Positions 1 to 64,000 of a DNA stretch of 64,000 bases are shown here, piece by piece. Numbering within the stretch: position 1 is the stretch's first letter; each line of letters begins with the position of its first letter. Position numbers and translations under genes: made by a program. The stretch covers positions 160,020 to 224,019 of the forward strand of contig JAFVHP010000048.1 of NCBI GenBank assembly GCA_017474455.1. The letters are read 5' to 3'. Below the pieces are notes generated by a model. That model did not search any database. It saw only the letters and a list, made by a program, of their open reading frames with translations, and was not told the DNA's origin. This DNA comes from Lachnospiraceae bacterium (GTDB lineage Bacteria > Bacillota > Clostridia > Lachnospirales > Lachnospiraceae).

Positions 1-468
1 AATGTATGCCTGATGAATATGGACAGGTACTTCAAGCGTCCGGGCATCACGACGATCGCCCCCATTACCGGGATCGAGTATGTGGAGCACAATCATCCGG
101 ACGCGATGAGGCTGGATGACATTTACGCCGACTTTGACGCGGCTGTCGCTGACGAAAGTTATGATGTTGTTATCATTGAAGGACTGTTCGCCCTTTATCT
201 GGAACCCATCCGCAAAAAACTCGACCTGAAGATCTTCGTGGATCTTGAAAGCGATGAGCGTATCGTGCGCCGCATCGACAAGTTCATGACCATGTTCGGC
301 CAGACAAAGGAAGAGATCACGGACAGATATCTGGATACTGTCAGATTCCGCCACAAGGAACTGGTCGAGCCCACCAGGTGGCATGCCGATCTGGTGCTCA
401 ACGGTGTCTTTGACAGGACAAGGGCGGAAGAGGTCGTTCTTACATTTGTGGAAGCCCAGCTTTCCTGA
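1..468 (+). CDS. Uridine kinase family protein, 5' end outside window
   Basis: The reading frame is open back to base 1, so the N-terminus with the Walker A P-loop lies outside the window. What remains resembles the second half of the phosphoribulokinase/uridine kinase fold: an HPDA motif followed by D(I)YADF, the hydrophobic strand ending in IIEGLFAL that in this family carries the Walker B-like acid, and a lid region rich in Arg (RIVRRIDK, then DRYLDTVRFRH). The family phosphorylates uridine or related small molecules with NTP. The substrate cannot be fixed without the missing half. It ends 10 bases before the TPR gene, suggesting co-transcription. Confidence 0.8.
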   Translation, partial: NVCLMNMDRYFKRPGITTIAPITGIEYVEHNHPDAMRLDDIYADFDAAVADESYDVVIIEGLFALYLEPIRKKLDLKIFVDLESDERIVRRIDKFMTMFGQTKEEITDRYLDTVRFRHKELVEPTRWHADLVLNGVFDRTRAEEVVLTFVEAQLS

Positions 469-478
469 AGGGCATAAG

Positions 479-1345
479 ATGACGGATCCAGAATACGGAA
501 TACTTAAGCCGGATGATTATATAGAACCAAGGTGTGTCCTGTGCGGGCCTGTGCCCGGACAGGACAGTGCCGTTATGCCCGTTCCCCAGCAGCGGATCAT
601 TGCCAAAATGGACGAGTATATGAGCCGCAGGGATTACGACGGTGCCGAAAAACACCTTCTGTACTGGCTGTCAGAAGCCAGGGCAGGGAATGACAAAGGC
701 GGCGAACTTATGATCGCCGGCGAACTGGCAGGCCATTACCGTAAAACGGGAAATAAGGAAGAAGCGTTCAAGTTTGCGGAGCTCTCCGTGAAGCTGGTCG
801 AAGAACTCGGTATGGAAGGCACCGTAAGCGCCGGGACTGCCTTTACGAATGCAGCCACGGTGTACAATGCGTTCGGGGAGAATGAGAGATCGCTTGCGCT
901 GTTCCAAAAGGCGGAGGAAGCCTATCAGGCGTCGGATAATGTTTCCCCGGGCCTTTGGGGAGGCCTTTGCAACAATACCGCCCTGGTCCTGAAGGAGCTC
1001 GGAAGGTTCGATGAAGCATCCGGCATGTTTGAAAAAGCAATTTCCTTTATGGCGGACGTGGAAGGCGGCGAGCTGGAGCAGGCGGTCACATACCTGAATA
1101 TGGCGGATATGGCTGCTGCCCGTTACGGTGCGGAACAGGCTGAACCGCTGATCTATGAGTATGCGGACAAGGCCTGCAGCCTGCTGGAGGATACGAAAGC
1201 GCCACATGACGGCTACTATGCTTTCGTGTTGGAAAAATGCGTGCCGGCGCTTCGTTATTACGGTTATTTTTCTGCGGCGGATACATTTGAGAAGATCTCG
1301 GAAGAGATCTACGAAAGAGGGGCCGGAAAAAGTGAAGGGACTTGA
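479..1345 (+). CDS. Tetratricopeptide repeat protein
   Basis: A 288-residue protein. I start it at the ATG at 479, just after the kinase stop and preceded by GAAGG, because the longer upstream frame overlaps the kinase gene. From about residue 90 there are helical pairs with TPR spacing: AGELAGHYRKTGNKEEAFKF, then A-x-VYNAFGENERSLALFQKA, then NNTALVLKELGRFDEASGMF. No catalytic motif or signal peptide is visible, so a cytoplasmic protein-binding role is inferred. An N-terminal CVLCG stretch lies near residue 20. It overlaps the next gene by 14 bases, which indicates translational coupling and probably joint function with the DUF4037 protein. Confidence 0.8.
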   Translation: MTDPEYGILKPDDYIEPRCVLCGPVPGQDSAVMPVPQQRIIAKMDEYMSRRDYDGAEKHLLYWLSEARAGNDKGGELMIAGELAGHYRKTGNKEEAFKFAELSVKLVEELGMEGTVSAGTAFTNAATVYNAFGENERSLALFQKAEEAYQASDNVSPGLWGGLCNNTALVLKELGRFDEASGMFEKAISFMADVEGGELEQAVTYLNMADMAAARYGAEQAEPLIYEYADKACSLLEDTKAPHDGYYAFVLEKCVPALRYYGYFSAADTFEKISEEIYERGAGKSEGT

Positions 1346-2276
1346 ACTGGCAGAAGAGTACTATCTGCAGTACGGAAAAAAGCTCCTCGATGAGGAGCGT
1401 TTTGAACAGATCAGGCCGTATACATGCTGCGCCCTTATCGGGAGCGGGTCGGAATGCCTCGGCTATGACGATGAGATATCTGCCGATCATGACCTGGAGC
1501 CCGGATTTATCATCTTTATTCCCGGAGAGGAGACCGTGACGAGGCGGGACGCTTTCCTGCTGGAACGCGCGTATGCCGGACTGCCGAAGGAGTTTGCGGG
1601 ATCGAAGAGAACGATGCTGGCCCCGGTGGGCGGGCAGCGTCACGGCGTGATCAGGATCCCTGAATTCATGCAGGAAAAGACCGGTACCGAAGACGGTATC
1701 CTGACAGATAAGATATGGCTCACCATTCCGGAGCAGTCCCTTCTGGAGGTGACCGGCGGCCGGATCTTTGACGACCGGTACGGCGAAATGACCCGTATCC
1801 GTCAGCACCTTTCCTATTATCCCGAAAGGATCTGGAAAAAGAAACTGGCGGGGCATCTTCTGCTCATGGGGCAGTCCGGGCAGTATAATTACAGAAGGTG
1901 CATTGCCCACGGGGAGACCGGGGCCGCCCAGCTTGCCGCGTACGAATTCGTACAGCATACCATGGCGGCGGTGTTTATCCTCAACCGGCGCTACCGCCCG
2001 TATTATAAATGGTGTTTCAGGGCGATGAGGGAACTGGAGCAGCTTTCACTGCTCGCGGAACTGATGGAATACCTGATCACGACGGATAATGAACAGGAAA
2101 TAGCCGGGGATAAGGCGGATGTGATCGAATCCGTCTCGGCGGACATCATCGGCCTGCTCATCGAGCAGGGAATTTCCGGGGCGGTATGCGGCGATCTTGA
2201 GAAGCATGCCTATTCGGTCAACGACAGTATTGACGATGCGGAGATCAGGAATATGCATATCCTGGCCGCGGTATAA
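1332..2276 (+). CDS. DUF4037 nucleotidyltransferase-like protein
   Basis: 314 residues from a GTG at 1332 preceded by GAGGGG; the long frame upstream is only a shadow inside the TPR gene. Near residue 33 is the motif GSGSECLGYDDEISADHD. GS followed by paired acidic residues is the signature of polymerase-beta-like nucleotidyltransferases, and the SxDHD form is typical of the DUF4037 family. The rest is helical. Substrate is unknown; the family resembles small-molecule or tRNA-modifying nucleotidyltransferases, but that is inference. The 14-base overlap with the TPR gene suggests the pair acts as a unit. Confidence 0.8.
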   Translation: MKGLELAEEYYLQYGKKLLDEERFEQIRPYTCCALIGSGSECLGYDDEISADHDLEPGFIIFIPGEETVTRRDAFLLERAYAGLPKEFAGSKRTMLAPVGGQRHGVIRIPEFMQEKTGTEDGILTDKIWLTIPEQSLLEVTGGRIFDDRYGEMTRIRQHLSYYPERIWKKKLAGHLLLMGQSGQYNYRRCIAHGETGAAQLAAYEFVQHTMAAVFILNRRYRPYYKWCFRAMRELEQLSLLAELMEYLITTDNEQEIAGDKADVIESVSADIIGLLIEQGISGAVCGDLEKHAYSVNDSIDDAEIRNMHILAAV

Positions 2277-2306
2277 ATACAGGAATGAAAGTGCTGTATT
2301 AAACAT

Positions 2307-3014
2307 ATGAAGATATACGGTCTGCAGAAAATGACGCTGCTGGATTTCCCGGAGCGTGTAGCCTGTACGGTATTCCTGAACGGATGTGACCTGAGGTGCC
2401 CGTTCTGCCACAATTTCGAGCTGGTGAACGGCACTGCCGAACCGGTCATGGATGTTGAGGAGCTTTTGTCTTTCCTGAAAAAAAGACAGGGCCTTCTGGA
2501 CGGGGTCGCCATTACCGGCGGGGAGCCCTGCCTGCACAGGGATCTGCCTGATCTCATACGCGGGATCAGGGAACTGGGATATGCCGTGAAGCTGGATACG
2601 AACGGGCTGCATCCGGATATGCTGGAGAGCCTTATCGGGGACGGCCTGATCGGTTACGCGGCTATGGATATCAAGAACAGCCCGGAAAAATACGCGCAGA
2701 CATCAGGGACTGAGAGTATCGATCTGGATGCCGTTTACCGCAGTATCGCCATACTGATGGAAGGGCGTATCGATTATGAATTCAGGACGACGGCCGTGAA
2801 ACCGTTCCATGAGACGGATGATTTCGTGCGGATCGGTGAAATGATCCGCGGGGCCGACAGATATTTTATCCAGTGTTTTACGGACAGAGACACCGTACCG
2901 TACGGGAATCTCTCGGCTCCGTCGCCCGCGGAGCTGGCTGCATACGCAGATATCATGAAGGGCTATGTGAAACAGGTAAGTATAAGAGGGGTTGACATGG
3001 AAGGAGGTAACTGA
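2307..3014 (+). CDS. nrdG: Anaerobic ribonucleotide reductase activating protein (radical SAM)
   Basis: 235 residues. The radical SAM cluster motif CxxxCxxC is visible as C27, C31 and C34 (CDLRCPFC), followed by the GGEP motif near residue 71 that contacts S-adenosylmethionine. The N-terminal LLDFPER and FLNGC match NrdG2-type activases. Family knowledge: the enzyme uses a 4Fe-4S cluster and SAM to generate the glycyl radical on NrdD. Its presumed client nrdD lies 1.5 kb downstream, with the two deglycosidase subunit genes in between. The start has only a weak ribosome binding site. The stop is 4 bases before the next start, so it is probably co-transcribed with the deglycosidase genes. Confidence 0.9.
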
Positions 3015-3018
3015 AGAC

Positions 3019-3891
3019 ATGTATCATTATGACAGGAAAGGACCAAAGCGCGGCATTGCCCTTTACAGCTATTCCGCAGAATTCGGTCTGACCAAGACAC
3101 TGGAGGACTGCTTTGAAGACGTATACGATATGGGCGCGCACGGCATCGAGATCCTCGCCAACACACATATCGAGAACTATCCTTATCCTACCGATGAGTG
3201 GGTGGAAAAGTGGTTCCGTCTCTGCGACAAATATGAGATCATACCGGTCGAGTACGGCAACTGGATCGATTCGCATATCCTGGGCAGCAGGGACCTTACA
3301 ACGGAAGAATCCGTTGAGATGCTCTGCCGTGACATCAGGCTCGCGCACCGTCTCGGATTCACCGTCATGCGTACAAAGATGCCGGTCATCAACGGGGCGC
3401 TGGAACCTGTCCTGAACTGGAGGGAGATCATCAGCGCGGCACTGCCTCTTGCCGAGGAACTGAATATCAGGATGTGCCCTGAGATCCATACGCCTTCCAA
3501 CCTGAAAGGCAAGATGGTCAGCGACTATGTTGAGTTCATCGAGAAGACGGGGACGAAGAACTTCGGGCTGAACATCGATTTCTCCGTATTCCGCACCGGT
3601 TTTTCCGAAGGCGAACACAGGAGTCCCGGTTATGAGCCGAATGCGCCGGAAGATATTATCCCGCTGCTTCCTTATATCTATTGCTGCCATGCCAAGTTCA
3701 TCCATATGAGCGATGATTTTGAAGAGACCACCATCCCTTATCCGCAGATCGTAAAGATCATGCAGGACTACGGCTGGGACGGCTACCTTCTTTCCGAATA
3801 TGAAGGCGCCGACAAATATGAGCCCGGCTATGAGGTCGGCCAGACGCTCCGCAAGCAGCATATCATGCTCAAAAATATCATCGGTGACTGA
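3019..3891 (+). CDS. C-glycoside deglycosidase alpha subunit-like TIM-barrel protein
   Basis: 290 residues. The start at 3019 follows AGGAGG at good distance; an earlier in-frame ATG at 2992 lies inside nrdG and was rejected. The fold is the xylose-isomerase-like TIM barrel of sugar phosphate isomerase/epimerases, beginning [13 protein letters not shown]. Likely divalent metal ligands sit at barrel strand ends: [28 protein letters not shown] and LLSEYEG. Alone this would be called a generic isomerase, but the next gene is a beta subunit typical of C-glycoside deglycosidases (DgpB/DgpC, DfgA/DfgB), whose alpha subunit has this fold and length. The complex cleaves the C-C bond between a 3-oxo-sugar and an aromatic aglycone. 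The specific substrate is not visible. Confidence 0.75.
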
Positions 3892-3903
3892 GGAGGGAAC
3901 GAA

Positions 3904-4347
3904 ATGGAAAGAGAAGTAATCCAGTCCGTAGGATTCAGAAATACAAAAGAAGACGGGAAGGTTACGGGATTCCAGCTGAAGATCCGCCTTCCTTATTACA
4001 GAGGCATTTTCTTAAGCCAGATCCGTCCCGGAACGCTGATCGTGGACGGAGAGCGTTTTGAGAAGGAAGATATCGTATGGAATATCAAGGGTGAAGACTA
4101 TACCCTGGAAGAAATGAAGGACAACTGGAGGGATGTCCACTGGGACGTCACCTGTCCTGCCGTACTCAAGGTAAAGAAGGAAGGCGGGCTTGCCCAGGGC
4201 TATCATGACATCACGTACGGTTTCTGCTTTACGTCGTCCTATATGCCGCCCATTATGCAGGATCATCTTGATCCCGATGCCGATCCGATGTTCATTATGC
4301 CGGAATTCGGGCATCACGTGAACAGCAGGAGGCTGCTGATCGTGTAA
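3904..4347 (+). CDS. C-glycoside deglycosidase beta subunit (DUF6379/CGDB domain)
   Basis: 147 residues, starting 12 bases after the alpha gene behind GAGGGA. The sequence follows the small beta-sandwich subunit of C-glycoside deglycosidases: GFQLKIRLPYYRGIFLS in the first third, VDGERF, YTLEEM in the centre, then GGLAQGYHDI and a terminal SYMP. In characterised systems (dgpBC, dfgAB) this subunit packs against the alpha barrel and is needed for activity. It is the strongest evidence for the function of the pair. No 3-dehydrogenase is adjacent, although the characterised route needs prior C3 oxidation of the sugar; the oxidoreductase at 36017 is one candidate. Confidence 0.8.
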   Translation: MEREVIQSVGFRNTKEDGKVTGFQLKIRLPYYRGIFLSQIRPGTLIVDGERFEKEDIVWNIKGEDYTLEEMKDNWRDVHWDVTCPAVLKVKKEGGLAQGYHDITYGFCFTSSYMPPIMQDHLDPDADPMFIMPEFGHHVNSRRLLIV

Positions 4348-4363
4348 GATTGTATAGGATGCG

Positions 4364-4410
4364 GAACTATATCTTGGTACTCTAAAAACAGCGGACACAA
4401 TATATTGACA
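4364..4410 (+). promoter_or_regulatory. Probable tandem NrdR boxes upstream of nrdD
   Basis: Two matches to the NrdR operator core C(w)ATAT(a)T(w)G: CTATATCTTG at 4367-4376 (one mismatch) and the perfect palindrome CAATATATTG at 4398-4407. Their centres are 31 bp apart, the three-turn spacing usual for paired NrdR boxes. The second overlaps the TTGACA -35 element, so binding would block RNA polymerase. NrdR itself is not in the window. Confidence 0.7.
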
Positions 4411-4433
4411 CAGGCTCCCCTTGGTGATACTGT
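4405..4433 (+). promoter_or_regulatory. nrdD promoter
   Basis: TTGACA at 4405-4410 and TACTGT at 4428-4433, 17 bp apart, a sigma-A type promoter with a perfect -35 and a weak -10. It gives a leader of about 48 bases before the nrdD start and separates nrdD from the deglycosidase genes. Confidence 0.6.
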
Positions 4434-4487
4434 ATGAGTACGCGCCCTGAGTGCGTGCGTCCATATGTTTCAACAGGGGGAGTTATT

Positions 4488-6962
4488 ATGTATCAGGTAA
4501 TCAAGAGAGACGGGAAAGTCGTTGAATTCAATATCGCCAAGATCAGCGACGCCATTACAAAAGCGTTCGAAGCGCTGAACAAGCAGTATCACCCGAGCGT
4601 GATCGACCTCATTTCGCTCCATGTCACATCCGATTTTGAAAGCAAGATCACAGACGATAAGATCACTGTCGAAGATATCCAGGACAGCGTGGAAAAGGTC
4701 CTTTCCGAATCCGGATACGCGGATGTCGCAAAGGCGTATATCCTTTACCGCAGGCAGCGTGAAAAAGTCCGTAATATCAATTCGGCGCTCCTGAATTACA
4801 AGGACCTCGTGGATAACTATCTGCGGATCAACGACTGGCGTGTCAAGGAGAACTCGACCGTCACATATTCGGTAGGCGGCCTGATCCTTTCCAACTCCGG
4901 CGCCATCACGGCCAATTACTGGCTCAGTGAAGTCTATGACGATGAGATCGCGGATGCCCACAGGAGCGCGGCGATCCATCTGCACGACCTTTCCATGCTG
5001 ACCGGATACTGCGCAGGCTGGAGCCTGAAGCAGCTGATCCAGGAAGGCCTGGGCGGCGTACCCGGGAAGATCACGTCTTCACCGGCCAACCATCTTTCAA
5101 CGCTCTGCAACCAGATGGTCAACTTCCTCGGCATCATGCAGAATGAATGGGCAGGCGCCCAGGCATTCTCTTCTTTCGATACATACCTTGCCCCCTTTGT
5201 AAAAATAGACAATCTGTCACAGAAGGAAGTCAAGCAGTGCGTGCAGTCCTTCGTATACGGCGTGAATACACCGAGCCGCTGGGGAACACAGGCACCTTTC
5301 TCCAACGTCACGCTCGACTGGGTAGTACCGAACGACCTTAAGAACCTGCCGGCCATTATCGGCGGCAAGGAGATGGATTTCACCTACGGCGACTGCCAGA
5401 AAGAAATGGATATGGTCAATAAGGCCTTCATCGAGATCATGATCGAAGGCGATGCCAACGGCAGAGGTTTCCAGTATCCGATCCCCACCTATTCGATCAC
5501 GCGTGATTTCGACTGGAGCGAGACAGAGAACAACAAGCTCCTGTTCGAGATGACGGCCAAGTACGGGACTCCCTATTTCTCAAATTATATCAACTCCGAT
5601 ATGGAGCCCAGCGACGTGCGTTCCATGTGCTGCCGTCTGCGCCTTGACCTGCGCGAGCTCCGCAAGAAATCCGGCGGTTTCTTCGGCTCCGGCGAATCCA
5701 CGGGTTCGATCGGTGTCGTAACGATCAATATGCCGAGGATCGGGTATCTGGCGAAGGACGAAGCGGATTTCTACGCCCAGCTCGACCAGCTCATGGATAT
5801 CGCGGCCAGGAGCCTGAAGACAAAGCGTACGGTCATTACCACGCTTCTGGACCAGGGCCTGTATCCTTATACGAAGAGATATCTCGGCCACTTCGAGAAT
5901 CATTTCTCGACCATCGGCCTTGTCGGCATGAACGAAGCCTGCCTGAACGCAAAATGGCTCAGGGCTGACCTGACGGACGAAAGATCCCAGAAGTTCACCC
6001 GCGACGTGCTCAATCATATGAGGGAACGTCTTTCCGATTATCAGGAACAGTACGGCGACCTGTACAACCTTGAAGCGACGCCCGCGGAGTCAACGGCGTA
6101 CCGCTTTGCGAAGCACGACCGGGAGCAGTTCCCCGATATCATCACGGCCAATATGAACGGGACACCGTATTACACGAACTCTTCCCATCTTCCCGTCGGC
6201 TTTACCGAAGACGTGTTCACAGCCCTGGATATCCAGGATGAGCTGCAGACGCTCTATACCTCCGGTACCGTATTCCATGCATTCCTCGGCGAAAAGCTCC
6301 CCGACTGGAAAGCGGCAGCCAACCTTGTCAGGAAGATCGCGGAAAACTACAAGCTTCCGTATTACACGATGTCGCCTACCTATTCGGTATGCAGGGAGCA
6401 CGGATATCTTACCGGCGAGCAGTATACCTGCCCTCACTACGGCCAGAAGACGGAAGTTTACAGCAGGATCACGGGCTATTACAGACCTGTCCAGAACTGG
6501 AACGATGGCAAGGCCCAGGAGTATAAGGACCGTATGGTCTACAATATCGGGCATTCCGTACTGAAACATACGGGTCCCAATCCCGCGGTGGATGACGCAA
6601 GGCCCGCGGCAGCAGTGAATACGGCTGCCGAAACAGCGGCGGACGCAGTCCATGAAACAGAGGCAGTTCCTGTCGCGGCTGCGGTCATGGAGCCTGTCGC
6701 GGAACCCGTCGTAGCCAGTGTGACGACTTCGACGGTACTTCTGTTCAAGACCCCCACCTGCCCGAACTGCAAGGCTGCCGGCGCCCTTCTTGACAAAGCG
6801 GGCGTCGCCTACAGGGCCCTCAATGCCAACGAGGAGAAGGAACTGGCGGAAAAGTTCGGTGTGAAGCAGGCGCCGACGCTGATCGTGATCAGTGAAGACG
6901 GATCGGCATTTGAAAAGTACAGAGGCGTATCGGATATCAAAGGATGGCTGATGAACAGATAA
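4488..6962 (+). CDS. nrdD: Anaerobic (class III) ribonucleoside-triphosphate reductase with C-terminal redoxin domain
   Basis: 824 residues, start chosen at 4488 behind GGGGGAG. Residues 1 to about 90 form an ATP-cone (MYQVIKRDGKVVEF), the dATP-sensing allosteric domain. The catalytic barrel includes MCCRLRLDLREL and GSIGVVTINMPRIGYL. The glycyl radical site is RITGYYRP with Gly663. After an Ala/Val/Glu-rich linker (about 690-745), residues 749-824 form a redoxin with CPNC (C758, C761) and a QAPT cis-Pro loop. Residues 620-655 normally carry a Zn knuckle, but the expected CPxCG reads CPHYG, with Tyr651 in place of Cys. The reductant is probably delivered by the fused redoxin, as for NrdD2-type enzymes that use a redoxin and not formate; this is inference. 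Confidence 0.92.
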   Translation: MYQVIKRDGKVVEFNIAKISDAITKAFEALNKQYHPSVIDLISLHVTSDFESKITDDKITVEDIQDSVEKVLSESGYADVAKAYILYRRQREKVRNINSALLNYKDLVDNYLRINDWRVKENSTVTYSVGGLILSNSGAITANYWLSEVYDDEIADAHRSAAIHLHDLSMLTGYCAGWSLKQLIQEGLGGVPGKITSSPANHLSTLCNQMVNFLGIMQNEWAGAQAFSSFDTYLAPFVKIDNLSQKEVKQCVQSFVYGVNTPSRWGTQAPFSNVTLDWVVPNDLKNLPAIIGGKEMDFTYGDCQKEMDMVNKAFIEIMIEGDANGRGFQYPIPTYSITRDFDWSETENNKLLFEMTAKYGTPYFSNYINSDMEPSDVRSMCCRLRLDLRELRKKSGGFFGSGESTGSIGVVTINMPRIGYLAKDEADFYAQLDQLMDIAARSLKTKRTVITTLLDQGLYPYTKRYLGHFENHFSTIGLVGMNEACLNAKWLRADLTDERSQKFTRDVLNHMRERLSDYQEQYGDLYNLEATPAESTAYRFAKHDREQFPDIITANMNGTPYYTNSSHLPVGFTEDVFTALDIQDELQTLYTSGTVFHAFLGEKLPDWKAAANLVRKIAENYKLPYYTMSPTYSVCREHGYLTGEQYTCPHYGQKTEVYSRITGYYRPVQNWNDGKAQEYKDRMVYNIGHSVLKHTGPNPAVDDARPAAAVNTAAETAADAVHETEAVPVAAAVMEPVAEPVVASVTTSTVLLFKTPTCPNCKAAGALLDKAGVAYRALNANEEKELAEKFGVKQAPTLIVISEDGSAFEKYRGVSDIKGWLMNR

Positions 6963-7008
6963 GGGAATCTGCCATGGGTTACGCTTCGACATAGTGAAAA
7001 CGAAAACA

Positions 7009-7042
7009 GGGCGCGTGTGCAGCACAATATGCATGCGCGCCC
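7009..7042 (+). terminator. GC-rich hairpin after nrdD
   Basis: GGGCGCG..TGC pairs with GCA..CGCGCCC around a loop of about 10 bases, a 10-12 bp stem. No T-run follows, so it could be a weak terminator or an RNA-stabilising hairpin between nrdD and trxB. Confidence 0.35.
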
Positions 7043-7074
7043 GAAATTGACCATACAGGCCGATTGGAGGGAAT

Positions 7075-7995
7075 ATGTATGATCTGATAGTGGCCGGCGG
7101 AGGCCCCGCCGGAATGACGGCGGCACTCTACGCCTTAAGGAACGGAAAAAGTGTGCTCGTCATAGAAAAAGCAGGATTCGGCGGACAGATAACGCATTCG
7201 CCCAGGGTCGAGAATTTTCCCGGCACAAAGACGATGAGCGGCAATGAGTTTGCCGATGCCCTCCTTGACCAGATCCTTTACCAGGGAGCGGAGATCGAGA
7301 TCGAAACGGTCGCCTCCATAACCTGCGAAGGCGATGTGCGGAAAGTCCGTACGGAAGAAGGCTCCGAATATGAAGCGAAGGCAGTGGTCATAGCAGTCGG
7401 TGTCAGGCACAGGATGCTGGGCCTGCCGGGAGAAGAGGAACTTGTCGGTGAAGGCGTTTCTTTCTGCGCTGTCTGCGACGGCGATTTTTATACCGGAAAG
7501 GATGTCTGTGTCGCCGGCGGCGGGAACTCTGCGCTTCAGGAGGCGGTGCTCCTGTCCGATAAATGCAGCAGCGTTACGATACTGCAGGATCTGCCGTACC
7601 TGACCGCGGAGGAAAAGCTGCAGGAGACCGTCCGCGGCAGGGATAACGTTACTGTCATCACAGATGTCGCGGTCACCGGGCTGCTTACGGAAAACGGCGG
7701 ATTCACAGGCGTGGAGATCACCGGCAGGACGGACAAAGAAGTCAGGAGCATAAACTGTGACGGACTGTTTGTCGCGATCGGTCTGATACCGGAGAACGGC
7801 CCCTTTGAAGAACTGGCCAGACTCAATGAGTACGGATATTTCGATTCGGATGAACAGTGCCTGACAAAGACACCGGGCATATTCGTGGCCGGTGACTGCA
7901 GGAGCAAGCATGTCCGCCAGCTGACCACGGCAGCCGCGGACGGGGCGGTGGCCGCCCTCGCCGCATGCCGGTATATAAATAACTTGAAGGTCTGA
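7075..7995 (+). CDS. trxB: Thioredoxin reductase-like flavoprotein
   Basis: 306 residues, start behind GGAGGG. The N-terminal dinucleotide fold GGGPAGMTAALYA binds FAD; the redox-active disulfide is CAVCDG with C131 and C134; the NADPH fold shows GGGNSALQEA; the C-terminal FAD motif is GIFVAGDCR. Length and order match low-molecular-weight thioredoxin reductases. It would reduce a thioredoxin or redoxin with NADPH. Position directly after a NrdD carrying its own redoxin domain suggests it recharges that domain. Some Clostridia have ferredoxin- or F420-dependent relatives, so the electron donor is not certain. Confidence 0.88.
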   Translation: MYDLIVAGGGPAGMTAALYALRNGKSVLVIEKAGFGGQITHSPRVENFPGTKTMSGNEFADALLDQILYQGAEIEIETVASITCEGDVRKVRTEEGSEYEAKAVVIAVGVRHRMLGLPGEEELVGEGVSFCAVCDGDFYTGKDVCVAGGGNSALQEAVLLSDKCSSVTILQDLPYLTAEEKLQETVRGRDNVTVITDVAVTGLLTENGGFTGVEITGRTDKEVRSINCDGLFVAIGLIPENGPFEELARLNEYGYFDSDEQCLTKTPGIFVAGDCRSKHVRQLTTAAADGAVAALAACRYINNLKV

Positions 7996-8037
7996 ACTGT
8001 GTCCGGCCGCGGTGTATGAATATAGCACTGCCGTATC

Positions 8038-8100
8038 TGCCATATTATCGGCAAACATGGGAAAATTGCCGATTTTACAGTATTTGGCATATTTTTCCTT
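8038..8100 (+). terminator. Probable rho-independent terminator after trxB
   Basis: An imperfect long hairpin: TGCCATA and ATCGGCAA on the left (8038-8054) pair with TTGCCGAT and TATTTGGCA on the right (8066-8089). ATTTTTCCTTTT follows. It lies 40 bases after the trxB stop. I looked for a T-box leader for ileS in 7996-8183 and saw none of its conserved sequences. Confidence 0.5.
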
Positions 8101-8183
8101 TTATTCAACTATGTGTTGTGTTAAACTACACGGAGTTATTTCGATCCTGAAACAAAAAACAGGCCAAAAGAGGTATCAGTAGG

Positions 8184-11100
8184 ATGTATAAAAAGGTAAA
8201 TCCTGATCTCAACTTCGTCGAAAGAGAAAGAAATACAAGACAGTTCTGGAAGGATAACCAGATCTTTGAAAAGAGTATTAAGGAACGCGAAGGCGGTCCT
8301 ATGTATATGTTTTATGACGGCCCGCCGACGGCAAACGGAACACCCCACATCGGACACGTGGAGACCCGTGCCATCAAGGATATAATCCCGCGTTACCGCG
8401 CCATGAAAGGGTACGAAGTCCCCAGGAAGGCCGGCTGGGATACACACGGGCTGTCGGTGGAACTGGAAGTGGAAAAGCAGATCGGTATTGAAGGCAAGGA
8501 CCAGATCGAAGCATACGGTATCGAACCTTTCATCCAGAAGTGCAAGGAATCGGTCTGGACTTACAAGGGCATGTGGGAAGAGTTCTCGGAGATGGTCGGT
8601 TTCTGGGCAGACATGGATCATCCCTATGTCACATACTATGACGATTTTATCGAATCCGAATGGTGGGCATTGAAAACGATCTGGGACAAGGGCCTTCTCT
8701 ACAAGGGCTTCAAGGTAGTGCCTTACTGCCCGCACTGCGGGACACCCCTGTCTTCCCACGAAGTCGCACAGGGATACCGCACCCTCAAGGAACGTTCCGC
8801 GATCGTAAGGTTCAGGGCCAAAGGCGAGGATGCGTATTTCCTTGCCTGGACGACCACGCCCTGGACGCTGCCGTCCAATATCGCCCTCTGCGTCAATCCC
8901 GAGGACACCTATGCCAAAGTAAAGGCAGCCGACGGATATACCTATTATATGGCGCAGGCCCTGCTGGATACCGTACTTGGCCCTCTGGCAAAGGAAGGGG
9001 AAAAAGCATACGAGATCCTGGAAACGATGAAGGGCAGCGATCTCGAACACAAGGAATATGAACCGCTGTACGAATGCGCCGCGAAGGTGGTGGAAAAGCA
9101 GCATAAAAAGGCGTTTTATGTCTGGTGTGACAGTTACGTTACCATGACGGACGGTACCGGCATCGTTCACTGCGCGCCGGCATTCGGTGAGGATGATGCC
9201 CGTGTCGGCAGGAAGTATGACGCGCCGTTTGTCCAGCTCGTGGATGATAAAGGCCGCATGAAGGAGGGGACTCCTTTTGCGGGCATGCGCTGCAAGCCCA
9301 CCGAAGCCGAAATGGAAAAAGGCGCCGTCAGCGCCGATCCGGAGATCTTAAAAGAGCTTGACGGCAGGGGACTGCTTTTCTCCGCGCCTAAATTCGAACA
9401 CGAATATCCGCACTGCTGGAGATGTTCCACGCCGCTGATCTACTACGCGCGTGAATCCTGGTTCATCGAGATGACAAAGGTCCGTGACGACCTTGTCAGG
9501 AACAATAAAGAGATCAACTGGGTCCCTGCCTCCATCGGAGAAGGGAGATTCGGCAACTGGCTGGAGAATATCCAGGACTGGGCCATCTCCAGGAACCGTT
9601 ACTGGGGCACGCCCCTGAACATCTGGGAATGCCCGGACTGCGGACGGCAGATCAGCATCGGCAGCCGTAAGGAACTGGCCGAGCTCACCGGGGATCCCGA
9701 AGCCGAAAAGACAGAGCTGCACAGGCCTTACGTTGACAACTATACAGTCAAGTGCGAATGCGGCGGCGAGATGAAGCGTGTGCCGGAGGTCATCGACTGC
9801 TGGTTCGATTCAGGCGCCATGCCCTATGCGCAGCTCCATTATCCTTTTGAGAATAAGGAACTGTTCGAGAAAGAGTTCCCGGCTGCTTTCATCTCCGAAG
9901 CCGTAGACCAGACCAGGGGATGGTTTTATTCCCTGCATGCGGAATCGACGCTCCTGTTCAACAGCCCTGCGTTCAAAAACGTTATCGTCATGGGCCTTGT
10001 CCTGGACAAGAACGGCGAGAAGATGAGCAAGAGCAAGCATAACACCGTCAGCCCGATCGACGCCCTGAACCAGTTCGGCGCCGACGCAGTCCGGTGGTTC
10101 TTCTATACCAACAGCGCACCCTGGCTTCCCAAGCGGTTTTCAGAAGACGCGGTCAGGGAAGGGCAGAGGAAGATCCTCGGGACGCTCTGGAACACATATG
10201 CGTTCTATACCCTGTATGCGGAGATCGACCAGTTCGATCCCACAAAATACACACTTGACAGGGAAAACCTTGGCGTAATGGACAGATGGCTCCTTTCCCG
10301 CATGAACACCATGATAGGAAAAGTGGACCAGAACCTTGACAGCTACAGGATCCCTGAAGCTGCCGCAGTCCTGGAAGAGTTTGTTGACGATATGAGCAAC
10401 TGGTATGTCCGCCGCTGCAGGGACCGCTTCTGGGCAAAGGGAATGGAGAAGGACAAGATCGACGCCTATATGACGCTGTATACTGCCCTGGATACCGTAT
10501 GCAGGTGCGCTGCGCCTTTCATCCCGTTCATGACGGAGGAGATCTACCAGAACATCACGGCAGGCATCGATCCTGATGCGCCCGAAAGCGTTCACCTTTG
10601 CGATTTCCCCGCAGCAGACGAGGCTGCCATCGATCCGGCCCTTGAACAGTCGATGGATGAAGTACTGAAGATCGTCGTCATGGGAAGGGCATGCCGCAAC
10701 GCATCCAATATCAAGAACCGCCAGCCCCTGCAGACGATGTTCGTCAGGGCACCCCGCGCGCTGGACGAATACTATGTCGAGATCATCCGGAACGAACTGA
10801 ATATAAAGGATGTGAAGTTTACTGACGACGTGAGGGAGTTCACAAGCTACAGCTTCAAGCCGCAGCTGCGGACGCTCGGCCCGAAATTCGGCAAGAATAT
10901 CGGCGCGCTCAGGAACAGCCTGGCATCCCTGGACGGCAACGAGGCAATGGACGAACTCAACAGGACAGGCACGCTGGAACTGGATATCGAAGGCGCGGAC
11001 GGTCCCGTCCATGCAGTGCTGACAAAGGATGACCTTCTGATCGAAATGACGCAGATGGAAGGTTATGTATCCGAGGAAAACGGTCCGATCACCGTGGTCG

Positions 11101-11384
11101 TGGATACGAACCTGACGGAAGAGCTGATAACGGAAGGCTTTGTCCTTGAGATGATCAGCAAGATCCAGAACATGCGCAAGGATTCCGGTTTCGATGTTAC
11201 GGACCGGATCAATGTCGCAGTCAGGGACAACGATAAACTCTACAGGATCGTTAAAGAACATGAAGACGCTGTCGCCGGCAAGGTACTTGCCGTCTCGATA
11301 GACGACAGCTCGGTATATGAAGCGGAAAAGAGCTGGGACATCAACGGGGAACCTGTGATCCTGTCGATAGGAAGAGTCAGATGA
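8184..11384 (+). CDS. ileS: Isoleucyl-tRNA synthetase, type 2
   Basis: 1066 residues. Class I signatures are the HIGH motif in TANGTPHIGHVETR near residue 55 and KMSKS in NGEKMSKSKH near residue 616. Between them the CP1 editing domain shows the TTTPWTLPSN threonine-rich motif. The C-terminal anticodon-binding region ends without the Zn-finger found in bacterial type 1 enzymes. Overall layout fits the eukaryote-like IleRS2 group common in Clostridia. IleRS2 enzymes are generally insensitive to mupirocin, an inference from the family and not shown here. Cytoplasmic; charges tRNA-Ile. It is preceded by 188 non-coding bases holding a terminator. Confidence 0.95.
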   Translation: MYKKVNPDLNFVERERNTRQFWKDNQIFEKSIKEREGGPMYMFYDGPPTANGTPHIGHVETRAIKDIIPRYRAMKGYEVPRKAGWDTHGLSVELEVEKQIGIEGKDQIEAYGIEPFIQKCKESVWTYKGMWEEFSEMVGFWADMDHPYVTYYDDFIESEWWALKTIWDKGLLYKGFKVVPYCPHCGTPLSSHEVAQGYRTLKERSAIVRFRAKGEDAYFLAWTTTPWTLPSNIALCVNPEDTYAKVKAADGYTYYMAQALLDTVLGPLAKEGEKAYEILETMKGSDLEHKEYEPLYECAAKVVEKQHKKAFYVWCDSYVTMTDGTGIVHCAPAFGEDDARVGRKYDAPFVQLVDDKGRMKEGTPFAGMRCKPTEAEMEKGAVSADPEILKELDGRGLLFSAPKFEHEYPHCWRCSTPLIYYARESWFIEMTKVRDDLVRNNKEINWVPASIGEGRFGNWLENIQDWAISRNRYWGTPLNIWECPDCGRQISIGSRKELAELTGDPEAEKTELHRPYVDNYTVKCECGGEMKRVPEVIDCWFDSGAMPYAQLHYPFENKELFEKEFPAAFISEAVDQTRGWFYSLHAESTLLFNSPAFKNVIVMGLVLDKNGEKMSKSKHNTVSPIDALNQFGADAVRWFFYTNSAPWLPKRFSEDAVREGQRKILGTLWNTYAFYTLYAEIDQFDPTKYTLDRENLGVMDRWLLSRMNTMIGKVDQNLDSYRIPEAAAVLEEFVDDMSNWYVRRCRDRFWAKGMEKDKIDAYMTLYTALDTVCRCAAPFIPFMTEEIYQNITAGIDPDAPESVHLCDFPAADEAAIDPALEQSMDEVLKIVVMGRACRNASNIKNRQPLQTMFVRAPRALDEYYVEIIRNELNIKDVKFTDDVREFTSYSFKPQLRTLGPKFGKNIGALRNSLASLDGNEAMDELNRTGTLELDIEGADGPVHAVLTKDDLLIEMTQMEGYVSEENGPITVVVDTNLTEELITEGFVLEMISKIQNMRKDSGFDVTDRINVAVRDNDKLYRIVKEHEDAVAGKVLAVSIDDSSVYEAEKSWDINGEPVILSIGRVR

Positions 11385-11398
11385 GATAAGGATGCTGA

Positions 11399-11430
11399 GC
11401 CTGCCGAGTTCGGATAACGTACCGGCAGGC
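11399..11430 (+). terminator. Hairpin between ileS and glgP
   Basis: An 8-bp perfect stem GCCTGCCG / CGGCAGGC with a 16-base loop, followed nine bases later by TTTT. Plausible but weak terminator for ileS. Confidence 0.35.
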
Positions 11431-11469
11431 ACCGCATTTTAAACGGCATATAAAAGAGAGGAATAAAGT

Positions 11470-14040
11470 ATGGCGGATAAATCAGGAACTACATTGTACG
11501 AGGCAGAATTTAACAAGGATCTTTTCAAGAGAAGCGTTGAATATAATATCAAGACGATGTACCGCAGGACGATGGATGAGGCCAACGAGCAGCAGGTCTT
11601 CCAGGCAGCTGCATTTGCGCTGAAAGACCAGATCATCGACTGCTGGATGAACACACAGAAGGCATTCGAAGAACAGGATCCCAAGTTCGTTTATTACCTG
11701 TCCATGGAATTCCTGATGGGAAGGGCCTTCGGCAATGACGCGATCAACCTCCAGGCCTTCGAGCCCATCAAAGAAGCCCTTGCTGAACTGGGATTTGACA
11801 TTAACCGGATCGAGGACGAGGAGCCGGATGCGGCTCTTGGCAACGGAGGTCTCGGAAGACTGGCGGCCTGTTTCCTTGATTCACTGGCGACACTGAATTA
11901 TCCTGCTTACGGATGCGGCATCCGCTACCGTTACGGTATGTTCAGCCAGAAGATCAGGAACGGCTACCAGGTAGAGGCGCCGGACAACTGGCTCGTCAAC
12001 GGCAACCCGCTGGAGCTGCGCCGGCCCGAGCTCGAACAGATCATCCAGTTCGGCGGCAGGGTCGATTCCTATCCGGGTGAGAACGGGCGTACGTATTACC
12101 GCCAGGTCGGCGGCTACCAGGTTAAGGCTATTCCTTACGATATGCCTGTTATCGGTTACGGCAACGGTTTCATCAATACCCTGAGGATCTGGGATGCCGA
12201 ACCGATCGAGATCTTCCATCTGGACTCCTTTGATAAAGGCGATTACCAGAAGGCGGTGGAACAGGACAACATTGCCCGTACGATCTGCGAGGTCCTTTAT
12301 CCCTGCGACGACCATATACAGGGGAAAGAACTCAGGCTCAAGCAGCAGTATTTCTTCGTTTCCGCATCCATCCAGTCCGCGGTCAGGAGATTTATGTCCA
12401 AAGAAGGCCGCGATATCCACGACCTGCCTGAGAAGTATGTATTCCAGCTGAACGATACGCATCCCACGCTGGTCGTACCGGAACTGATGAGGATACTGCT
12501 GGACGACTATAAGCTGGAATGGGAAGAAGCGGAAGAGATCACGCACAGGTGCTGCGCGTATACCAACCACACGATCATGTCCGAAGCGCTGGAGAAATGG
12601 CCGGTCGGCCTGTTCAGGGAACTCCTTCCCCGTATCTACCAGATCGTGGAAGAGATCAACAGGCGGTTTGAGATCGAAGTACATAACAGGTACGACAGTG
12701 ATCATTCAGTCAATGTCGCGCAGAAGCTGGCCAGCATGGATATCCTGTATGACGGCCAGGTGCGCATGGCCAACCTCGCGATCGTGGCCGGCTTCTCCGT
12801 CAACGGCGTTGCCGCTCTCCATACAGAGATATTAAAGAAACGTGAGCTCAAGGATTTCTATGAGCTTTATCCTGAGAAATTCAGCAATAAGACCAACGGC
12901 ATCACGCAGAGAAGGTTCATGCTCCACGGCGATCCGCTGATGGCGGAATGGATCACAAGGAAGATCGGCGACGGATGGATCACGGATCTCTCCCAGATGA
13001 AGGGATTGGCAGCCTGTGCCAACCGGCAGACGGACCGTGCCCAGTTCAGGAAGATAAAGCGTAAGAACAAGGAACGCCTGGCCAGGTATATCGCGGAGAA
13101 CAACGGCATCATAGTTGATCCGGATTCCATTTTTGACATCCAGATCAAGCGCCTGCACGAATACAAGCGCCAGTTCATGAATATCCTGCATGTCATGTAT
13201 CTGTATGACAGGCTCAAGCATGATCCGGGCTTTGATATGTATCCGAGAACATTCATCTTCGGGGCCAAGGCGGCAGCCGGTTATAAGACAGCCAAACTGA
13301 CCATCAAGCTGATCAATTCCGTTGCGGACGTCATCAACAACGACCCGGCCATCAAGAATAAGCTGAAGGTGGTCTTCATTAAGGACTATAAAGTCTCCAA
13401 CGCGGAGATCCTCTTTGCCGCGGCCGACGTTTCCGAGCAGATATCCACTGCCTCCAAGGAAGCGTCAGGTACAGGATGTATGAAGATGATGCTGAACGGC
13501 GCCGTTACGATCGGCACATGGGACGGCGCGAATATCGAGATGGTGGAAGAGATGGGCAGGGAGAATGCTTTCATATTCGGTCTGTCCGCTGATGAAGTCA
13601 TCGAGTATGAGCGCAACGGCAAGTATAACGCACGCAGCATCTATGATCACGATCCGGTGATCAGGAAGATCGTTGACCAGCTCGTCGACGGTACTTTCTC
13701 CAACGGGGACAGGGAACTGTTCAGGCCGCTTTATGATCTGCTCCTGACAGGACAGAACGGTTCGCCGGCAGACAGGTACTTCATTCTCGCTGATTTCAAT
13801 GCCTATAAAGAGTGCCAGCAGAAGGTGGATGAAGCCTACAGGGATACGGAACACTGGACGAAGATGGCTATCATGAACATGGCCAGCGTCGGCAAGTTCT
13901 CTTCCGACAGGACGATCGAGGAGTATGTTGAAGATATCTGGCATCTGAAGAAAGTTTATATCGGGAAGAAACCTGCAGGAACGTCAGCCAGGAAAACGGC
14001 GAAAAAGGCCATCGCGAAAGCTGTTTCAAAGAAGTCGTAA
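11470..14040 (+). CDS. glgP: Glycogen/maltodextrin phosphorylase
   Basis: 856 residues, start behind AGAGAGGAA. Family GT35 features: [21 protein letters not shown] near residue 117, NDTHPT near residue 330, TNHT near 368, and the pyridoxal phosphate site [15 protein letters not shown] near residue 665, where Lys forms the Schiff base. The family usually has Asn where this protein has Cys before the Met-Lys. The enzyme releases glucose-1-phosphate from alpha-1,4-glucans by phosphorolysis in the cytoplasm. The C-terminus is an unusual Lys/Ala-rich tail ([17 protein letters not shown]). No other glycogen gene is adjacent, so it appears to be a single-gene unit. Confidence 0.93.
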
Positions 14041-14063
14041 AACGGTTACCGGCAGGAGGCAAC

Positions 14064-16391
14064 ATGGTCACATTATATAACGGCAGTTACTGCTATCTGG
14101 GCGGCGATACATTTGTACCGGCGGACGAAAGTTCGCGGGCACAGATGGCTGCGGAAGGCGTCTCGAACGCGGATCCTTCAAAGACGATGGCCGCGTCCAT
14201 CTTAAGCGCTCACAATACTTCCGGGGACGGGAACGATCTGAAGATAAAGTTTGACAAGCTGATCTCCCATGATATTACCTACGTGTCTATTATCCAGACA
14301 GCGAGGGCTTCCGGGCTGAAGAGCTTTCCCATACCCTATGTGCTGACCAACTGCCATAATTCACTCTGTGCCGTCGGCGGTACGATCAATGAAGACGACC
14401 ACATGTTCGGCCTCAGCGCGGCAAAGAAATACGGAGGGATCTATGTCCCGCCGCATCTGGCCGTGATCCATCAGTATGCCAGGGAACAGATGGCCGGCTG
14501 CGGAAAAATGATCCTCGGCTCGGATTCGCATACCAGATACGGGGCGCTCGGCACCATGGGTATCGGCGAAGGCGGTCCGGAGCTGGTCAAACAGCTCCTG
14601 AACCAGACCTATGATATCAGGAAGCCGGAAGTGATCGCCGTCCACCTTACGGGCTCCGTTCCCCGCGGAGTGGGCCCCCAGGATGTGGCGCTCGCGATCA
14701 TCGGCGCAGTATTCGATAAGGGGTTCGTGAAGAACAGGATCATGGAGTTCGTCGGTTCGGGCATCGCTTCGATGAGCGCCGATTTCAGGATCGGCATCGA
14801 CGTGATGACGACCGAGACCACATGCCTCTCCTCGATCTGGGAAACGGATGACAAGGTAAAGCTGTACTATCAGCAGCACGGGCATGAAGAAGATTATATG
14901 CCGCTGCATCCCGGAAAGGGTGCCTTATACGATGGTCTGATCGAGGTGGATCTTTCCGCTGTAAGGCCGATGATCGCCATGCCTTTCCATCCGAGCAACG
15001 TATATACGATCGAGGATGTCCTGGCTGCCCCGCTGGATGTTCTGGAAGAAGCTGAAAAGAGGGCGGCTGTCTCCTTCGGCAAAGATACGGCATTTTCTTT
15101 AAGGAGCAAGTTGATCGACGGAAAGATCATGGTCGACCAGGGCGTCATCGGCGGCTGTGCCGGCGGCGGTTTTGAGAACCTCTGTGCGGCTGCGGATATT
15201 CTGGACGGGGCATCCTGCGGCAGCGGTCCTTTCTCCCTCAGCATTTATCCTGCTTCGATGCCGGTCTATATGGAACTGGTCAAAAACGGCTGCGCGGCCA
15301 AACTTATCGAGTCCGGAGCCGTCATGAAGACCGCCTTCTGCGGTCCCTGTTTCGGTGCGGGAGATACACCCGCTAACAATGGATTTTCCATCAGGCATTC
15401 GACCAGGAATTTCCCCAACCGTGAAGGTTCAAAAGTACAGAACGGCCAGATCGCGTCGGTCGCGCTGATGGATGCGAGATCGATCGCCGCCACTGCCGCG
15501 AACGGCGGTGTGCTTACGCCTGCGACACAGGACGGGAAGGCCTACGGCATATATGAGTATCATTTTGATAAGGGCATCTATGACAAGCGTGTGTTCGATG
15601 CCCGGGGTAAAGCGGATCCGGACGCGGAACTGAGGCTTGGCCCCAACATCCGTGACTGGCCCAGGTTCCAGCCCCTGCCGGAGTACCTGGTCGTAAAAGT
15701 GGCCGCCATGATCCATGATCCGGTGACTACGACAGACGAACTGATCCCCTCCGGCGAGACCAGCTCCTACAGGTCCAATCCGGAAGGACTGGCAGAGTTC
15801 GCGCTTTCCAGGAAGGCACCTGACTATGTCGGGCTTTCAAAGGAAGTCAGGGCTGCCGAATATGCCCTGACCGAAGGCGGCTGCATGGGCGACGTTCTGC
15901 CCGAACTGAAAGATGTCATGCACCTGATCAGGCCCTTGTATCCCGATATGGCCGTACATCCCGTAACAGACGGGGACGGAAATGTCGTAAAGCAGGGCAA
16001 CACAGGCGTCGGGTCAGCCGTATTTGCCAGAAAGCCGGGTGACGGCAGCGCGAGGGAGCAGGCGGCTTCCTGCCAGAAAGTTCTCGGCGGCTGGGCGGAC
16101 ATCGCGTTTGAATACGCTACGAAGCGGTACCGTTCCAACCTGATCAACTGGGGCATCCTGCCCTTTGTGATAAAAGAAGGCGACCTGCCTTTTGACAAGC
16201 TGGATTACCTGTTTTTCCCCGGGATCCGTACTGCGGTGGAGAACCGCCTGGATACGATCACGGGCTACGCGGTCAGGGAAGGCTCGCTCGTTCCGTTTGA
16301 GGTAAGTCTCGGAGAGCTTACCGACGAAGAACGGCAGATCATCCTGGACGGCTGCCTGATCAATTATAACGGGAGAAAGGCCGGGTTATGA
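14064..16391 (+). CDS. Aconitase-family hydratase (YbhJ-like)
   Basis: 775 residues, start behind GGCAGGAGG. Aconitase superfamily features include the 4Fe-4S ligand region VLTNCHNS near residue 95, [20 protein letters not shown] near residue 155, GGCAGG near residue 358, and [15 protein letters not shown] near residue 430. The C-terminal swivel domain contains [14 protein letters not shown]. Overall length and motif wording match the YbhJ-type hydratases of E. coli, whose substrate is unknown, more than citrate aconitase or LeuC. The first cysteine motif TNCHN differs from the usual SCTN order. The stop overlaps the ddl start as ATGA, so the two are translationally coupled. Confidence 0.8.
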
Positions 16392-17455
16392 AGATAGTTG
16401 TCCTTTGCGGCGGATTAAGTACAGAGAGGAAGATCTCGTTCTCCACGGGCACCAGGGTATGCGGCGCGCTGAGGGAAGCGGGACACCAGGCTGTACTGGT
16501 GGACCTGTTCCTGGGGCTTGAGGATCTGGATACGAAGTACCGTAAAAAGCCGGAGCTTCTGTTCGATGAACTGCTTCCCCTGGAAGAAGTGGTCTTTGAC
16601 GGCAGGGAGCCGGACCTGGACGCGGTCAGGGCCTCCAGAAAGCTTAAGAGCGACTCTCTCTTCGGAGAAGGCGTTATTGAGATATGCAGGGCGGCAGATG
16701 TCGTGTTCATCGGGCTTCACGGCTTAAACGGCGAAGACGGCCGAATCCAGGCGGCGTTCGACATGCTCGGCATAGCATATACCGGTTCAGGATATCTTGG
16801 CGCAGCCATGACCATGGATAAGATGATCACAAAGCAGATGCTGCGGCCGCTGGGTGTCCCGACCCCGGACTGGAAGTATTACACGAACGTAACGGAGGAT
16901 GAGATCAGCGGTATCATCGCAAAAACATCCCTGCCCTGCGTAGTCAAGACACCGACCGGCGGTTCTTCCGTCGGAGTCGTGATCGTCAGGGAAACGGGAG
17001 AGCTTGAGCCGGCCATCAGACAGTGCCTCACCTATAGCAGGAACCTCCTGATCGAAGAGTATATCCCGGGGAGAGAATTCACCTGCGGGGTACTTATGGA
17101 CAGGGCGCTTCCTTCTGTCGAGATCGCGCCGAAAGTACGTTTTTATGATTACAGCAGCAAGTACCAGCCCGGCGCAACGGAAGAGATCTGCCCCGGACGG
17201 TGCAGTGAGGCGGTGGAGAACAGGATGCACGACATCGCACTCTTTGTACACCGGAAGATGGGGCTGTCCACATATTCCAGAAGCGACTTTATCGTTGACG
17301 ACAATGATAATGTATACTTCCTTGAGGTCAATACGCTCCCCGGCATGACACCGACGAGCCTTGTCCCCCAGGAAGCCGCGGCAGCAGGGATCTCCTACAG
17401 GGAGCTTTGCGTAATGATCGTTGAGGATGCCCTGAGGCTCAGGGGGAAAGCGTAA
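16388..17455 (+). CDS. ddl: D-alanine--D-alanine ligase
   Basis: 355 residues. ATP-grasp enzyme: N-terminal [10 protein letters not shown] motif, [17 protein letters not shown] near residue 117, [15 protein letters not shown] near residue 187, and the metal-binding [17 protein letters not shown] near residue 317. It joins two D-alanines for peptidoglycan precursor synthesis in the cytoplasm. It overlaps the upstream hydratase by 4 bases, and murF begins two bases after its stop, so ddl-murF form a classic pair: the dipeptide made here is the MurF substrate. The N-terminal GLSTER replaces the more usual G-x-S-x-E-(R/H), still conserved. Confidence 0.93.
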
Positions 17456-17456
17456 T

Positions 17457-18896
17457 ATGACAGGCATGACTGTGTATGAACTTGCAAAATCCGCCGGCGC
17501 CAGGATCTGCCCGGCGGATTATTGTCAGGATACTCTGACCGGGGAACTGGTCACGGATAACAGGAAGATAAAGGAAGGAGACGTTTTCGTCGCCTTTATC
17601 GGGGAAAATGTCGACGCCCACCGGTTCGTACCGGCCGCGTTTGAGGCAGGCGCCGCAGGCGCCATCGTCTCCAGGCTTCTCGAATCTGTCCCGGATGGAA
17701 AGTTCTGTGCGGTGGTCGAGGATACTCTTAAAGCATACGGGAAGATCGCCGGCCACGTAAGGGACAGCTTTGGCATACCGGTCATCGCGGTCACCGGCAG
17801 CGTCGGGAAGACGACGATGAAGGATATGATCGCGTCCGTGCTCAGTGCAGGGAAAAATATCCTGAAGACCGAGGGCAATTTCAATAACCACATCGGACTG
17901 CCGGCTACCCTCCTGCGCCTTACTGCAGAGCACGAGATCGCCGTGGTCGAAATGGGAATGAACCACAAGGGAGAGATCTCTTACCTGACGGGGATCGCGA
18001 AGCCGGATATGGTCGTTATCACCAATATCGGCGATGCCCATATCGGAAACCTCGGCAGCAGGGAGAATATCTTCAGCGCAAAATGCGAGATATTTGAAGG
18101 ACTGAGGCCGGAAGGAAAAGCATTTCTGAACGGTGACGATGTCCTCTTAAGAAAACTCCGGGATATGCCGGAAACGACAAAGGACGCGAAGCTGGTCTAT
18201 GTCGGGGAATCCGCGGACTGCGATTATCGTGCGGCGGATATAGAGGAGCATGCGGATTCTATCAGCTTTACCATTATCAGGCACGACGGCGCAGGGACAG
18301 AAAGGAAACTGAATGTGACCGTACCGCTTCCGGGAAGGCACATGATCTATCCTGCGCTCACAGCCTGTGCACTGGCGGATGAAACCGGCCTTACGGATGA
18401 AGAGATCACTGCCGGGATCAGCGGGTATGTACCCACCAGGATGCGTATGGAGATGCACGCCTGCCCCGGGAATATCATCGTCTATAACGATACCTACAAT
18501 GCAAATCCCCAGTCTGTAAAGGCAGGCCTTCTGACCCTGGCCGGTGCGGAAGGAGCCGGCGGCACACAGCTCAAGCGTGTCGCGGTACTGGGGGACATGC
18601 TGGAACTGGGGAGTGAAGAAGAGCGTCTGCACGAAGAAGTAGGCCGGTTCGCGGCCTCCCTTCCTCTTGACGCGCTTATAACGGTCGGGCCCGCCGCGCG
18701 CAGTATAGCAAAAGCGTGCAGACAGGACGGTCCCGGGATCAAAGTTTATGAGTGCGGTGACAAGCAGTCGGCCATGGACACGCTGAGGCCTCTTATCATG
18801 GAAAATACGGCCTTTTTATGTAAGGCTTCAAGGGGCATGGCCCTGGAGGAGACAGCAGCATTTATCATCAGTGAAGCCGGAAGATTCGGAAACTGA
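17457..18896 (+). CDS. murF: UDP-N-acetylmuramoyl-tripeptide--D-alanyl-D-alanine ligase
   Basis: 479 residues. The Mur ligase P-loop GSVGKTTMKD is near residue 111, followed by TEGNFNNHIGLP typical of MurF, VEMGMNHKGEI near residue 164 and NDTYNANPQS near residue 345. It adds D-Ala-D-Ala to the UDP-MurNAc-tripeptide. Adjacent to ddl, which supplies the dipeptide. The gene ends exactly where the oppositely oriented pyrC ends: the stop TGA at 18894-18896 abuts the complement of the pyrC stop, leaving no space for separate terminators. An alternative start at 17466 is possible. Confidence 0.93.
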   Translation: MTGMTVYELAKSAGARICPADYCQDTLTGELVTDNRKIKEGDVFVAFIGENVDAHRFVPAAFEAGAAGAIVSRLLESVPDGKFCAVVEDTLKAYGKIAGHVRDSFGIPVIAVTGSVGKTTMKDMIASVLSAGKNILKTEGNFNNHIGLPATLLRLTAEHEIAVVEMGMNHKGEISYLTGIAKPDMVVITNIGDAHIGNLGSRENIFSAKCEIFEGLRPEGKAFLNGDDVLLRKLRDMPETTKDAKLVYVGESADCDYRAADIEEHADSISFTIIRHDGAGTERKLNVTVPLPGRHMIYPALTACALADETGLTDEEITAGISGYVPTRMRMEMHACPGNIIVYNDTYNANPQSVKAGLLTLAGAEGAGGTQLKRVAVLGDMLELGSEEERLHEEVGRFAASLPLDALITVGPAARSIAKACRQDGPGIKVYECGDKQSAMDTLRPLIMENTAFLCKASRGMALEETAAFIISEAGRFGN

Positions 18897-20195
18897 TCAG
18901 TCTTTAATATACACTGGGACGCCGTCTGTGATCGTCATACGGATCACTCCCGGAAGCGTTTCGCCGATAAACGGAGAGTTGGAAGACCTGGACGCAAAGT
19001 CCTTTCCGACTCTCCATTTTTCATCCGGGTCGAAAAGGATAAGGTCCGCGGCAGCCCCTTCCGTTATACGTCCCGCGGGAAGGCCGTAGAGATCTGCCGG
19101 GTTTACGGTCAGAAGGCGGATGTAATCGGAAAGGCTCATCAGGCCGCTTTTGACCAGCGCCTTCAGTCCGAGGGAAAAAGAAGTCTCGAGGCCGATCATG
19201 CCGCTCGGGGCTTTGGTGAAAGGCCGGTCTTTTTCGTCTGCGGCATGCGGTGCGTGGTCGGTCGCGATAATATCGATCGTCCCGTCCAGCAGGCCTTCTA
19301 TGATCGCTTCGCGGTCCGCCTGTGTCCTTAAGGGCGGATTCACCTTGGCCAGGGTCCCTTTATCAAAGACCGCGTCTTCCGTCAGGTTCATGTGCTGGGG
19401 AGTCGCTTCCGCGTGGATATAGGGGTGGTCTTTCCTTATCCTGCGGATAATGTCAACGCCTTCGGCCGTACTGATATGCTGGATGCAAAGTTTTGCGCCG
19501 AGTCTGGCGGCGATCGCCGTATCCCTTCTGATCAGCGAGATCTCGGCCATCCGGTCCGCACCGGAGAGTCCCATGGCCGCGGCAGCCCTGCCTGCGTTGA
19601 TGCCGGGCTCAGTGATGTAAGCGGGATCTTCTTCGTGCAGACTGACGGGAAGGCCGAGGCCGGAAGCCTTTTTCAGCGCATTTGTCAGCAGCTCTTCGTT
19701 CATTACGGGGACCCCGTCGTCGGTGAATCCGACAGCGCCTGCCTCTTTCAGTGCTGCCATGTCCGTCAGTTCCATGCCCCTCATCTGCCGGGTCACGTTG
19801 GCGCAGCCATAAAGATGGACGGGGGTATCCTTGCCCCGTTCCAGGACATCCTTCAGTACCTCAGGGGAATCGACCGGCGGGACAGTATTGGCCATCATGA
19901 TGACCGAAGTATATCCGCCGCGGACAGCAGCCGCGGCGCCGGTATGGATATCCTCCTTGTGCGTCTGCCCGGGATCGCGGAAATGGGAGTGGGTATCGAT
20001 AAGGCCGGGAGCGATACAGAGTCCGGAGGCATCGATCACCTTTGCCTCTTTGCCGCTCTCCGCAGAGGAAAGATCCGGAGGCAGGCACCCGGGCTTTTCT
20101 ATACAGCAGAACCTGCCGTCTTTGACGGCGATATCATAACAGCCGTTCCTGCCGGATGCCGGATCGATCATAAACCCGTTCTTTATAATAAGCAT
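18897..20195 (-). CDS. pyrC: Dihydroorotase
   Basis: 432 residues. The start at 20195 (MLIIKNGFMIDP) follows AAAGGGAGA; the longer frame upstream lacks a site. Amidohydrolase features: DTHSHFRDPG (metal-binding HxH) near residue 60, GFTDDG near 142, HEED near 172, HISTAEG near 224, and ATDHAPH near 297. Class I dihydroorotase, converting carbamoyl aspartate to dihydroorotate in pyrimidine synthesis. The divergent operon contains pyrK-pyrD, the next step in the pathway. No PyrR-binding attenuator was recognised in its leader. Confidence 0.92.
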   Translation of the reverse strand: MLIIKNGFMIDPASGRNGCYDIAVKDGRFCCIEKPGCLPPDLSSAESGKEAKVIDASGLCIAPGLIDTHSHFRDPGQTHKEDIHTGAAAAVRGGYTSVIMMANTVPPVDSPEVLKDVLERGKDTPVHLYGCANVTRQMRGMELTDMAALKEAGAVGFTDDGVPVMNEELLTNALKKASGLGLPVSLHEEDPAYITEPGINAGRAAAAMGLSGADRMAEISLIRRDTAIAARLGAKLCIQHISTAEGVDIIRRIRKDHPYIHAEATPQHMNLTEDAVFDKGTLAKVNPPLRTQADREAIIEGLLDGTIDIIATDHAPHAADEKDRPFTKAPSGMIGLETSFSLGLKALVKSGLMSLSDYIRLLTVNPADLYGLPAGRITEGAAADLILFDPDEKWRVGKDFASRSSNSPFIGETLPGVIRMTITDGVPVYIKD

Positions 20196-20260
20196 AATCG
20201 TCTCCCTTTCATTGTTTTCCCGGATCGGATGATTCAAGTATAGCCTATCAGGAGGCTTTT

Positions 20261-20289
20261 TTGTTACATCGACTACTATGTGGTATCAT
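20261..20289 (+). promoter_or_regulatory. Promoter for the plsC-pyrK-pyrD operon
   Basis: TTGTTA (20261-20266) and TATCAT (20284-20289) with a 17-bp spacer, reading toward plsC with a leader of about 105 bases. A short AGCCT/AGGCT hairpin with a T-run lies just upstream (20241-20260). Confidence 0.45.
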
Positions 20290-20400
20290 GTTACAGAACT
20301 GTTCAGGCAGGGAAAGCATAACAGCTTCCGGGCATTTCCAGCCGGACAGAAGATAAGAATAGTACGATCTCCGGACAGATATCCCGGGACAGGAGAAATT

Positions 20401-21141
20401 ATGGGTGTGATCAGAATGGTTCTCGCAGCAGGATTCCTGGTGCTGTTCCTTGTTTTATCCATGCCGTACGCGTTTATACTGTGGCTTGTCGGGAAGAAGA
20501 ACCCGGAAAAGAGCCTGAAGGCTTCCTACAGGCTCGTCTCCTGGGGCTTCGGCGTTATATGGAAGATCACGGGATCGCCGACGACGGTCGAAGGCATCGA
20601 AAAAATACCGACTGACAGGGCAGTGGTCTTTACCGCCAATCACAGGAGCATTTTTGACATAGTCCTCCTTGTATCGCTGGTACCTGTCCCCATGGGGATC
20701 ATTGCCAAAAAGTCCATGCGGAGGGCACCGCTTCTGAACGTATGGATGAATATGCTGCACTGCAAATATCTGGACAGGAGCGATATCAAAGAAGGACTGC
20801 AAGTGATCCTGTCAGCCATCGATGAGGTGAAGAACGGCGTATCGATCCTTGTATTCCCGGAAGGGACCAGGAATAAGACGGATGAACCGCTGCTGGATTT
20901 CCATGCAGGGAGTTTCAAGGCCGCGACAAGACCCGGAGCGCCGGTCATACCGGTCACGCTGACCGGGACCAGGCAGGTGTTCGAGACACATATGCCTTTC
21001 GTCAGGCCTTCCGTCGTGACAGTCACGTTCGGCGATCCGGTGGAAACAGCTGAACTGGACAGACAGGGTATCAAGGAACTGCCTGACAGGGTCCGGAACG
21101 AGATCATGGAAACATATATCCGCAAAACGGATAAAGAATGA
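20401..21141 (+). CDS. plsC: 1-acyl-sn-glycerol-3-phosphate acyltransferase
   Basis: 246 residues from the ATG at 20401 behind CAGGAGAA. Residues 1-30 form a hydrophobic membrane anchor (MVLAAGFLVLFLVL). The catalytic NHxxxxD motif is NHRSIFD with H81 and D86; the glycerol-3-phosphate-binding motif FPEGTRNK is near residue 145; VIPVTLTG near residue 182 completes the PlsC set. It acylates lysophosphatidate to phosphatidate at the inner face of the membrane. Seven bases separate it from pyrK, so lipid and pyrimidine genes share a transcript, a common but functionally unexplained arrangement. Confidence 0.9.
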   Translation: MGVIRMVLAAGFLVLFLVLSMPYAFILWLVGKKNPEKSLKASYRLVSWGFGVIWKITGSPTTVEGIEKIPTDRAVVFTANHRSIFDIVLLVSLVPVPMGIIAKKSMRRAPLLNVWMNMLHCKYLDRSDIKEGLQVILSAIDEVKNGVSILVFPEGTRNKTDEPLLDFHAGSFKAATRPGAPVIPVTLTGTRQVFETHMPFVRPSVVTVTFGDPVETAELDRQGIKELPDRVRNEIMETYIRKTDKE

Positions 21142-21148
21142 GGGAATA

Positions 21149-21952
21149 ATGGCAAAGACCCAGTCGCTTATGGCGATCGTTGAAAAAGAAAAGCTCACGG
21201 AAGATATATACCGGATAAAGCTTAAGTACGGCAGGGAAGCAAAGATCGAAGATATTATCCCGGGCCAGTTCGTGGGCGTATACCCGCCGCAGAAGGACAA
21301 GATCCTGCCCAGGCCGGTCAGCATCTGTGATTTTGAAAAAGAAGAACGTCTGATCACCCTGGTCTTCAGAACTGCCGGGTGCGGTACCAGGGATATCGCG
21401 TCCTTAAGGGAAGGCGATGAACTTAAAGTCCTTGGCATACTGGGCAACGGTTATGACATTGAACAGCTGCGCGGCAAAAAGACGGCTCTTCTCGGAGGAG
21501 GGATCGGGATCCCGCCCATGCTGTATCTGGCTAAAAAGCTTTCCGGCATCGCGGATGTGACATGTTATATGGGATACCGGGACAGTCACACCTTCCTCCT
21601 GGATGATTTCAAAGCGGCGTCCAAAACAGTGACGGCGACGGAAGACGGAAGCATCGGAGTCAAAGGCAATGTACTGGATGCACTGCAGGCGGACGCTCAA
21701 AAGGGTACGTTTCCGGAAGCTCTCTGCGCCTGCGGCCCGCTCCCCATGCTCAGAGCAGTCCAGCGCTTTGCGGCCGAACGGGATATCCTGTGCTTTCTGT
21801 CCCTGGAAGAGAGGATGGCATGCGGCGTAGGGGCCTGCCTCGGATGCGTGTGCAGGACTGTCAGCGAGGACGAGCATTTCGGTGTGCCCCTCGCGAGAGT
21901 ATGCACGGACGGCCCTGTCTTCGAGCAGAGCCAGGTCGTGCTTGAATGGTGA
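21149..21952 (+). CDS. pyrK: Dihydroorotate dehydrogenase B, electron transfer subunit
   Basis: 267 residues. N-terminal FAD-binding barrel with RPVSICD near residue 53, GGGIGIPPM near residue 114 for the NAD-binding fold, and C-terminal 2Fe-2S ligands in RMACGVGACLGCVC near residue 229. PyrK passes electrons from dihydroorotate oxidation in PyrD to NAD. Stop and pyrD start are one base apart, fitting the obligate heterotetramer. Confidence 0.93.
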   Translation: MAKTQSLMAIVEKEKLTEDIYRIKLKYGREAKIEDIIPGQFVGVYPPQKDKILPRPVSICDFEKEERLITLVFRTAGCGTRDIASLREGDELKVLGILGNGYDIEQLRGKKTALLGGGIGIPPMLYLAKKLSGIADVTCYMGYRDSHTFLLDDFKAASKTVTATEDGSIGVKGNVLDALQADAQKGTFPEALCACGPLPMLRAVQRFAAERDILCFLSLEERMACGVGACLGCVCRTVSEDEHFGVPLARVCTDGPVFEQSQVVLEW

Positions 21953-21953
21953 A

Positions 21954-22898
21954 ATGATGAACAAGGATACAGGTCTTAACAGTATGAACGGGCCGGATCT
22001 TAGTGTCGAAATAGCCGGCGTCCGTTTTGAAAACCCGGTCATGACGGCCTCAGGCACATTCGGATCGGGCAGGGAATATTCGGAATTCTTTGATATCGGC
22101 AGGCTGGGCGCCATCGTGACCAAAGGGGTATCCACGGTACCCTGGGAGGGCAATCCCGTTCCGAGGGTCGCAGAAACTCCTTCCGGCATGCTCAACGCCA
22201 TCGGCCTGCAGAACCCTGGCGTGGAGACTTTTATCAGGGAAGACCTTGCTTTTCTGAAAGATGTCGGTACAAAAGTCATCGTCAATGTCTGCGGGAAAAG
22301 TACGGAGGACTATCTCTCCTGTGTCGAGCGCCTTGGCAGTGAAGAAAGGGTCGATATGCTGGAGATCAACGTTTCCTGTCCCAATGTCAAAGAAGGAGCG
22401 ATCGCTTTCGGGCAGGACCCGAAGGTGCTTTTCGACATAACGGACAGGATCTGCAGGATCGCCGGCAAGCCTGTGATCATGAAGCTTTCTCCCAACGTGA
22501 CGGATATCGCCGAGATGGCCCGGGCGGCGGAAGCGGGAGGCGCGGACGCCATATCCCTGATCAACACACTGACCGGGATGAAGATAGATGTCGAAAAGAG
22601 GACCTTCGTACTGGCAAACAGGACAGGCGGCCTGTCCGGGCCGGCCATCCACCCGGTGGCGGTACGGATGGTCTACCAGGCAGCCCATGCGGTCCGGATA
22701 CCGGTCATCGGGATGGGCGGCGTCGCGGATGCGCAGGATGCCCTGGAACTGATACTGGCCGGGGCAAGCGGCGTTGCTGTCGGCAGTGCGGTATTCAACA
22801 GGCCTGATACAGCCATACAGGTCATTGACGGCATAAGGGATTATCTTATAAGGCATGGGATCGGTTCCGTGAGAGAACTGATCGGGGCGGTGTGCTGA
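21954..22898 (+). CDS. pyrD: Dihydroorotate dehydrogenase B, catalytic subunit
   Basis: 314 residues from the ATGATG at 21954/21957, next to the pyrK stop; the earlier in-frame start lies inside pyrK. FMN-binding TIM barrel with NPVMTASGTFGSG near residue 29, NAIGLQNPG near residue 80, the class 1B catalytic cysteine in NVSCPNVKEG near residue 140, and IGMGGV near residue 251. It oxidises dihydroorotate to orotate. Works with PyrK. The exact initiator among the two consecutive ATGs (or the ATG at 21984) is uncertain. Confidence 0.93.
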   Translation: MMNKDTGLNSMNGPDLSVEIAGVRFENPVMTASGTFGSGREYSEFFDIGRLGAIVTKGVSTVPWEGNPVPRVAETPSGMLNAIGLQNPGVETFIREDLAFLKDVGTKVIVNVCGKSTEDYLSCVERLGSEERVDMLEINVSCPNVKEGAIAFGQDPKVLFDITDRICRIAGKPVIMKLSPNVTDIAEMARAAEAGGADAISLINTLTGMKIDVEKRTFVLANRTGGLSGPAIHPVAVRMVYQAAHAVRIPVIGMGGVADAQDALELILAGASGVAVGSAVFNRPDTAIQVIDGIRDYLIRHGIGSVRELIGAVC

Positions 22899-22900
22899 AT

Positions 22901-23809
22901 ATGGAAAGAAGTATTGACAGGGTAACGGAATATGCGTACGGCAAACTGAACCTCGGTCTCGATGTGACGGGAAAGAGGGAGGACGGGTATCACCTGGTCA
23001 GGATGGTCATGCAGACCGTAGATGTCTGTGATACACTTGTCATTGAGCGGATCCCGGGTGAGAGTGAGGAGGTTATTCAAAACAAACTGCACATCCCCGC
23101 GGGCGGCCTTTCCGAAGATGAAGACAATCTTGCCCTTAAGGCGGCGCGGCGGATGCAGGAATGTTTTTCCATAAACGAAGCAGTGGATATCACACTGGAA
23201 AAAAGGATCCCCGTTTCCGCCGGCATGGCGGGCGGCAGCGCGGATGCGGCAGCCGTTCTCAGGGCAATGCGGAAACTCTTCCTTCCGGAGCTGCCGCTTG
23301 AAGAACTGGAACAGATCGCTGTTTCGATCGGTGCCGATGTGCCGTACTGCCTCTATGGGGGGACGGTACTGGCGGAAGGGATCGGGGAGAGACTTACTTT
23401 CTTAAGACCGGCCCCGGATATGGATCTTGTCATCTGCAAACCGCCGGTCGATGTACCCACACCGCTGGTATACAGGCTGTATGATGCGGAGGATAAGCCT
23501 CTCCATCCTGATATCGACGCTATGGTCCGCGCAGTAGAAAACAGGGACAAAGACGGTGTGATCAGGTGTTTCGGGAATGCGCTGGAGAGTGTGACGTCAG
23601 CCATGCATCCCGAAGTATCCCGGCTGGAAAGCTTCTTTTCCTCCCATGGAGCGGTCCGTGCGATGATGACAGGGAGCGGCCCCACGGTCTTCGCTGTATT
23701 CGAGTCAGCTGCCGGGGCCGAAAAGTGTCTGGAAGCCCTTAAGGGGCATCCGGAGTTTAGCCGGTGGGAGAGCTTTGGCTGCGGGTTCAGACATATGCGG
23801 GAATCATGA
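22901..23809 (+). CDS. ispE: 4-diphosphocytidyl-2-C-methyl-D-erythritol kinase
   Basis: 302 residues from the ATG at 22901 behind GGGGCGG; a GTG at 22892 overlapping pyrD is possible. GHMP kinase features: AYGKLNLGLDVTGKREDGYH at the N-terminus, the ATP-binding PVSAGMAGGSADAAAVL near residue 103, and the C-terminal MMTGSGPTVFAVF near residue 252. IspE phosphorylates an intermediate of the non-mevalonate isoprenoid pathway, so this organism makes isoprenoids by the MEP route. It is 2-3 bases after pyrD. Confidence 0.92.
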   Translation: MERSIDRVTEYAYGKLNLGLDVTGKREDGYHLVRMVMQTVDVCDTLVIERIPGESEEVIQNKLHIPAGGLSEDEDNLALKAARRMQECFSINEAVDITLEKRIPVSAGMAGGSADAAAVLRAMRKLFLPELPLEELEQIAVSIGADVPYCLYGGTVLAEGIGERLTFLRPAPDMDLVICKPPVDVPTPLVYRLYDAEDKPLHPDIDAMVRAVENRDKDGVIRCFGNALESVTSAMHPEVSRLESFFSSHGAVRAMMTGSGPTVFAVFESAAGAEKCLEALKGHPEFSRWESFGCGFRHMRES

Positions 23810-23829
23810 TAACAGTGTAAGGAAGACGG

Positions 23830-24531
23830 ATGAATATGCAGGACAACCTCAGTGTGAATACAGCGTTAATGCAGCAGGAAACGGATATCCCGCTGCGGGA
23901 TTCCGTTTATTATACATTGCGGAAAAATATTCTCAGCGGCGAATTAAAACCCGGCGAACACCTGACGGAGATACGCCTCGGCAGGATGCTCGGGACCAGC
24001 AGGACCCCCATACGCGAAGCGATCAGGAGACTTGAAAAGGAAGGCCTTGTCACTATTTATCCCAGAAGCGGCGCAGTAGTGGCGCCGATCTCTGAAAGAG
24101 ACCTGAAGGAAATACTGGAAGTCCGCAGGACACTGGATGTTTTCTGTGCCAGGCTGGCTGCCGAAAGGATAAACGAAGAAGACCGCGCCAAATTAAAGGC
24201 CGCGACGGAAGCATTTGATGCCGCAGCCGATTCCGGGGACAGGATCGCGATCGCAAAGGCGGATGTGGAGATACATGATATAATAGCCAGGGCGGCGGGA
24301 AACCGTAAGCTCCTCGAGATCCTCAGCACGCTTGCTGACCAGATCTACCGCTACAGGTATGAGTATATCAAGGATGATATGAATTACGACCGGCTCAAAG
24401 CGGAGCACAGCGCGATCACCGGCGCGATCCTTAACGGGGACGCCGAAGCGGCTGCCGCCGCGAGTGCGGAACATGTTGAGAACCAGGAAAAGGCCATCAG
24501 GGAACAGCTGCGCAGGCAGCAGGAGAAATAA
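23830..24531 (+). CDS. GntR family transcriptional regulator, FadR/FCD subgroup
   Basis: 233 residues. A winged helix-turn-helix occupies about residues 18-85 (LRDSVYYTLRKNILSG, then LGTSRTPIREAIRRLEKEGLV), the standard GntR wording. The all-helical FCD ligand-binding domain follows, with EVRRTLD near residue 95 and the conserved metal-binding DxxxH pattern (DVEIHDIIARAAGNRKL near residue 145). Effector unknown. It lies between ispE and murI in one run of genes, so it may be co-transcribed with them, and its target is not evident from position. Confidence 0.87.
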   Translation: MNMQDNLSVNTALMQQETDIPLRDSVYYTLRKNILSGELKPGEHLTEIRLGRMLGTSRTPIREAIRRLEKEGLVTIYPRSGAVVAPISERDLKEILEVRRTLDVFCARLAAERINEEDRAKLKAATEAFDAAADSGDRIAIAKADVEIHDIIARAAGNRKLLEILSTLADQIYRYRYEYIKDDMNYDRLKAEHSAITGAILNGDAEAAAAASAEHVENQEKAIREQLRRQQEK

Positions 24532-24540
24532 ATACAGAGT

Positions 24541-25377
24541 ATGGACCAGAATAACAATATAAAAGACCTTCCGATAGGGGTTTTTGATTCCGGTATCGGA
24601 GGTCTTACTGTTTTCAGGGAGATCATGAGCCAGATGCCGAACGAGCGTCTGATCTATTTCGGCGATACGGCCAGGGTGCCCTACGGGAACAAGTCCAGGG
24701 ATACGATAGAAAAGTATTCGCTGCAGATATCGCGCTTTCTGCTTTCCAGGAAAGTCAAGGCCATCGTAGTGGCCTGCAATACAGCCAGCGCCTTTGCGCT
24801 GGACGCACTTATAAAGACGGTCCCCGTGCCTGTGATCGGCGTCGTCGAGCCCGACGCCAAGGCGGCCTGCGAAGCGACGAAAAACGGCAGGATCGGTGTT
24901 ATCGGGACCATGGCTACGATCTCCAGCCATTCCTATGATGACGCCGTCCACGCGATCATGAAGGATGCGGAAGTGATCTCCAGGTCCTGTCCTCTGTTCG
25001 TGCCGCTGGCCGAAGAGGGACTCTGGGAGGATCCGGTCACGGACGAGATCACCAGGAGGTACCTGGCGGAACTGACGGACCGGGGGATCGACACACTGAT
25101 CATGGGATGCACCCATTATCCGCTGCTGAGGAGCACGATCGCCAGGTTTGCCGGTGAAGGCGTCACCCTGGTCAATCCTGCCTATGAGACTGCCAAAGAA
25201 CTGCATGCACTGCTGGAAAAAGAGGATGTCCTGACAAAAAAAGAACCGGTATTGGGTCAGGAAAACCGCTACCAGTTCTTTGTGAGCGATATGGCAGACC
25301 AGTTCAAGGCGTTTGCCAACAGTATCATTCCCTACGGGATACTGTCCGCCAAGGTCATCGATATCGAATCCTACTGA
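24541..25377 (+). CDS. murI: Glutamate racemase
   Basis: 278 residues. The N-terminal IGVFDSGIGGLTVFREI, the first catalytic cysteine in VVACNTASAFALD near residue 77, and the second in IMGCTHYPLL near residue 188 are all present. It makes D-glutamate for peptidoglycan in the cytoplasm. It starts 9 bases after the GntR gene and ends 12 bases from the convergent membrane-protein gene. A short TGATC/GATCA stem with TTTT follows its stop and may be a weak terminator. Confidence 0.93.
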   Translation: MDQNNNIKDLPIGVFDSGIGGLTVFREIMSQMPNERLIYFGDTARVPYGNKSRDTIEKYSLQISRFLLSRKVKAIVVACNTASAFALDALIKTVPVPVIGVVEPDAKAACEATKNGRIGVIGTMATISSHSYDDAVHAIMKDAEVISRSCPLFVPLAEEGLWEDPVTDEITRRYLAELTDRGIDTLIMGCTHYPLLRSTIARFAGEGVTLVNPAYETAKELHALLEKEDVLTKKEPVLGQENRYQFFVSDMADQFKAFANSIIPYGILSAKVIDIESY

Positions 25378-25388
25378 TCAGGAACAGA

Positions 25389-25868
25389 TCATTTTACGGG
25401 TTTTGCGCCTGCCTTCGTCTGAAGCGAGTCCATGGTACGGCGCAGGAACCCTTTCTTCTTTGTGGGCTTTTCAAGCGGTTTGCCGCCTTTCATGCTTTTT
25501 ACTTCCACGATGTAGATGCCGCTTACCATAGCCTTGACATTGGTCCTTGTGGGGATGATGTCATATACATTCTGATCCGCGATAAGGGACAGCGTCTGCG
25601 GGCCGACCTTGGCCTTTACGACAGGGACCCTGGATCTGCGCAGGTATTTCGGCGTCTGGTCGATGACAGCCTGGGGAAGTCCGGCTTCCTTCAGCTTCAT
25701 GATCTTTTTGTCTATGACGAGCATCGTCACGGGCTGTTTCATGGCCTGGATCTGGGCCTGATGTTCTTCCTGCTTCTTCTGCATCCTCCTGCCGACAAAG
25801 TACAGCACGATAAGGCCCGCGGTCAGGACGACCAGTATTATGATCAATGTAAGTAATAAGGGATTCAA
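25389..25868 (-). CDS. Small membrane-anchored protein of unknown function
   Basis: 159 residues. I place the start at a TTG (25868) because AGGAGG lies seven bases before it; a longer in-frame TTG at 25895 would put that site inside the gene. The N-terminal segment LLLTLIIILVVLTAGLIVLY is one transmembrane helix, followed by a charged KKQEEHQAQ helix and a basic, soluble C-terminal part ending in KKKGFLRRTMDSLQTK. The topology recalls YajC, but I cannot see its family motifs. Probably cytoplasmic-facing after a single membrane pass. It has its own promoter and no partner gene. Confidence 0.7.
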   Translation of the reverse strand: MNPLLLTLIIILVVLTAGLIVLYFVGRRMQKKQEEHQAQIQAMKQPVTMLVIDKKIMKLKEAGLPQAVIDQTPKYLRRSRVPVVKAKVGPQTLSLIADQNVYDIIPTRTNVKAMVSGIYIVEVKSMKGGKPLEKPTKKKGFLRRTMDSLQTKAGAKPVK

Positions 25869-25908
25869 AAAAACACCTCCTGAAGGATTTGCCAACGTTC
25901 AGAAATAA

Positions 25909-25937
25909 ATAATAGCAGAGTTGGGGTGGCATGACAA
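25909..25937 (-). promoter_or_regulatory. Promoter for the membrane-protein gene at 25389
   Basis: On the minus strand TTGTCA (complement of 25932-25937) and TATTAT (complement of 25909-25914) are 17 bp apart, giving a leader of about 35 bases. Confidence 0.55.
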
Positions 25938-26022
25938 CAGAATTGCTGTCGACAGCGGGAGTTTGACGGTGTATTATTTTATGAATAGCTTTTTCAGGAA
26001 AAGAAAGGATACCGGATCAATT

Positions 26023-27287
26023 ATGAGAAAAGCAGGATCGATACTACTGGCAGCGTGCCTCCTCTCCATATCCCTCGCGGGATGCGGCCAGGACGCGAAG
26101 ACAGATACACCGGCAACGCCGATGAACGGCAATTCTACCCTTCTGTCCGAGATCACGGGAGAAACAGCGGCTGATGAAGAAACGGCAGTGCCGGAAGAAG
26201 CGGCACAGGAAGCGGCGCAGTCACAGCCGCAGGCGGATGCGGCAAGCCCGGCGGCAGATGAAGGGGAAGAAGCGCCGAAGGAATATACGGATGATGCCTA
26301 CATTTCCTCGCTTGACCTTTCCGATTACATCGAACTGGCAGATTACAGCAAGGCTGAACTTACTTCTGTAAAAGATGAGATCACGGATGAGGATCTGCAG
26401 GGGCAGATCGATTATATACTTGACCAGTATGCGACCTACGAACCTGTAAAAGACAGGACTGAAGCCGTGAGCGGAGACAGGGCTGTCATCGATTTCACCG
26501 GCAGGATAGACGGCGAGACTTTTGACGGCGGCAGCGCACAGGACTACGACCTGGATATCGGCAGCGGCAGATTCATCCCCGGGTTCGAGGACGGGATCAT
26601 CGGCCATAACAAGGGAGAGACATTCGATCTTGATCTGACCTTCCCCGAGCAGTACGCCGAACAGTTCGCCGGCAAGGACGTTGTCTTCACGGTCACGCTG
26701 AAGGAGCTTAAGGAACGTATCGTGCCTGAACTGAACGATGACTTCGTGGCCGGGCTCACTGTGAAAGATGACGACGGCAACCCGATCACCGATACGGAAA
26801 CATTCAGTGATTTCATACATGCGAAGATGGAGGAGCTGGCGCAGGAGACCTATGAATCCGATCTTAGTCGGAGATGGTCACCTGGCTGGAGAATAATTCC
26901 GAATTCAAAAAAGATCCGCCGGCAGCCGTTGTGGACAGACTCAAAGACAGGATCGCGGACTCCTATAAGAATTATGCGGCGTCCTACGGGATGGACCTGG
27001 AGACCATGCTGACCTCCATGGGCATGAATATGGAGGCTTATGAAGCCGACGTGCAGGACAGCGCGCTGCTTCTGGCGAAGCAGCTGATGCTGACAAGAGC
27101 TGTCGCCGAAAAAGAAGGGATCACCCTGTCGGAGAGCGATCTGAATGAAGCACTCGAAGAAGACGCCGCAGAGGCCGGAATGAGCGTTGAGGATCTTAAG
27201 TCTTCACAGGATATGCGTGCCTATGAAGAGCAGCTCCTCGGCACAAAGGCGGTCGATGCGCTGGTAGAAAAATACATTAATAAGTAA
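26023..27287 (+). CDS. Trigger-factor-like foldase lipoprotein, frameshifted
   Basis: Start at 26023. A lipoprotein signal ends at LAGC (C21), followed by an Ala/Glu-rich linker to about residue 85. Next comes a trigger-factor N-terminal-like region and an FKBP peptidyl-prolyl isomerase domain (RAVIDFTGRIDGETFDGGS, then FIPGFEDGIIGHNKGE). The frame breaks between 26865 and 26874; the helical trigger-factor C-terminal chaperone domain continues in another frame to 27287 (MVTWLENN onward). One extra G at 26870-26871 would restore SREMVTWLEN. It lacks a ribosome-binding role because it is exported; an extracytoplasmic foldase is inferred. Either a sequencing indel or a recent pseudogene. Confidence 0.8.
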
Positions 27288-27326
27288 ATCAGGGAACATA
27301 TTGATATATAGATTGGAGGTAGCTAT

Positions 27327-28730
<1,404 letters not shown>

Positions 28731-28769
28731 TCTGATTTTTATAACGACTGATAACGAGGAAGACTGTTT

Positions 28770-30236
28770 GTGAAAAGAACTTTCAGGACCGCAGTGTCCT
28801 TTATGCTCTGCCTTGCGCTGTTCACAGCCGGCGGCAGGGCGGTATATGCGGATACGGATGAACCTGTGCAGCAGAGCGAAGACGCCGGCGGCACCGCCGA
28901 AGAGGGTGAGGCCGACGCTGCTGCTGACGGACAGGAAAAAACAGAAGAAAGCGAATATGATAAAAAGCTCCGTGAGATAGAGCAGGAAAAAGCAGCCATG
29001 CAGGACCAGATGCAGGAGCTGCAGCAGCAGGCGGGGTAGACAGAAGGACAGCTGAACCAGACCCAGGGCAACATCTCTTCCCTGCAGGGACAGCAGGGCG
29101 AAGTGGCAGGCCAGATGGATGTCACCGAGATGAGCATCGCGCAGAATATTGCCAGCATCGAGATCCTTGAAGAGGAGATCGCCGATCTGGAAACGCAGAT
29201 CGCGATCAAACAGGCGGAATACGACGCTGCCTGCGAGGAAGAGCAGATCCGGTATGACGCGATGAAGAACCGGATCCGGTTCATGTATGAAAAAGGCGAC
29301 AGCAGCTACATCGATCTTTTGATGACGGCGACCTCCTTCGGAGACCTTCTGAATAAGAGCGCGTATGTTGAAGCGCTTTACGATTATGACAGGCAGCTGC
29401 TTATACAGTTCCAGGAGATCCAGAGGCAGGTGGCCGCTGTCCAGGCGGAACTGGCCGACCAGAGATCGGAACTGGAAGAATCGCAGCACGGGCTGGAAGA
29501 AGAACAGGCAGCCCTGCAGGTCAAACTGGCAGCCCTGGAGAGCCAGTACGCAGATTATGCCGAGCGCATAAGCGCTGCCCAGAGCCAGGCCAATGCCTTA
29601 AGAAATAAAATGAGCAGCGAGCAGTCCAGGATAAGCAGCCTCCAGCAGCAGATGAACGCGAAAGCGCAGGAAGAGCAGCAGACCCTGCAGGCTAAAGCAC
29701 AGGCGGAAGCCGCCGAAAAGGCGGCAAAAGAAGCGGCGGCAAGAGCAGCCCAGGCTGCTGCCGAAGCCACGTCCAAAACAACGGCGACGTCTGCTTCAGC
29801 GGTATCCGTACAGGCATCGGCGTCTTCTTCCTCATCATCGTCTGAAACAAGCACAGCCCAGACAAAGACTTACTCCGCACCGGGGTCGGCCACCGGCCAG
29901 AACGTTGCCAGTTTTGCCTGCCAGTTCGTGGGCAATCCCTATGTTTACGGCGGAACATCCCTGACAGCCGGCTGTGACTGTTCCGGATTTACCATGTCTG
30001 TTTACAGAAATTTCGGTATCAGCCTGCCCAGGACAGCTGAAGAGCAGAGGGGGGCCGGCACTGCCGTAGCTTCTCTCGAGGAAGCCAGACCGGGTGATCT
30101 GTGCTGTTATCCCGGCCATGTCGGCATCTATATCGGCGGAGGCCAGATCGTGCACGCCAGTACGGCCGCGACCGGGATCAAGTACAGCAACGCGAATTAC
30201 CGGCCGATCGTATGTATCCGCAGGATCGTCAACTGA
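28770..30236 (+). CDS. Secreted NlpC/P60 peptidoglycan hydrolase, interrupted by in-frame TAG
   Basis: GTG start at 28770 behind ACGAGGAAG. A signal peptide (MLCLALFTAGGRAVYADT) is followed by an acidic linker and a long coiled coil (EIEQEKAAMQDQMQELQQQ). At 29037-29039 an in-frame TAG stops translation; the same frame then continues with coiled coil (TEGQLNQTQ) to the end at 30236 without shift. The C-terminal NlpC/P60 domain has catalytic Cys in GCDCSGFT and His in GHVGIYIGGG, then VHAS. The family cuts peptide stems in peptidoglycan; coiled-coil versions resemble PcsB/CwlO-like hydrolases. A single C-to-T change of a CAG codon explains the break. Without readthrough only an 89-residue fragment is made. 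Confidence 0.85.
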
Positions 30237-30262
30237 GTATCGAACCGGAGGTGATAAGGCCA

Positions 30263-31711
30263 ATGCTTTCATGGAAAAAGCTCCTGTGTGATGACCGTAT
30301 CCGCAGTTTCAGGAAAGCATCTGCTGCAGATCTGCGCTCTGAATTTGAAAAAGATTACCACCGCATCATCGGGAGCGCTTCTTTTCGGCGTCTCCAGGAC
30401 AAAACGCAGGTCTTTCCGCTCGATAAGAGCGATTTTGTCAGGACCAGGCTCACACATTCGCTGGAAGTATCTTCCATCTCAAAGTCTATAGCCAGAAATG
30501 CCGGCAGGAGCATCATACAGACGATCCGGGATCCGGAGTTTTTGCCGGAATACCAGTCGGATATCTGCGATATCCTTCAATGCGCAGGCCTTCTGCATGA
30601 TATAGGCAACCCGCCCTTCGGCCATTTCGGCGAGACTTCCATCAGGACTTTTTTCAAAGAGAATCTGCCCAGATTCACATATATACCGGAAGGGACGGAT
30701 AAAGCCGTGCCCCTTTCAGAGTACCTCGATCCGCAGATGATGGCGGATCTTCTGCATTTTGAAGGCAATGCGCAGGCGATCCGTCTTGCGACCAAACTGC
30801 ATTATCTGGTCGATGAGTATGGGATGAATCTTACCAAGGCTCTCCTTGCTTCTATCATCAAATATCCTGTCAACTCCCTGGAGATAGATCCTGAGGGACC
30901 TGTCAGCGCGCATAAAATGGGCTACTTCTATGCGGACCGGGAGATATTCGAGGATGTTGAAAGATCGACCGGTCTTGACGGCAGAAGGCATCCGCTGGCA
31001 TATATGCTGGAGGCAGGGGACGATATAGCCTATCTGACCGCGGACATCGAGGACGCGTTTAAAAAAGGCTATATAGATTATGAGATGCTCCTGCACGAGC
31101 TGGAAACCGAGGATGCTTATATACCGGATACAGAAGACGGGACGGAAGGCAGTTTTTATACAGCCATAGTGGAGGACCTGAAAAGAAGGTACCGGACCGC
31201 GGCTGACGGCGGACAGAGGGATCCAGCCTCTTATGCGGTCCAGAACTGGATCGTCAGCGTACAGAGCCGGCTGATACAGGCTGCGGCGGACGGCTTCATC
31301 AGGCACTATGACGAGATCATGCAGGGTGTTTTCAGATCGGATATCTTTGACGGGACCGGGGCAGAACCTGTCAGGAAAAAGCTGGGCGATATCGCCAGGG
31401 TCCATGTATTCATGAGCCGGAGCATCAAAACGATCGAGATCTCTGCCGAACGTATCCTTGACTACCTCCTAAATTCTTTTGTCAAGGCGGCCATCTATTA
31501 TGACACAGGCCGTGAGATGTCTCCGGTGGACGCCAGGCTGATCCTCCTTATCTCGGACAACTACAAGGCAGCCTACCATATCCATTCAAAAGACAGGCCC
31601 GAGAAGGAAAAACTCTATTTAAGGCTTATGCTTGTAACAGACTATGTCTGCGGGATGACCGATTCCTATGCCCAGGATCTCTACTGGAAACTCAACGGAA
31701 GGATAGAATAA
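30263..31711 (+). CDS. dGTP triphosphohydrolase-family HD protein
   Basis: 482 residues from the ATG at 30263 behind GGAGGTGA; the earlier frame overlaps the NlpC gene and is a shadow. HD-domain metal ligands appear as RTRLTHSLEV near residue 58 and GLLHDIGNPPFGHFGE near residue 110, the latter characteristic of dGTPases. The N-terminal SFRRLQDKTQVFPL is also diagnostic. The family hydrolyses dNTPs to nucleosides and triphosphate, trimming the dNTP pool. guaA begins one base after its stop (TAAATG), linking dGTP breakdown with GMP synthesis on one transcript. Confidence 0.88.
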   Translation: MLSWKKLLCDDRIRSFRKASAADLRSEFEKDYHRIIGSASFRRLQDKTQVFPLDKSDFVRTRLTHSLEVSSISKSIARNAGRSIIQTIRDPEFLPEYQSDICDILQCAGLLHDIGNPPFGHFGETSIRTFFKENLPRFTYIPEGTDKAVPLSEYLDPQMMADLLHFEGNAQAIRLATKLHYLVDEYGMNLTKALLASIIKYPVNSLEIDPEGPVSAHKMGYFYADREIFEDVERSTGLDGRRHPLAYMLEAGDDIAYLTADIEDAFKKGYIDYEMLLHELETEDAYIPDTEDGTEGSFYTAIVEDLKRRYRTAADGGQRDPASYAVQNWIVSVQSRLIQAAADGFIRHYDEIMQGVFRSDIFDGTGAEPVRKKLGDIARVHVFMSRSIKTIEISAERILDYLLNSFVKAAIYYDTGREMSPVDARLILLISDNYKAAYHIHSKDRPEKEKLYLRLMLVTDYVCGMTDSYAQDLYWKLNGRIE

Positions 31712-33271
31712 ATGAATAATGCCGAAACTGTCATCGTCCTGGATTTCGGCGGACAGTACAAACAGCTGATCGCCCGCCGCGTCAGGGAATGCGGCGTCTA
31801 CTGCGAGATCCACCCCTACACACTTTCTGCGGACAGGATCAGGGAGATGTCCCCGAAGGGGATCATTCTGACCGGCGGTCCGAACAGCGTCTATGAGGAA
31901 GGTTCCCCTTCCTGCGGCAGGGAACTGTTTGAACTGGGGATACCTGTCCTCGGGATATGCTACGGATCACAGCTGATGGCGCATGTGTTGGGAGGAGAAG
32001 TCAGGCACGCCGATGTCAGTGAATACGGACATACCGAACTGTATGTCATGCCGGAAGATCCCGCAGACAGCAGTATCATGAAGGACGTTTCAGGCCGGAG
32101 CGTATGCTGGATGAGCCATACCGACCGCATTTTTGCCGTCCCTTCCGGCTTTGAAACGACAGCGCGTACCGACGTCTGCCCGGTGGCTGCCATGGAGGAC
32201 AGGGAAAGGAAACTGTTTGCGGTCCAGTTCCATCCGGAGGTGGAGCATACTGAGGAAGGAATGAAGATATTCAGGAACTTCCTTTACGGTGCCTGCGGCT
32301 GCAGCGGCAGCTGGAAAATGTCTTCTTTTATTGAAACATCTGTGCGGGATCTGAAGGAAAAGATCGGCACCGGCCAGGTGCTTCTGGGACTTTCGGGCGG
32401 GGTGGATTCATCCGTTGCCGCAGCCCTGCTTTCCAGAGCTGTCGGAAGGCAGCTGACCTGTGTGTTTGTCGACCACGGGCTCCTTCGGAAAAATGAGGCG
32501 GACGAAGTGGAAGCCGTCTTCGGAAAAGAAGGGGACTTTGACCTTAATTTTGTACGGGTAAATGCGGCCGAACGTTTCTATCTTAAGCTGGCCGGCGTAT
32601 CAGACCCGGAGATGAAGCGGAAGATCATAGGCGCGGAGTTCATCAGCGTTTTTACGGAAGAAGCGAAAAAACTCGGAAAAGTCGATTTCCTTGCGCAGGG
32701 AACGATCTATCCGGACGTGGTCGAAAGCGGCACCGGAAACGGCGGAGCAGTCATCAAATCCCATCATAACGTGGGCGGCCTGCCCGACCATCTGGACTTT
32801 AAGGAAGTGATCGAGCCGCTGAGGATGCTGTTCAAGGATGAAGTACGCTCGCTCGGCCTGGAACTGGGCCTGCCCCGGAAGCTGGTCTACAGGCAGCCGT
32901 TTCCCGGACCGGGACTGGGTGTCAGGATCGTGGGTGATATCACCGCTGAAAAAGTCCGCATCGTCCAGGAGGCGGATGCGATATTCCGGCAGGAGCTGGA
33001 CAGGGCCGGGATCGATACCGGAAAAGGACAGTTCTTCGCGGCGCTTACCAATATGCGCAGCGTCGGCGTTATGGGAGACGGCAGGACATACGACTACGCC
33101 GTCGCGTTAAGAGGCGTCCTGACGAATGATTTCATGACGGCGTCAGCCTGCGAGATCCCGTGGGACGCCCTGCAGACCTGTATGAACCGCATCATCGGCG
33201 AGGTCGGCGGCGTGAACAGGGTCTTCTATGACCTCACGAGCAAACCGCCGGGGACGATAGAGCTCGAATAA
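31712..33271 (+). CDS. guaA: GMP synthase (glutamine-hydrolysing), full length
   Basis: 519 residues. Class I glutamine amidotransferase domain with nucleophile C83 in GICYGSQL and catalytic [12 protein letters not shown] near residue 170. The ATP pyrophosphatase P-loop [14 protein letters not shown] is near residue 227. The C-terminal dimerisation domain contains [13 protein letters not shown] and ends KPPGTIELE. It converts XMP to GMP. A second guaA copy without the amidotransferase domain lies at 62864; the two are clearly diverged, so this is not a recent duplication. A strong terminator follows. Confidence 0.94.
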
Positions 33272-33281
33272 CGAAAAAACC

Positions 33282-33310
33282 TGAAAATGCCCTTAAATAG
33301 GGCATTTTCA
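33282..33310 (+). terminator. Terminator after guaA
   Basis: Perfect 11-bp stem TGAAAATGCCC / GGGCATTTTCA with a 7-base loop, just after the guaA stop. A-rich sequence precedes it and a short T-rich stretch follows. Confidence 0.75.
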
Positions 33311-33365
33311 ATTTGACCCGGATAATCCGATAGTGGGTATAGACAGGCAGAAAAGGAGGGACGAT

Positions 33366-33983
33366 ATGGAGTTTTATGAGGCAGTCAATAAAAGGCGCAG
33401 TGTACGGGATTTTACTGGCGAAGCGATTCCTGAAGATGCTTTGATGAGGATCATCGGGGCAGCATATAAAGCGCCTGCAAACGACCACTTCACAGATTGG
33501 CATTTTGTGATCGTCCGGGATAAAGAAGTTATGAGGCGGGTGCTGGGCGGCGTGCCCCAGGATCTGACTGTAAGAGATGTGGATGATATGACCTTCATAT
33601 CAGATCCTGTCCAGAAAGAGAGTTATCAGATAGCTGTCCCGAAGCAGTACCGCATGCTTATCGCTGCCGCTGCCGTTATAATCCCGCTGATGAAGCGAAA
33701 GGTCGATATACTTCATCCGTCTGATCTGTCTGACCTTAATTGTTATGCGTCCGTATGGTGCAGTATCGAGAACCTTTGGCTCGCTGCCGCGTCCGAAGGA
33801 TACGGATGTAATCTGAGGATCCCGCGCGGCAGGGAGGAAAGCATCGCGCAAAGCGTCCTGGGATTTCCTGATGAATATCTGATACCGTGTTTTATCGGAA
33901 TCGGCCGCCCTTCGCCGGACGCCGTATTGACCAGGAGGATCCCCGTCGATCTTAAAACGCAGATCCATTGGAATAAGTTCTGA
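33366..33983 (+). CDS. Nitroreductase family protein
   Basis: 205 residues from the ATG at 33366 behind AGGAGGG. The N-terminal FYEAVNKRRSVRDFTGEAIP and APANDHFTDWHFVIVRD follow the FMN-binding nitroreductase fold; the second half contains NLWLAAASEGYG. The family reduces nitroaromatics, quinones or enones with NAD(P)H, or performs other flavin chemistry; no substrate is evident. It is flanked by terminators on both sides and so appears to be its own unit. Confidence 0.85.
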   Translation: MEFYEAVNKRRSVRDFTGEAIPEDALMRIIGAAYKAPANDHFTDWHFVIVRDKEVMRRVLGGVPQDLTVRDVDDMTFISDPVQKESYQIAVPKQYRMLIAAAAVIIPLMKRKVDILHPSDLSDLNCYASVWCSIENLWLAAASEGYGCNLRIPRGREESIAQSVLGFPDEYLIPCFIGIGRPSPDAVLTRRIPVDLKTQIHWNKF

Positions 33984-34010
33984 AGCCTGCGGAAATTGAC
34001 TCGCAGGGCT
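33984..34010 (+). terminator. Terminator after nitroreductase gene
   Basis: AGCCTGCG / CGCAGGGCT with one bulged C and a 10-base loop, immediately after the stop codon, followed by an A/T-rich stretch. Confidence 0.5.
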
Positions 34011-34094
34011 TATAATAATTAAAAATGTTTTTATATTTACTATTTGTGCTGGCATGCAGATAAAAGAACAGTATTTATATCGGGAGGACATTGT

Positions 34095-34955
34095 ATGAAG
34101 GAAAGGAATCATAAGCTGCTGGATCATCCGGTTCTGGGATATTTCTTCCTCGCAATATTTGCTTATGTTATGAGCAGCCTCATCTTCAGTACGATCATAG
34201 ATTCATTGATCCTTGCCAATATCATTCCGGGGTATGGGATCGAAGTCTATACTGCGGGCCAAAAGGCCGTTGCCGCTTCTGGTGTCGGTACCGCTGTCGG
34301 TGCACTCGCAGCCGTTGGTATTTTCTGCCGCTGGTTCAGGCCCTCCTTTGACGGCATGCTTAAGAAGAAAGACCTTCTTACAGGGCTTCTGCTGCTTCTC
34401 CCGGCAGCGATCCCACACTGGATCGGCAGTATCGTGAGCTGGACTGAATTCGGCACGGCAAGCGTACTGCTGGCTTTCCTCAGGGCTTTGGCTCCCGGGT
34501 TCGGAGAAGAGGTAACTTTCCGCGGACTGGGCGTGGCCAATTACCTTCGCAGGGTGCCGACTGAAAAAGGTGTCGCTGCCGCCTTCTGGCTTTCCTCTGT
34601 TGTATTCGGAGCAGTCCATATGCTGAATGTAGGCTCCGGGGCGCCGCTTGGCATCTCGGTGCTGCAGTCCGTATATGCCATCGGCATCGGAATGGCCCTG
34701 GGCGCGGTTTATCTGCGCACCGGGAATCTCTGGCCTTCGATCATCATTCACACGAGCCTGGACTTTATGGAATTCATCCGCAGTGACCTGGGGAACGCGG
34801 CCGGAGTCATGTCGGGCCTTGGAAAAGGTGACTGGATAACGGTCGCCGCCGGCCTGGCCGGCTGTATCTGGGGACTTTACCTGATCAGGCCTTCAAAGCG
34901 CGGCTGCATCGTCGAACTGTGGAAGGGCAAATGGCAGATAACCGGGAACAATTGA
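34095..34955 (+). CDS. CPBP family intramembrane metalloprotease
   Basis: 286 residues from the ATG at 34095 behind GGGAGGAC. Several hydrophobic segments (for example YFFLAIFAYVMSSLIFSTII and the last, AAGLAGCIWGLYLI). The Abi/CPBP motifs are present: EEVTFRGLG near residue 140 (EExxxR), FGAVHMLN near residue 176, and a third His in IIHTSLDF near residue 220. Members are glutamic-type or metal intramembrane proteases; bacterial ones are often linked to bacteriocin self-protection or signalling. No bacteriocin gene is seen next to it. It is followed after 27 bases by the amidohydrolase gene. Confidence 0.85.
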   Translation: MKERNHKLLDHPVLGYFFLAIFAYVMSSLIFSTIIDSLILANIIPGYGIEVYTAGQKAVAASGVGTAVGALAAVGIFCRWFRPSFDGMLKKKDLLTGLLLLLPAAIPHWIGSIVSWTEFGTASVLLAFLRALAPGFGEEVTFRGLGVANYLRRVPTEKGVAAAFWLSSVVFGAVHMLNVGSGAPLGISVLQSVYAIGIGMALGAVYLRTGNLWPSIIIHTSLDFMEFIRSDLGNAAGVMSGLGKGDWITVAAGLAGCIWGLYLIRPSKRGCIVELWKGKWQITGNN

Positions 34956-34982
34956 CAGGAAGGAAAATAATAAGGAGTTCTT

Positions 34983-35984
34983 ATGAGAAAGATCGCGTTG
35001 GAAGAACACTTTGAAACAGCGCTGGACCGTGAGCTGGATAAAGAGGCAATGAAGGATTTTGTGTTCCCCATGACGGCAGACGCCGAAAGGGGCAGATATC
35101 TTGCCGATCTGTTCGATCTTCCGTTTGAAGAGCACAGATTTCCCGTGATGGACCAGGGTGAGATCGCCATCCAGGTCATTTCGCCGAACTGTCAGGCCGT
35201 CCAGTTCGCCCATGACGCCAAAAGAGCGGTGGAAATGGCAGTGCTCGTCAATGACGAGGCTGCGGAGCTTGTCGAAAGGTCAGGCGGGCGCCTGAAAGCC
35301 TTCGCCGTCCTGCCGATGCAGGATCCCGCTGCGGCTGCGGCCGAACTGGAAAAGCGGGTAAAAGAACAGGGCTTTGTCGGCGCCTTTGTGCAGGGGCAGA
35401 CAGGCCTTGGTGATTATCCTTATTACGATGACTCGGTCTATGACCCGGTCTGGGACAAGCTGGAAGAACTGGATCTGCCGATCTATATCCATCCGCGCAA
35501 TCCGAAGGCGGAGGAAGTACAGTCCCTGGCCGGCAGGGAAGAGATGCTGGCCAATACCTGGAACTGGGGATATGTGACAGGGACACTGGCGCTCAGGATG
35601 GTATTCGGCGGAGTCTTTGCAAAACATCCCGGGCTGAAAGTGATCATCGGGCACATGGGGGAAACGATACCTTATGTGCTGGCCCGCCTGGATGAGGGCT
35701 TTACCTGCAGGGGGCTTCTGGAAAAAGGAATGCTGCCGGAGCTGCCTTCGTATTATATCAAAAAGAATATCTATATCACGACGAGCGGAGGGTGGAATCC
35801 CGAAACGATGCGCTGCGCGATCAGCGCGATGGGTGCGGACCATATCATGTTCGCCGCGGATTATCCGCACTTCGTGCAGGAACAGGCCATTTCACAGATC
35901 GAGAACGCGGGTCTGTCCGAAGTGGAGATGGAAGCGGTGTGCTGGCAGACTGCTGAAAGGATACTGCATCTTAACAGCAACTGA
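34983..35984 (+). CDS. Amidohydrolase family 2 protein (gamma-resorcylate decarboxylase-like)
   Basis: 333 residues, start behind AAGGAG. Opens with KIALEEHF, the ExH metal motif of amidohydrolase-2 decarboxylases such as gamma-resorcylate decarboxylase. Further ligands: IHPRNP near residue 164 (this HPRNP wording is typical of that group), IGHMGE near residue 221 and FAADYPHF near residue 298. The family does non-oxidative decarboxylation or hydrolysis of aromatic acids. Exact substrate unknown. It sits with a Gfo/Idh/MocA oxidoreductase (33 bases on), suggesting breakdown of plant-derived aromatics or glycosides, an inference. Confidence 0.82.
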   Translation: MRKIALEEHFETALDRELDKEAMKDFVFPMTADAERGRYLADLFDLPFEEHRFPVMDQGEIAIQVISPNCQAVQFAHDAKRAVEMAVLVNDEAAELVERSGGRLKAFAVLPMQDPAAAAAELEKRVKEQGFVGAFVQGQTGLGDYPYYDDSVYDPVWDKLEELDLPIYIHPRNPKAEEVQSLAGREEMLANTWNWGYVTGTLALRMVFGGVFAKHPGLKVIIGHMGETIPYVLARLDEGFTCRGLLEKGMLPELPSYYIKKNIYITTSGGWNPETMRCAISAMGADHIMFAADYPHFVQEQAISQIENAGLSEVEMEAVCWQTAERILHLNSN

Positions 35985-36016
35985 TAAGCGGTAAGTATTG
36001 CAAAGGACGGGCTATA

Positions 36017-37009
36017 ATGAAAGAGATCAGACTGGGAACGATCGGTTCAGGTTCTATCGTACATACGATCCTCGACAGAGTCCTTCAGGTCGAAGGGATC
36101 AGCCTTGCGGCTGTTTATTCAAGAAACGAAGAGAAAGGACGGCTTCTGGCCGCGCAGTACGGCGCGGACAGGGTATACACGGATCTTGACAGGTTTTTGT
36201 CCGACGAAGAAGTCAATACTGTCTATATCGCGTCTCCAAATCTGCTGCATTACGGGCAGACCAGAAAGGCCCTGCTTTCCGGAAAGAACGTCATCTGCGA
36301 GAAACCTTTCTGCACGAAAGCAGCACAGGCTATAGAACTGGCGGAACTGGCAAAGGAAAGAGGTCTGTTCCTGGTGGAAGCGGCGCCGACCACATTTTTG
36401 CCGAATTATGAGATCCTTCTGAGAGAACTTCCCAGGATCGGCAAAGTGAAGCTGGTGATGGGCAATTACAGCCAGTATTCCAGCCGTTATGATCTCCTGA
36501 AAAAGGGAGAGGTCACGAACGTCTTCGATCCTGCCTTCGCGGGCGGAAGCCTGATGGACATCAATTTTTACAATATTTACCTGAACGCCGCCCTGTTCGG
36601 CAGACCGGCAGAGGCAGTATATACACCGAACCGCTTCGGCAGCCTTGCCGATACATCCGGTGTCATGACCTTAAAATACGACGGGTTTGTCAGTACACAG
36701 GCAGGCGCAAAGGATACCTGGGGAGTGAATTATTTCCAGATCGAAGGGGAAGACGGGTTTATTTACATTAAGGACGGGAGCAACGGGCTCGGTGAGATCA
36801 GGGTAGTCACAAAAACCTCTGACGAACTGTTCGACCTGCAGAAGGACCACGACCGGTGGTTCTATGAAGTACAGGAGCTCACAAGGCTGTTCCTCGCGGG
36901 GGACCTTGAGTCTGTCTGGAAAAGGCTGGACATAACGGTCATAACCGCGGAAGTGATCGAAAAGGCCCGTAAAGACGCCGGTATTTTCTTCCCGGGAGAT
37001 GATGAATGA
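36017..37009 (+). CDS. Gfo/Idh/MocA family oxidoreductase
   Basis: 330 residues, start behind AAAGGACGGG. N-terminal Rossmann fold with LGTIGSGSIVHTILD and the signature CEKPFCTKAAQA near residue 95, where Lys is the expected catalytic residue. The C-terminal alpha/beta domain contains GGSLMDINFYNIYLNAALFG near residue 176. The family oxidises sugars or derivatives with NAD(P). Members such as DgpA oxidise the C3 hydroxyl of glycosides ahead of C-glycoside deglycosidase, so it is a candidate partner for the genes at 3019-4347, but it is 32 kb away. Followed by a bidirectional terminator. Confidence 0.88.
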   Translation: MKEIRLGTIGSGSIVHTILDRVLQVEGISLAAVYSRNEEKGRLLAAQYGADRVYTDLDRFLSDEEVNTVYIASPNLLHYGQTRKALLSGKNVICEKPFCTKAAQAIELAELAKERGLFLVEAAPTTFLPNYEILLRELPRIGKVKLVMGNYSQYSSRYDLLKKGEVTNVFDPAFAGGSLMDINFYNIYLNAALFGRPAEAVYTPNRFGSLADTSGVMTLKYDGFVSTQAGAKDTWGVNYFQIEGEDGFIYIKDGSNGLGEIRVVTKTSDELFDLQKDHDRWFYEVQELTRLFLAGDLESVWKRLDITVITAEVIEKARKDAGIFFPGDDE

Positions 37010-37046
37010 ACCGGGTGCGATCCTTACAGATCCGTGTCTGAATCAT

Positions 37047-37096
37047 AAAAAGAGCATTGCCCTTCAGGTCCGTTTCCGGCAGGCAATGCTCTTTTT
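37047..37096. terminator. Bidirectional terminator between convergent genes
   Basis: A perfect 15-bp stem AAAAAGAGCATTGCC / GGCAATGCTCTTTTT with a 20-base loop; A-run on one side and T-run on the other serve both the oxidoreductase (plus) and the alpha/beta hydrolase (minus). Confidence 0.85.
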
Positions 37097-37125
37097 TTCT
37101 GCGGATAAAAGTGCATCCCGGCGGA

Positions 37126-38088
37126 TCAGATCCCCAGTGCTTCTTTTATAAAGTCATCCACGATGTCACAGGCTTCGTCCGAGCGGAAGCCGCCGGGGCC
37201 GTGCCCCGCGCCTGTCAGCTTATACATCTTCGCGCTCTTGCCCAGTTCCTTCAGTTTTTCATACAGCTGGACCGACTGGTGGAAAGGCACTTTTTCATCA
37301 AAGCCGCCGTGCATGATCAGGATGGGCGGTGTCTTTTTATCTGCCCGCAGATACTGGATGGGATCCGCTTTCCTTGCAAGATCCGGATGGTCGGGGATGT
37401 ATACGCCGCCCAGCATCAGGCCTTCGGGGGAAGCAGGGTCGTTATGATCCATGGCGCTCGGCCAGCAGGCCATATGCAGGATGTCTGTAGGCCCGTACCA
37501 GTCCACGATGGCCTGGACTTCGCAGGAGTACTCGGAGTATTCGCTGCCGCATTCTTCCTCGTCGCCGGTGATCCCGGTCATAAGGGCTACGTGGCCGCCG
37601 CTGGAGCAGCCCCAGATGGCGACCTTTTCGGGATCGCATTTATATTCCGCGGCATGTTTCTTCATAAAGCGGACGGCTGTCTTGATATCTTCCATATGAC
37701 CGGGAAAAGGACAGACGTCACTGGGACGGTATTCGGGAACGGCTACGACGTACCCTTTCTGGCACATGTAGATGTGCTGTGCGATATTGGCGCCGATATC
37801 CTGTTTCAGCCATCCGGAACCCTGTACGAATACGATCAGCGGATAGACAGGGACGGATGCTTCGTCGCCCGATTCGGTGGGAAGGCCGCCGTCAAAGGGG
37901 ACAGGCCTGTATATATCCATGTATAGCGTTGTCCCTTCATGCATGCAGTAAGGGATCCTGTAGGTCAGAGATACCGAATAATGCCGTTTTTCCTCGATCT
38001 TTATTTCGACCGCGCCCTCCGGAAGCTCGTCGGTTTCTTCGATCTGGCTTACAGGAGGCAGATAAGGCAGGGAATCCAGGTTGTTCAT
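37126..38088 (-). CDS. Alpha/beta hydrolase (BD-FAE-like esterase)
   Basis: 320 residues, start behind AAAGGAG. The oxyanion strand is VFVQGSGWLKQD near residue 93; the nucleophile elbow reads WGCSSGGHVAL near residue 159 (GxSxG); the acid is in IMHGGFDEKVPFHQS near residue 262; the His is in GAGHGPGGF near residue 303. No signal peptide, so cytoplasmic. The wording resembles carbohydrate-acyl or feruloyl esterases of gut bacteria that release ester groups from plant material. Converges on the oxidoreductase and amidohydrolase genes, which may form one catabolic neighbourhood. Confidence 0.83.
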   Translation of the reverse strand: MNNLDSLPYLPPVSQIEETDELPEGAVEIKIEEKRHYSVSLTYRIPYCMHEGTTLYMDIYRPVPFDGGLPTESGDEASVPVYPLIVFVQGSGWLKQDIGANIAQHIYMCQKGYVVAVPEYRPSDVCPFPGHMEDIKTAVRFMKKHAAEYKCDPEKVAIWGCSSGGHVALMTGITGDEEECGSEYSEYSCEVQAIVDWYGPTDILHMACWPSAMDHNDPASPEGLMLGGVYIPDHPDLARKADPIQYLRADKKTPPILIMHGGFDEKVPFHQSVQLYEKLKELGKSAKMYKLTGAGHGPGGFRSDEACDIVDDFIKEALGI

Positions 38089-38208
38089 GTCAGCTCCTTT
38101 CCAATACTGTTCGTTTTTACGCTATAATAATAGCAGGTATTAATATATTGTGCAGACACATCTGTTCAGAATTGCATGCAGGATCATCTGCATGGAATGG
38201 AGGTCAAA

Positions 38209-38508
38209 ATGTTTAAATGCGGTTTTATCTATGTTGCACCGGGCGTGGATCCTTCAAAAGCAAGGGCGTTCATTCCTTCCGATGAGATCGAAATGACGGT
38301 CGTCGGCTGCTCCAGTTATGCCGAAGCCGTCGATGTGGCCAAAGAGATGGTCGCATCCGGTATCACAGCTGTCGAGCTTTGCGCCGGATTCGGTTTTGAG
38401 GGTACGGCGATGATCAAGAAAGCCATTCCCGGCATAGCGGTCGGTTCCGTCAAATTTGATTTCCATCCGGCTTTCGATTTCAAGACCGGCGACGATGTAT
38501 TCATGTGA
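38209..38508 (+). CDS. DUF6506 family small protein
   Basis: 99 residues from the ATG at 38209 behind ATGGAGGT. It reads MFKCGFIYVAPG, then VVGCSSYAEAVDVAKEMVASGI, then VELCAGFGFEGTAMIKKAIPG and KFDFHP. The alternating strand/helix pattern with AVELCAGFG matches the DUF6506 family. Function unknown; small soluble alpha/beta protein without transmembrane segments. It precedes a 75-residue helical protein by 36 bases and shares its terminator. Confidence 0.75.
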   Translation: MFKCGFIYVAPGVDPSKARAFIPSDEIEMTVVGCSSYAEAVDVAKEMVASGITAVELCAGFGFEGTAMIKKAIPGIAVGSVKFDFHPAFDFKTGDDVFM

Positions 38509-38544
38509 GGACACGGCACAGTCCAAAATAAGAGGAGGTACATT

Positions 38545-38772
38545 ATGGCACTGCCCAGCAAAGAACAGATAGCGGAAATCGTTAAAAAGATCCAGGCGGA
38601 TCCGGCACTCTTAAAGGAGTTTCAGGAGGAACCTGTCAAGACGATCGAGAAGGTCGGCGAATTCAATATTCCTGATTTCCTGGACGCAAAAGTCAACCAG
38701 ATCATCAAAGAACAGATTGCGGCAAACGGGGATAAGAACCCGATGGATATCATCAGTAAGTTCATCAAGTGA
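38545..38772 (+). CDS. Small helical protein of unknown function
   Basis: 75 residues, start behind AGAGGAGG, so clearly translated. Sequence is helical: EQIAEIVKKIQADPALLKEF, EEPVKTIEKVGEFNIPDFL, ending IISKFIK. The pattern of D-P-x-L-L-x-x-F followed by P-V-x-x-I-x-x and N-I-P-D resembles leader regions of nitrile-hydratase-like or Nif11-like peptide precursors, but no RiPP-modifying enzyme, radical SAM protein or exporter is adjacent and there is no Gly-Gly cleavage site or Cys-rich core. A stable small structural or binding protein is equally possible. It sits just before a strong terminator, implying an operon with the DUF6506 gene. Confidence 0.7.
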   Translation: MALPSKEQIAEIVKKIQADPALLKEFQEEPVKTIEKVGEFNIPDFLDAKVNQIIKEQIAANGDKNPMDIISKFIK

Positions 38773-38813
38773 CCGGCGGAACAGACCCGTAACTGCCGGT
38801 TCGGGAGACTGTC

Positions 38814-38850
38814 ACAGCGGAAGGGCGAAAAGAGCCTTTCCGCTGTTTTT
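38814..38850 (+). terminator. Terminator after the small-protein pair
   Basis: 13-bp stem ACAGCGGAAGGGC / GCCTTTCCGCTGT with one G:T pair and a 7-base loop, followed by TTTTTC. Confidence 0.85.
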
Positions 38851-38864
38851 CTGCCCGGAGTCAG

Positions 38865-38893
38865 TTGACATTGTTATTGTAATAAGGTTTATT
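38865..38893 (+). promoter_or_regulatory. Promoter for the MFS transporter gene
   Basis: Perfect TTGACA (38865-38870), 17-bp spacer, TTTATT (38888-38893), directly after the terminator of the previous unit. Confidence 0.55.
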
Positions 38894-38951
38894 ATTCTTT
38901 GCGTTGTACGCAGCATTCTCAGAATATATGAATGACGGAAGGATGGCAGCT

Positions 38952-40193
38952 ATGGACGTATATGGAACAAAGACCCGGAGAGCGGGCAGATCCGGGGAGA
39001 TCATTACTCCCTCATTTGCTGTTTTATGCCTGTCCAATTTTTTGAGCTGGCTCGCCTATTACACGGTGTCGCCGGTATTGACCAATTATATGCGCTACCT
39101 GGGCGCGGGAATGACTGCGGCAGGTATCGCGGGAGGCCTGTTCGCGTTTACCTCTGTCTTTATGCGGCCTGTAAGCGGTATGATGTGCGACAGGTTCGAC
39201 AGGAAGCGCCTTCTGATCATATCCACCTGCCTCATGGCGCTGACACAGCTGATGTATTCCGTTATACCGCATCCAGGGGCAGTGCTGTTTTTCAGAGGCT
39301 TACAGGGACTGGCCTTTGCTGTCAATGCCACTTCTTCCACGCTGATGGTAGACGATCTTGTACCCAGGAAACGGGTAGGAGAGGCCTTGGGATACTTTGG
39401 CCTCATGTTCGTATTCGCGACACTGATCGGCCCGAATGTCGGGATATGGATCAGTACAAAAGTCAGCTACAGGGCCGTACTGCTTATTTCAGTCGGCATG
39501 CTGGCAGTATCGGCAATAGCGGCGATCCTGATACCGGCAAGGCCCGCGGATCTGGTCAGGGCTGTGGAGGCGGAAAGAAAAAGCGGGAATGCTAAAGCTG
39601 CTGAAGGAGTAAAGCAGGGCTTCCTGCATTCCATTTTTGAAAAGAAAGTCCTCGATATGGCGCTGATGTTCTTTTGCTTTACGATTATCGGCGGGGCTAC
39701 GGATTCCTTCATCGTCCCTTTCTGCCAGGAAAATAATATATCCGGCTCGGGCCTCTTTTTCACGGTCTTTTCCATAGCTCTGATCATTATAAGGTTTGCG
39801 GTCGGCAGCAGGCTGGATAAATGGGTCGCCAGGACGATTATGGTTCCCGCTTTCATAGCCGGGATAGCCTGCCTTTTCCTGATCGGTTCGGCGCACAGCC
39901 TGGCAGTTCTTTTGATCGCAGCCTGCCTGAAGGCGTACCAGCAGGCGACGGCACAGCCGGCACTGCAGGCGGAGGCGATCCGTGCGGTCCCGGAGAACAG
40001 AAAAGGCGCGGCGATCGGAACGATCAGCGCCGGCGGCGACTGCGGTCAGGCCATCGGCAGCATGGCGGCAGGTGCCATCGCGGGCGCAGTCGGTTACCGG
40101 AGTATGTTTATGATCAGCGCGGTTCCGCTCATTATCGCGTTATTATGGTTCATGCTGTTTTCAAAATACAGATCAGGGAAAAGGCTCTATTGA
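38952..40193 (+). CDS. MFS transporter
   Basis: 413 residues; I choose the ATG at 38952 because GGAAGG lies nine bases before it. About 12 hydrophobic segments. The loop 2-3 MFS signature appears as SGMMCDRFDRKRLLIIST near residue 75, and a long charged central loop (VEAERKSGNAKAAEG) divides the halves at about residue 200. Cytoplasmic-membrane efflux or uptake of a small solute; substrate not predictable. It lies in a run with an EamA transporter but the two have separate starts. Confidence 0.87.
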   Translation: MDVYGTKTRRAGRSGEIITPSFAVLCLSNFLSWLAYYTVSPVLTNYMRYLGAGMTAAGIAGGLFAFTSVFMRPVSGMMCDRFDRKRLLIISTCLMALTQLMYSVIPHPGAVLFFRGLQGLAFAVNATSSTLMVDDLVPRKRVGEALGYFGLMFVFATLIGPNVGIWISTKVSYRAVLLISVGMLAVSAIAAILIPARPADLVRAVEAERKSGNAKAAEGVKQGFLHSIFEKKVLDMALMFFCFTIIGGATDSFIVPFCQENNISGSGLFFTVFSIALIIIRFAVGSRLDKWVARTIMVPAFIAGIACLFLIGSAHSLAVLLIAACLKAYQQATAQPALQAEAIRAVPENRKGAAIGTISAGGDCGQAIGSMAAGAIAGAVGYRSMFMISAVPLIIALLWFMLFSKYRSGKRLY

Positions 40194-40228
40194 GAGAAAG
40201 GATAATTTCCGCTTTACCGTTTATATCG

Positions 40229-40234
40229 TATAAT
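40229..40234 (+). promoter_or_regulatory. Consensus -10 element immediately upstream of the EamA gene
   Basis: TATAAT ends seven bases before the ATG at 40242, so transcription would begin at or next to the start codon, and no Shine-Dalgarno sequence is visible. No good -35 at 17 bp. Possible leaderless transcript. Confidence 0.35.
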
Positions 40235-40241
40235 ACGTACT

Positions 40242-41141
40242 ATGACTAAAGACAGGAAACTGGCAGGAAATGTTCTGCTGCTGATAACCGCCATGATCTG
40301 GGGCACAGCCTTTGTCTTCCAGCGGACCGGCATGGAGGACATCGGCCCTATGACCTTTAATGCCGCAAGGATGTTTCTGGGGGCAGCTGCCGTTTCGCCG
40401 CTTGCGTATTTCTCCGCAAGGAAAACAGGTAAGGCTGATCCGATCAGAAAAAAGAACACGCTGCTTGGAGGACTTGGCTGCGGTATCTGCCTTGGAGCTG
40501 CCAGCATTTTCCAGCAGGCAGGACTTGTTTATACGACGGCTGGAAAGGCCGGTTTCATAACGGCCATGTATATGCTGCTGGTACCGGTCATCGGATTTGT
40601 TTTCCTGAAAAGGAAGAACAGCTGGCTCGTCTGGCTGGCGGTCGCGACGGGCGTAGCCGGTATGTACCTTTTGTGCCTTGGCGGCAGGACTGCATTCGAA
40701 AAAGGTGATGCGCTGGAAGGCGTCTGCGCGCTGCTGTTTGCCTTTCACATCCTTTGCTGCGACCGCTTCGTAAAGGAGGCGGATCCGATAGGTATTTCCG
40801 CCCTGCAGTTTCTGATCGCAGGCCTTTTTTCCGCGGCAGGTTCGCTGCTTTTGGAACAGCCGGCTGCTTATCAGCTTTTAGCGGCTGCCGTTCCGATCCT
40901 TTACTGCGGACTGGTTTCGGGCGGAATCGGTTATACGCTGCAGATCATCGCCCAGAAATATACCGAACCGACAACGGCTTCGCTCCTGATGAGCCTGGAA
41001 TCGGTTTTTGCCGCGATTGCGGGAGCCATACTGCTGCATGAAAGGATGAGTATCAGGGAACTTGCCGGCTGCATCATTATGTTCGCTGCGATCATCATGG
41101 TACAGGTCCCGCTGCCCGCAAAAGCGGGAGGCAGAACGTGA
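40242..41141 (+). CDS. EamA/DMT superfamily transporter
   Basis: 299 residues, ten hydrophobic helices in two EamA repeats: the first begins NVLLLITAMIWGTAFVFQR, the second near residue 158 (GVCALLFAFHILCCDRFV). ALLMSLESVFAAIAGAILLHE near residue 250 is the typical ninth helix wording. Drug/metabolite transporter family in the cytoplasmic membrane, substrate unknown. Unusually, no ribosome binding site precedes its ATG. Gene ends 32 bases before the DUF3298 gene. Confidence 0.87.
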   Translation: MTKDRKLAGNVLLLITAMIWGTAFVFQRTGMEDIGPMTFNAARMFLGAAAVSPLAYFSARKTGKADPIRKKNTLLGGLGCGICLGAASIFQQAGLVYTTAGKAGFITAMYMLLVPVIGFVFLKRKNSWLVWLAVATGVAGMYLLCLGGRTAFEKGDALEGVCALLFAFHILCCDRFVKEADPIGISALQFLIAGLFSAAGSLLLEQPAAYQLLAAAVPILYCGLVSGGIGYTLQIIAQKYTEPTTASLLMSLESVFAAIAGAILLHERMSIRELAGCIIMFAAIIMVQVPLPAKAGGRT

Positions 41142-41172
41142 TACAGTCTGTTATGAGAAAGGATTCTGGAAT

Positions 41173-42816
41173 ATGAAAAGAAATAATCTGGGAATTAACG
41201 GGCACCTTGCCAGAACCGCAGCAATAGCGGCTGCAGCGGCTGTTCTGCTGTTTTCTATCCTTGCCGTTCCGCTCCATGCGGAAGCCGGCAGGATCCGGCG
41301 CGCATCATCCGGATCCGGTGATGAACAGACGCAGCCGGCTGCTTCGGATATGATCAAAGCCAGCCTCCTGCGGCAGTACGATTACGAATACGATGATGAC
41401 CTGGGAAATGTTCTGGATATATACCATGACGAAATTATCCTGCCGGAGGAGACAAGTGATAAGTATCCGGCTCTGGCCAATACAGTTGAGGGATATAACA
41501 AACTGTTTGCGGAGAGAACCGAAGCCCGGAAAGCGGAACTCGGTGAGACCCTGAAGATGATGCGCGAAGGGGAGTATCCGTTTTACGGACCGCTTATGGA
41601 CCGGCAGGAGATCTATATCCGCCGGGCCGATCCGGTCTGCTTTTCCTTTGTCCGTTATGAAGAGACTTACGACGGCGGCGCCCACGGATATTACAGTTAT
41701 TTCGGTATATCGACAGATCCGGTGACCGGCGATGCGATAGAACTGGAACAAGTGGTCAATGACATCACCGTTCTGCCCGGCATCCTTGAGGCGGAGCTGA
41801 AAGAGAATTATCCGGATGCGTATTTTATTGGACTGGAAGAGACGCTGGAAAGTTATACCGAAGATCCGGAATATGAAGACGGACCGGGCCAGGGAGGATT
41901 CAACTGGTGCCTGGATCCGGACGGCCTTACCTTTTTCTTTTCACCCTATGAGATCGCGTCGTACGCGGACGGCGCCATGGAAGTCACGCTCCTGTTTAAT
42001 GAATATCCGGAGATCTTTACCGGGATATACGGCGGCGCCAAAGGCGGTTTCGCGATGAATTTTCCCATGTTTGAAAAGATAACATATGATGCCGCGGGCG
42101 ACGGTGTACCCGATACGCTCATGCTGGCCGCATACCCGGATGAGTATGAGACATATACCGAGCTCAGTTTGTTCATCAATGACGAAGAGTATATCGATGA
42201 TGAGATCTGGGCATTCGAGATCCGCCCGGTCCTGTTCCATACGGACGGCGGCAGAAGCTTCCTGTATCTGGAACTGACAGAAGAGAACGATTACAGGACT
42301 ATCGAAGTCTACGATCTCTCCGGAGATGAACCGGAATACGCAGGCCATATAGACGGCGGTTTCGCGGCAGACGGAGCGATGCAGATATATGAAAAAGAGT
42401 GGACGGGCCGGGTGATCGCTTCGCCTGCGGATCCGGTTGAATTCGGTATTGAAAAACGTATCCAGATCCTGTCGACGATGAACTGTACGATGCGGTGCGC
42501 GGTCGATGATGCCGGTATGCCGGCTGAACTGGATGATTACTGGATGATCACCAACAGACGTATGGCCTTCACTCTGAAGCAGGAAACTGACTTTGACAGG
42601 TTCGATGAGAGCGGAAAAGTCGTGGACCGGGGCGTCAGCCTGCCTGAAGGAACGAAGCTGTATCCGTACCGGACGGACACATCCGGTTTTGTGGACGTCA
42701 GGACAAAGGACGGCACGATCTACAGAGTCTATGTGGATACAGATGACGGATGGCCGCAGAAAGTGAACGGTATCGGGCTGGAAGATCTGTTTGACGGTGT
42801 TTTATTCGCGGGGTGA
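41173..42816 (+). CDS. Secreted DUF3298-domain protein
   Basis: 547 residues from the ATG at 41173. Residues 15-35 form a signal peptide or anchor (AAIAAAAAVLLFSILAVPLHA). A DUF4163/PdaC-like stretch precedes a DUF3298 core: YEETYDGGAHGYYSYFGIS, then DPVTGDAIELEQVVNDI near residue 195 and a C-terminal part of RsiV/lysozyme-inhibitor-like fold. The second half, from about residue 300, is acidic beta-rich sequence repeatedly containing aromatic residues, not a family I recognise. Extracytoplasmic sensor or binding role inferred. Its stop is 8 bases before mntP. Confidence 0.75.
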   Translation: MKRNNLGINGHLARTAAIAAAAAVLLFSILAVPLHAEAGRIRRASSGSGDEQTQPAASDMIKASLLRQYDYEYDDDLGNVLDIYHDEIILPEETSDKYPALANTVEGYNKLFAERTEARKAELGETLKMMREGEYPFYGPLMDRQEIYIRRADPVCFSFVRYEETYDGGAHGYYSYFGISTDPVTGDAIELEQVVNDITVLPGILEAELKENYPDAYFIGLEETLESYTEDPEYEDGPGQGGFNWCLDPDGLTFFFSPYEIASYADGAMEVTLLFNEYPEIFTGIYGGAKGGFAMNFPMFEKITYDAAGDGVPDTLMLAAYPDEYETYTELSLFINDEEYIDDEIWAFEIRPVLFHTDGGRSFLYLELTEENDYRTIEVYDLSGDEPEYAGHIDGGFAADGAMQIYEKEWTGRVIASPADPVEFGIEKRIQILSTMNCTMRCAVDDAGMPAELDDYWMITNRRMAFTLKQETDFDRFDESGKVVDRGVSLPEGTKLYPYRTDTSGFVDVRTKDGTIYRVYVDTDDGWPQKVNGIGLEDLFDGVLFAG

Positions 42817-42824
42817 GATAGCGG

Positions 42825-43439
42825 ATGCTGCAGTTTATATTCAACAGTATACTGTGCGGTACAGGGCTGGCCATGGATGCTTTCTCGGTCTCCATAGTCC
42901 ATGGCCTTGAAGAACCGCTGATGAAACGGAAAACAGCGGTCATCATTGCCGGTGTTTTCGCCCTGTTCCAGTTTTTTATGCCGGTCACCGGATGGTTTTT
43001 CATTCATACGGCTGCCAGCCGGTTTGCGGCATTCCAGCGCCTTGTGCCCTGGATCGCGTTCGTACTGCTCCTTTTTCTGGGAATCAGGATGCTTCTGGAA
43101 GCGCGGAAGAAAAAGGACGGGCAGGAACTTATGGAGGAAGCAGCCGCTGACTCTGCCGGACAGGTAACACGGGGATGGGCTGCTGAACTGGCCGTCCAGG
43201 CTGTGGCTACATCCATAGACGCGCTGTCCGTCGGATTTATTATGGCCTCCTTTGACCTTGTTTCTGCCATTGCGGAATCGGTCATCATAGGGCTGGTCAC
43301 ATTTATCATCTGCCTCGCCGGAATCAGGGCCGGAAAAGCTTTCGGACTGAAGCTTGCCGCAAAGGCAGCTTCGGCGGCATCGATCGTCGGCGGACTGATC
43401 CTGATCTTCATCGGATTCAAGATCCTGCTGTTCCCGTAA
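42825..43439 (+). CDS. mntP: Manganese efflux pump MntP-like protein
   Basis: 204 residues with six hydrophobic helices. The conserved CGTGLAMDAFSVSIVHG at the start carries the acidic residue of the family, and ATSIDALSVGFIM near residue 127 is its second-half repeat partner. The pair of D-A/S motifs is the MntP signature. Exports Mn(II) across the cytoplasmic membrane. It follows the DUF3298 gene by 8 bases, with no room for the manganese riboswitch that controls mntP in some bacteria. Confidence 0.88.
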   Translation: MLQFIFNSILCGTGLAMDAFSVSIVHGLEEPLMKRKTAVIIAGVFALFQFFMPVTGWFFIHTAASRFAAFQRLVPWIAFVLLLFLGIRMLLEARKKKDGQELMEEAAADSAGQVTRGWAAELAVQAVATSIDALSVGFIMASFDLVSAIAESVIIGLVTFIICLAGIRAGKAFGLKLAAKAASAASIVGGLILIFIGFKILLFP

Positions 43440-43450
43440 ACAGCCGGTCG

Positions 43451-43625
43451 AAGGACACATAACACAGAAACGTCCCGGAGGCGCTTTCGCTTGGATGCGC
43501 TTGCTCACGTTACATAGGACAGTAAAAACAGGAAGCCGGACAAAGCCGGCTTCCTGTTTTTGTACACTGTCCAAGTAACGAGTAGCGCATACACTCCGGG
43601 ACCGTTTTCCATGTTATGTGTCCTT
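43451..43625. repeat. Large imperfect palindromic element 1
   Basis: The region between the convergent mntP and AEC genes folds on itself. Outer arms AAGGACACATAACA (43451-43464) and its complement (43612-43625) pair perfectly over 14 bp. Further in, TCCCGGAG, ATGCGC, CGTTAC and GGACAGT each find their complement in the same order on the other side. The centre is a 16-bp terminator stem. The left arm carries about ten extra bases (43481-43490 region) that could form a side hairpin. Possibly a MITE-like or structured intergenic repeat; only one full copy is in the window. Confidence 0.65.
43524..43561. terminator. Bidirectional terminator at the core of element 1
   Basis: A perfect 16-bp stem AAAAACAGGAAGCCGG / CCGGCTTCCTGTTTTT around a 6-base loop; serves both mntP and the convergent AEC gene. 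Confidence 0.85.
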
Positions 43626-43643
43626 CCCGGCTTTCTGCGGGAA

Positions 43644-44627
43644 CTACAGGAATGAACATACGATGGGAATCGTCACGATGCAGAGAAGCGTCGACAGAAT
43701 GATGCCGCGCGACAGCTCTCGGTCCTTCAGCTCCAGCTGTTTGCAGAGCATCAGCGGCAGATTGCCGCCGGGGAGGGAGACCATGATCGCCGTCGTACCA
43801 AGAAGAAGGGCGTTGTGGATGAAGGGTTTTAGCAGAAGCACGATAACGATCGGCAGTGCCAGCATACGGAAGAACAGGAACAGATACATTTTTTTATCGC
43901 CGGTGATCAGCTCTTTCAGCGGTGAAGCGGCGATCGTGCAGCCGAGCACTGTCATGGAAAGGAAGACTGTGGCGTTTGCAGTGTAGCTGATCACACTGGT
44001 CAGCACCCTGGGCAGCTTTGGATCCAGAAGGTAGATGAAAACGGATAGTACGGCGCTGAGAGTCCCCGCGTTGATCATAGGCTTCAGGTTGTCAAAAATC
44101 CGCCGCCCCGCATTGATCTTTTCAGTGATGGCTTCGCGTTCGCCTTCCGGCGCTGTGTTCTGGAGTCTGAGCGCTTTGCGGAGAATGGCCATGCCATAGC
44201 TGTAGATCAGGAAGTTGAAGACCAGGTTGTTGATGGAGGCATAAACGAGGGAGGAATTTCCGAGAACGGCCATGCAGACCGGAAATCCGATAAAACCCGT
44301 ATTGCCGTATACTGTCAGCATCTGGTAAGTGTACCATTCTTTGTAGGGCTTTTTCAGGATCAGGCAGATCAGGTAACTGGCTGTGATCAGAATGGCGTAA
44401 ACAAGGATCGCCACGCCAAGGGCGCCGAGAAAGACGGACGGGGCAAGCCTGCCCTCGGTATTGATCGCCGCATTGAGCTGCAGGGCGGGAGAGCAGAGCG
44501 TCGTGACCAGCACAGAGAGCGACCGCGCGTTTGCGGTATTCATCCTGCCGGTCCTGTACATGAAAAATCCCAGCACGATCAGTATAAAGATGATCAGCAT
44601 TTCCATGAAAAGCGCCAGTGAACTCAT
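43644..44627 (-). CDS. AEC family transporter
   Basis: 327 residues from the ATG at 44627 behind AAGGAG; the ORF extension upstream is unsupported. About ten hydrophobic helices in two halves, opening with FMEMLIIFILIVLGFFMYRTG. NTGFIGFPVCMAVLG near residue 112 and the late MVSLPGGNLPLMLCKQLE near residue 275 match the auxin efflux carrier/malate permease family. Likely exchanges or exports organic anions. Its own promoter lies upstream and its terminator is the core of element 1. Confidence 0.87.
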   Translation of the reverse strand: MSSLALFMEMLIIFILIVLGFFMYRTGRMNTANARSLSVLVTTLCSPALQLNAAINTEGRLAPSVFLGALGVAILVYAILITASYLICLILKKPYKEWYTYQMLTVYGNTGFIGFPVCMAVLGNSSLVYASINNLVFNFLIYSYGMAILRKALRLQNTAPEGEREAITEKINAGRRIFDNLKPMINAGTLSAVLSVFIYLLDPKLPRVLTSVISYTANATVFLSMTVLGCTIAASPLKELITGDKKMYLFLFFRMLALPIVIVLLLKPFIHNALLLGTTAIMVSLPGGNLPLMLCKQLELKDRELSRGIILSTLLCIVTIPIVCSFL

Positions 44628-44683
44628 ATCAGGGACAACTCCTTGTCTGCGTATCATGTTCAGTATATTCCGGGCTACAACTT

Positions 44684-44712
44684 GTGATACACTTGATATG
44701 GTCTTTTGTCAA
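44684..44712 (-). promoter_or_regulatory. Promoter for the AEC transporter gene
   Basis: On the minus strand a perfect TTGACA (complement of 44707-44712) and TATCAC (complement of 44684-44689) are 17 bp apart. A near-palindrome, CATATCAAGTGTATCAC, covers the spacer and -10 region and could be an operator. Confidence 0.5.
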
Positions 44713-44763
44713 ATCAAACGTTGATCCATTGCGGAGATGACTTAAAAACGGGAGGTGGCATAT

Positions 44764-45291
44764 ATGGATCTGCTCGGATTACTGAGGAAAAGAAAAAGCA
44801 TCAGGACGTATACCGACGCGCCGGTCACGGATGAGCACATCGGGAAGATACTGCAGGCGGCGCTGCTTGCACCCAGCAGCAGGGCTTTCTATCCTGCGGA
44901 GTTTATCGTTGTCCGGGACAGGGAAATGCTGTCACGCCTTGCCATGACAAAAGCCGGAGGTTCCGCGATGCTCAAGGAAGCAGGCGCCGCAGTGGTCGTG
45001 ATCGGCGACAGCAAAAAGAGTGACGCGTGGATCGAGGACTGTTCCATCTGCCTGACGAATATGATGCTGCAGGCGGCGGAAATGGGGATCGGCAGCTGCT
45101 GGAGCCAGATCAGGAACAGGGCTTCTTCTGAAGAGAACGTGACCGCGGACGAATATCTGCATACTCTGCTGGATATTCCTGAACAGTATTCGGTAGAAGC
45201 GATCCTCTCGCTCGGGTTCCCGGACGTAGATCCCGGGGAAAAGGAACTGCCGGATACAGACAGTCCTAAGGTCCATTACGGCAGATTCTGA
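44764..45291 (+). CDS. Nitroreductase family protein (second)
   Basis: 175 residues from the ATG at 44764 behind GGGAGG; a GTG at 44755 would overlap that site. LLRKRKSIRTYTDAPVTDEHIGK and AALLAPSSRAFYPAEFIVV are the N-terminal FMN-binding motifs; NMMLQAAEMGIGSCW and ILSLGFPD the C-terminal ones. Shorter than the nitroreductase at 33366 and only distantly similar. Flavoenzyme of unknown substrate, divergent from the AEC gene. Confidence 0.85.
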   Translation: MDLLGLLRKRKSIRTYTDAPVTDEHIGKILQAALLAPSSRAFYPAEFIVVRDREMLSRLAMTKAGGSAMLKEAGAAVVVIGDSKKSDAWIEDCSICLTNMMLQAAEMGIGSCWSQIRNRASSEENVTADEYLHTLLDIPEQYSVEAILSLGFPDVDPGEKELPDTDSPKVHYGRF

Positions 45292-45433
45292 CAGGGACCG
45301 GTATTATCTGGTTATCCGGATGCCATCGTGATATATTGAAAATACGGTGTTTATGCGGTTCAGGAATGAATAAGGACCTGTTTTAAGTAGTTGTTTCGTC
45401 CGTTTCATATTGAATGAATATTGGAGGAATACC

Positions 45434-46036
45434 ATGGCTAAAAAACTCGGAACACTGGTCAAAGAAGCAAGGACAGAAGCCGGCCTGTCGCAGGCCGCGC
45501 TCGCAGCCAAAGTAGACGGGCTTTCCGCCGCGGACATCGGAAAGATAGAACGTGGGGAAAAGGTCCCTTCCCAGGCTGTCATCAAAAACCTGGCGAAAGC
45601 ACTCGGTGTTACACAGACTTCGCTTTTGAACGCATATGACGTGGCCGGAAAATCAACATCCGCGGCATCGGCAAAAGCGTCTTCATCAAAGACGTCATCC
45701 GCGAAGACATCTTCAGCAAAGACATCTTCAGCAAAGACGTCATCCGCGAAGACATCCTCGGCAAAAACATCTTCGGCAAAGACATCCTCATCTTCCGGAA
45801 AGAAGACTTCCTCATCGTCTTCCGATACGGTTAAACTCACAGCCGCGGAGAAGAAGCTTCTGACCGCATACCGCAAGGCGGATTCATCCACGAAAAAGGC
45901 CGTACTGAATATCCTGGAAGGAAACGGGAGCATTACCGATATCCTCACCGGCCTGTTTTCCGGCAAGGCACAGAACGCGGCGGCGGGATCGCTCGGAAGC
46001 CTTCTGGAAAGCGCGCTTGGAAAGATCAAAAAGTAA
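45434..46036 (+). CDS. XRE-family helix-turn-helix protein with KTSSA repeat linker
   Basis: 200 residues from the ATG at 45434 behind TTGGAGG. Residues 1-70 are a Cro/C1-type helix-turn-helix (LGTLVKEARTEAGLSQAALAAKV, then IERGEKVPSQAVIKNLAKALGV). Residues about 76-130 are Ser/Ala/Lys-rich with seven tandem pentapeptides of the KTSSA type, a disordered basic linker recalling histone H1-like tails. Residues 130-200 form a helical C-terminal domain (KLTAAEKKLLTAYRKADSSTKKAVLNIL), possibly for oligomerisation. DNA-binding regulator or nucleoid-associated protein; target unknown. Confidence 0.8.
   Translation: MAKKLGTLVKEARTEAGLSQAALAAKVDGLSAADIGKIERGEKVPSQAVIKNLAKALGVTQTSLLNAYDVAGKSTSAASAKASSSKTSSAKTSSAKTSSAKTSSAKTSSAKTSSAKTSSSSGKKTSSSSSDTVKLTAAEKKLLTAYRKADSSTKKAVLNILEGNGSITDILTGLFSGKAQNAAAGSLGSLLESALGKIKK
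45689..45793 (+). repeat. Seven 15-bp tandem repeats encoding KTSSA
   Basis: Units start at 45689 and recur every 15 bases: six KTSSA and a final KTSSS. Codons vary between units (ACG/ACA, TCA/TCT/TCC, GCG/GCA), so the array is diverged and not freshly expanded. Length variation between strains is likely. Confidence 0.85.
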
Positions 46037-46057
46037 AACAGTTCGGGGAGGAACGGT

Positions 46058-46711
46058 ATGCAGGATAACAGGATCAGACTGCACGGGATCAGTTTAGGCA
46101 GGATAATCGTTTATATTATCGGTGTGATCATTCTATCGTTCGGGATCTCCTGCAATACAAAAACAGGGCTCGGCGTAGCGCCGATCATCGCCGTTGCGTA
46201 TAACATTTCAGTGATCACGGGGGCACCGATCGGCACCGTTACTTTCCTGTACTATTGTTTCATGGTTGTCATCGAGATCATCCTGCTGAAGGGAAAGCTG
46301 CCGCCTGTACAGTATCTTCAGGTGCTCTCCAGCTTCCTGACCAGCGCGTTCCTTCAGCTCCACGACGGGCTGATCCCGTCACCGGCCGCGTTGCCGGCAA
46401 AGATCCTGCTCATGTGCGCGGGTGTTTTCTTTACCGGGCTGGGGGCCTCCCTGATGGTCAGTATGCGGCTGATACCGAATCCGGCGGACGGACTCGCGGA
46501 TGTCCTCGGGAAGATACTGAAGAAGAATTTCGGATTCGGCAAGAATGTTCTGGATGCGATCTGTATCACCACAGCGCTGCTGCTGGGCCTGATATTCAGA
46601 GGAAAGATCCTGGGGATAGGCCTCGGAACTGTTTTTGCGGTGATCTTCACCGGGAGGGTAATCGCGCTGGTACAGAAATATACGAACCGGATCTATGATA
46701 AAGTTAAGTAA
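46058..46711 (+). CDS. YczE/YyaS/YitT-like membrane protein
   Basis: 217 residues, start behind GGGGAGGAA. Five or six hydrophobic helices. IGVIILSFGISCNTKTGLGVAPIIAVAYNIS near the N-terminus and LIPNPADGLADVLGKILKKNFGFGKNVLD near residue 140 are typical of the YczE/DUF6198 integral membrane family. Function unknown. It follows the XRE gene by 21 bases and may be co-transcribed with it. Confidence 0.78.
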   Translation: MQDNRIRLHGISLGRIIVYIIGVIILSFGISCNTKTGLGVAPIIAVAYNISVITGAPIGTVTFLYYCFMVVIEIILLKGKLPPVQYLQVLSSFLTSAFLQLHDGLIPSPAALPAKILLMCAGVFFTGLGASLMVSMRLIPNPADGLADVLGKILKKNFGFGKNVLDAICITTALLLGLIFRGKILGIGLGTVFAVIFTGRVIALVQKYTNRIYDKVK

Positions 46712-46743
46712 CAGCAGGATATGATTCATTCGGGATTAGAAAA

Positions 46744-47871
46744 ATGAAAGTAGTACTTGATCATCTGACTAAAGAATTCCGCGGGAAAGGAAAAGAGAGC
46801 GGGCATGTCGTCATCGCCGTGAATGACTTTGTCCTTGAGATACCGGACGGGAAACTGGTGGGCCTTTTGGGGCCTTCCGGCTGCGGCAAGAGCACGGTCC
46901 TGAACCTGATCTGCGGGCTGTTAAAGCCTACTTCCGGAAGAGTCTTCTTCGGGGAGAATGACGTAACAGACCTGGAACCCCAGCAGAGAGGGGTCGGCAT
47001 GGTCTTTCAGAACTATGCCCTCTATCCGCATCTGAACGTCGAACAGAACATAGTATTCCCCCTGGAGAATTTCAGAGGCGCTGACAGGCTCTCTAAAGAA
47101 GAAATGCATGAAAGGGCCATGGAGACAGCGAAACTGGTCCAGATCGAACGGCTGATGGAAAGAAAACCTTCAGAGCTGTCCGGCGGCCAGCAGCAGCGTG
47201 TAGCCATAGCCAGGGCCCTTGTGAAAAGACCCGGCATACTTTTGCTCGATGAACCGCTGTCCAACCTGGATGCCAGGCTAAGGCTGCAGACACGGGAGGA
47301 GATCAGGCGCATCCAGCAGGAGACCGGCATAACGACGATCTTCGTTACCCATGACCAGGAAGAAGCCATGTCTATTTCCGATATGATCGTTGTCATGCGG
47401 AACGGGCTGCTTGAGCAGACAGGCGCGCCCCAGGAAGTCTATGATGATCCGGGCTGCCTGTTCGTCGCACAGTTTCTCGGGACACCGCCCATCAATGTAT
47501 TCGACGGGAGCATCAGGAACGGAAGACTTTTCATCGGTGACGATGATGTCCTTGAGGCCCCGGGGGCAATAGACGCTTCCTTTGCAGGCGGCGAAAGACC
47601 TGTATCGGTCGCCATAAGGCCGGAAGGTTTCATTCCCGATCCCGAAGGCCCGTTCAGGTGCAGACTGGTGAGGACGGAAGTTATGGGCAGGGATATCAGT
47701 GTCCTGTCAGTCCATCCTTCCGCACCTGATATACTGATCCGTTCGATCATCAGTGCCGAAAACCTGCCTCAGATAAGGGAAACCGCGGCCGGGAGCGGTA
47801 TCGTCAGTTTCCGCTTAAAACCTGCCAAGACGCATGTATTCGGGAAAGAAAAAGAAGACAGACTGTTCTAG
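46744..47871 (+). CDS. ABC transporter ATP-binding protein, MalK/UgpC type
   Basis: 375 residues. Walker A GPSGCGKST near residue 40, Q-loop FQNYALYPH, signature LSGGQQQRVAIARAL near residue 142, Walker B ILLLDEPLSNLD near residue 162, and the switch His in VTHDQEEAM. After residue 240 a TOBE domain (VAIRPEGFIPDPEG) identifies the carbohydrate importer group, which one ATPase homodimer serves. First gene of a four-gene importer operon with permeases and binding protein. Energises uptake at the cytoplasmic face. Confidence 0.9.
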   Translation: MKVVLDHLTKEFRGKGKESGHVVIAVNDFVLEIPDGKLVGLLGPSGCGKSTVLNLICGLLKPTSGRVFFGENDVTDLEPQQRGVGMVFQNYALYPHLNVEQNIVFPLENFRGADRLSKEEMHERAMETAKLVQIERLMERKPSELSGGQQQRVAIARALVKRPGILLLDEPLSNLDARLRLQTREEIRRIQQETGITTIFVTHDQEEAMSISDMIVVMRNGLLEQTGAPQEVYDDPGCLFVAQFLGTPPINVFDGSIRNGRLFIGDDDVLEAPGAIDASFAGGERPVSVAIRPEGFIPDPEGPFRCRLVRTEVMGRDISVLSVHPSAPDILIRSIISAENLPQIRETAAGSGIVSFRLKPAKTHVFGKEKEDRLF

Positions 47872-47883
47872 GGAATACTGAAT

Positions 47884-48777
47884 ATGGAAAAGAACAACAA
47901 AAAAGCCATCCTGTATCTGCTTCCCGCCATCCTGTTCCTTGCGGCGTTCATGGTCTATCCCCTGATAGACGTGCTGATCTATTCCGTCGAAGAGAACTAC
48001 AACTTTGCTTCGCAGACGATGACCGGGATCGGGAAACTCAACTATTCCTATGTTTTACGGGATCCGTACTTCCTTCAGGCGCTGAAGAATACATTCATCC
48101 TGGTCATCATTACGGTGCCTCTGTCGACAGGCTTCGCGCTGCTTATTTCGCTGGCGCTGAATTCGGTGTCTTTCCTGAAGGAGGCGTTCCAGACGATCTA
48201 CTTCCTGCCCTATGTCACGAATACGCTGGCTGTGGGTCTCGTATTCATGATCCTGTTCAAGAAGACCCCGTATACAGACGGCATGATCAATCTGATACTG
48301 GCCTGGTTCGGGAGGGGACCCGTAGACTTTATTGACGGACCGTACTGGGCAAAGATGTTCGTCATGTGCTTCTATACGATCTGGGTAGTGCTGCCTTTCA
48401 AGATCCTGATCCTGACGAGCGCCCTGGCTTCTGTCAACGAGCAGTACTACAATGCTGCAAAGGTAGACGGGACGAGAGCGTTCCGCATCTTTACCAGGAT
48501 AACCCTGCCGATGATCTCCCCGATGATATTTTACCTGGTCATTACCGGTTTTATCGGCGCCTTCAAGGCCTATTCCGACGCGGTGGCAATATTCGGAACC
48601 GATCTGAACGCAGCCGGGATGAATACCATCGTCGGCTATGTTTACGACATGCTCTACGGGAACAGCGGCGGGTATCCTTCCTATGCTTCCGCGGCGGCTG
48701 TTATCCTGTTTGTTATTGTACTGACGATCACATGCATCAATCTGCTGATCAGCAGAAAACATGTGCATTATGTGTAA
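47884..48777 (+). CDS. ABC carbohydrate transporter permease 1 (UgpA/MalF type)
   Basis: 297 residues with six helices, first AILYLLPAILFLAAFMVYPLIDVLIYSV. The cytoplasmic EAA-type loop coupling to the ATPase is present as NAAKVDGTRAFRIFTRITLPMISP near residue 205. Membrane half of a heterodimeric sugar importer. Twelve bases after the ATPase gene. Confidence 0.9.
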   Translation: MEKNNKKAILYLLPAILFLAAFMVYPLIDVLIYSVEENYNFASQTMTGIGKLNYSYVLRDPYFLQALKNTFILVIITVPLSTGFALLISLALNSVSFLKEAFQTIYFLPYVTNTLAVGLVFMILFKKTPYTDGMINLILAWFGRGPVDFIDGPYWAKMFVMCFYTIWVVLPFKILILTSALASVNEQYYNAAKVDGTRAFRIFTRITLPMISPMIFYLVITGFIGAFKAYSDAVAIFGTDLNAAGMNTIVGYVYDMLYGNSGGYPSYASAAAVILFVIVLTITCINLLISRKHVHYV

Positions 48778-48800
48778 GAATGCGGCGGTGGATCAAGACC

Positions 48801-49649
48801 ATGAATAACGCATATCAGAAAAAACAGATCCTGGTACGGACACTGACATATATCCTCCTTGTTTTCTGGGGACTGATGGTGCTCTTCCCCTTTTACTGGA
48901 TGATACTGACTTCGGTCAAAAGCTACAGTGCCTATAATTCCGAATACGTCCCCAAACTCTATACGCTTGCTCCGACGCTCCAGAATTACAAGGACGCCTT
49001 TGCCGCCGTACCGCTGATGAGGTATTTCCTGAATACGATCATTTTCACCGTGGCGACGACGGCGCTGATGCTCGTTGTCATCACCCTGTCGGCATACGCT
49101 TTTGCCAGGCTGTCCTTTAAGGGAAGGGACCTTCTCTTTACAGGTTTTCTGGCGCTGATGATGATCCCCAATGAACTGGTCATCATCACGAACTATGTCA
49201 CGATCACGAACCTGCATCTGCGCAATACCTTTACCGGCCTTATCCTGCCGTCCGTAACAAGTGTGTTCTATATCTACCTGCTCAAGGAAAACTTCGGGCT
49301 GGTCCCGGACAATCTCTACTATGCCGCAAAAGTGGACGGGACGAGCGACCTGGGATATCTGCTCAAGGTCATGATCCCGATCTGCAGGCCGACCATGGTG
49401 ACGATCACGATCCTGAAGGTCATCGAATGCTGGAATTCCTATGTGTGGCCGAGGCTCATCACCGATGACCAGGCTTACTTCCTGGTCTCGAACGGGATCC
49501 AGGAGATCAGGGAGAACGGGTTCGGACGGGAGAATATCCCCGCAATGATGGCTGCTGTCGTGGTCATATCAGTGCCGTTGGTGGTGCTGTTCCTGATCTT
49601 CCATAAGAAGATCATGGAAGGAGTGGCCAGAGGAGGTCTGAAAGGATGA
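48801..49649 (+). CDS. ABC carbohydrate transporter permease 2 (UgpE/MalG type)
   Basis: 282 residues from the ATG at 48801 behind GGCGGTGG; an upstream ATG at 48780 is possible. Six helices, first ILLVFWGLMVLFPFYWMILTSVK. The EAA loop reads YAAKVDGTSDLGYLLKVMIPICRP near residue 175. The stop overlaps the binding-protein start as ATGA, indicating tight coupling. Confidence 0.9.
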   Translation: MNNAYQKKQILVRTLTYILLVFWGLMVLFPFYWMILTSVKSYSAYNSEYVPKLYTLAPTLQNYKDAFAAVPLMRYFLNTIIFTVATTALMLVVITLSAYAFARLSFKGRDLLFTGFLALMMIPNELVIITNYVTITNLHLRNTFTGLILPSVTSVFYIYLLKENFGLVPDNLYYAAKVDGTSDLGYLLKVMIPICRPTMVTITILKVIECWNSYVWPRLITDDQAYFLVSNGIQEIRENGFGRENIPAMMAAVVVISVPLVVLFLIFHKKIMEGVARGGLKG

Positions 49650-51250
49650 GAAAAGCCGGATCATATGCGATATCCGTTTTCATACTGGCGGTGCTCTGCA
49701 CACTGCTTGGCGCCTGCCACGGACAGCGGGAGAGCACCGCTTTTGAGGTGCCCCCTGAATTTGATACATCCAGGAACTATGAGATCACCTTCTGGGCCAA
49801 GAATGATACCAACAAGACCCAGACGGACATCTACGAGAAAGCCATCCGGGATTTCGAGGCGCTCTATCCGAACATCGACGTAAAGATAAGGCTGTATACC
49901 GACTACGGCAAGATCTACAACGATGTCATCACCAATATTTCAACGAACTCGACACCGAATGTATGCATAACCTATCCGGACCATATCGCGACCTATCTGA
50001 CGGGCGAGAATGTGGTCGTACCGCTGGATCTTCTGCTGGAGGATGAAAAGTACGGTGCCGGCGGAAATGCGCTTGCCTATGAATCGCCGGAATTTGATGA
50101 GATCATTCCCGCCTTCCTGCAGGAATGCAGTTTCCACGGGCATACATATGCGCTTCCTTATATGCGCTCGACGGAAGCCTGCTATGTCAATAAGACCTAT
50201 GTGGAAAAACTGGGCTTTACACTTCCGGAAGTGCTCACCTGGGATTTTATATGGGAAGTATGTGAAGCGGCAGGGAAAAAGGACGCTGACGGCCTCTATG
50301 TCCTGAACGGGCAGAAGGTGATGATCCCCTTTATCTATAAGTCCACGGACAATATGATGATCCAGATGCTGAAGCAGAAAGGCGCAGGCTATTCCGATGA
50401 TGCAGGAGAGATCTTCCTGTTCGGCGACGATACAAAAGAGCTGCTGTACACTGTACGCGACAATGTGGCAAAGGGATCCTTTTCCACCTTCAAGATATCC
50501 GGTTATCCTGCCAACTTCCTGAATGCGGGACAGTGTATCTTCGCTGTGGACTCCACAGCCGGCGCGACCTGGATGGGGACGGATGCTCCGTTACTGGACA
50601 TAAGCGCGGACAAGCTGGTCCGTTTTGAGACAAAGGTCATGCCCGTGCCCCAGTTCGACCCGGAACACATCAGCATGATCTCACAGGGGCCTTCCGTGTG
50701 TATCTTCAACAAGGAGGATCCGCAGGAAGTGCTGGCCTCGTGGCTTTTCATGCAGTTCCTTCTGACGGATGACGTACAGATCAGCTATTCCTGTACCGAA
50801 GGATATGTGCCTGTCACTTCAAAGGCGAGGCAGACCGAGCGGTACCAGACTTACCTGGCACAGGCCGGGACGGATAACAAAGAGCATTACCAGATCAAGA
50901 TCGACGCCGCAAAGCTCCTGCTCACGCATACGGATGACACATTTGTGACACCGGTCTTCAACGGTTCCGCATCCTTAAGGGACGCGGCCGGGTCCCTGAT
51001 CGAGAGCGTGACCAAATCGGTCCGAAGGAAGCAGACAGTAGACGATGCCTATATCGATGCGCTGTATCAGGATACGGTATCCCTGTATCACCTGAACCTC
51101 GCCGGAAACGGGCCGGCAGGAAATGCGGGCAATGTTTCTGGGCCCCTGCCTGCCGCTTCCAAAGCACTTCTGATCACCCTGGCTCTCGCCTGGGTCGTTA
51201 TCGCTGCAGTATATCTGCGCGGAAGGCTGAAAAATAAAGAAAAGGAATAA
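49646..51250 (+). CDS. ABC substrate-binding lipoprotein with C-terminal membrane helix
   Basis: 534 residues, start behind AGAGGAGG. Lipobox LGAC with C24. The mature part begins YEITFWAKNDTNKTQTDIYEKAI, a family 1 extracellular binding protein resembling UgpB (glycerophosphodiester or oligosaccharide), with QGPSVCIFNKEDP near residue 350. Odd: a hydrophobic segment ALLITLALAWVVIAAVYL near the C-terminus followed by RGRLKNKEKE looks like a second membrane anchor, so the protein may be tethered at both ends. Ligand cannot be read from the sequence. Last gene of the importer operon. Confidence 0.85.
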   Translation: MRKAGSYAISVFILAVLCTLLGACHGQRESTAFEVPPEFDTSRNYEITFWAKNDTNKTQTDIYEKAIRDFEALYPNIDVKIRLYTDYGKIYNDVITNISTNSTPNVCITYPDHIATYLTGENVVVPLDLLLEDEKYGAGGNALAYESPEFDEIIPAFLQECSFHGHTYALPYMRSTEACYVNKTYVEKLGFTLPEVLTWDFIWEVCEAAGKKDADGLYVLNGQKVMIPFIYKSTDNMMIQMLKQKGAGYSDDAGEIFLFGDDTKELLYTVRDNVAKGSFSTFKISGYPANFLNAGQCIFAVDSTAGATWMGTDAPLLDISADKLVRFETKVMPVPQFDPEHISMISQGPSVCIFNKEDPQEVLASWLFMQFLLTDDVQISYSCTEGYVPVTSKARQTERYQTYLAQAGTDNKEHYQIKIDAAKLLLTHTDDTFVTPVFNGSASLRDAAGSLIESVTKSVRRKQTVDDAYIDALYQDTVSLYHLNLAGNGPAGNAGNVSGPLPAASKALLITLALAWVVIAAVYLRGRLKNKEKE

Positions 51251-51330
51251 AGTTTCGCTTTAACAGCCAGATTTGCTGTATAATAACACTGTTTGTATTG
51301 TCAGTTTTTATATTGACGGAGGAGAAAGAT

Positions 51331-52203
51331 ATGAAAAGATCATTAGCTGTACTGGTTATCGCTTCGCTTCTTGTCTCTCTGGCAGGCTGTGCCGTACCGG
51401 CAGCCGGGACGGCCGCACCCGCACAGGAAGCGGCGGAAGCAGTGGAAGAGACTGCTGAGGCGGTGGAAGAAGCAGCTGAAGCTGCTGAAGAGGTTTCAGA
51501 GGCTGTCGAAGAAGCAGCTGAAGAAGCGGCGGAGGCAGTTGAAGAAGCTGCTGTCATGACCCATGAAGAGTATATGGCCGCTGCCATTGACGATCCGGTC
51601 GTGATCGAGACTTATGTCCAGGCGAAGCAGTCCTGGTGGGATAACAAAGCCACCCTTTATACCCAGGCTGAAGACGGCGCTTATTTCATTTACAACGCCG
51701 CCTGCTCTGAAGAAGATTATGAAAAGCTCACGCCCGGAACAAAGATCCGTGTAAACGGATTTAAGGCTGAGTGGTCAGGCGAGATCGAAATAGCCGAAGG
51801 CGCTGAACTGACGATCCTCGACGGCGAAGAGTATATCGCTCCCGCGACGGATGTTACCGACCTCCTCGGTGATGAAGAAGGCATGCTTGCCCACCAGAAT
51901 GAGTTCGTTGCGTTCAAGGGCATGACAGTGGAAGCTTACGGCCAGAATGATGACGGAGAAGACCAGGCGTTCTTCTATAACTGGGACGGCTCCGGAGAAG
52001 AAGGCAACGACCTGTATTTCTGCGTTTCCAAGGACGGAAAGAAATACAATTTCACAGTTGAATCCTATCTCTGCGATCCTTCCACGGAAGTCTATCAGGC
52101 AGTCAAGGAACTCAAGATCGGCGATGTGATCGATCTGGAAGGCTTCCTTTACTGGTATGAAGGCGTGAACCCTCATATTACGAAGGTCACACCTGCGGAA
52201 TGA
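51331..52203 (+). CDS. Lipoprotein of unknown function with acidic repeat linker
   Basis: 290 residues from the ATG at 51331 behind ACGGAGGAG. Lipobox LAGC with C20. Residues about 30-78 are an Ala/Glu/Val-rich linker of EAAEAVEE-like heptads that would form an acidic coiled coil or stalk. The C-terminal 200 residues (from VIETYVQAKQSWWDNKATLYTQ) are beta-rich with TKIRVNGFKAEWSGEIEI and IGDVIDLEGFLYWYEGVNPHI, reminiscent of OB-fold modules of secreted proteins. No catalytic motif seen. Surface-anchored on the outer membrane leaflet of the cytoplasmic membrane. It has a TATAAT at 51279 upstream and two terminators downstream. Confidence 0.75.
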   Translation: MKRSLAVLVIASLLVSLAGCAVPAAGTAAPAQEAAEAVEETAEAVEEAAEAAEEVSEAVEEAAEEAAEAVEEAAVMTHEEYMAAAIDDPVVIETYVQAKQSWWDNKATLYTQAEDGAYFIYNAACSEEDYEKLTPGTKIRVNGFKAEWSGEIEIAEGAELTILDGEEYIAPATDVTDLLGDEEGMLAHQNEFVAFKGMTVEAYGQNDDGEDQAFFYNWDGSGEEGNDLYFCVSKDGKKYNFTVESYLCDPSTEVYQAVKELKIGDVIDLEGFLYWYEGVNPHITKVTPAE

Positions 52204-52230
52204 TCCTGACCACGGTTCCGGATCATTTTT
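52199..52230 (+). terminator. Terminator overlapping the lipoprotein stop codon
   Basis: AATGATCC / GGATCATT, 8-bp stem with a 13-base loop, followed by TTTTT; the stop TGA lies inside the left arm. Confidence 0.7.
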
Positions 52231-52247
52231 GAGAATGTTCGTATTCC

Positions 52248-52277
52248 GGACTGCCGCTGAGAAGCGGCAGTCCTTTT
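52248..52277 (+). terminator. Second terminator, abutting the next gene
   Basis: Perfect 11-bp stem GGACTGCCGCT / AGCGGCAGTCC with a 4-base loop and TTTT, ending one base before an in-frame ATG of the PHP gene. Confidence 0.75.
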
Positions 52278-52296
52278 CATGAAACTGGGATTTGAC

Positions 52297-53064
52297 ATGA
52301 TCGCAAATTATCATTCACACACAGTCCGCTGCGGACACGCATCAGGCACAGAACGCCAGTATGTCGAGGCGGCGATAGAAGCCGGGTATAAGATCCTGGG
52401 CTTCTCGGACCACACGCCGTATCCGTTTGAAGAACGGCATGTTTCCCGCATCAGGATGCGTATGCAGGAGCTGGCGGATTACTGCAGTACTGTCAGGGCG
52501 CTCAAGGAAGAGTATGCTTCCGATATCACCATCCATCTGGGACTGGAGGCTGAGTACTATCCGAAGTATTTTGACAGGCTCAAAGCCGCGGCTGAAGATG
52601 AAGGCGTTGAATTCTTCCTGCTGGGGCAGCATTTTACAGGTAATGAATATGACGGCGTTTATGCAGGCATGCCCGGCGCTTCCGAAGAAGTGCTCCGCCA
52701 GTACGTGTCACAGAGCATAGAAGCCATGGAAACAGGCGCGTACCTGTATTTTGCGCATCCTGACCTGATCTGCTATGACGATGGCACGGATCTTTACAAA
52801 GAACAGATGAGGCTGCTCTGCAAGGCCGCAAAGCGTCTTGAGCTCCCTCTTGAGATAAACCTGCTTGGTATCTGGAGCAAAAGGCATTACCCGGATCCGG
52901 TATTCTGGGAGATCGCTGCCGAAGAAGGCAATGAGGCGATACTCGGCATGGACTGTCATGATCCGGAAAAGATGTATGTGCCGGAAGCCATAGAAGAGGC
53001 TGAAAATATGGCCAGAAGGCTGGGCCTCAGGCTGCTGACAGACCTGGAACTGAAACTGAAATAG
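52297..53064 (+). CDS. PHP-domain phosphatase, histidinol-phosphatase (HisK) type
   Basis: 255 residues from the ATG at 52297 (an ATG at 52279 sits directly on a terminator and is less likely). Metal-binding motif NYHSHTVRCGHA at the start, SDHTPYPF near residue 35, GLEAEYYP near 85, and late HPDL and GMDCHDP. Matches the PHP family with HisK-like histidinol-phosphate phosphatases, used in histidine synthesis, but no his genes are near, so another phosphoester is possible. Strong terminators lie on both sides. Confidence 0.82.
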   Translation: MIANYHSHTVRCGHASGTERQYVEAAIEAGYKILGFSDHTPYPFEERHVSRIRMRMQELADYCSTVRALKEEYASDITIHLGLEAEYYPKYFDRLKAAAEDEGVEFFLLGQHFTGNEYDGVYAGMPGASEEVLRQYVSQSIEAMETGAYLYFAHPDLICYDDGTDLYKEQMRLLCKAAKRLELPLEINLLGIWSKRHYPDPVFWEIAAEEGNEAILGMDCHDPEKMYVPEAIEEAENMARRLGLRLLTDLELKLK

Positions 53065-53085
53065 TGAATAACTGCCTTAAAAAAC

Positions 53086-53126
53086 AAAAGCCGCGGCCGG
53101 TCTGAAAATGACTGCCGCGGCTTTTT
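53086..53126. terminator. Bidirectional terminator
   Basis: AAAAGCCGCGGC / GCCGCGGCTTTT with a 16-base loop and T-run, between the convergent PHP gene and the DUF4340 gene. Confidence 0.85.
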
Positions 53127-53154
53127 AATATGTTCAGATAAGGTGCAGGACAGG

Positions 53155-53715
53155 TTACTGCTCTGTCTGCTCTGTCTGTTTGGTCATGGACTTTTCCGTC
53201 ACACAGACCTGTGCGAAGAGTTTTTCACCGACGAGATAGACCTTGCCGGTATCTTCGTTCCGCATATAGTATTCTCCGACATAATCGTTCTTATCGCCGA
53301 AGAGCAGGACATGTTCAGTCCCGTCCTTTTCGGTCACGACAACCGTTATAGGATCGTCAAGGCCGTAGGCATCTTTATCCACATCAGTCAGTTCATGATC
53401 GGAAGGAATATTGATGATCAGTGACAGGAGCTGGTTGGCGCGCATGGTATCCACTTCCGCGTCGGAATCCGCAAACTTCCAGTTCTTGCCGTCTCTTACC
53501 AGGACTACTTCCGGGACGGTGGGATCATCGTTCATATGGTTGTCGATAGAGACCGACTTGAAATCGGAAGAAGGTATCGAAAAAGCGGTATACTTGCCTA
53601 TGAGGGGCTGCGCAGCCCTGGCAGCGTCGTTGCGGCTTTTCACGATATAGAATGTCAGTGCGGCGGCAACGAGCAGGACGGCAAGGATGATCAGCTGGAT
53701 CTTCTGTTTTTTCAT
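53155..53715 (-). CDS. DUF4340-domain membrane-anchored protein of a Gld-type ABC system
   Basis: 186 residues. N-terminal anchor KIQLIILAVLLVAAALTFYIV, then a soluble extracytoplasmic domain with DGKNWKFADSDAEVD, DLDD-like GLDDPITVVVT and VLLFGDKNDYVGEYYMR, the DUF4340 wording. In other bacteria DUF4340 proteins accompany GldG-like permeases. It follows the Gld permease gene by 21 bases on the same strand and ends the operon. Role unknown; probably partner of the exporter. Confidence 0.8.
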   Translation of the reverse strand: MKKQKIQLIILAVLLVAAALTFYIVKSRNDAARAAQPLIGKYTAFSIPSSDFKSVSIDNHMNDDPTVPEVVLVRDGKNWKFADSDAEVDTMRANQLLSLIINIPSDHELTDVDKDAYGLDDPITVVVTEKDGTEHVLLFGDKNDYVGEYYMRNEDTGKVYLVGEKLFAQVCVTEKSMTKQTEQTEQ

Positions 53716-53736
53716 TTGATTGATTTGACCTCTTCT

Positions 53737-55869
53737 TTACTTTCTGCGTCTCTTCATCCACATCACAAAACCGACAAGGAGAACAAGGACCGGAATAACG
53801 GCAGCGAATACGAGCGTCAGCCTCCTGGCTGTTTTAGCGTTGATCATCAGCTTGTCATCCGTAAATGTCTTGACGGGTATGGAGATCGTAACGTCGCCGT
53901 CGGTGACAGCGGAGATCGTACCGTTGAAGAGTTTCGTATTGGAGCCGGATACCTGCTGGTCCGCGGAAGCGGTGAACACGAACAGGGAGGAGTAGAATAT
54001 ACCGGTCGACCTGATCTCGCCGTTTTCGTCGAGGAGATCGGCTCTTACACCGACAGGATAGGCTTTCTTTTCGTCATTTTCCGTCGCGGCAAAATCAGTG
54101 GTCGACGCGTTGGCATTACTGTGGATGTAAGCTTCGCCGGACGTCTTCATAAGGTCGGTATACTTGATACTGTCATCGGAATCCCCGTGCGTGAGGGCCT
54201 GGGCGTAAGGAACGAATACAAAACCGTTGCCCTGCAGGATGCTCTTAGTGATCGTTTCATCATAAAGGACGTTCGGCAGCAGGTATACTTCAGCCTGATA
54301 ATAATTGTCATAATCGGAATCCAGGACGAGGCCCGGTTCGGCTGTAACACCATAATGGGCCAGAAGTTCCGTAAAGTTCGGCATGGAGCCTTCCGATTCG
54401 AAACAGGTTACCGCGATCAGGTCGCCGCCGTCTTCCGCGTAACGGATCAGTTTGGCCGTATCGTCTGCGGACAGGTCGGTACGGGGGCAGTAGATCATGA
54501 CAGCCTGCGCGTCTTCGGGGACCGATTCGTTCAGGAGCAGGTTCAGATCGGCATAGTCAATATTCAGTTTATTGAATGCGGAGAGGAACTGCTCGTCGAG
54601 CGTGTTTTCGCCATGCCCTGTCAGGATATAAAGCTTGGGCTTCGTTTCGGTCGTAACATAGGCTATCGCCGAAATGACCTGGCCTTCCGCGTCATAACCG
54701 GTCGTTGTGGTCTCCCCGGTAAACACATTGGATGAACGCTGGTACAGGTCGGGATAATTAATGACCCTGTATTTATCGGACGACTCGACGACGAGGGAGT
54801 TCAGGTAAATATTATCGGCGGTAGTGTACTGCTTCATAAAAGTAGGATCGATGGCAGGATCCACATAGTGGATGCTGACATGACCTGATGAAGCGGAGGC
54901 GATACGGCTTAAGGTCTTGCCCACTGTAGCATCCTGATCCGATTCCGCGACCAGTACGTGGATCGTAATATCGTCGTCCAGACCGTTCAGCACTTCCCTC
55001 GTGTCGTCGGTGATGGAATACAGGCGCTGCGAGGTCACGTCATAGTTCACCGCGTCCTCGGGGAGCTGACCGGCACCGAGATTGACGATCACGGCCAGGG
55101 CCAGCACGATCACGATCATGACCGAACTGTACGCGCCCAGGCTGAATGTCTTTTTGGATACGACATAGCGGCTCTTCTGGATGACCTGGACAGTCAGGAA
55201 GAGGAATACAAAAATGACCGTAACGAGATAGAGAACGCTCCTTAAGTCCAGCGTGCCTTTCAGGAAGGACTCGAACCGGGTGACGATGTCAAAGATGCTC
55301 ATTATGTCGGTCGCGAAGTTGCCGAGCCTCGAGATCATGGATGTGATCATGGGGACGAGGTAAGTCAGCAGCAGGAACAGGAACGAAAGGACAGCGGCAA
55401 TGACCGGGCTTTCCGTCAGTGAGGACGCAAAGACGCAGATCGAGATACAGGCAAGTCCATAGAGCCAGAGGCCGAGTATGGCCGTGTAGTTGTAAGGGTA
55501 GGATACACTGCCGAAGCGGGAGAGTATCAGAGGATAGATGCAGAGTGCCGCGACGGGGATGCTGTAGATCGCAGCGACGGCCAGGAATTTGCCCAGCACT
55601 ACCTTGCCGATGGAGACCGGCGCCGTATAGATCAGCTGGTCCGTACGCTGGCGCTTTTCATCAGCGAAAGTACGCATCGTCAGTATGGGCAGCAGGATCA
55701 TCAGGACGATCTCCGCAATGGAGAACGCGCCTACGACCGAAGAGTTCTGCCCGATAAAGCTGTAGCCGGAAATATAAAGGGATACGAAGAACCAGAGGAC
55801 GCCGATGAACAGCCAGCCTATGTAAGAATGAAAATAGGAGAGGATATCCTTTTTAAATATAGCTTTCAT
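53737..55869 (-). CDS. ABC-2 type permease fused to GldG-like extracytoplasmic domain
   Basis: 710 residues. Residues 1-245 contain six hydrophobic helices with ERKRQTDQLIYTAPVSIGKVVLGKF-type loop wording (seen as DEKRQRTDQLIYTAPVS), an ABC-2 permease like GldF. A helix near residue 245 is followed by the large GldG-type domain (TIHVLVAESDQDATVGKTL, then KPKLYILTGHGE near residue 405), and the protein ends with a final helix (LVFAAVIPVLVLLVGFVMWM). GldF and GldG are separate proteins in Bacteroidota gliding systems, so here they are fused. Exporter substrate unknown. It starts on the stop codon of the ATPase gene. Confidence 0.85.
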   Translation of the reverse strand: MKAIFKKDILSYFHSYIGWLFIGVLWFFVSLYISGYSFIGQNSSVVGAFSIAEIVLMILLPILTMRTFADEKRQRTDQLIYTAPVSIGKVVLGKFLAVAAIYSIPVAALCIYPLILSRFGSVSYPYNYTAILGLWLYGLACISICVFASSLTESPVIAAVLSFLFLLLTYLVPMITSMISRLGNFATDIMSIFDIVTRFESFLKGTLDLRSVLYLVTVIFVFLFLTVQVIQKSRYVVSKKTFSLGAYSSVMIVIVLALAVIVNLGAGQLPEDAVNYDVTSQRLYSITDDTREVLNGLDDDITIHVLVAESDQDATVGKTLSRIASASSGHVSIHYVDPAIDPTFMKQYTTADNIYLNSLVVESSDKYRVINYPDLYQRSSNVFTGETTTTGYDAEGQVISAIAYVTTETKPKLYILTGHGENTLDEQFLSAFNKLNIDYADLNLLLNESVPEDAQAVMIYCPRTDLSADDTAKLIRYAEDGGDLIAVTCFESEGSMPNFTELLAHYGVTAEPGLVLDSDYDNYYQAEVYLLPNVLYDETITKSILQGNGFVFVPYAQALTHGDSDDSIKYTDLMKTSGEAYIHSNANASTTDFAATENDEKKAYPVGVRADLLDENGEIRSTGIFYSSLFVFTASADQQVSGSNTKLFNGTISAVTDGDVTISIPVKTFTDDKLMINAKTARRLTLVFAAVIPVLVLLVGFVMWMKRRRK

Positions 55870-56857
55870 TATTCCTGTCCTCCTTCATTTTCATCTTCTT
55901 TTTCCAGAGCGGCTGCGGCTTCGTCCGCGTCTTCCGCCGTGAGGGTAAAGAATACTTCTTCAAGGGTCCTCTGAGGCCTTGTCAGTGTCAGTATAGGCAG
56001 AGAAGCATTGATAAGGGCGACGGAGAGGGCGGCACGGTTATCCTGGCCCGCGGGTTCCGAAAGATGCATGAGTACGGTCCCGTCTTCCGAAATGACGGTA
56101 TCCCGGATATCGATACCGGCAAAACCTTCCAGAACTTTCCTGACTTCCGCTTCCGTTCCTTTCACGCGAAGGTCGATCTCCTGGTCCGATGTCAGCGCCT
56201 GCCGAGGTTCTCCGGCGTATCGCTGGCCACCAGCCTGCCTTTGTTCAGTATCCAGATATAGTCACAGATCTCGCTGACATCTGAAAGAATGTGGGAACTG
56301 AGAATGATGGTATGTTCACCCTTCAGCGAGCGGATATAATCGAACATTTCCCTCTGCTGTGCGGGATCCAGCCCTGCAGTGGGCTCATCGAGGATGATGA
56401 TGTCGGGACTGTTGATAATGGCCTGCGCCAGGCCGACCCTCTGTCTGTATCCCTTGGAAAGGTTGCGGATCAGGCGTTCCTGCATATGGGTGACGGCAGT
56501 CTTTTCCATACTGGCCGCGACTGCTTCCTTCCAGGTGCTTTTCGGCATCTTTTTGAGTTCGGCCGCGAACATAAGATATTCACGGACAGTCATGTCACCG
56601 TAGACAGGCGGGACTTCCGGAAGGTAACCGACTCTTTTCTTCGCCTCCTCAGGCTGTCTGACGATATCGAAACCGTTGATCTTTACAGTGCCTGACGTAG
56701 CGGCCAGATAGCCGGTCATAATGTTCATGGTAGTCGACTTTCCCGCGCCGTTAGGGCCGAGGAAGCCGTAGATCCTGCCGGGTTCCGCACTGAAGGAAAT
56801 ATCCTCCACTGCAAAGTGATCCCCGTATTTCTTTACCAGATGTTCTACTTCAATCAC
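55869..56857 (-). CDS. ABC transporter ATP-binding protein (GldA/NodI-like), frameshifted
   Basis: GTG start at 56857 behind GAGGT; the longer frame lacks a site. Walker A GPNGAGKST near residue 37, signature LSKGYRQRVGLAQAI near residue 132, Walker B IIILDEPTAGLDP near residue 152, His in LSSHIL. The frame ends at 56192 after ENLGRR. The remaining C-terminal 98 residues (VRKVLEGFAGIDIRD to ENEGGQE) continue in another frame to 55869. Adding one C on the plus strand near 56198 restores NLGRALTSDQEIDLRV, so this is one gene with a single-base loss. It powers the exporter; its stop overlaps the permease start. Confidence 0.85.
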
Positions 56858-56911
56858 GTCTTTTACCTCTTCGTTACAGTGTGAACCCGTGATAAATGGC
56901 TCCAATGCAGT

Positions 56912-56940
56912 ATTATACTATTGAACAATATACGGGTCAA
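56912..56940 (-). promoter_or_regulatory. Promoter of the Gld-type exporter operon
   Basis: On the minus strand TTGACC (complement of 56935-56940) and a perfect TATAAT (complement of 56912-56917) with a 17-bp spacer. Leader of about 48 bases to the GTG start. Confidence 0.75.
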
Positions 56941-56951
56941 AGCATGGGGCG

Positions 56952-56970
56952 GTGAATTCAGACAATTCAC
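56952..56970. promoter_or_regulatory. Perfect palindrome upstream of the Gld-type operon
   Basis: GTGAATT cagac AATTCAC, 7-bp arms with a 5-base spacer, located 12 bases upstream of the -35. It could be an operator for the exporter operon or a short hairpin at the end of the isomerase transcript (no T-run). Confidence 0.4.
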
Positions 56971-57011
56971 TCAATGTTCACAATTTGGCCGGAAGCAGTG
57001 TGCTTACGTGC

Positions 57012-57908
57012 TTACAGCGCGGCCATGCACCTGCGGATGTGGTCGTGGTCTGCCCGGAGACAGTCAATGGCATTCCCGCTGTAGATCCGCTCGCGTTCAA
57101 TGATGAAGGTACTGCAGCCGGCGTCCAGGGCTGCACGGATCACTTCGCTCCAGTCACAGATGCTGTTTTCCATAGGCCCCTGGGGACCTTCCGCATAAGC
57201 CTGCTGGATATTCTGCTGGTCCCGGGTAAGGCCTTTTTCCGGTTTGGGTACAGGGCAGGTCATGCCGAGAGCCTCGGGATCCATCGCCCAGTTGCAGGAT
57301 TTCACATGCAGACAGCCTATTCTGCCGGGCCAGCGCTGCATCCAGTAAACAGGATCGACTCCGGCTGTAAGAGCCCAGCCCACGTCCAGTTCCATGACAT
57401 GGTTCTTTTCGGCATGGCGCAGATAGGTATCCATTATGTATTCGCCGTGGGAAGTCCGCCATTCGTGGGTGTGGTTGTGATAGATGGTCTTATAGTTGTA
57501 TCTGGCGGCGATCCGGGAAGTGTCCGCTTCTTTCTGCGCGGCCGCGATCGCATCCTCAAACGTACCGAAAGCGCCGGGTATTCCGCGGTATCCGTTGACA
57601 GGGTTCCGCAGTTCGGCCAGGAATGCGGCCATATCCACATCCGGTTTCCGTACATTCACGATGTCGTTGGCGTTGTACCGTTCGAGCCGCTTTAAGGTCT
57701 CTTCCGAAACGCTTCCGTCAGGTTCGACAGGCATATCGCAGTTGCAGCATTTGAGACCGTATTTCTCCAGGAGCCCGATATATTCGTCTGTAAGGGAACC
57801 GCCTTCGATCCCGTCGAAGCCGATCTCTTTCGCGAGCCTGAAGATCTCCTCCTGGGTCAGGTCCATGGATTTGAAAGAATAGTTGTTTACATAAAGGTCA
57901 AGATTCAT
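57012..57908 (-). CDS. Sugar phosphate isomerase/epimerase family protein
   Basis: 298 residues from the ATG at 57908 behind TGGAGG. Xylose-isomerase-like TIM barrel: LDLYVNNYSFKSMDLTQEE, GFDGIEGG near residue 31, IYHNHTHEW near residue 141 (typical NHxxEW-like motif), MELDVGWALTAGVDP near residue 172, LHVKSCNW, and IIERE late. Metal-dependent isomerase of unknown sugar substrate. Fewer than 60 bases separate it from the MATE gene, so they may form an operon. It is distinct from the deglycosidase alpha subunit at 3019. Confidence 0.83.
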   Translation of the reverse strand: MNLDLYVNNYSFKSMDLTQEEIFRLAKEIGFDGIEGGSLTDEYIGLLEKYGLKCCNCDMPVEPDGSVSEETLKRLERYNANDIVNVRKPDVDMAAFLAELRNPVNGYRGIPGAFGTFEDAIAAAQKEADTSRIAARYNYKTIYHNHTHEWRTSHGEYIMDTYLRHAEKNHVMELDVGWALTAGVDPVYWMQRWPGRIGCLHVKSCNWAMDPEALGMTCPVPKPEKGLTRDQQNIQQAYAEGPQGPMENSICDWSEVIRAALDAGCSTFIIERERIYSGNAIDCLRADHDHIRRCMAAL

Positions 57909-57962
57909 AACAACCTCCATAGTGATAAATGAAACAGATAACAGCAGGATACCGGCCGGATT

Positions 57963-59324
57963 TTACCGCCTCTGTTCCCGTACTTCCGGGAGAAGATAGA
58001 ATGCGGCGGCGAGATATACTGCCATGACGCACCAGATCACAGGTTCAGCCGCAATGACCGCGTCGTAACCATACAGCGGGACCAGCACTTTCATAAAGAT
58101 CACCTTGCCGGCAAGTTCTATAAAGCTGGAGAGTGCCGGCAGGAGTTTACGGCCTATCGACTGCAGGACGCCGCGGTAGAGCATAAGCGGGTTCAATACG
58201 GCTATGCATGGAGTTACGAACCGCAGATACCGTACTCCGGCCCGGATAAGCTTGGGATCGTCGGAGCCCGTGACCAGCTTCATGAGTGCTTCTGCGGCGA
58301 AAAAGGCAAAAACGGTTTCTATGGCTACCAGGGCCAGGTTATACAGGCTGACAGAGCGGATCCCCTTAAAGATCCTGTCCCATTGGCCGGCACCGCGGTT
58401 CTGTGAAGCAAAAGTAATGGCGGCCTGCGTCATGGCGCCTCCCGGCTGGTAGAGGAATGAGTAGATACGCCTGGCGGCAGTATGCGCCGCTATGATCCCG
58501 GGACCGAGGCTGTTGATGCCGGCCTGCAGCGCTGCCGTGCCCAAACATACTACGGAATGGAGCAGTGCGGAGGCAATGCCCTGTCCGGTCATATCGGCGT
58601 ACAGCTGCCGGTCCGGTTTCCAGTCGGCTTTTTCAGGCAGTACATAGGCGCAGCGGACGGCAAGATATGTGCAGCTTAGGATAAGCGCACAGGCCTGTGC
58701 CAGGACAGTGGCCAGGGCGGCGCCCTTTAAGCCCATCCGCAAAGGCCCCATGAAAACATAGTCCAGAATGATGTTCAGTATATTTGAGATAAGAAGGAAC
58801 AGCATGGGCACTAAACTGTTCCCTATGCTGTGCAGCAGTCCGGAGGCCAGATTGAAAAAAACGGTCACAAAGGTAAATGCGCTGATAATACTGATGTATT
58901 CCGCAGCCGGATCGATAACGGATCCCGGTGTATGCAAAAGTTTAAGGATCGGTACTTCCAGACACAGTGCCGCAGCAGTCATGACCACAGCCACAGCGGC
59001 GGCTATGACTATAGCCGTGGCGGTCGATCTGCGAAGGAGAGCCCTGTCACGGCTGCCAAAGCTCCTCGCCGTCACCACGGTCAACCCCGAACCCATTCCG
59101 AAAGCAAAGCCGATCAGCAGATCGTAGACCGGCATGCCGGCGCCAATAGCAGCCAGTTTGTCAGAACCCAGCATGTTGCCGACGAGCATGACATCGACGG
59201 CATTATAAAGCGCCTGGAAAACCGATGAGACCAGTATGGGAATGGAAAACCTGAATATGGATGCGAAAACAGGCCCGTCAAGCATATTGACAGGGGAAGC
59301 AGTCAGGTGTTTTTTCAGATTCAA
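57963..59324 (-). CDS. MATE family efflux transporter
   Basis: 453 residues beginning with a TTG at 59324; GGAAGGCGG precedes it, while the first ATG (59285) has no site. Twelve hydrophobic segments in two halves; IPILVSSVFQALYNAVDVMLVGNMLG and GFAFGMGSGLTVVTARSFGSRD are standard MATE wording in the first half, YQPGGAMTQAAITFASQNRGAGQ in the second. Exports cationic drugs or metabolites using Na or H gradients. Substrate unknown. Confidence 0.9.
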   Translation of the reverse strand: MNLKKHLTASPVNMLDGPVFASIFRFSIPILVSSVFQALYNAVDVMLVGNMLGSDKLAAIGAGMPVYDLLIGFAFGMGSGLTVVTARSFGSRDRALLRRSTATAIVIAAAVAVVMTAAALCLEVPILKLLHTPGSVIDPAAEYISIISAFTFVTVFFNLASGLLHSIGNSLVPMLFLLISNILNIILDYVFMGPLRMGLKGAALATVLAQACALILSCTYLAVRCAYVLPEKADWKPDRQLYADMTGQGIASALLHSVVCLGTAALQAGINSLGPGIIAAHTAARRIYSFLYQPGGAMTQAAITFASQNRGAGQWDRIFKGIRSVSLYNLALVAIETVFAFFAAEALMKLVTGSDDPKLIRAGVRYLRFVTPCIAVLNPLMLYRGVLQSIGRKLLPALSSFIELAGKVIFMKVLVPLYGYDAVIAAEPVIWCVMAVYLAAAFYLLPEVREQRR

Positions 59325-59382
59325 GCGGGACCGCCTTCCATACAGAAAATGCAGGGTACTTGCTGCTTAATGATGAATATAA

Positions 59383-59414
59383 GGGCTGCCGCATTCTTTA
59401 AAATGCAGCAGCCC
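59383..59414 (-). terminator. Terminator for the DUF3048 gene
   Basis: 13-bp stem GGGCTGCTGCATT / AATGCGGCAGCCC (one G:T pair) with a 6-base loop on the minus strand, followed by a T-rich TTATATT, 49 bases after the DUF3048 stop. Confidence 0.65.
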
Positions 59415-59462
59415 GTTCACTTATCAGTCTGTTGTACAGTATGGCAAAACCGTCAGGTCTCA

Positions 59463-60656
59463 TTACTCAAGGCGGACACTGTTCCAGCTGTCCAGCGGGA
59501 TCAGTCCGATGTAAGTCTTACCTGTGTTGATCATGAGTTCATCACCGTTCACGTCATAGAAACGGGTGATATCTGTTTCACTGTTCTTTGCCCAGGCACA
59601 GTCAACAGCTACTCCGTTATGTATATACATCGCGGGCCCGGTGGAGATGACATCGTAGATCAGATAACCGTTGGAATCCAGCTGGACGAAATCGCAGCCC
59701 TGAAGGATCACGTTTTCGAACGCCAGCGGTTCGCCGTCTTCTTCATCGAGATGATGTATGTCATACTCGTAATACTCATATTTGCCGGTAGCCGGATTAA
59801 ATGCCAGCTGCGACTTGTTGTGCTTGAACGGCAGTGAAACGTACTGAGCGGTATAGTGCGTATCATACTTCTTTGACAGGTCGACCGCCGTGCCGTAGGG
59901 GGTGAAACTGAAGTGAGATTCGGCAGCCCCCGTCGGCGCGTACTGATTATAAGTCGTAGAATAACCGCTGCTGGTGAAGTTTTTCTGCAGGTCCCCGCGG
60001 ACAACGTACTCTGTAAATTCAGAGGCTTTTCCGTTTGCTATCCTGGAGAAAGTGCCTGAGAAATGTTCGGCCCAGTCACGGTAGTCAAAGTACTGCTTGT
60101 TGTAGTAGGGGCCGCCGTCATGACAAAGGACAGCGTTCCATTCCGAAGCAAGCAGGATATTGGTAGGACGCGTACTGCGGATACTGCCGAGACGTTCGAT
60201 GTTGCCCCAGTCCTTATAGATCAGCATCAGCCTGGTGATACGGTCGTTGGCAGTCGAATTCATGATCTCATAGACCACGTCTGCTTCGGCAGTGCCGTAG
60301 TGGGGGAGGGCAAGCTTTTCATTGTCGACCATGATCGCGACGGGGCGCTGGTCACGGATCGATTCACTGATCGGTTCGCCTGTCAGCTCACTTACGTACA
60401 TGCCGGCAGGGATCTCTGCTGCAACAGGGACTTCTTCGACCTGTTCCGCGGGTTCGGCAGCGGTTTCAGGTACAGGTACCTGAGCCTGCTGGACAGGCGG
60501 ATTCATCATTTCGTCAGCGGGAATGGCTTCGACAACACTTGACGTCGTGGGTTCGTTTTCATCGTCGCTGCATGCTGTAAGAGGCGTGCAGAGAAGGATT
60601 GCGGACAATGCAAGAACGGCTGCTTTTGTAAAGCGTCCATACTTTTTAGGTGCCAA
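59463..60656 (-). CDS. DUF3048-domain (YerB-like) lipoprotein
   Basis: 397 residues. I start it at a TTG (60656) because AAGGAGG is placed correctly before it; the longer frame would overlap gpmA. Lipobox LTAC with C29. An Ala/Glu/Pro-rich linker runs to about residue 95. The DUF3048 core follows: RPVAIMVDNEKLALPHYGTAEADVVYE, then RSTRPTNILLASEWNAVLCHDGG. YerB-type lipoproteins are membrane-anchored and of uncertain role in Bacillota. It lies 10 bases after gpmA on the same strand, so expressed with it. Confidence 0.85.
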   Translation of the reverse strand: MAPKKYGRFTKAAVLALSAILLCTPLTACSDDENEPTTSSVVEAIPADEMMNPPVQQAQVPVPETAAEPAEQVEEVPVAAEIPAGMYVSELTGEPISESIRDQRPVAIMVDNEKLALPHYGTAEADVVYEIMNSTANDRITRLMLIYKDWGNIERLGSIRSTRPTNILLASEWNAVLCHDGGPYYNKQYFDYRDWAEHFSGTFSRIANGKASEFTEYVVRGDLQKNFTSSGYSTTYNQYAPTGAAESHFSFTPYGTAVDLSKKYDTHYTAQYVSLPFKHNKSQLAFNPATGKYEYYEYDIHHLDEEDGEPLAFENVILQGCDFVQLDSNGYLIYDVISTGPAMYIHNGVAVDCAWAKNSETDITRFYDVNGDELMINTGKTYIGLIPLDSWNSVRLE

Positions 60657-60666
60657 GGGATCCTCC

Positions 60667-61410
60667 TTACTGCTTTTTGCCCTGGTTGGCAACGGCTTCC
60701 ATCTTTGCCTTAAGCGCTTCCTGGTCGCCAAGATAATAATGATCTACGACGTTGAAGTTCTCATCAAATTCGTAAACAAGCGGAACACCGGTAGGGATAT
60801 TGACGCCGATGATCTCTTCGCTGCTTACATTATCAAAGTACTTGACAAGTGCACGGAGAGAATTGCCGTGTGCGGCAATAACGACACGCTTGCCTGCTTC
60901 CATGTCCTTTTTGATCACTTCATTGAAGAAAGGAACGACACGTTCGATCGTGGTCTCAAGGGATTCGGTAAGGGGCAGGTCGGCGGGATCCACGTTGCGG
61001 AACATAGCCTGGTTGCCGGCGGCGCGCTCATCGCTGGGCTCAAGTGCGGGCGGTTTGACATCGAAGGAACGGCGCCAGATCTTGACCTGTTCTTCACCGT
61101 ACTTTTCAGCGGTCTCAGCCTTGTTGAGGCCCTGCAGCGCACCATAATGCCTCTCATTGAGCTTCCATGTCTTGATGACGGGGAGCCAGTTGCGGTCCAT
61201 CTCGTCAAGAACATGGTTCAGTGTATGGATCGCTCTCTTTAAATAGGAAGTGTAGCATACATCGAAATCGTATCCGGATTCCTTCAGGAGCTTACCGGCG
61301 TTCTTTGCTTCTTCATGTCCTTTTTCGGACAGATCGACGTCAGTCCAGCCTGTGAACAGGTTGAGTTTGTTCCATTCGCTTTCGCCGTGTCTTATCAGTA
61401 CAAGTTTCAT
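60667..61410 (-). CDS. gpmA: 2,3-bisphosphoglycerate-dependent phosphoglycerate mutase
   Basis: 247 residues from the ATG at 61410 behind GAGGTAAAT. Phosphohistidine motif [10 protein letters not shown] with H9-type nucleophile, then [35 protein letters not shown] near residue 85, and [16 protein letters not shown] near residue 180 with the second catalytic His. Interconverts 3- and 2-phosphoglycerate in glycolysis. First gene of a two-gene unit with the DUF3048 lipoprotein. Confidence 0.94.
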
Positions 61411-61463
61411 ATTTACCTCGCATTCTTTGTTAAAGAGCATTGAACTTTCGTTACAACAAGTGC

Positions 61464-61492
61464 ATTTTAGCATTCTTAAAGAATGTATTCAA
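61464..61492 (-). promoter_or_regulatory. gpmA promoter with palindrome in the spacer
   Basis: On the minus strand TTGAAT (complement of 61487-61492), 17-bp spacer, TAAAAT (complement of 61464-61469). The spacer contains the perfect palindrome CATTCTTTAAGAATG (61471-61485), which could be a repressor operator. Confidence 0.65.
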
Positions 61493-61503
61493 TAGGATCA
61501 TTC

Positions 61504-61532
61504 TTGTGCAGAAAAAGCATCTAATGTATACT
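61504..61532 (+). promoter_or_regulatory. Promoter for the CofE-like gene and guaA copy
   Basis: TTGTGC (61504-61509), 17-bp spacer, TATACT (61527-61532). Divergent from the gpmA promoter with only 11 bases between the two -35 elements. Confidence 0.65.
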
Positions 61533-61538
61533 ATTACA

Positions 61539-61579
61539 GCCGGATTTTGATGGCTTTGGTTCCGGCAGTGCCGGTTTTT
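61539..61579 (+). promoter_or_regulatory. Attenuator-like leader with alternative hairpins
   Basis: CCGGC-AGT-GCCGG followed by TTTTT (61562-61579) is a short terminator-like hairpin. GCCGGA at 61539-61544 can instead pair with TCCGGC at 61561-61566, which would prevent it. The expected transcription start is at about 61539, so the competing strand is the very 5' end of the RNA. Confidence 0.35.
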
Positions 61580-61607
61580 ATTGTATTCAAACAGAGAGGA
61601 AACGAGA

Positions 61608-62810
61608 ATGACTGGAAAAGCAGAAAGAAGAGTAGGTACGGTATCAAGAGGTATCCGGTGCCCCATCATCAGGGAAGGAGACGACCTTGCCTCCATCGTT
61701 GCGGGTAGCGTACTGGAAGCAGCAGAATACGAAGGATTTGAGCTGCGCGACAGGGATGTGATCGCTGTTACGGAATCCGTTGTGGCAAGATCCCAGGGCA
61801 ACTACGTTACTGTTCAGCAGATCTCGGAGGATGTCCGCGCAAAGCTCGGAGGAGAGACCATCGGCGTTATCTTCCCCATTCTTTCCAGAAACCGTTTTGC
61901 CATCTGCTTAAGAGGCATAGCCGGAGGAGCGAAGAAGATCGTCCTTATGCTCAGCTATCCTTCTGATGAAGTCGGAAATGAACTGGTAAGCCTCGACAAG
62001 ATCGATGCCGCCGGTGTCAACCCTTACAGCGATGTGCTGACCCTTGAAAAGTACAGGGAGCTCTTCGGCGTCAACAGGCATGAGTTTACCGGTGTAGACT
62101 ATGTGGAATACTATGAGCAGCTGATAAGGGAGTGCGGCGCGGAGCCGGAGATCATCTTCGCGAATAACCCGCGCGCCATCCTTCCTTACGCCGACCATAT
62201 CCTTAACTGCGATATCCATACAAGAGTCAGGACAAAGAGGATCCTTCTGGAAGAAGGCGCAAAGGTAGTCTGCTCGCTCGACGAGATCATGAACGCGCCT
62301 GTCGGCGGCAGCGGATATAACGAAAAGTACGGCCTTCTCGGTTCCAACAAATCGACCGAGGACAAGATCAAACTCTTCCCCAGGGACTGCAAGCCCCTCG
62401 TCCTGGATATCCAGGAACGTATCCTGAAGGCGACCGGAAAGCATGTCGAAGTCATGGTCTACGGCGACGGCGCTTTCAAGGATCCCCAGGGCAAGATCTG
62501 GGAGCTGGCCGACCCGGTCGTTTCTCCCGCTTACACAGACGGACTGATCGGTACACCCAACGAGCTGAAGCTGAAGTATCTCGCGGATAATGATTATAAG
62601 GATCTTTCCGGCGAAGCGCTCAAGGAAGCCATTTCCGAGAGCATCCGCAAAAAGGACGCCGACTTGAAGGGCAGCATGGCCTCCCAGGGCACGACCCCCA
62701 GACAGCTGACCGATCTGATCGGCTCTCTCTGCGACCTGACCAGCGGGTCCGGCGACAAAGGTACACCTGTCGTACTTGTCCAGGGATATTTCGACAACTA
62801 TACCAACTAA
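61608..62810 (+). CDS. Coenzyme F420:L-glutamate ligase-like (CofE-type) protein
   Basis: 400 residues from the ATG at 61608 behind AGAGAGGAAA. Motifs of the F420-0:gamma-glutamyl ligase domain: RCPIIREGDDLASIVAGS at the start, DVIAVTESVVARSQGN near residue 53 and late YGDGAFKDPQGKIWELADPVVSPAY near residue 280, where metal- and nucleotide-binding acids lie. Nothing else for F420 (FbiA, FbiC/CofGH) is in the window, and Lachnospiraceae are not known to make F420, so another gamma-glutamyl acceptor (for example a folate-like or cell-wall molecule) is suspected. Shares a transcript with the guaA copy 53 bases downstream. Confidence 0.78.
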   Translation: MTGKAERRVGTVSRGIRCPIIREGDDLASIVAGSVLEAAEYEGFELRDRDVIAVTESVVARSQGNYVTVQQISEDVRAKLGGETIGVIFPILSRNRFAICLRGIAGGAKKIVLMLSYPSDEVGNELVSLDKIDAAGVNPYSDVLTLEKYRELFGVNRHEFTGVDYVEYYEQLIRECGAEPEIIFANNPRAILPYADHILNCDIHTRVRTKRILLEEGAKVVCSLDEIMNAPVGGSGYNEKYGLLGSNKSTEDKIKLFPRDCKPLVLDIQERILKATGKHVEVMVYGDGAFKDPQGKIWELADPVVSPAYTDGLIGTPNELKLKYLADNDYKDLSGEALKEAISESIRKKDADLKGSMASQGTTPRQLTDLIGSLCDLTSGSGDKGTPVVLVQGYFDNYTN

Positions 62811-62863
62811 TAATCCGAACGGTTTGCATATTCAATTCAGAATAATATAGAAAGGAAAAGCCA

Positions 62864-63849
62864 ATGATTTTAGTCCGTCCCGAATCAATGGAAAGGATCA
62901 CGACCGAAGCGCTCGCCAACGCGTACATCGATGAACAGATCAAAGAGCTTCGCGAACAGATCGGTGACAAGAAAGTACTGCTGGCCCTCTCAGGCGGCGT
63001 AGATTCATCAGTAGTGGCGGCGCTGCTCATCAAGGCAGTCGGGCAGCAGCTTGTATGCGTACACGTTAACCATGGCCTTCTGCGCAAGGGCGAACCGGAA
63101 CAGGTCATCGAAGTCTTCAGGAACCAGATGAACGCGAACCTGATCTATGTAGACGCAGTGGACCGTTTCCTGGACAAGCTCGCCGGTATCAGCGATCCGG
63201 AGCAGAAGAGGCATATCATCGGTGAAGAGTTCATCGATGTCTTCGCGGAAGAAGCCAGGAAGCTGGACGGCGTGGAATTCCTCGCACAGGGAACGATCTG
63301 GCCGGATATCCTGGAAAGCGAAGCCGGGATCAAAGCCCATCACAACGCAGGCGGACTCCCTGAAGACATTGCTTCCCGCTTTGAACTCGTTGAGCCGTCA
63401 GGATCCTGTTCAAGGATGAAGTCCGTGTCGTAGGCCGCGCACTCGGCCTTCCGGCGAATATGGTCGACCGCCAGCCCTTCCCCGGCCCCGGCCTCGGCGT
63501 ACGCTGCCCCGGTGCCATCACCCGCGACCGTCTTGAAGCAGTCCGCGAGTCGGACGCTATCCTCAGGGAAGAATTTGCAAAGAACGGCCTGGAAGGCAAA
63601 GTCTGGCAGTATTTCACCGTCGTGCCGGACTTCAAATCCACCGGCGTCAAAGATGGAAAGCGCACCTTTGACTGGCCCTGCATCATTCGCGCCATCAATA
63701 CCACTGATGTTATGGAAGTTACCGTCGAGCACCTTTCAGACGAACTGATCGACCACCTCGTAAACCGTATCATCGCGGAAGTGCCCGGCATCAACCGCGT
63801 CCTCTTCGATTACACACCCAAACCGCCCGCAACGGTGGAATATGAGTGA
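62864..63849 (+). CDS. guaA: GMP synthase, ATP-pyrophosphatase subunit type, frameshifted
   Basis: Start at 62864 behind AGAAAGGAAAA. The P-loop [16 protein letters not shown] is near residue 42, then [13 protein letters not shown]. There is no glutamine amidotransferase domain, as in the two-subunit (archaeal-type) enzyme. The frame fails near 63398: after ELVEP it runs to a stop, while the expected RILFKDEV and [12 protein letters not shown] continue in another frame to 63849 and end KPPATVEYE. One additional C (CCG-CTC-AGG) restores [11 protein letters not shown]. No separate amidotransferase subunit is nearby, so ammonia or a distant partner would be needed. Second guaA of the window. Confidence 0.85.
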
Positions 63850-63870
63850 TAACGAGGAGTGCACCAGATA

Positions 63871-63994
63871 GAATAGCAGTGCAAGTGCGCAGCACTTGAA
63901 GGACATGAGAAGAACGCAGACACCATGCTTGCATGAGTGGATGCGTTCTTTTTATGTCCGCAAAGGCGAATGAAATGAGCCTTCACTGCTATTC
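63871..63994. repeat. Large palindromic, cloverleaf-like element 2
   Basis: Outer stem GAATAGCAGTG (63871-63881) pairs perfectly with CACTGCTATTC (63984-63994). Inside lie a left hairpin CAAGTGC/GCACTTG (63882-63898), a middle stem GGACAT/ATGTCC (63901-63906 with 63954-63959), a 9-bp stem AAGAACGCA/TGCGTTCTT (63910-63918 with 63942-63950) followed by TTTTT, an apical CATGC/GCATG hairpin, and a right hairpin AAGGC/GCCTT (63963-63983). It starts 22 bases after the guaA copy and probably also terminates it. No ORF spans it. Confidence 0.7.
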
Positions 63995-64000
63995 GTTGAA

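Follow-up and report, generated by a model that had tools for sequence, protein, structure and literature searches.

Between nrdG and nrdD in the genome of a Lachnospiraceae gut bacterium lies a gene pair that sequence comparison identifies as orthologous to DfgA and DfgB, which together form the C-glycoside deglycosidase EuCGD. Enzymes of this kind cleave the carbon-carbon bond that joins a sugar to a plant compound. Judged by sequence, the pair is a known, EuCGD-type kind of enzyme at an unusual address, and no other congener or orthologous locus that we examined has this placement. We consider it likely, with a probability of roughly 0.8, that the pair is a working lyase of the DfgA-DfgB (EuCGD) type, set apart from its usual neighbours behind nrdG, its substrate being supplied in trans by 3-dehydrogenases that it apparently shares with other lyases. 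What specialists would find surprising is the genome-wide expansion of such lyases and their uncoupling from the oxidases.

An EuCGD-type pair in the window

We analysed a 64,000-nucleotide stretch of the host genome (the window). The alpha gene, the dfgA orthologue, lies at 3019..3891 on the forward strand and encodes a TIM barrel of 290 aa without a lid domain. The beta gene, the dfgB orthologue, follows after 12 bases at 3904..4347 on the same strand and encodes 147 aa, with Tyr32 and, at residues 110-139, the EuCGD loop. In Pfam, the alpha subunit matched AP_endonuc_2 (PF01261; 63.5 bits, cut-off 31.1) and the beta subunit matched CGDB, the C-glycoside deglycosidase beta subunit family (PF19906; 129.5 bits, cut-off 27.6); among NCBIfam profiles no model was found for either at an E-value of 0.001. 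The best Protein Data Bank matches were 7bvs_A for alpha (585 bits across all 290 residues) and 7bvs_B for beta (233 bits over its 147 residues), two chains of the single entry 7bvs, which is DfgA-DfgB of EuCGD. The alpha subunit is 83.4% identical to DfgA in a gap-free alignment of 290 aa, and the beta subunit is 70% identical to DfgB (102 of 146 aligned residues). Ribosome-binding-like sites precede both genes. A sequence-only reading of the window had described a TIM-barrel alpha subunit and a CGDB beta subunit 12 bases apart; its coordinates are exact, and the matches to PF01261, PF19906 and 7bvs agree with it. It had tied the assignment to the CGDB profile and to the metal ligands of deglycosidases, and the beta subunit scores above the profile cut-off and the alpha subunit carries all five aligned ligands.

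Active site and selection

Alignment revealed all seven active-site residues in the alpha subunit: the metal ligands E155, D187, H224, K226 and E260, the base H157, and E262. For AgCGD2, excerpts of Mori et al. (2021, PMC8563793) give the metal ligands E147, D179, H269, K271 and E305, the catalytic H149 and a supporting Glu. DfgA orthologues were collected by a scan with an alignment of eight host alphas, and we used the best 80 of 220 confirmed relatives, which are 75-88% identical; the sources of the relatives include rumen, rabbit, goat, sheep and deer. The seven residues were complete in all 80 of these best 80 of 220 relatives and in 34 of 34 beta-paired alphas of the host genome, and the set was incomplete in five isomerase-like neighbours in the host genome that have no beta partner. 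In the beta subunit, Tyr32 was matched through the alignment to Tyr39beta of PuCGE, and the counterpart of this residue is kept in 33 of 33 host betas. Exchange of Tyr39beta for Phe in PuCGE was reported to remove nearly all C-glucoside cleavage and to lower O-glucoside cleavage only 2.4-fold (Bitter et al. 2023, PMC10628242), and the excerpts of this paper describe the residue as a general trait of the known enzymes in its family. PuCGE alpha Tyr303 was also considered as a marker; a Tyr was aligned there in 6 of 34 alphas, including that of the window, the alignment is loose at this position, and the marker was left unused. Conserved residues of the enzyme family do not fix the substrate.

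In columns conserved to at least 90% across the orthologues, the consensus residue is present in the window alpha at all but one of 189 (80 rows, the best 80 of 220 relatives) and in the window beta at all but one of 72 (77 rows from the same best 80 of 220, as three of the 80 loci gave no sufficiently long beta). For alpha, dN was 0.089-0.106 against a dS of 1.36-1.72 with four orthologues, a fifth pair being saturated. These values indicate that the pair is under strong purifying selection. One of the two possibilities offered by the sequence-only reading was that the substrate is not a flavonoid; with alpha on the consensus at 188 and beta at 71 of these columns, the sequences give that possibility no support.

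We infer that the pair is active and that its substrates belong to the 3-oxo-glycosides. By homology, the alpha subunit would bind Mn2+ and its base His157 would remove the C2 proton of the 3-oxo-glucoside, the beta subunit would shut the pocket with Tyr32 stabilising the aglycone oxyanion, and the aglycone would be released by beta-elimination, for example from 3''-oxo-C6-glucosyl flavones or xanthones. Gfo/Idh/MocA dehydrogenases encoded elsewhere in the genome, apparently common to 33 lyases, would make the 3-oxo substrate.

Partner genes and the supply of 3-oxo-glycosides

The names DfgC, DfgD and DfgE were assigned from the gene order of Eubacterium sp. RUI459 (L108), where DfgA has the same sequence as the solved chain. 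At that locus an AraC-GH39-like gene (27% match) is followed by dfgA, dfgB, a gene for a 278-aa isomerase-like protein, two genes for dehydrogenases of the Gfo/Idh/MocA type (425 and 357 aa) and one for an MFS_2 transporter. Homologues of these DfgC, DfgD and DfgE proteins at 50% identity or more were found in 17, 15 and 19, respectively, of 80 dfgA loci (the best 80 of 220 relatives). The dfg genes that are contiguous in RUI459 lie on separate contigs in the host: a DfgC orthologue is encoded at C19:136079-136906 (83% identity) and a DfgD orthologue at C21:34826-36103 (78% identity), the best solved relative of the latter being DgpA (97 bits). A search of the host for oxidases of the Gfo/Idh/MocA family gave two further candidate 3-oxidases. 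One is a full-length DgpA homologue (C30:82016-83083; 292 and 290 bits) encoded about 80 kb upstream on the same contig as the pair. The other is a DgpA2/DfgE-like protein (C17:61051-62187) with 169.5 bits to DgpA2, which was solved with isoorientin; its best structural match is the oxidoreductase 3e18 (324 bits). No close DfgE was found in the host genome, where the best match reached 34% over 329 residues (C17:61057-62025).

Since these candidate dehydrogenases are unlinked to the pair, its substrate could be oxidised elsewhere in the cell. The other possibility of the sequence-only reading, that the 3-oxo-sugars are made elsewhere, thus gains support at the level of sequence from the DgpA homologue, the DfgD orthologue and the DgpA2/DfgE-like protein. 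A dgpA gene unlinked to dgpBC has already been described (Goris and Braune 2024, excerpts of PMC11170127), and scattered dfg genes have been reported from an uncultured species that is associated with mangiferin conversion (2025, excerpts of PMC12101588). As had been noticed earlier, none of the annotated neighbours of the window pair is a dehydrogenase, transporter or regulator. However, the lack of a flanking dehydrogenase, which had been taken to set the pair apart from known clusters, is not peculiar to it. We searched the 41 loci with both 6-kb flanks, from the best 80 of 220 relatives, using six query proteins (E 1e-5), and a Gfo/Idh/MocA homologue lay within 12.9 kb in 25 of the 41 and was absent in 16; the 33 host betas likewise have none within 3 kb. 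Among the points against a displaced lyase fed in trans are the low identity of the best DfgE match (34%), the reported activity of PuCGE on 3-keto O-glucosides, and the occurrence of this arrangement in a single assembly.

The alternative that survives best, although we regard it as unlikely, is that the pair is mainly a lyase of other 3-keto-glycosides (O-glycosides), with C-C cleavage as a side activity. PuCGE is reported to act on the 3-keto forms of O-glucosides as well as of C-glucosides, and among plant compounds the O-glycosides are more common (excerpts of PMC10628242). The host retains orthologues of DfgC and DfgD, and DfgCD are reported O-glucosidases (excerpts of PMC11170127); it is also without a close relative of DfgE, the reported C-glucoside oxidase. 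Set against this are the orthologue-level identity and the loops that the pair has in common with EuCGD, which acts on C6-glucosides (excerpts of PMC8563793). The Tyr39beta counterpart, key to C-glucoside cleavage in PuCGE, is also kept in every host beta, though as a general family trait. A working C-glycoside lyase remains our preferred reading, and we prefer it far more strongly to the view that the pair is a neutral passenger, copied in and unused by the strain. The bare surroundings of the pair and the single occurrence of the arrangement would suit a passenger, but the strong purifying selection, the consensus kept at nearly all conserved columns and the ribosome-binding-like sites before both genes make it very improbable.

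The nrdG-nrdD locus

Upstream of the pair, nrdG (2307..3014, forward strand) encodes an anaerobic ribonucleotide reductase activase of the NrdG2 type (TIGR02495; 199.4 bits, cut-off 131.15) and ends 4 bases before dfgA. Downstream, nrdD (4488..6962, forward strand) encodes an anaerobic ribonucleoside-triphosphate reductase of 824 aa with a C-terminal glutaredoxin-like domain; it matches NRDD (632.9 bits), ATP-cone and Glutaredoxin in Pfam as well as NF006126 (1154.6 bits), and its start at 4488 was chosen by the gene caller and by comparison with congeners. Further out lie TPR and DUF4037 genes on the upstream side and, after nrdD, a TrxB-like gene and what we take to be ileS, recognised by sequence only. 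No AraC-GH39, lipoprotein or ABC permease gene stands beside the pair, which fits a displaced copy.

To place the locus within the genus, we searched 62 genomes including the host. An nrdG match at 45% identity or more was found in 28 other congeners. In 18 of these 28 loci nrdD followed on the same strand about 130-360 bases on, in 2 it lay on the other side of nrdG, and in 8 it was not found in the stretch examined. The description of nrdG and nrdD as normally adjacent is thus right for the genus. Neither dfgA nor dfgB was found in any of the 28 congener nrdG stretches, and the pair was absent, the site being empty, from all 18 loci in which nrdG precedes nrdD. Likewise, nrdG was found in none of the 80 orthologous dfgA loci (best 80 of 220 relatives), three of which (L084, L138 and L146) have fewer than 500 bases upstream of dfgA. 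In the same 80, dfgB directly follows dfgA in 79, the remaining locus ending at a contig end, and nrdD occurs in two without adjoining the pair, on the opposite strand in L105 and with an AraC-GH39-like gene between in L118. The insertion of the pair at nrd is therefore particular to the host among the genomes examined.

The left junction lies at or beside the nrdG stop codon. The window nrdG ends RGVD-MEGGN, and in 10 of the 18 congener loci the stop directly follows RGVD. The extra MEGGN codons contain the AGGAGG (3002..3007, forward strand) that, read from the sequence, is the likely ribosome-binding site of dfgA, within the last nrdG codons and 11 bases before the ATG. The 4-base spacing suggests that dfgAB is co-transcribed with nrdG. 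The right junction precedes the nrdD promoter, and the 140 bases from dfgB to the nrdD ATG retain the block CACAATATATTGACA...TACTGT. Within these bases lie the putative nrdD promoter TTGACA-17-TACTGT (4405..4433, forward strand), intact downstream of dfgB by congener alignment, and the sequence ACACAATATATTGA (4395..4408, forward strand), which aligns with a similar congener sequence and which we take to resemble NrdR boxes. Within the 126 bases aligned, 15 of the 18 congeners carry a similar block at the position of the promoter, judged by eye; 11 of those 15 blocks fit a loose hexamer-spacing pattern. Of the three congeners without an aligned block, two (L042 and L043) carry one farther upstream. 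A generic consensus promoter scan did not list the TTGACA-17-TACTGT block before nrdD. The earlier claim that nrdD has its own promoter is thus backed by the congener alignment and not by the generic scan.

Comparison of the junctions with the 18 congener loci by eye revealed no sign of a mobile element. In a quick tree with long branches, the window alpha stood alone in an unresolved fork of 64 rows, and from this position a transfer of the pair from outside is possible. The dfgA leaders in orthologous loci, compared by eye, were too unlike the MEGGN leader to name a donor. The nrdG-nrdD interval would be a landing site that provides dfgAB with a housekeeping transcript, and a functional tie to dNTP synthesis would not be needed.

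Alternatively, the position itself could be functional, expression with the anaerobic reductase activase tying C-glycoside cleavage to anaerobic growth or redox state. The 4-base gap and the ribosome-binding site inside nrdG speak for such coupling. However, the arrangement occurs in one genome only, with nrdG absent from all 80 dfgA loci (best 80 of 220) and dfgAB from all 28 congener nrdG stretches. Lachnospiraceae are known as obligate anaerobes, and as the host is probably one too, there would be little for the position to link. We regard this explanation as highly improbable, and the nrd position itself is probably without function.

Thirty-three predicted lyases in one genome

A profile search of the 2.6-Mb host genome gave 33 CGDB matches, all above cut-off, on 14 contigs; the same search of 14 control genomes gave none. 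Seven of the 62 genomes of the genus have any match, with 33 (the host), 9, 5, 2, 2, 1 and 1. We also searched two overlapping draws of genomes in which at most 11 candidates were scored per genome, so that the host itself shows 11 there. In the family draw (396 genomes), 36 had a CGDB match, 35 of them over cut-off; the next highest was G114 with at least 11 (11 of 11 scored matched, 17 candidates), and for G097 11 of 12 candidates were scored. In the order draw (393 genomes), 16 had a match, 15 over cut-off, and none but the host had more than 3 among the scored candidates. Among the genomes of 50 of the best 80 dfgA loci, the highest count was 16 (G501) and one genome had none. Overall, the host count of 33 compares with at most 17 in any other genome searched, the completeness of these genomes varying.

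Gene calling around all 33 betas showed that each adjoins or is fused to an alpha, with 34 alphas so paired. The fusions are alpha-beta at C6:71427, C26:193016 and C19:141571 and beta-alpha at C19:133439, the latter order being known from 8qrz. The beta at C19:99251, possibly broken, covers just 64 of the 112 positions of the profile, and the beta at C10:56293 is divergent (37 bits). The median pairwise identity of the host alphas is 29%, which suggests an old and diverse set rather than a recent burst; on this ground we rejected the idea that most of the 33 arose by recent tandem amplification. Closer pairs are C26:191176 and C39:27883 (77%) and C30:17957 and C30:19318 (70%). In addition, 14 of the 34 host alphas score higher against one of 124 outside alpha-like frames than against their own paralogues.

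The host has 15 Gfo/Idh/MocA matches, 14 of them above cut-off. With distances taken between the starts of profile matches, none lies within 3 kb of a host beta; the count rises to one at 5 kb and to five at 8 kb, the last being not clearly above chance (binomial P 0.066). DUF3502-type sugar-binding lipoproteins are placed differently, with 13 of 21 in the 15% of the genome that is no more than 8 kb away from a beta (P 1.5e-6, from a binomial that ignores the clustering of the lipoprotein genes). AraC-GH39 genes, of which the stretches examined contain five, or ABC permeases are also present at some lyase loci, such as C19:129-143 kb.

The 51 contigs and the estimated contamination of 1.3% leave room for an assembly artefact that joined dfgAB into the nrd locus or for contamination that inflated the 33 copies, but we regard this as highly improbable. 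An artefact would take two joins, flanking a segment of 1.33 kb in a contig of 224 kb, and would have left the nrdD promoter block undamaged. Of the 33 betas, 26 lie on contigs of at least 97 kb. In tetranucleotide composition, 26 CGD-bearing stretches correlate with the window at 0.911-0.978, whereas seven stretches of other genomes gave 0.384-0.886; four window pieces, themselves part of the reference, gave 0.966-0.985.

The roughly 30 further enzymes of this kind suggest that the host specialises in such plant compounds. We propose tentatively, at somewhat less than even odds, that it is a C-glycoside (3-keto-glycoside) specialist with many lyases and few oxidases. At most about 15 Gfo/Idh/MocA enzymes, none encoded within 3 kb of a lyase beta, would feed 33 aglycone-specific metal lyases, four of them fusions and many near sugar-binding lipoproteins, and the nrdG-linked EuCGD copy would be the constitutive member. 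Should the enzymes prove active, a single organism would supply a natural set for studying how aglycone specificity is determined by the alpha-beta pocket, a question on which the few characterised pairs give little guidance. It would also show that unlinked, reusable modules can carry out the oxidation and the cleavage of C-glycosides, and degraders of this type would escape any search that insists on a complete dfg or dgp cluster.

Comparison with known systems

The closest known system is EuCGD (DfgA-DfgB of Eubacterium cellulosolvens; PDB 7bvs, 7dre and 7exb), which the window pair resembles in every feature compared at the level of sequence, namely its lid-less alpha, metal ligands and base, the longer alpha loop 121-133 and the beta loop 110-139. 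Enzymes of the EuCGD type form an alpha4beta4 assembly that acts on 3-oxo-C6-glucosides. The difference is in gene position. In the RUI459 locus, dfgA-dfgB is preceded by the AraC-GH39-like gene and followed by C, D, E and MFS_2, whereas the window pair stands alone between nrdG and nrdD. The contiguity of the dfgABCDE cluster is thus lacking, with C and D on other contigs and no DfgE above 34%.

PuCGD/PuCGE (DgpB-DgpC of strain PUE; PDB 7bvr, 7exz and 7xrf) has the same alpha and beta architecture, the same ligand positions and the Tyr39beta counterpart, but matches the window pair with just 137 bits (alpha) and 60 bits (beta). Its alpha has a lid domain, as described in excerpts of PMC8563793, in contrast to the 290-aa window alpha, and the DgpC chain 7xrf_A (324 aa) matches the window alpha in two separate stretches only. 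In strain PUE, dgpABC is reported to form one operon (excerpts of PMC11170127).

Several deglycosidase pairs in one genome, as in the host, are reported for the flavonoid degraders Catenibacillus scindens and C. decagia, and in C. scindens dgpA is non-adjacent to dgpBC (both from excerpts of PMC11170127). C. decagia has six dgpBC clusters, DfgAB and 11 DgpA homologues according to the same excerpts, compared with 33 CGDB and 15 Gfo/Idh/MocA matches in the host. The 33 matches are nearly five times the most deglycosidase pairs that we met for one genome, those of C. decagia. In the open-licence literature, searched by family and enzyme names, we recognised no account of dozens of such pairs in a single genome. 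Lastly, the uncultured gut species CAKRHR01 sp934339005 has dispersed dfg genes and has been linked to mangiferin conversion (excerpts of PMC12101588). There dfgAB themselves are described as dispersed, whereas in the host dfgAB are still paired and C and D lie elsewhere.

Expansion of CGDB beta subunits in the genome

A profile search of the 2.62-Mb genome that carries the window returned 33 matches to CGDB, the deglycosidase beta subunit. They lie at 33 sites spread over 14 contigs (L009-L016 and L019-L037). The other genomes searched each had at most 17 matches. In the congener G020, eight matches were found within 46 kb of a single contig (C8:59463-105269; L162-L164).

The alpha and beta subunits are fused into one chain in four genes of the window's genome. 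Three have the order alpha-beta (L022:10427-11839, C26:193016-194461 in L028 and C19:141571-143028 in L031/L032) and one has the order beta-alpha (C19:133439-134851 in L031). Locus L031 (C19:129513-141999) runs into L032 as a dense island that comprises a sugar-binding lipoprotein, a pair of ABC permeases, a beta, the beta-alpha fusion, an alpha, the DfgC orthologue, a second lipoprotein, an AraC-GH39 gene and an alpha-beta fusion. The closest pair of alphas in the genome, at 77% identity, lies on separate contigs (C26:191176-192267 and C39:27883-28986), each with its own beta. The beta at C19:99170-99499 is a short frame matching only 64 of the 112 CGDB profile positions and may be a broken copy; the neighbouring alpha has all seven active-site residues.

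Other genes in the window

NrdD (4488-6962) has a C-terminal glutaredoxin/thioredoxin-like domain at residues 745-817, numbered from the frame starting at 4482. At 34983-38088, 31 kb from the dfgAB pair, are an Amidohydro_2 gene, a Gfo/Idh/MocA dehydrogenase gene (36017-37009) and, on the opposite strand, a BD-FAE esterase gene. This group possibly has a role in plant-phenolic metabolism.
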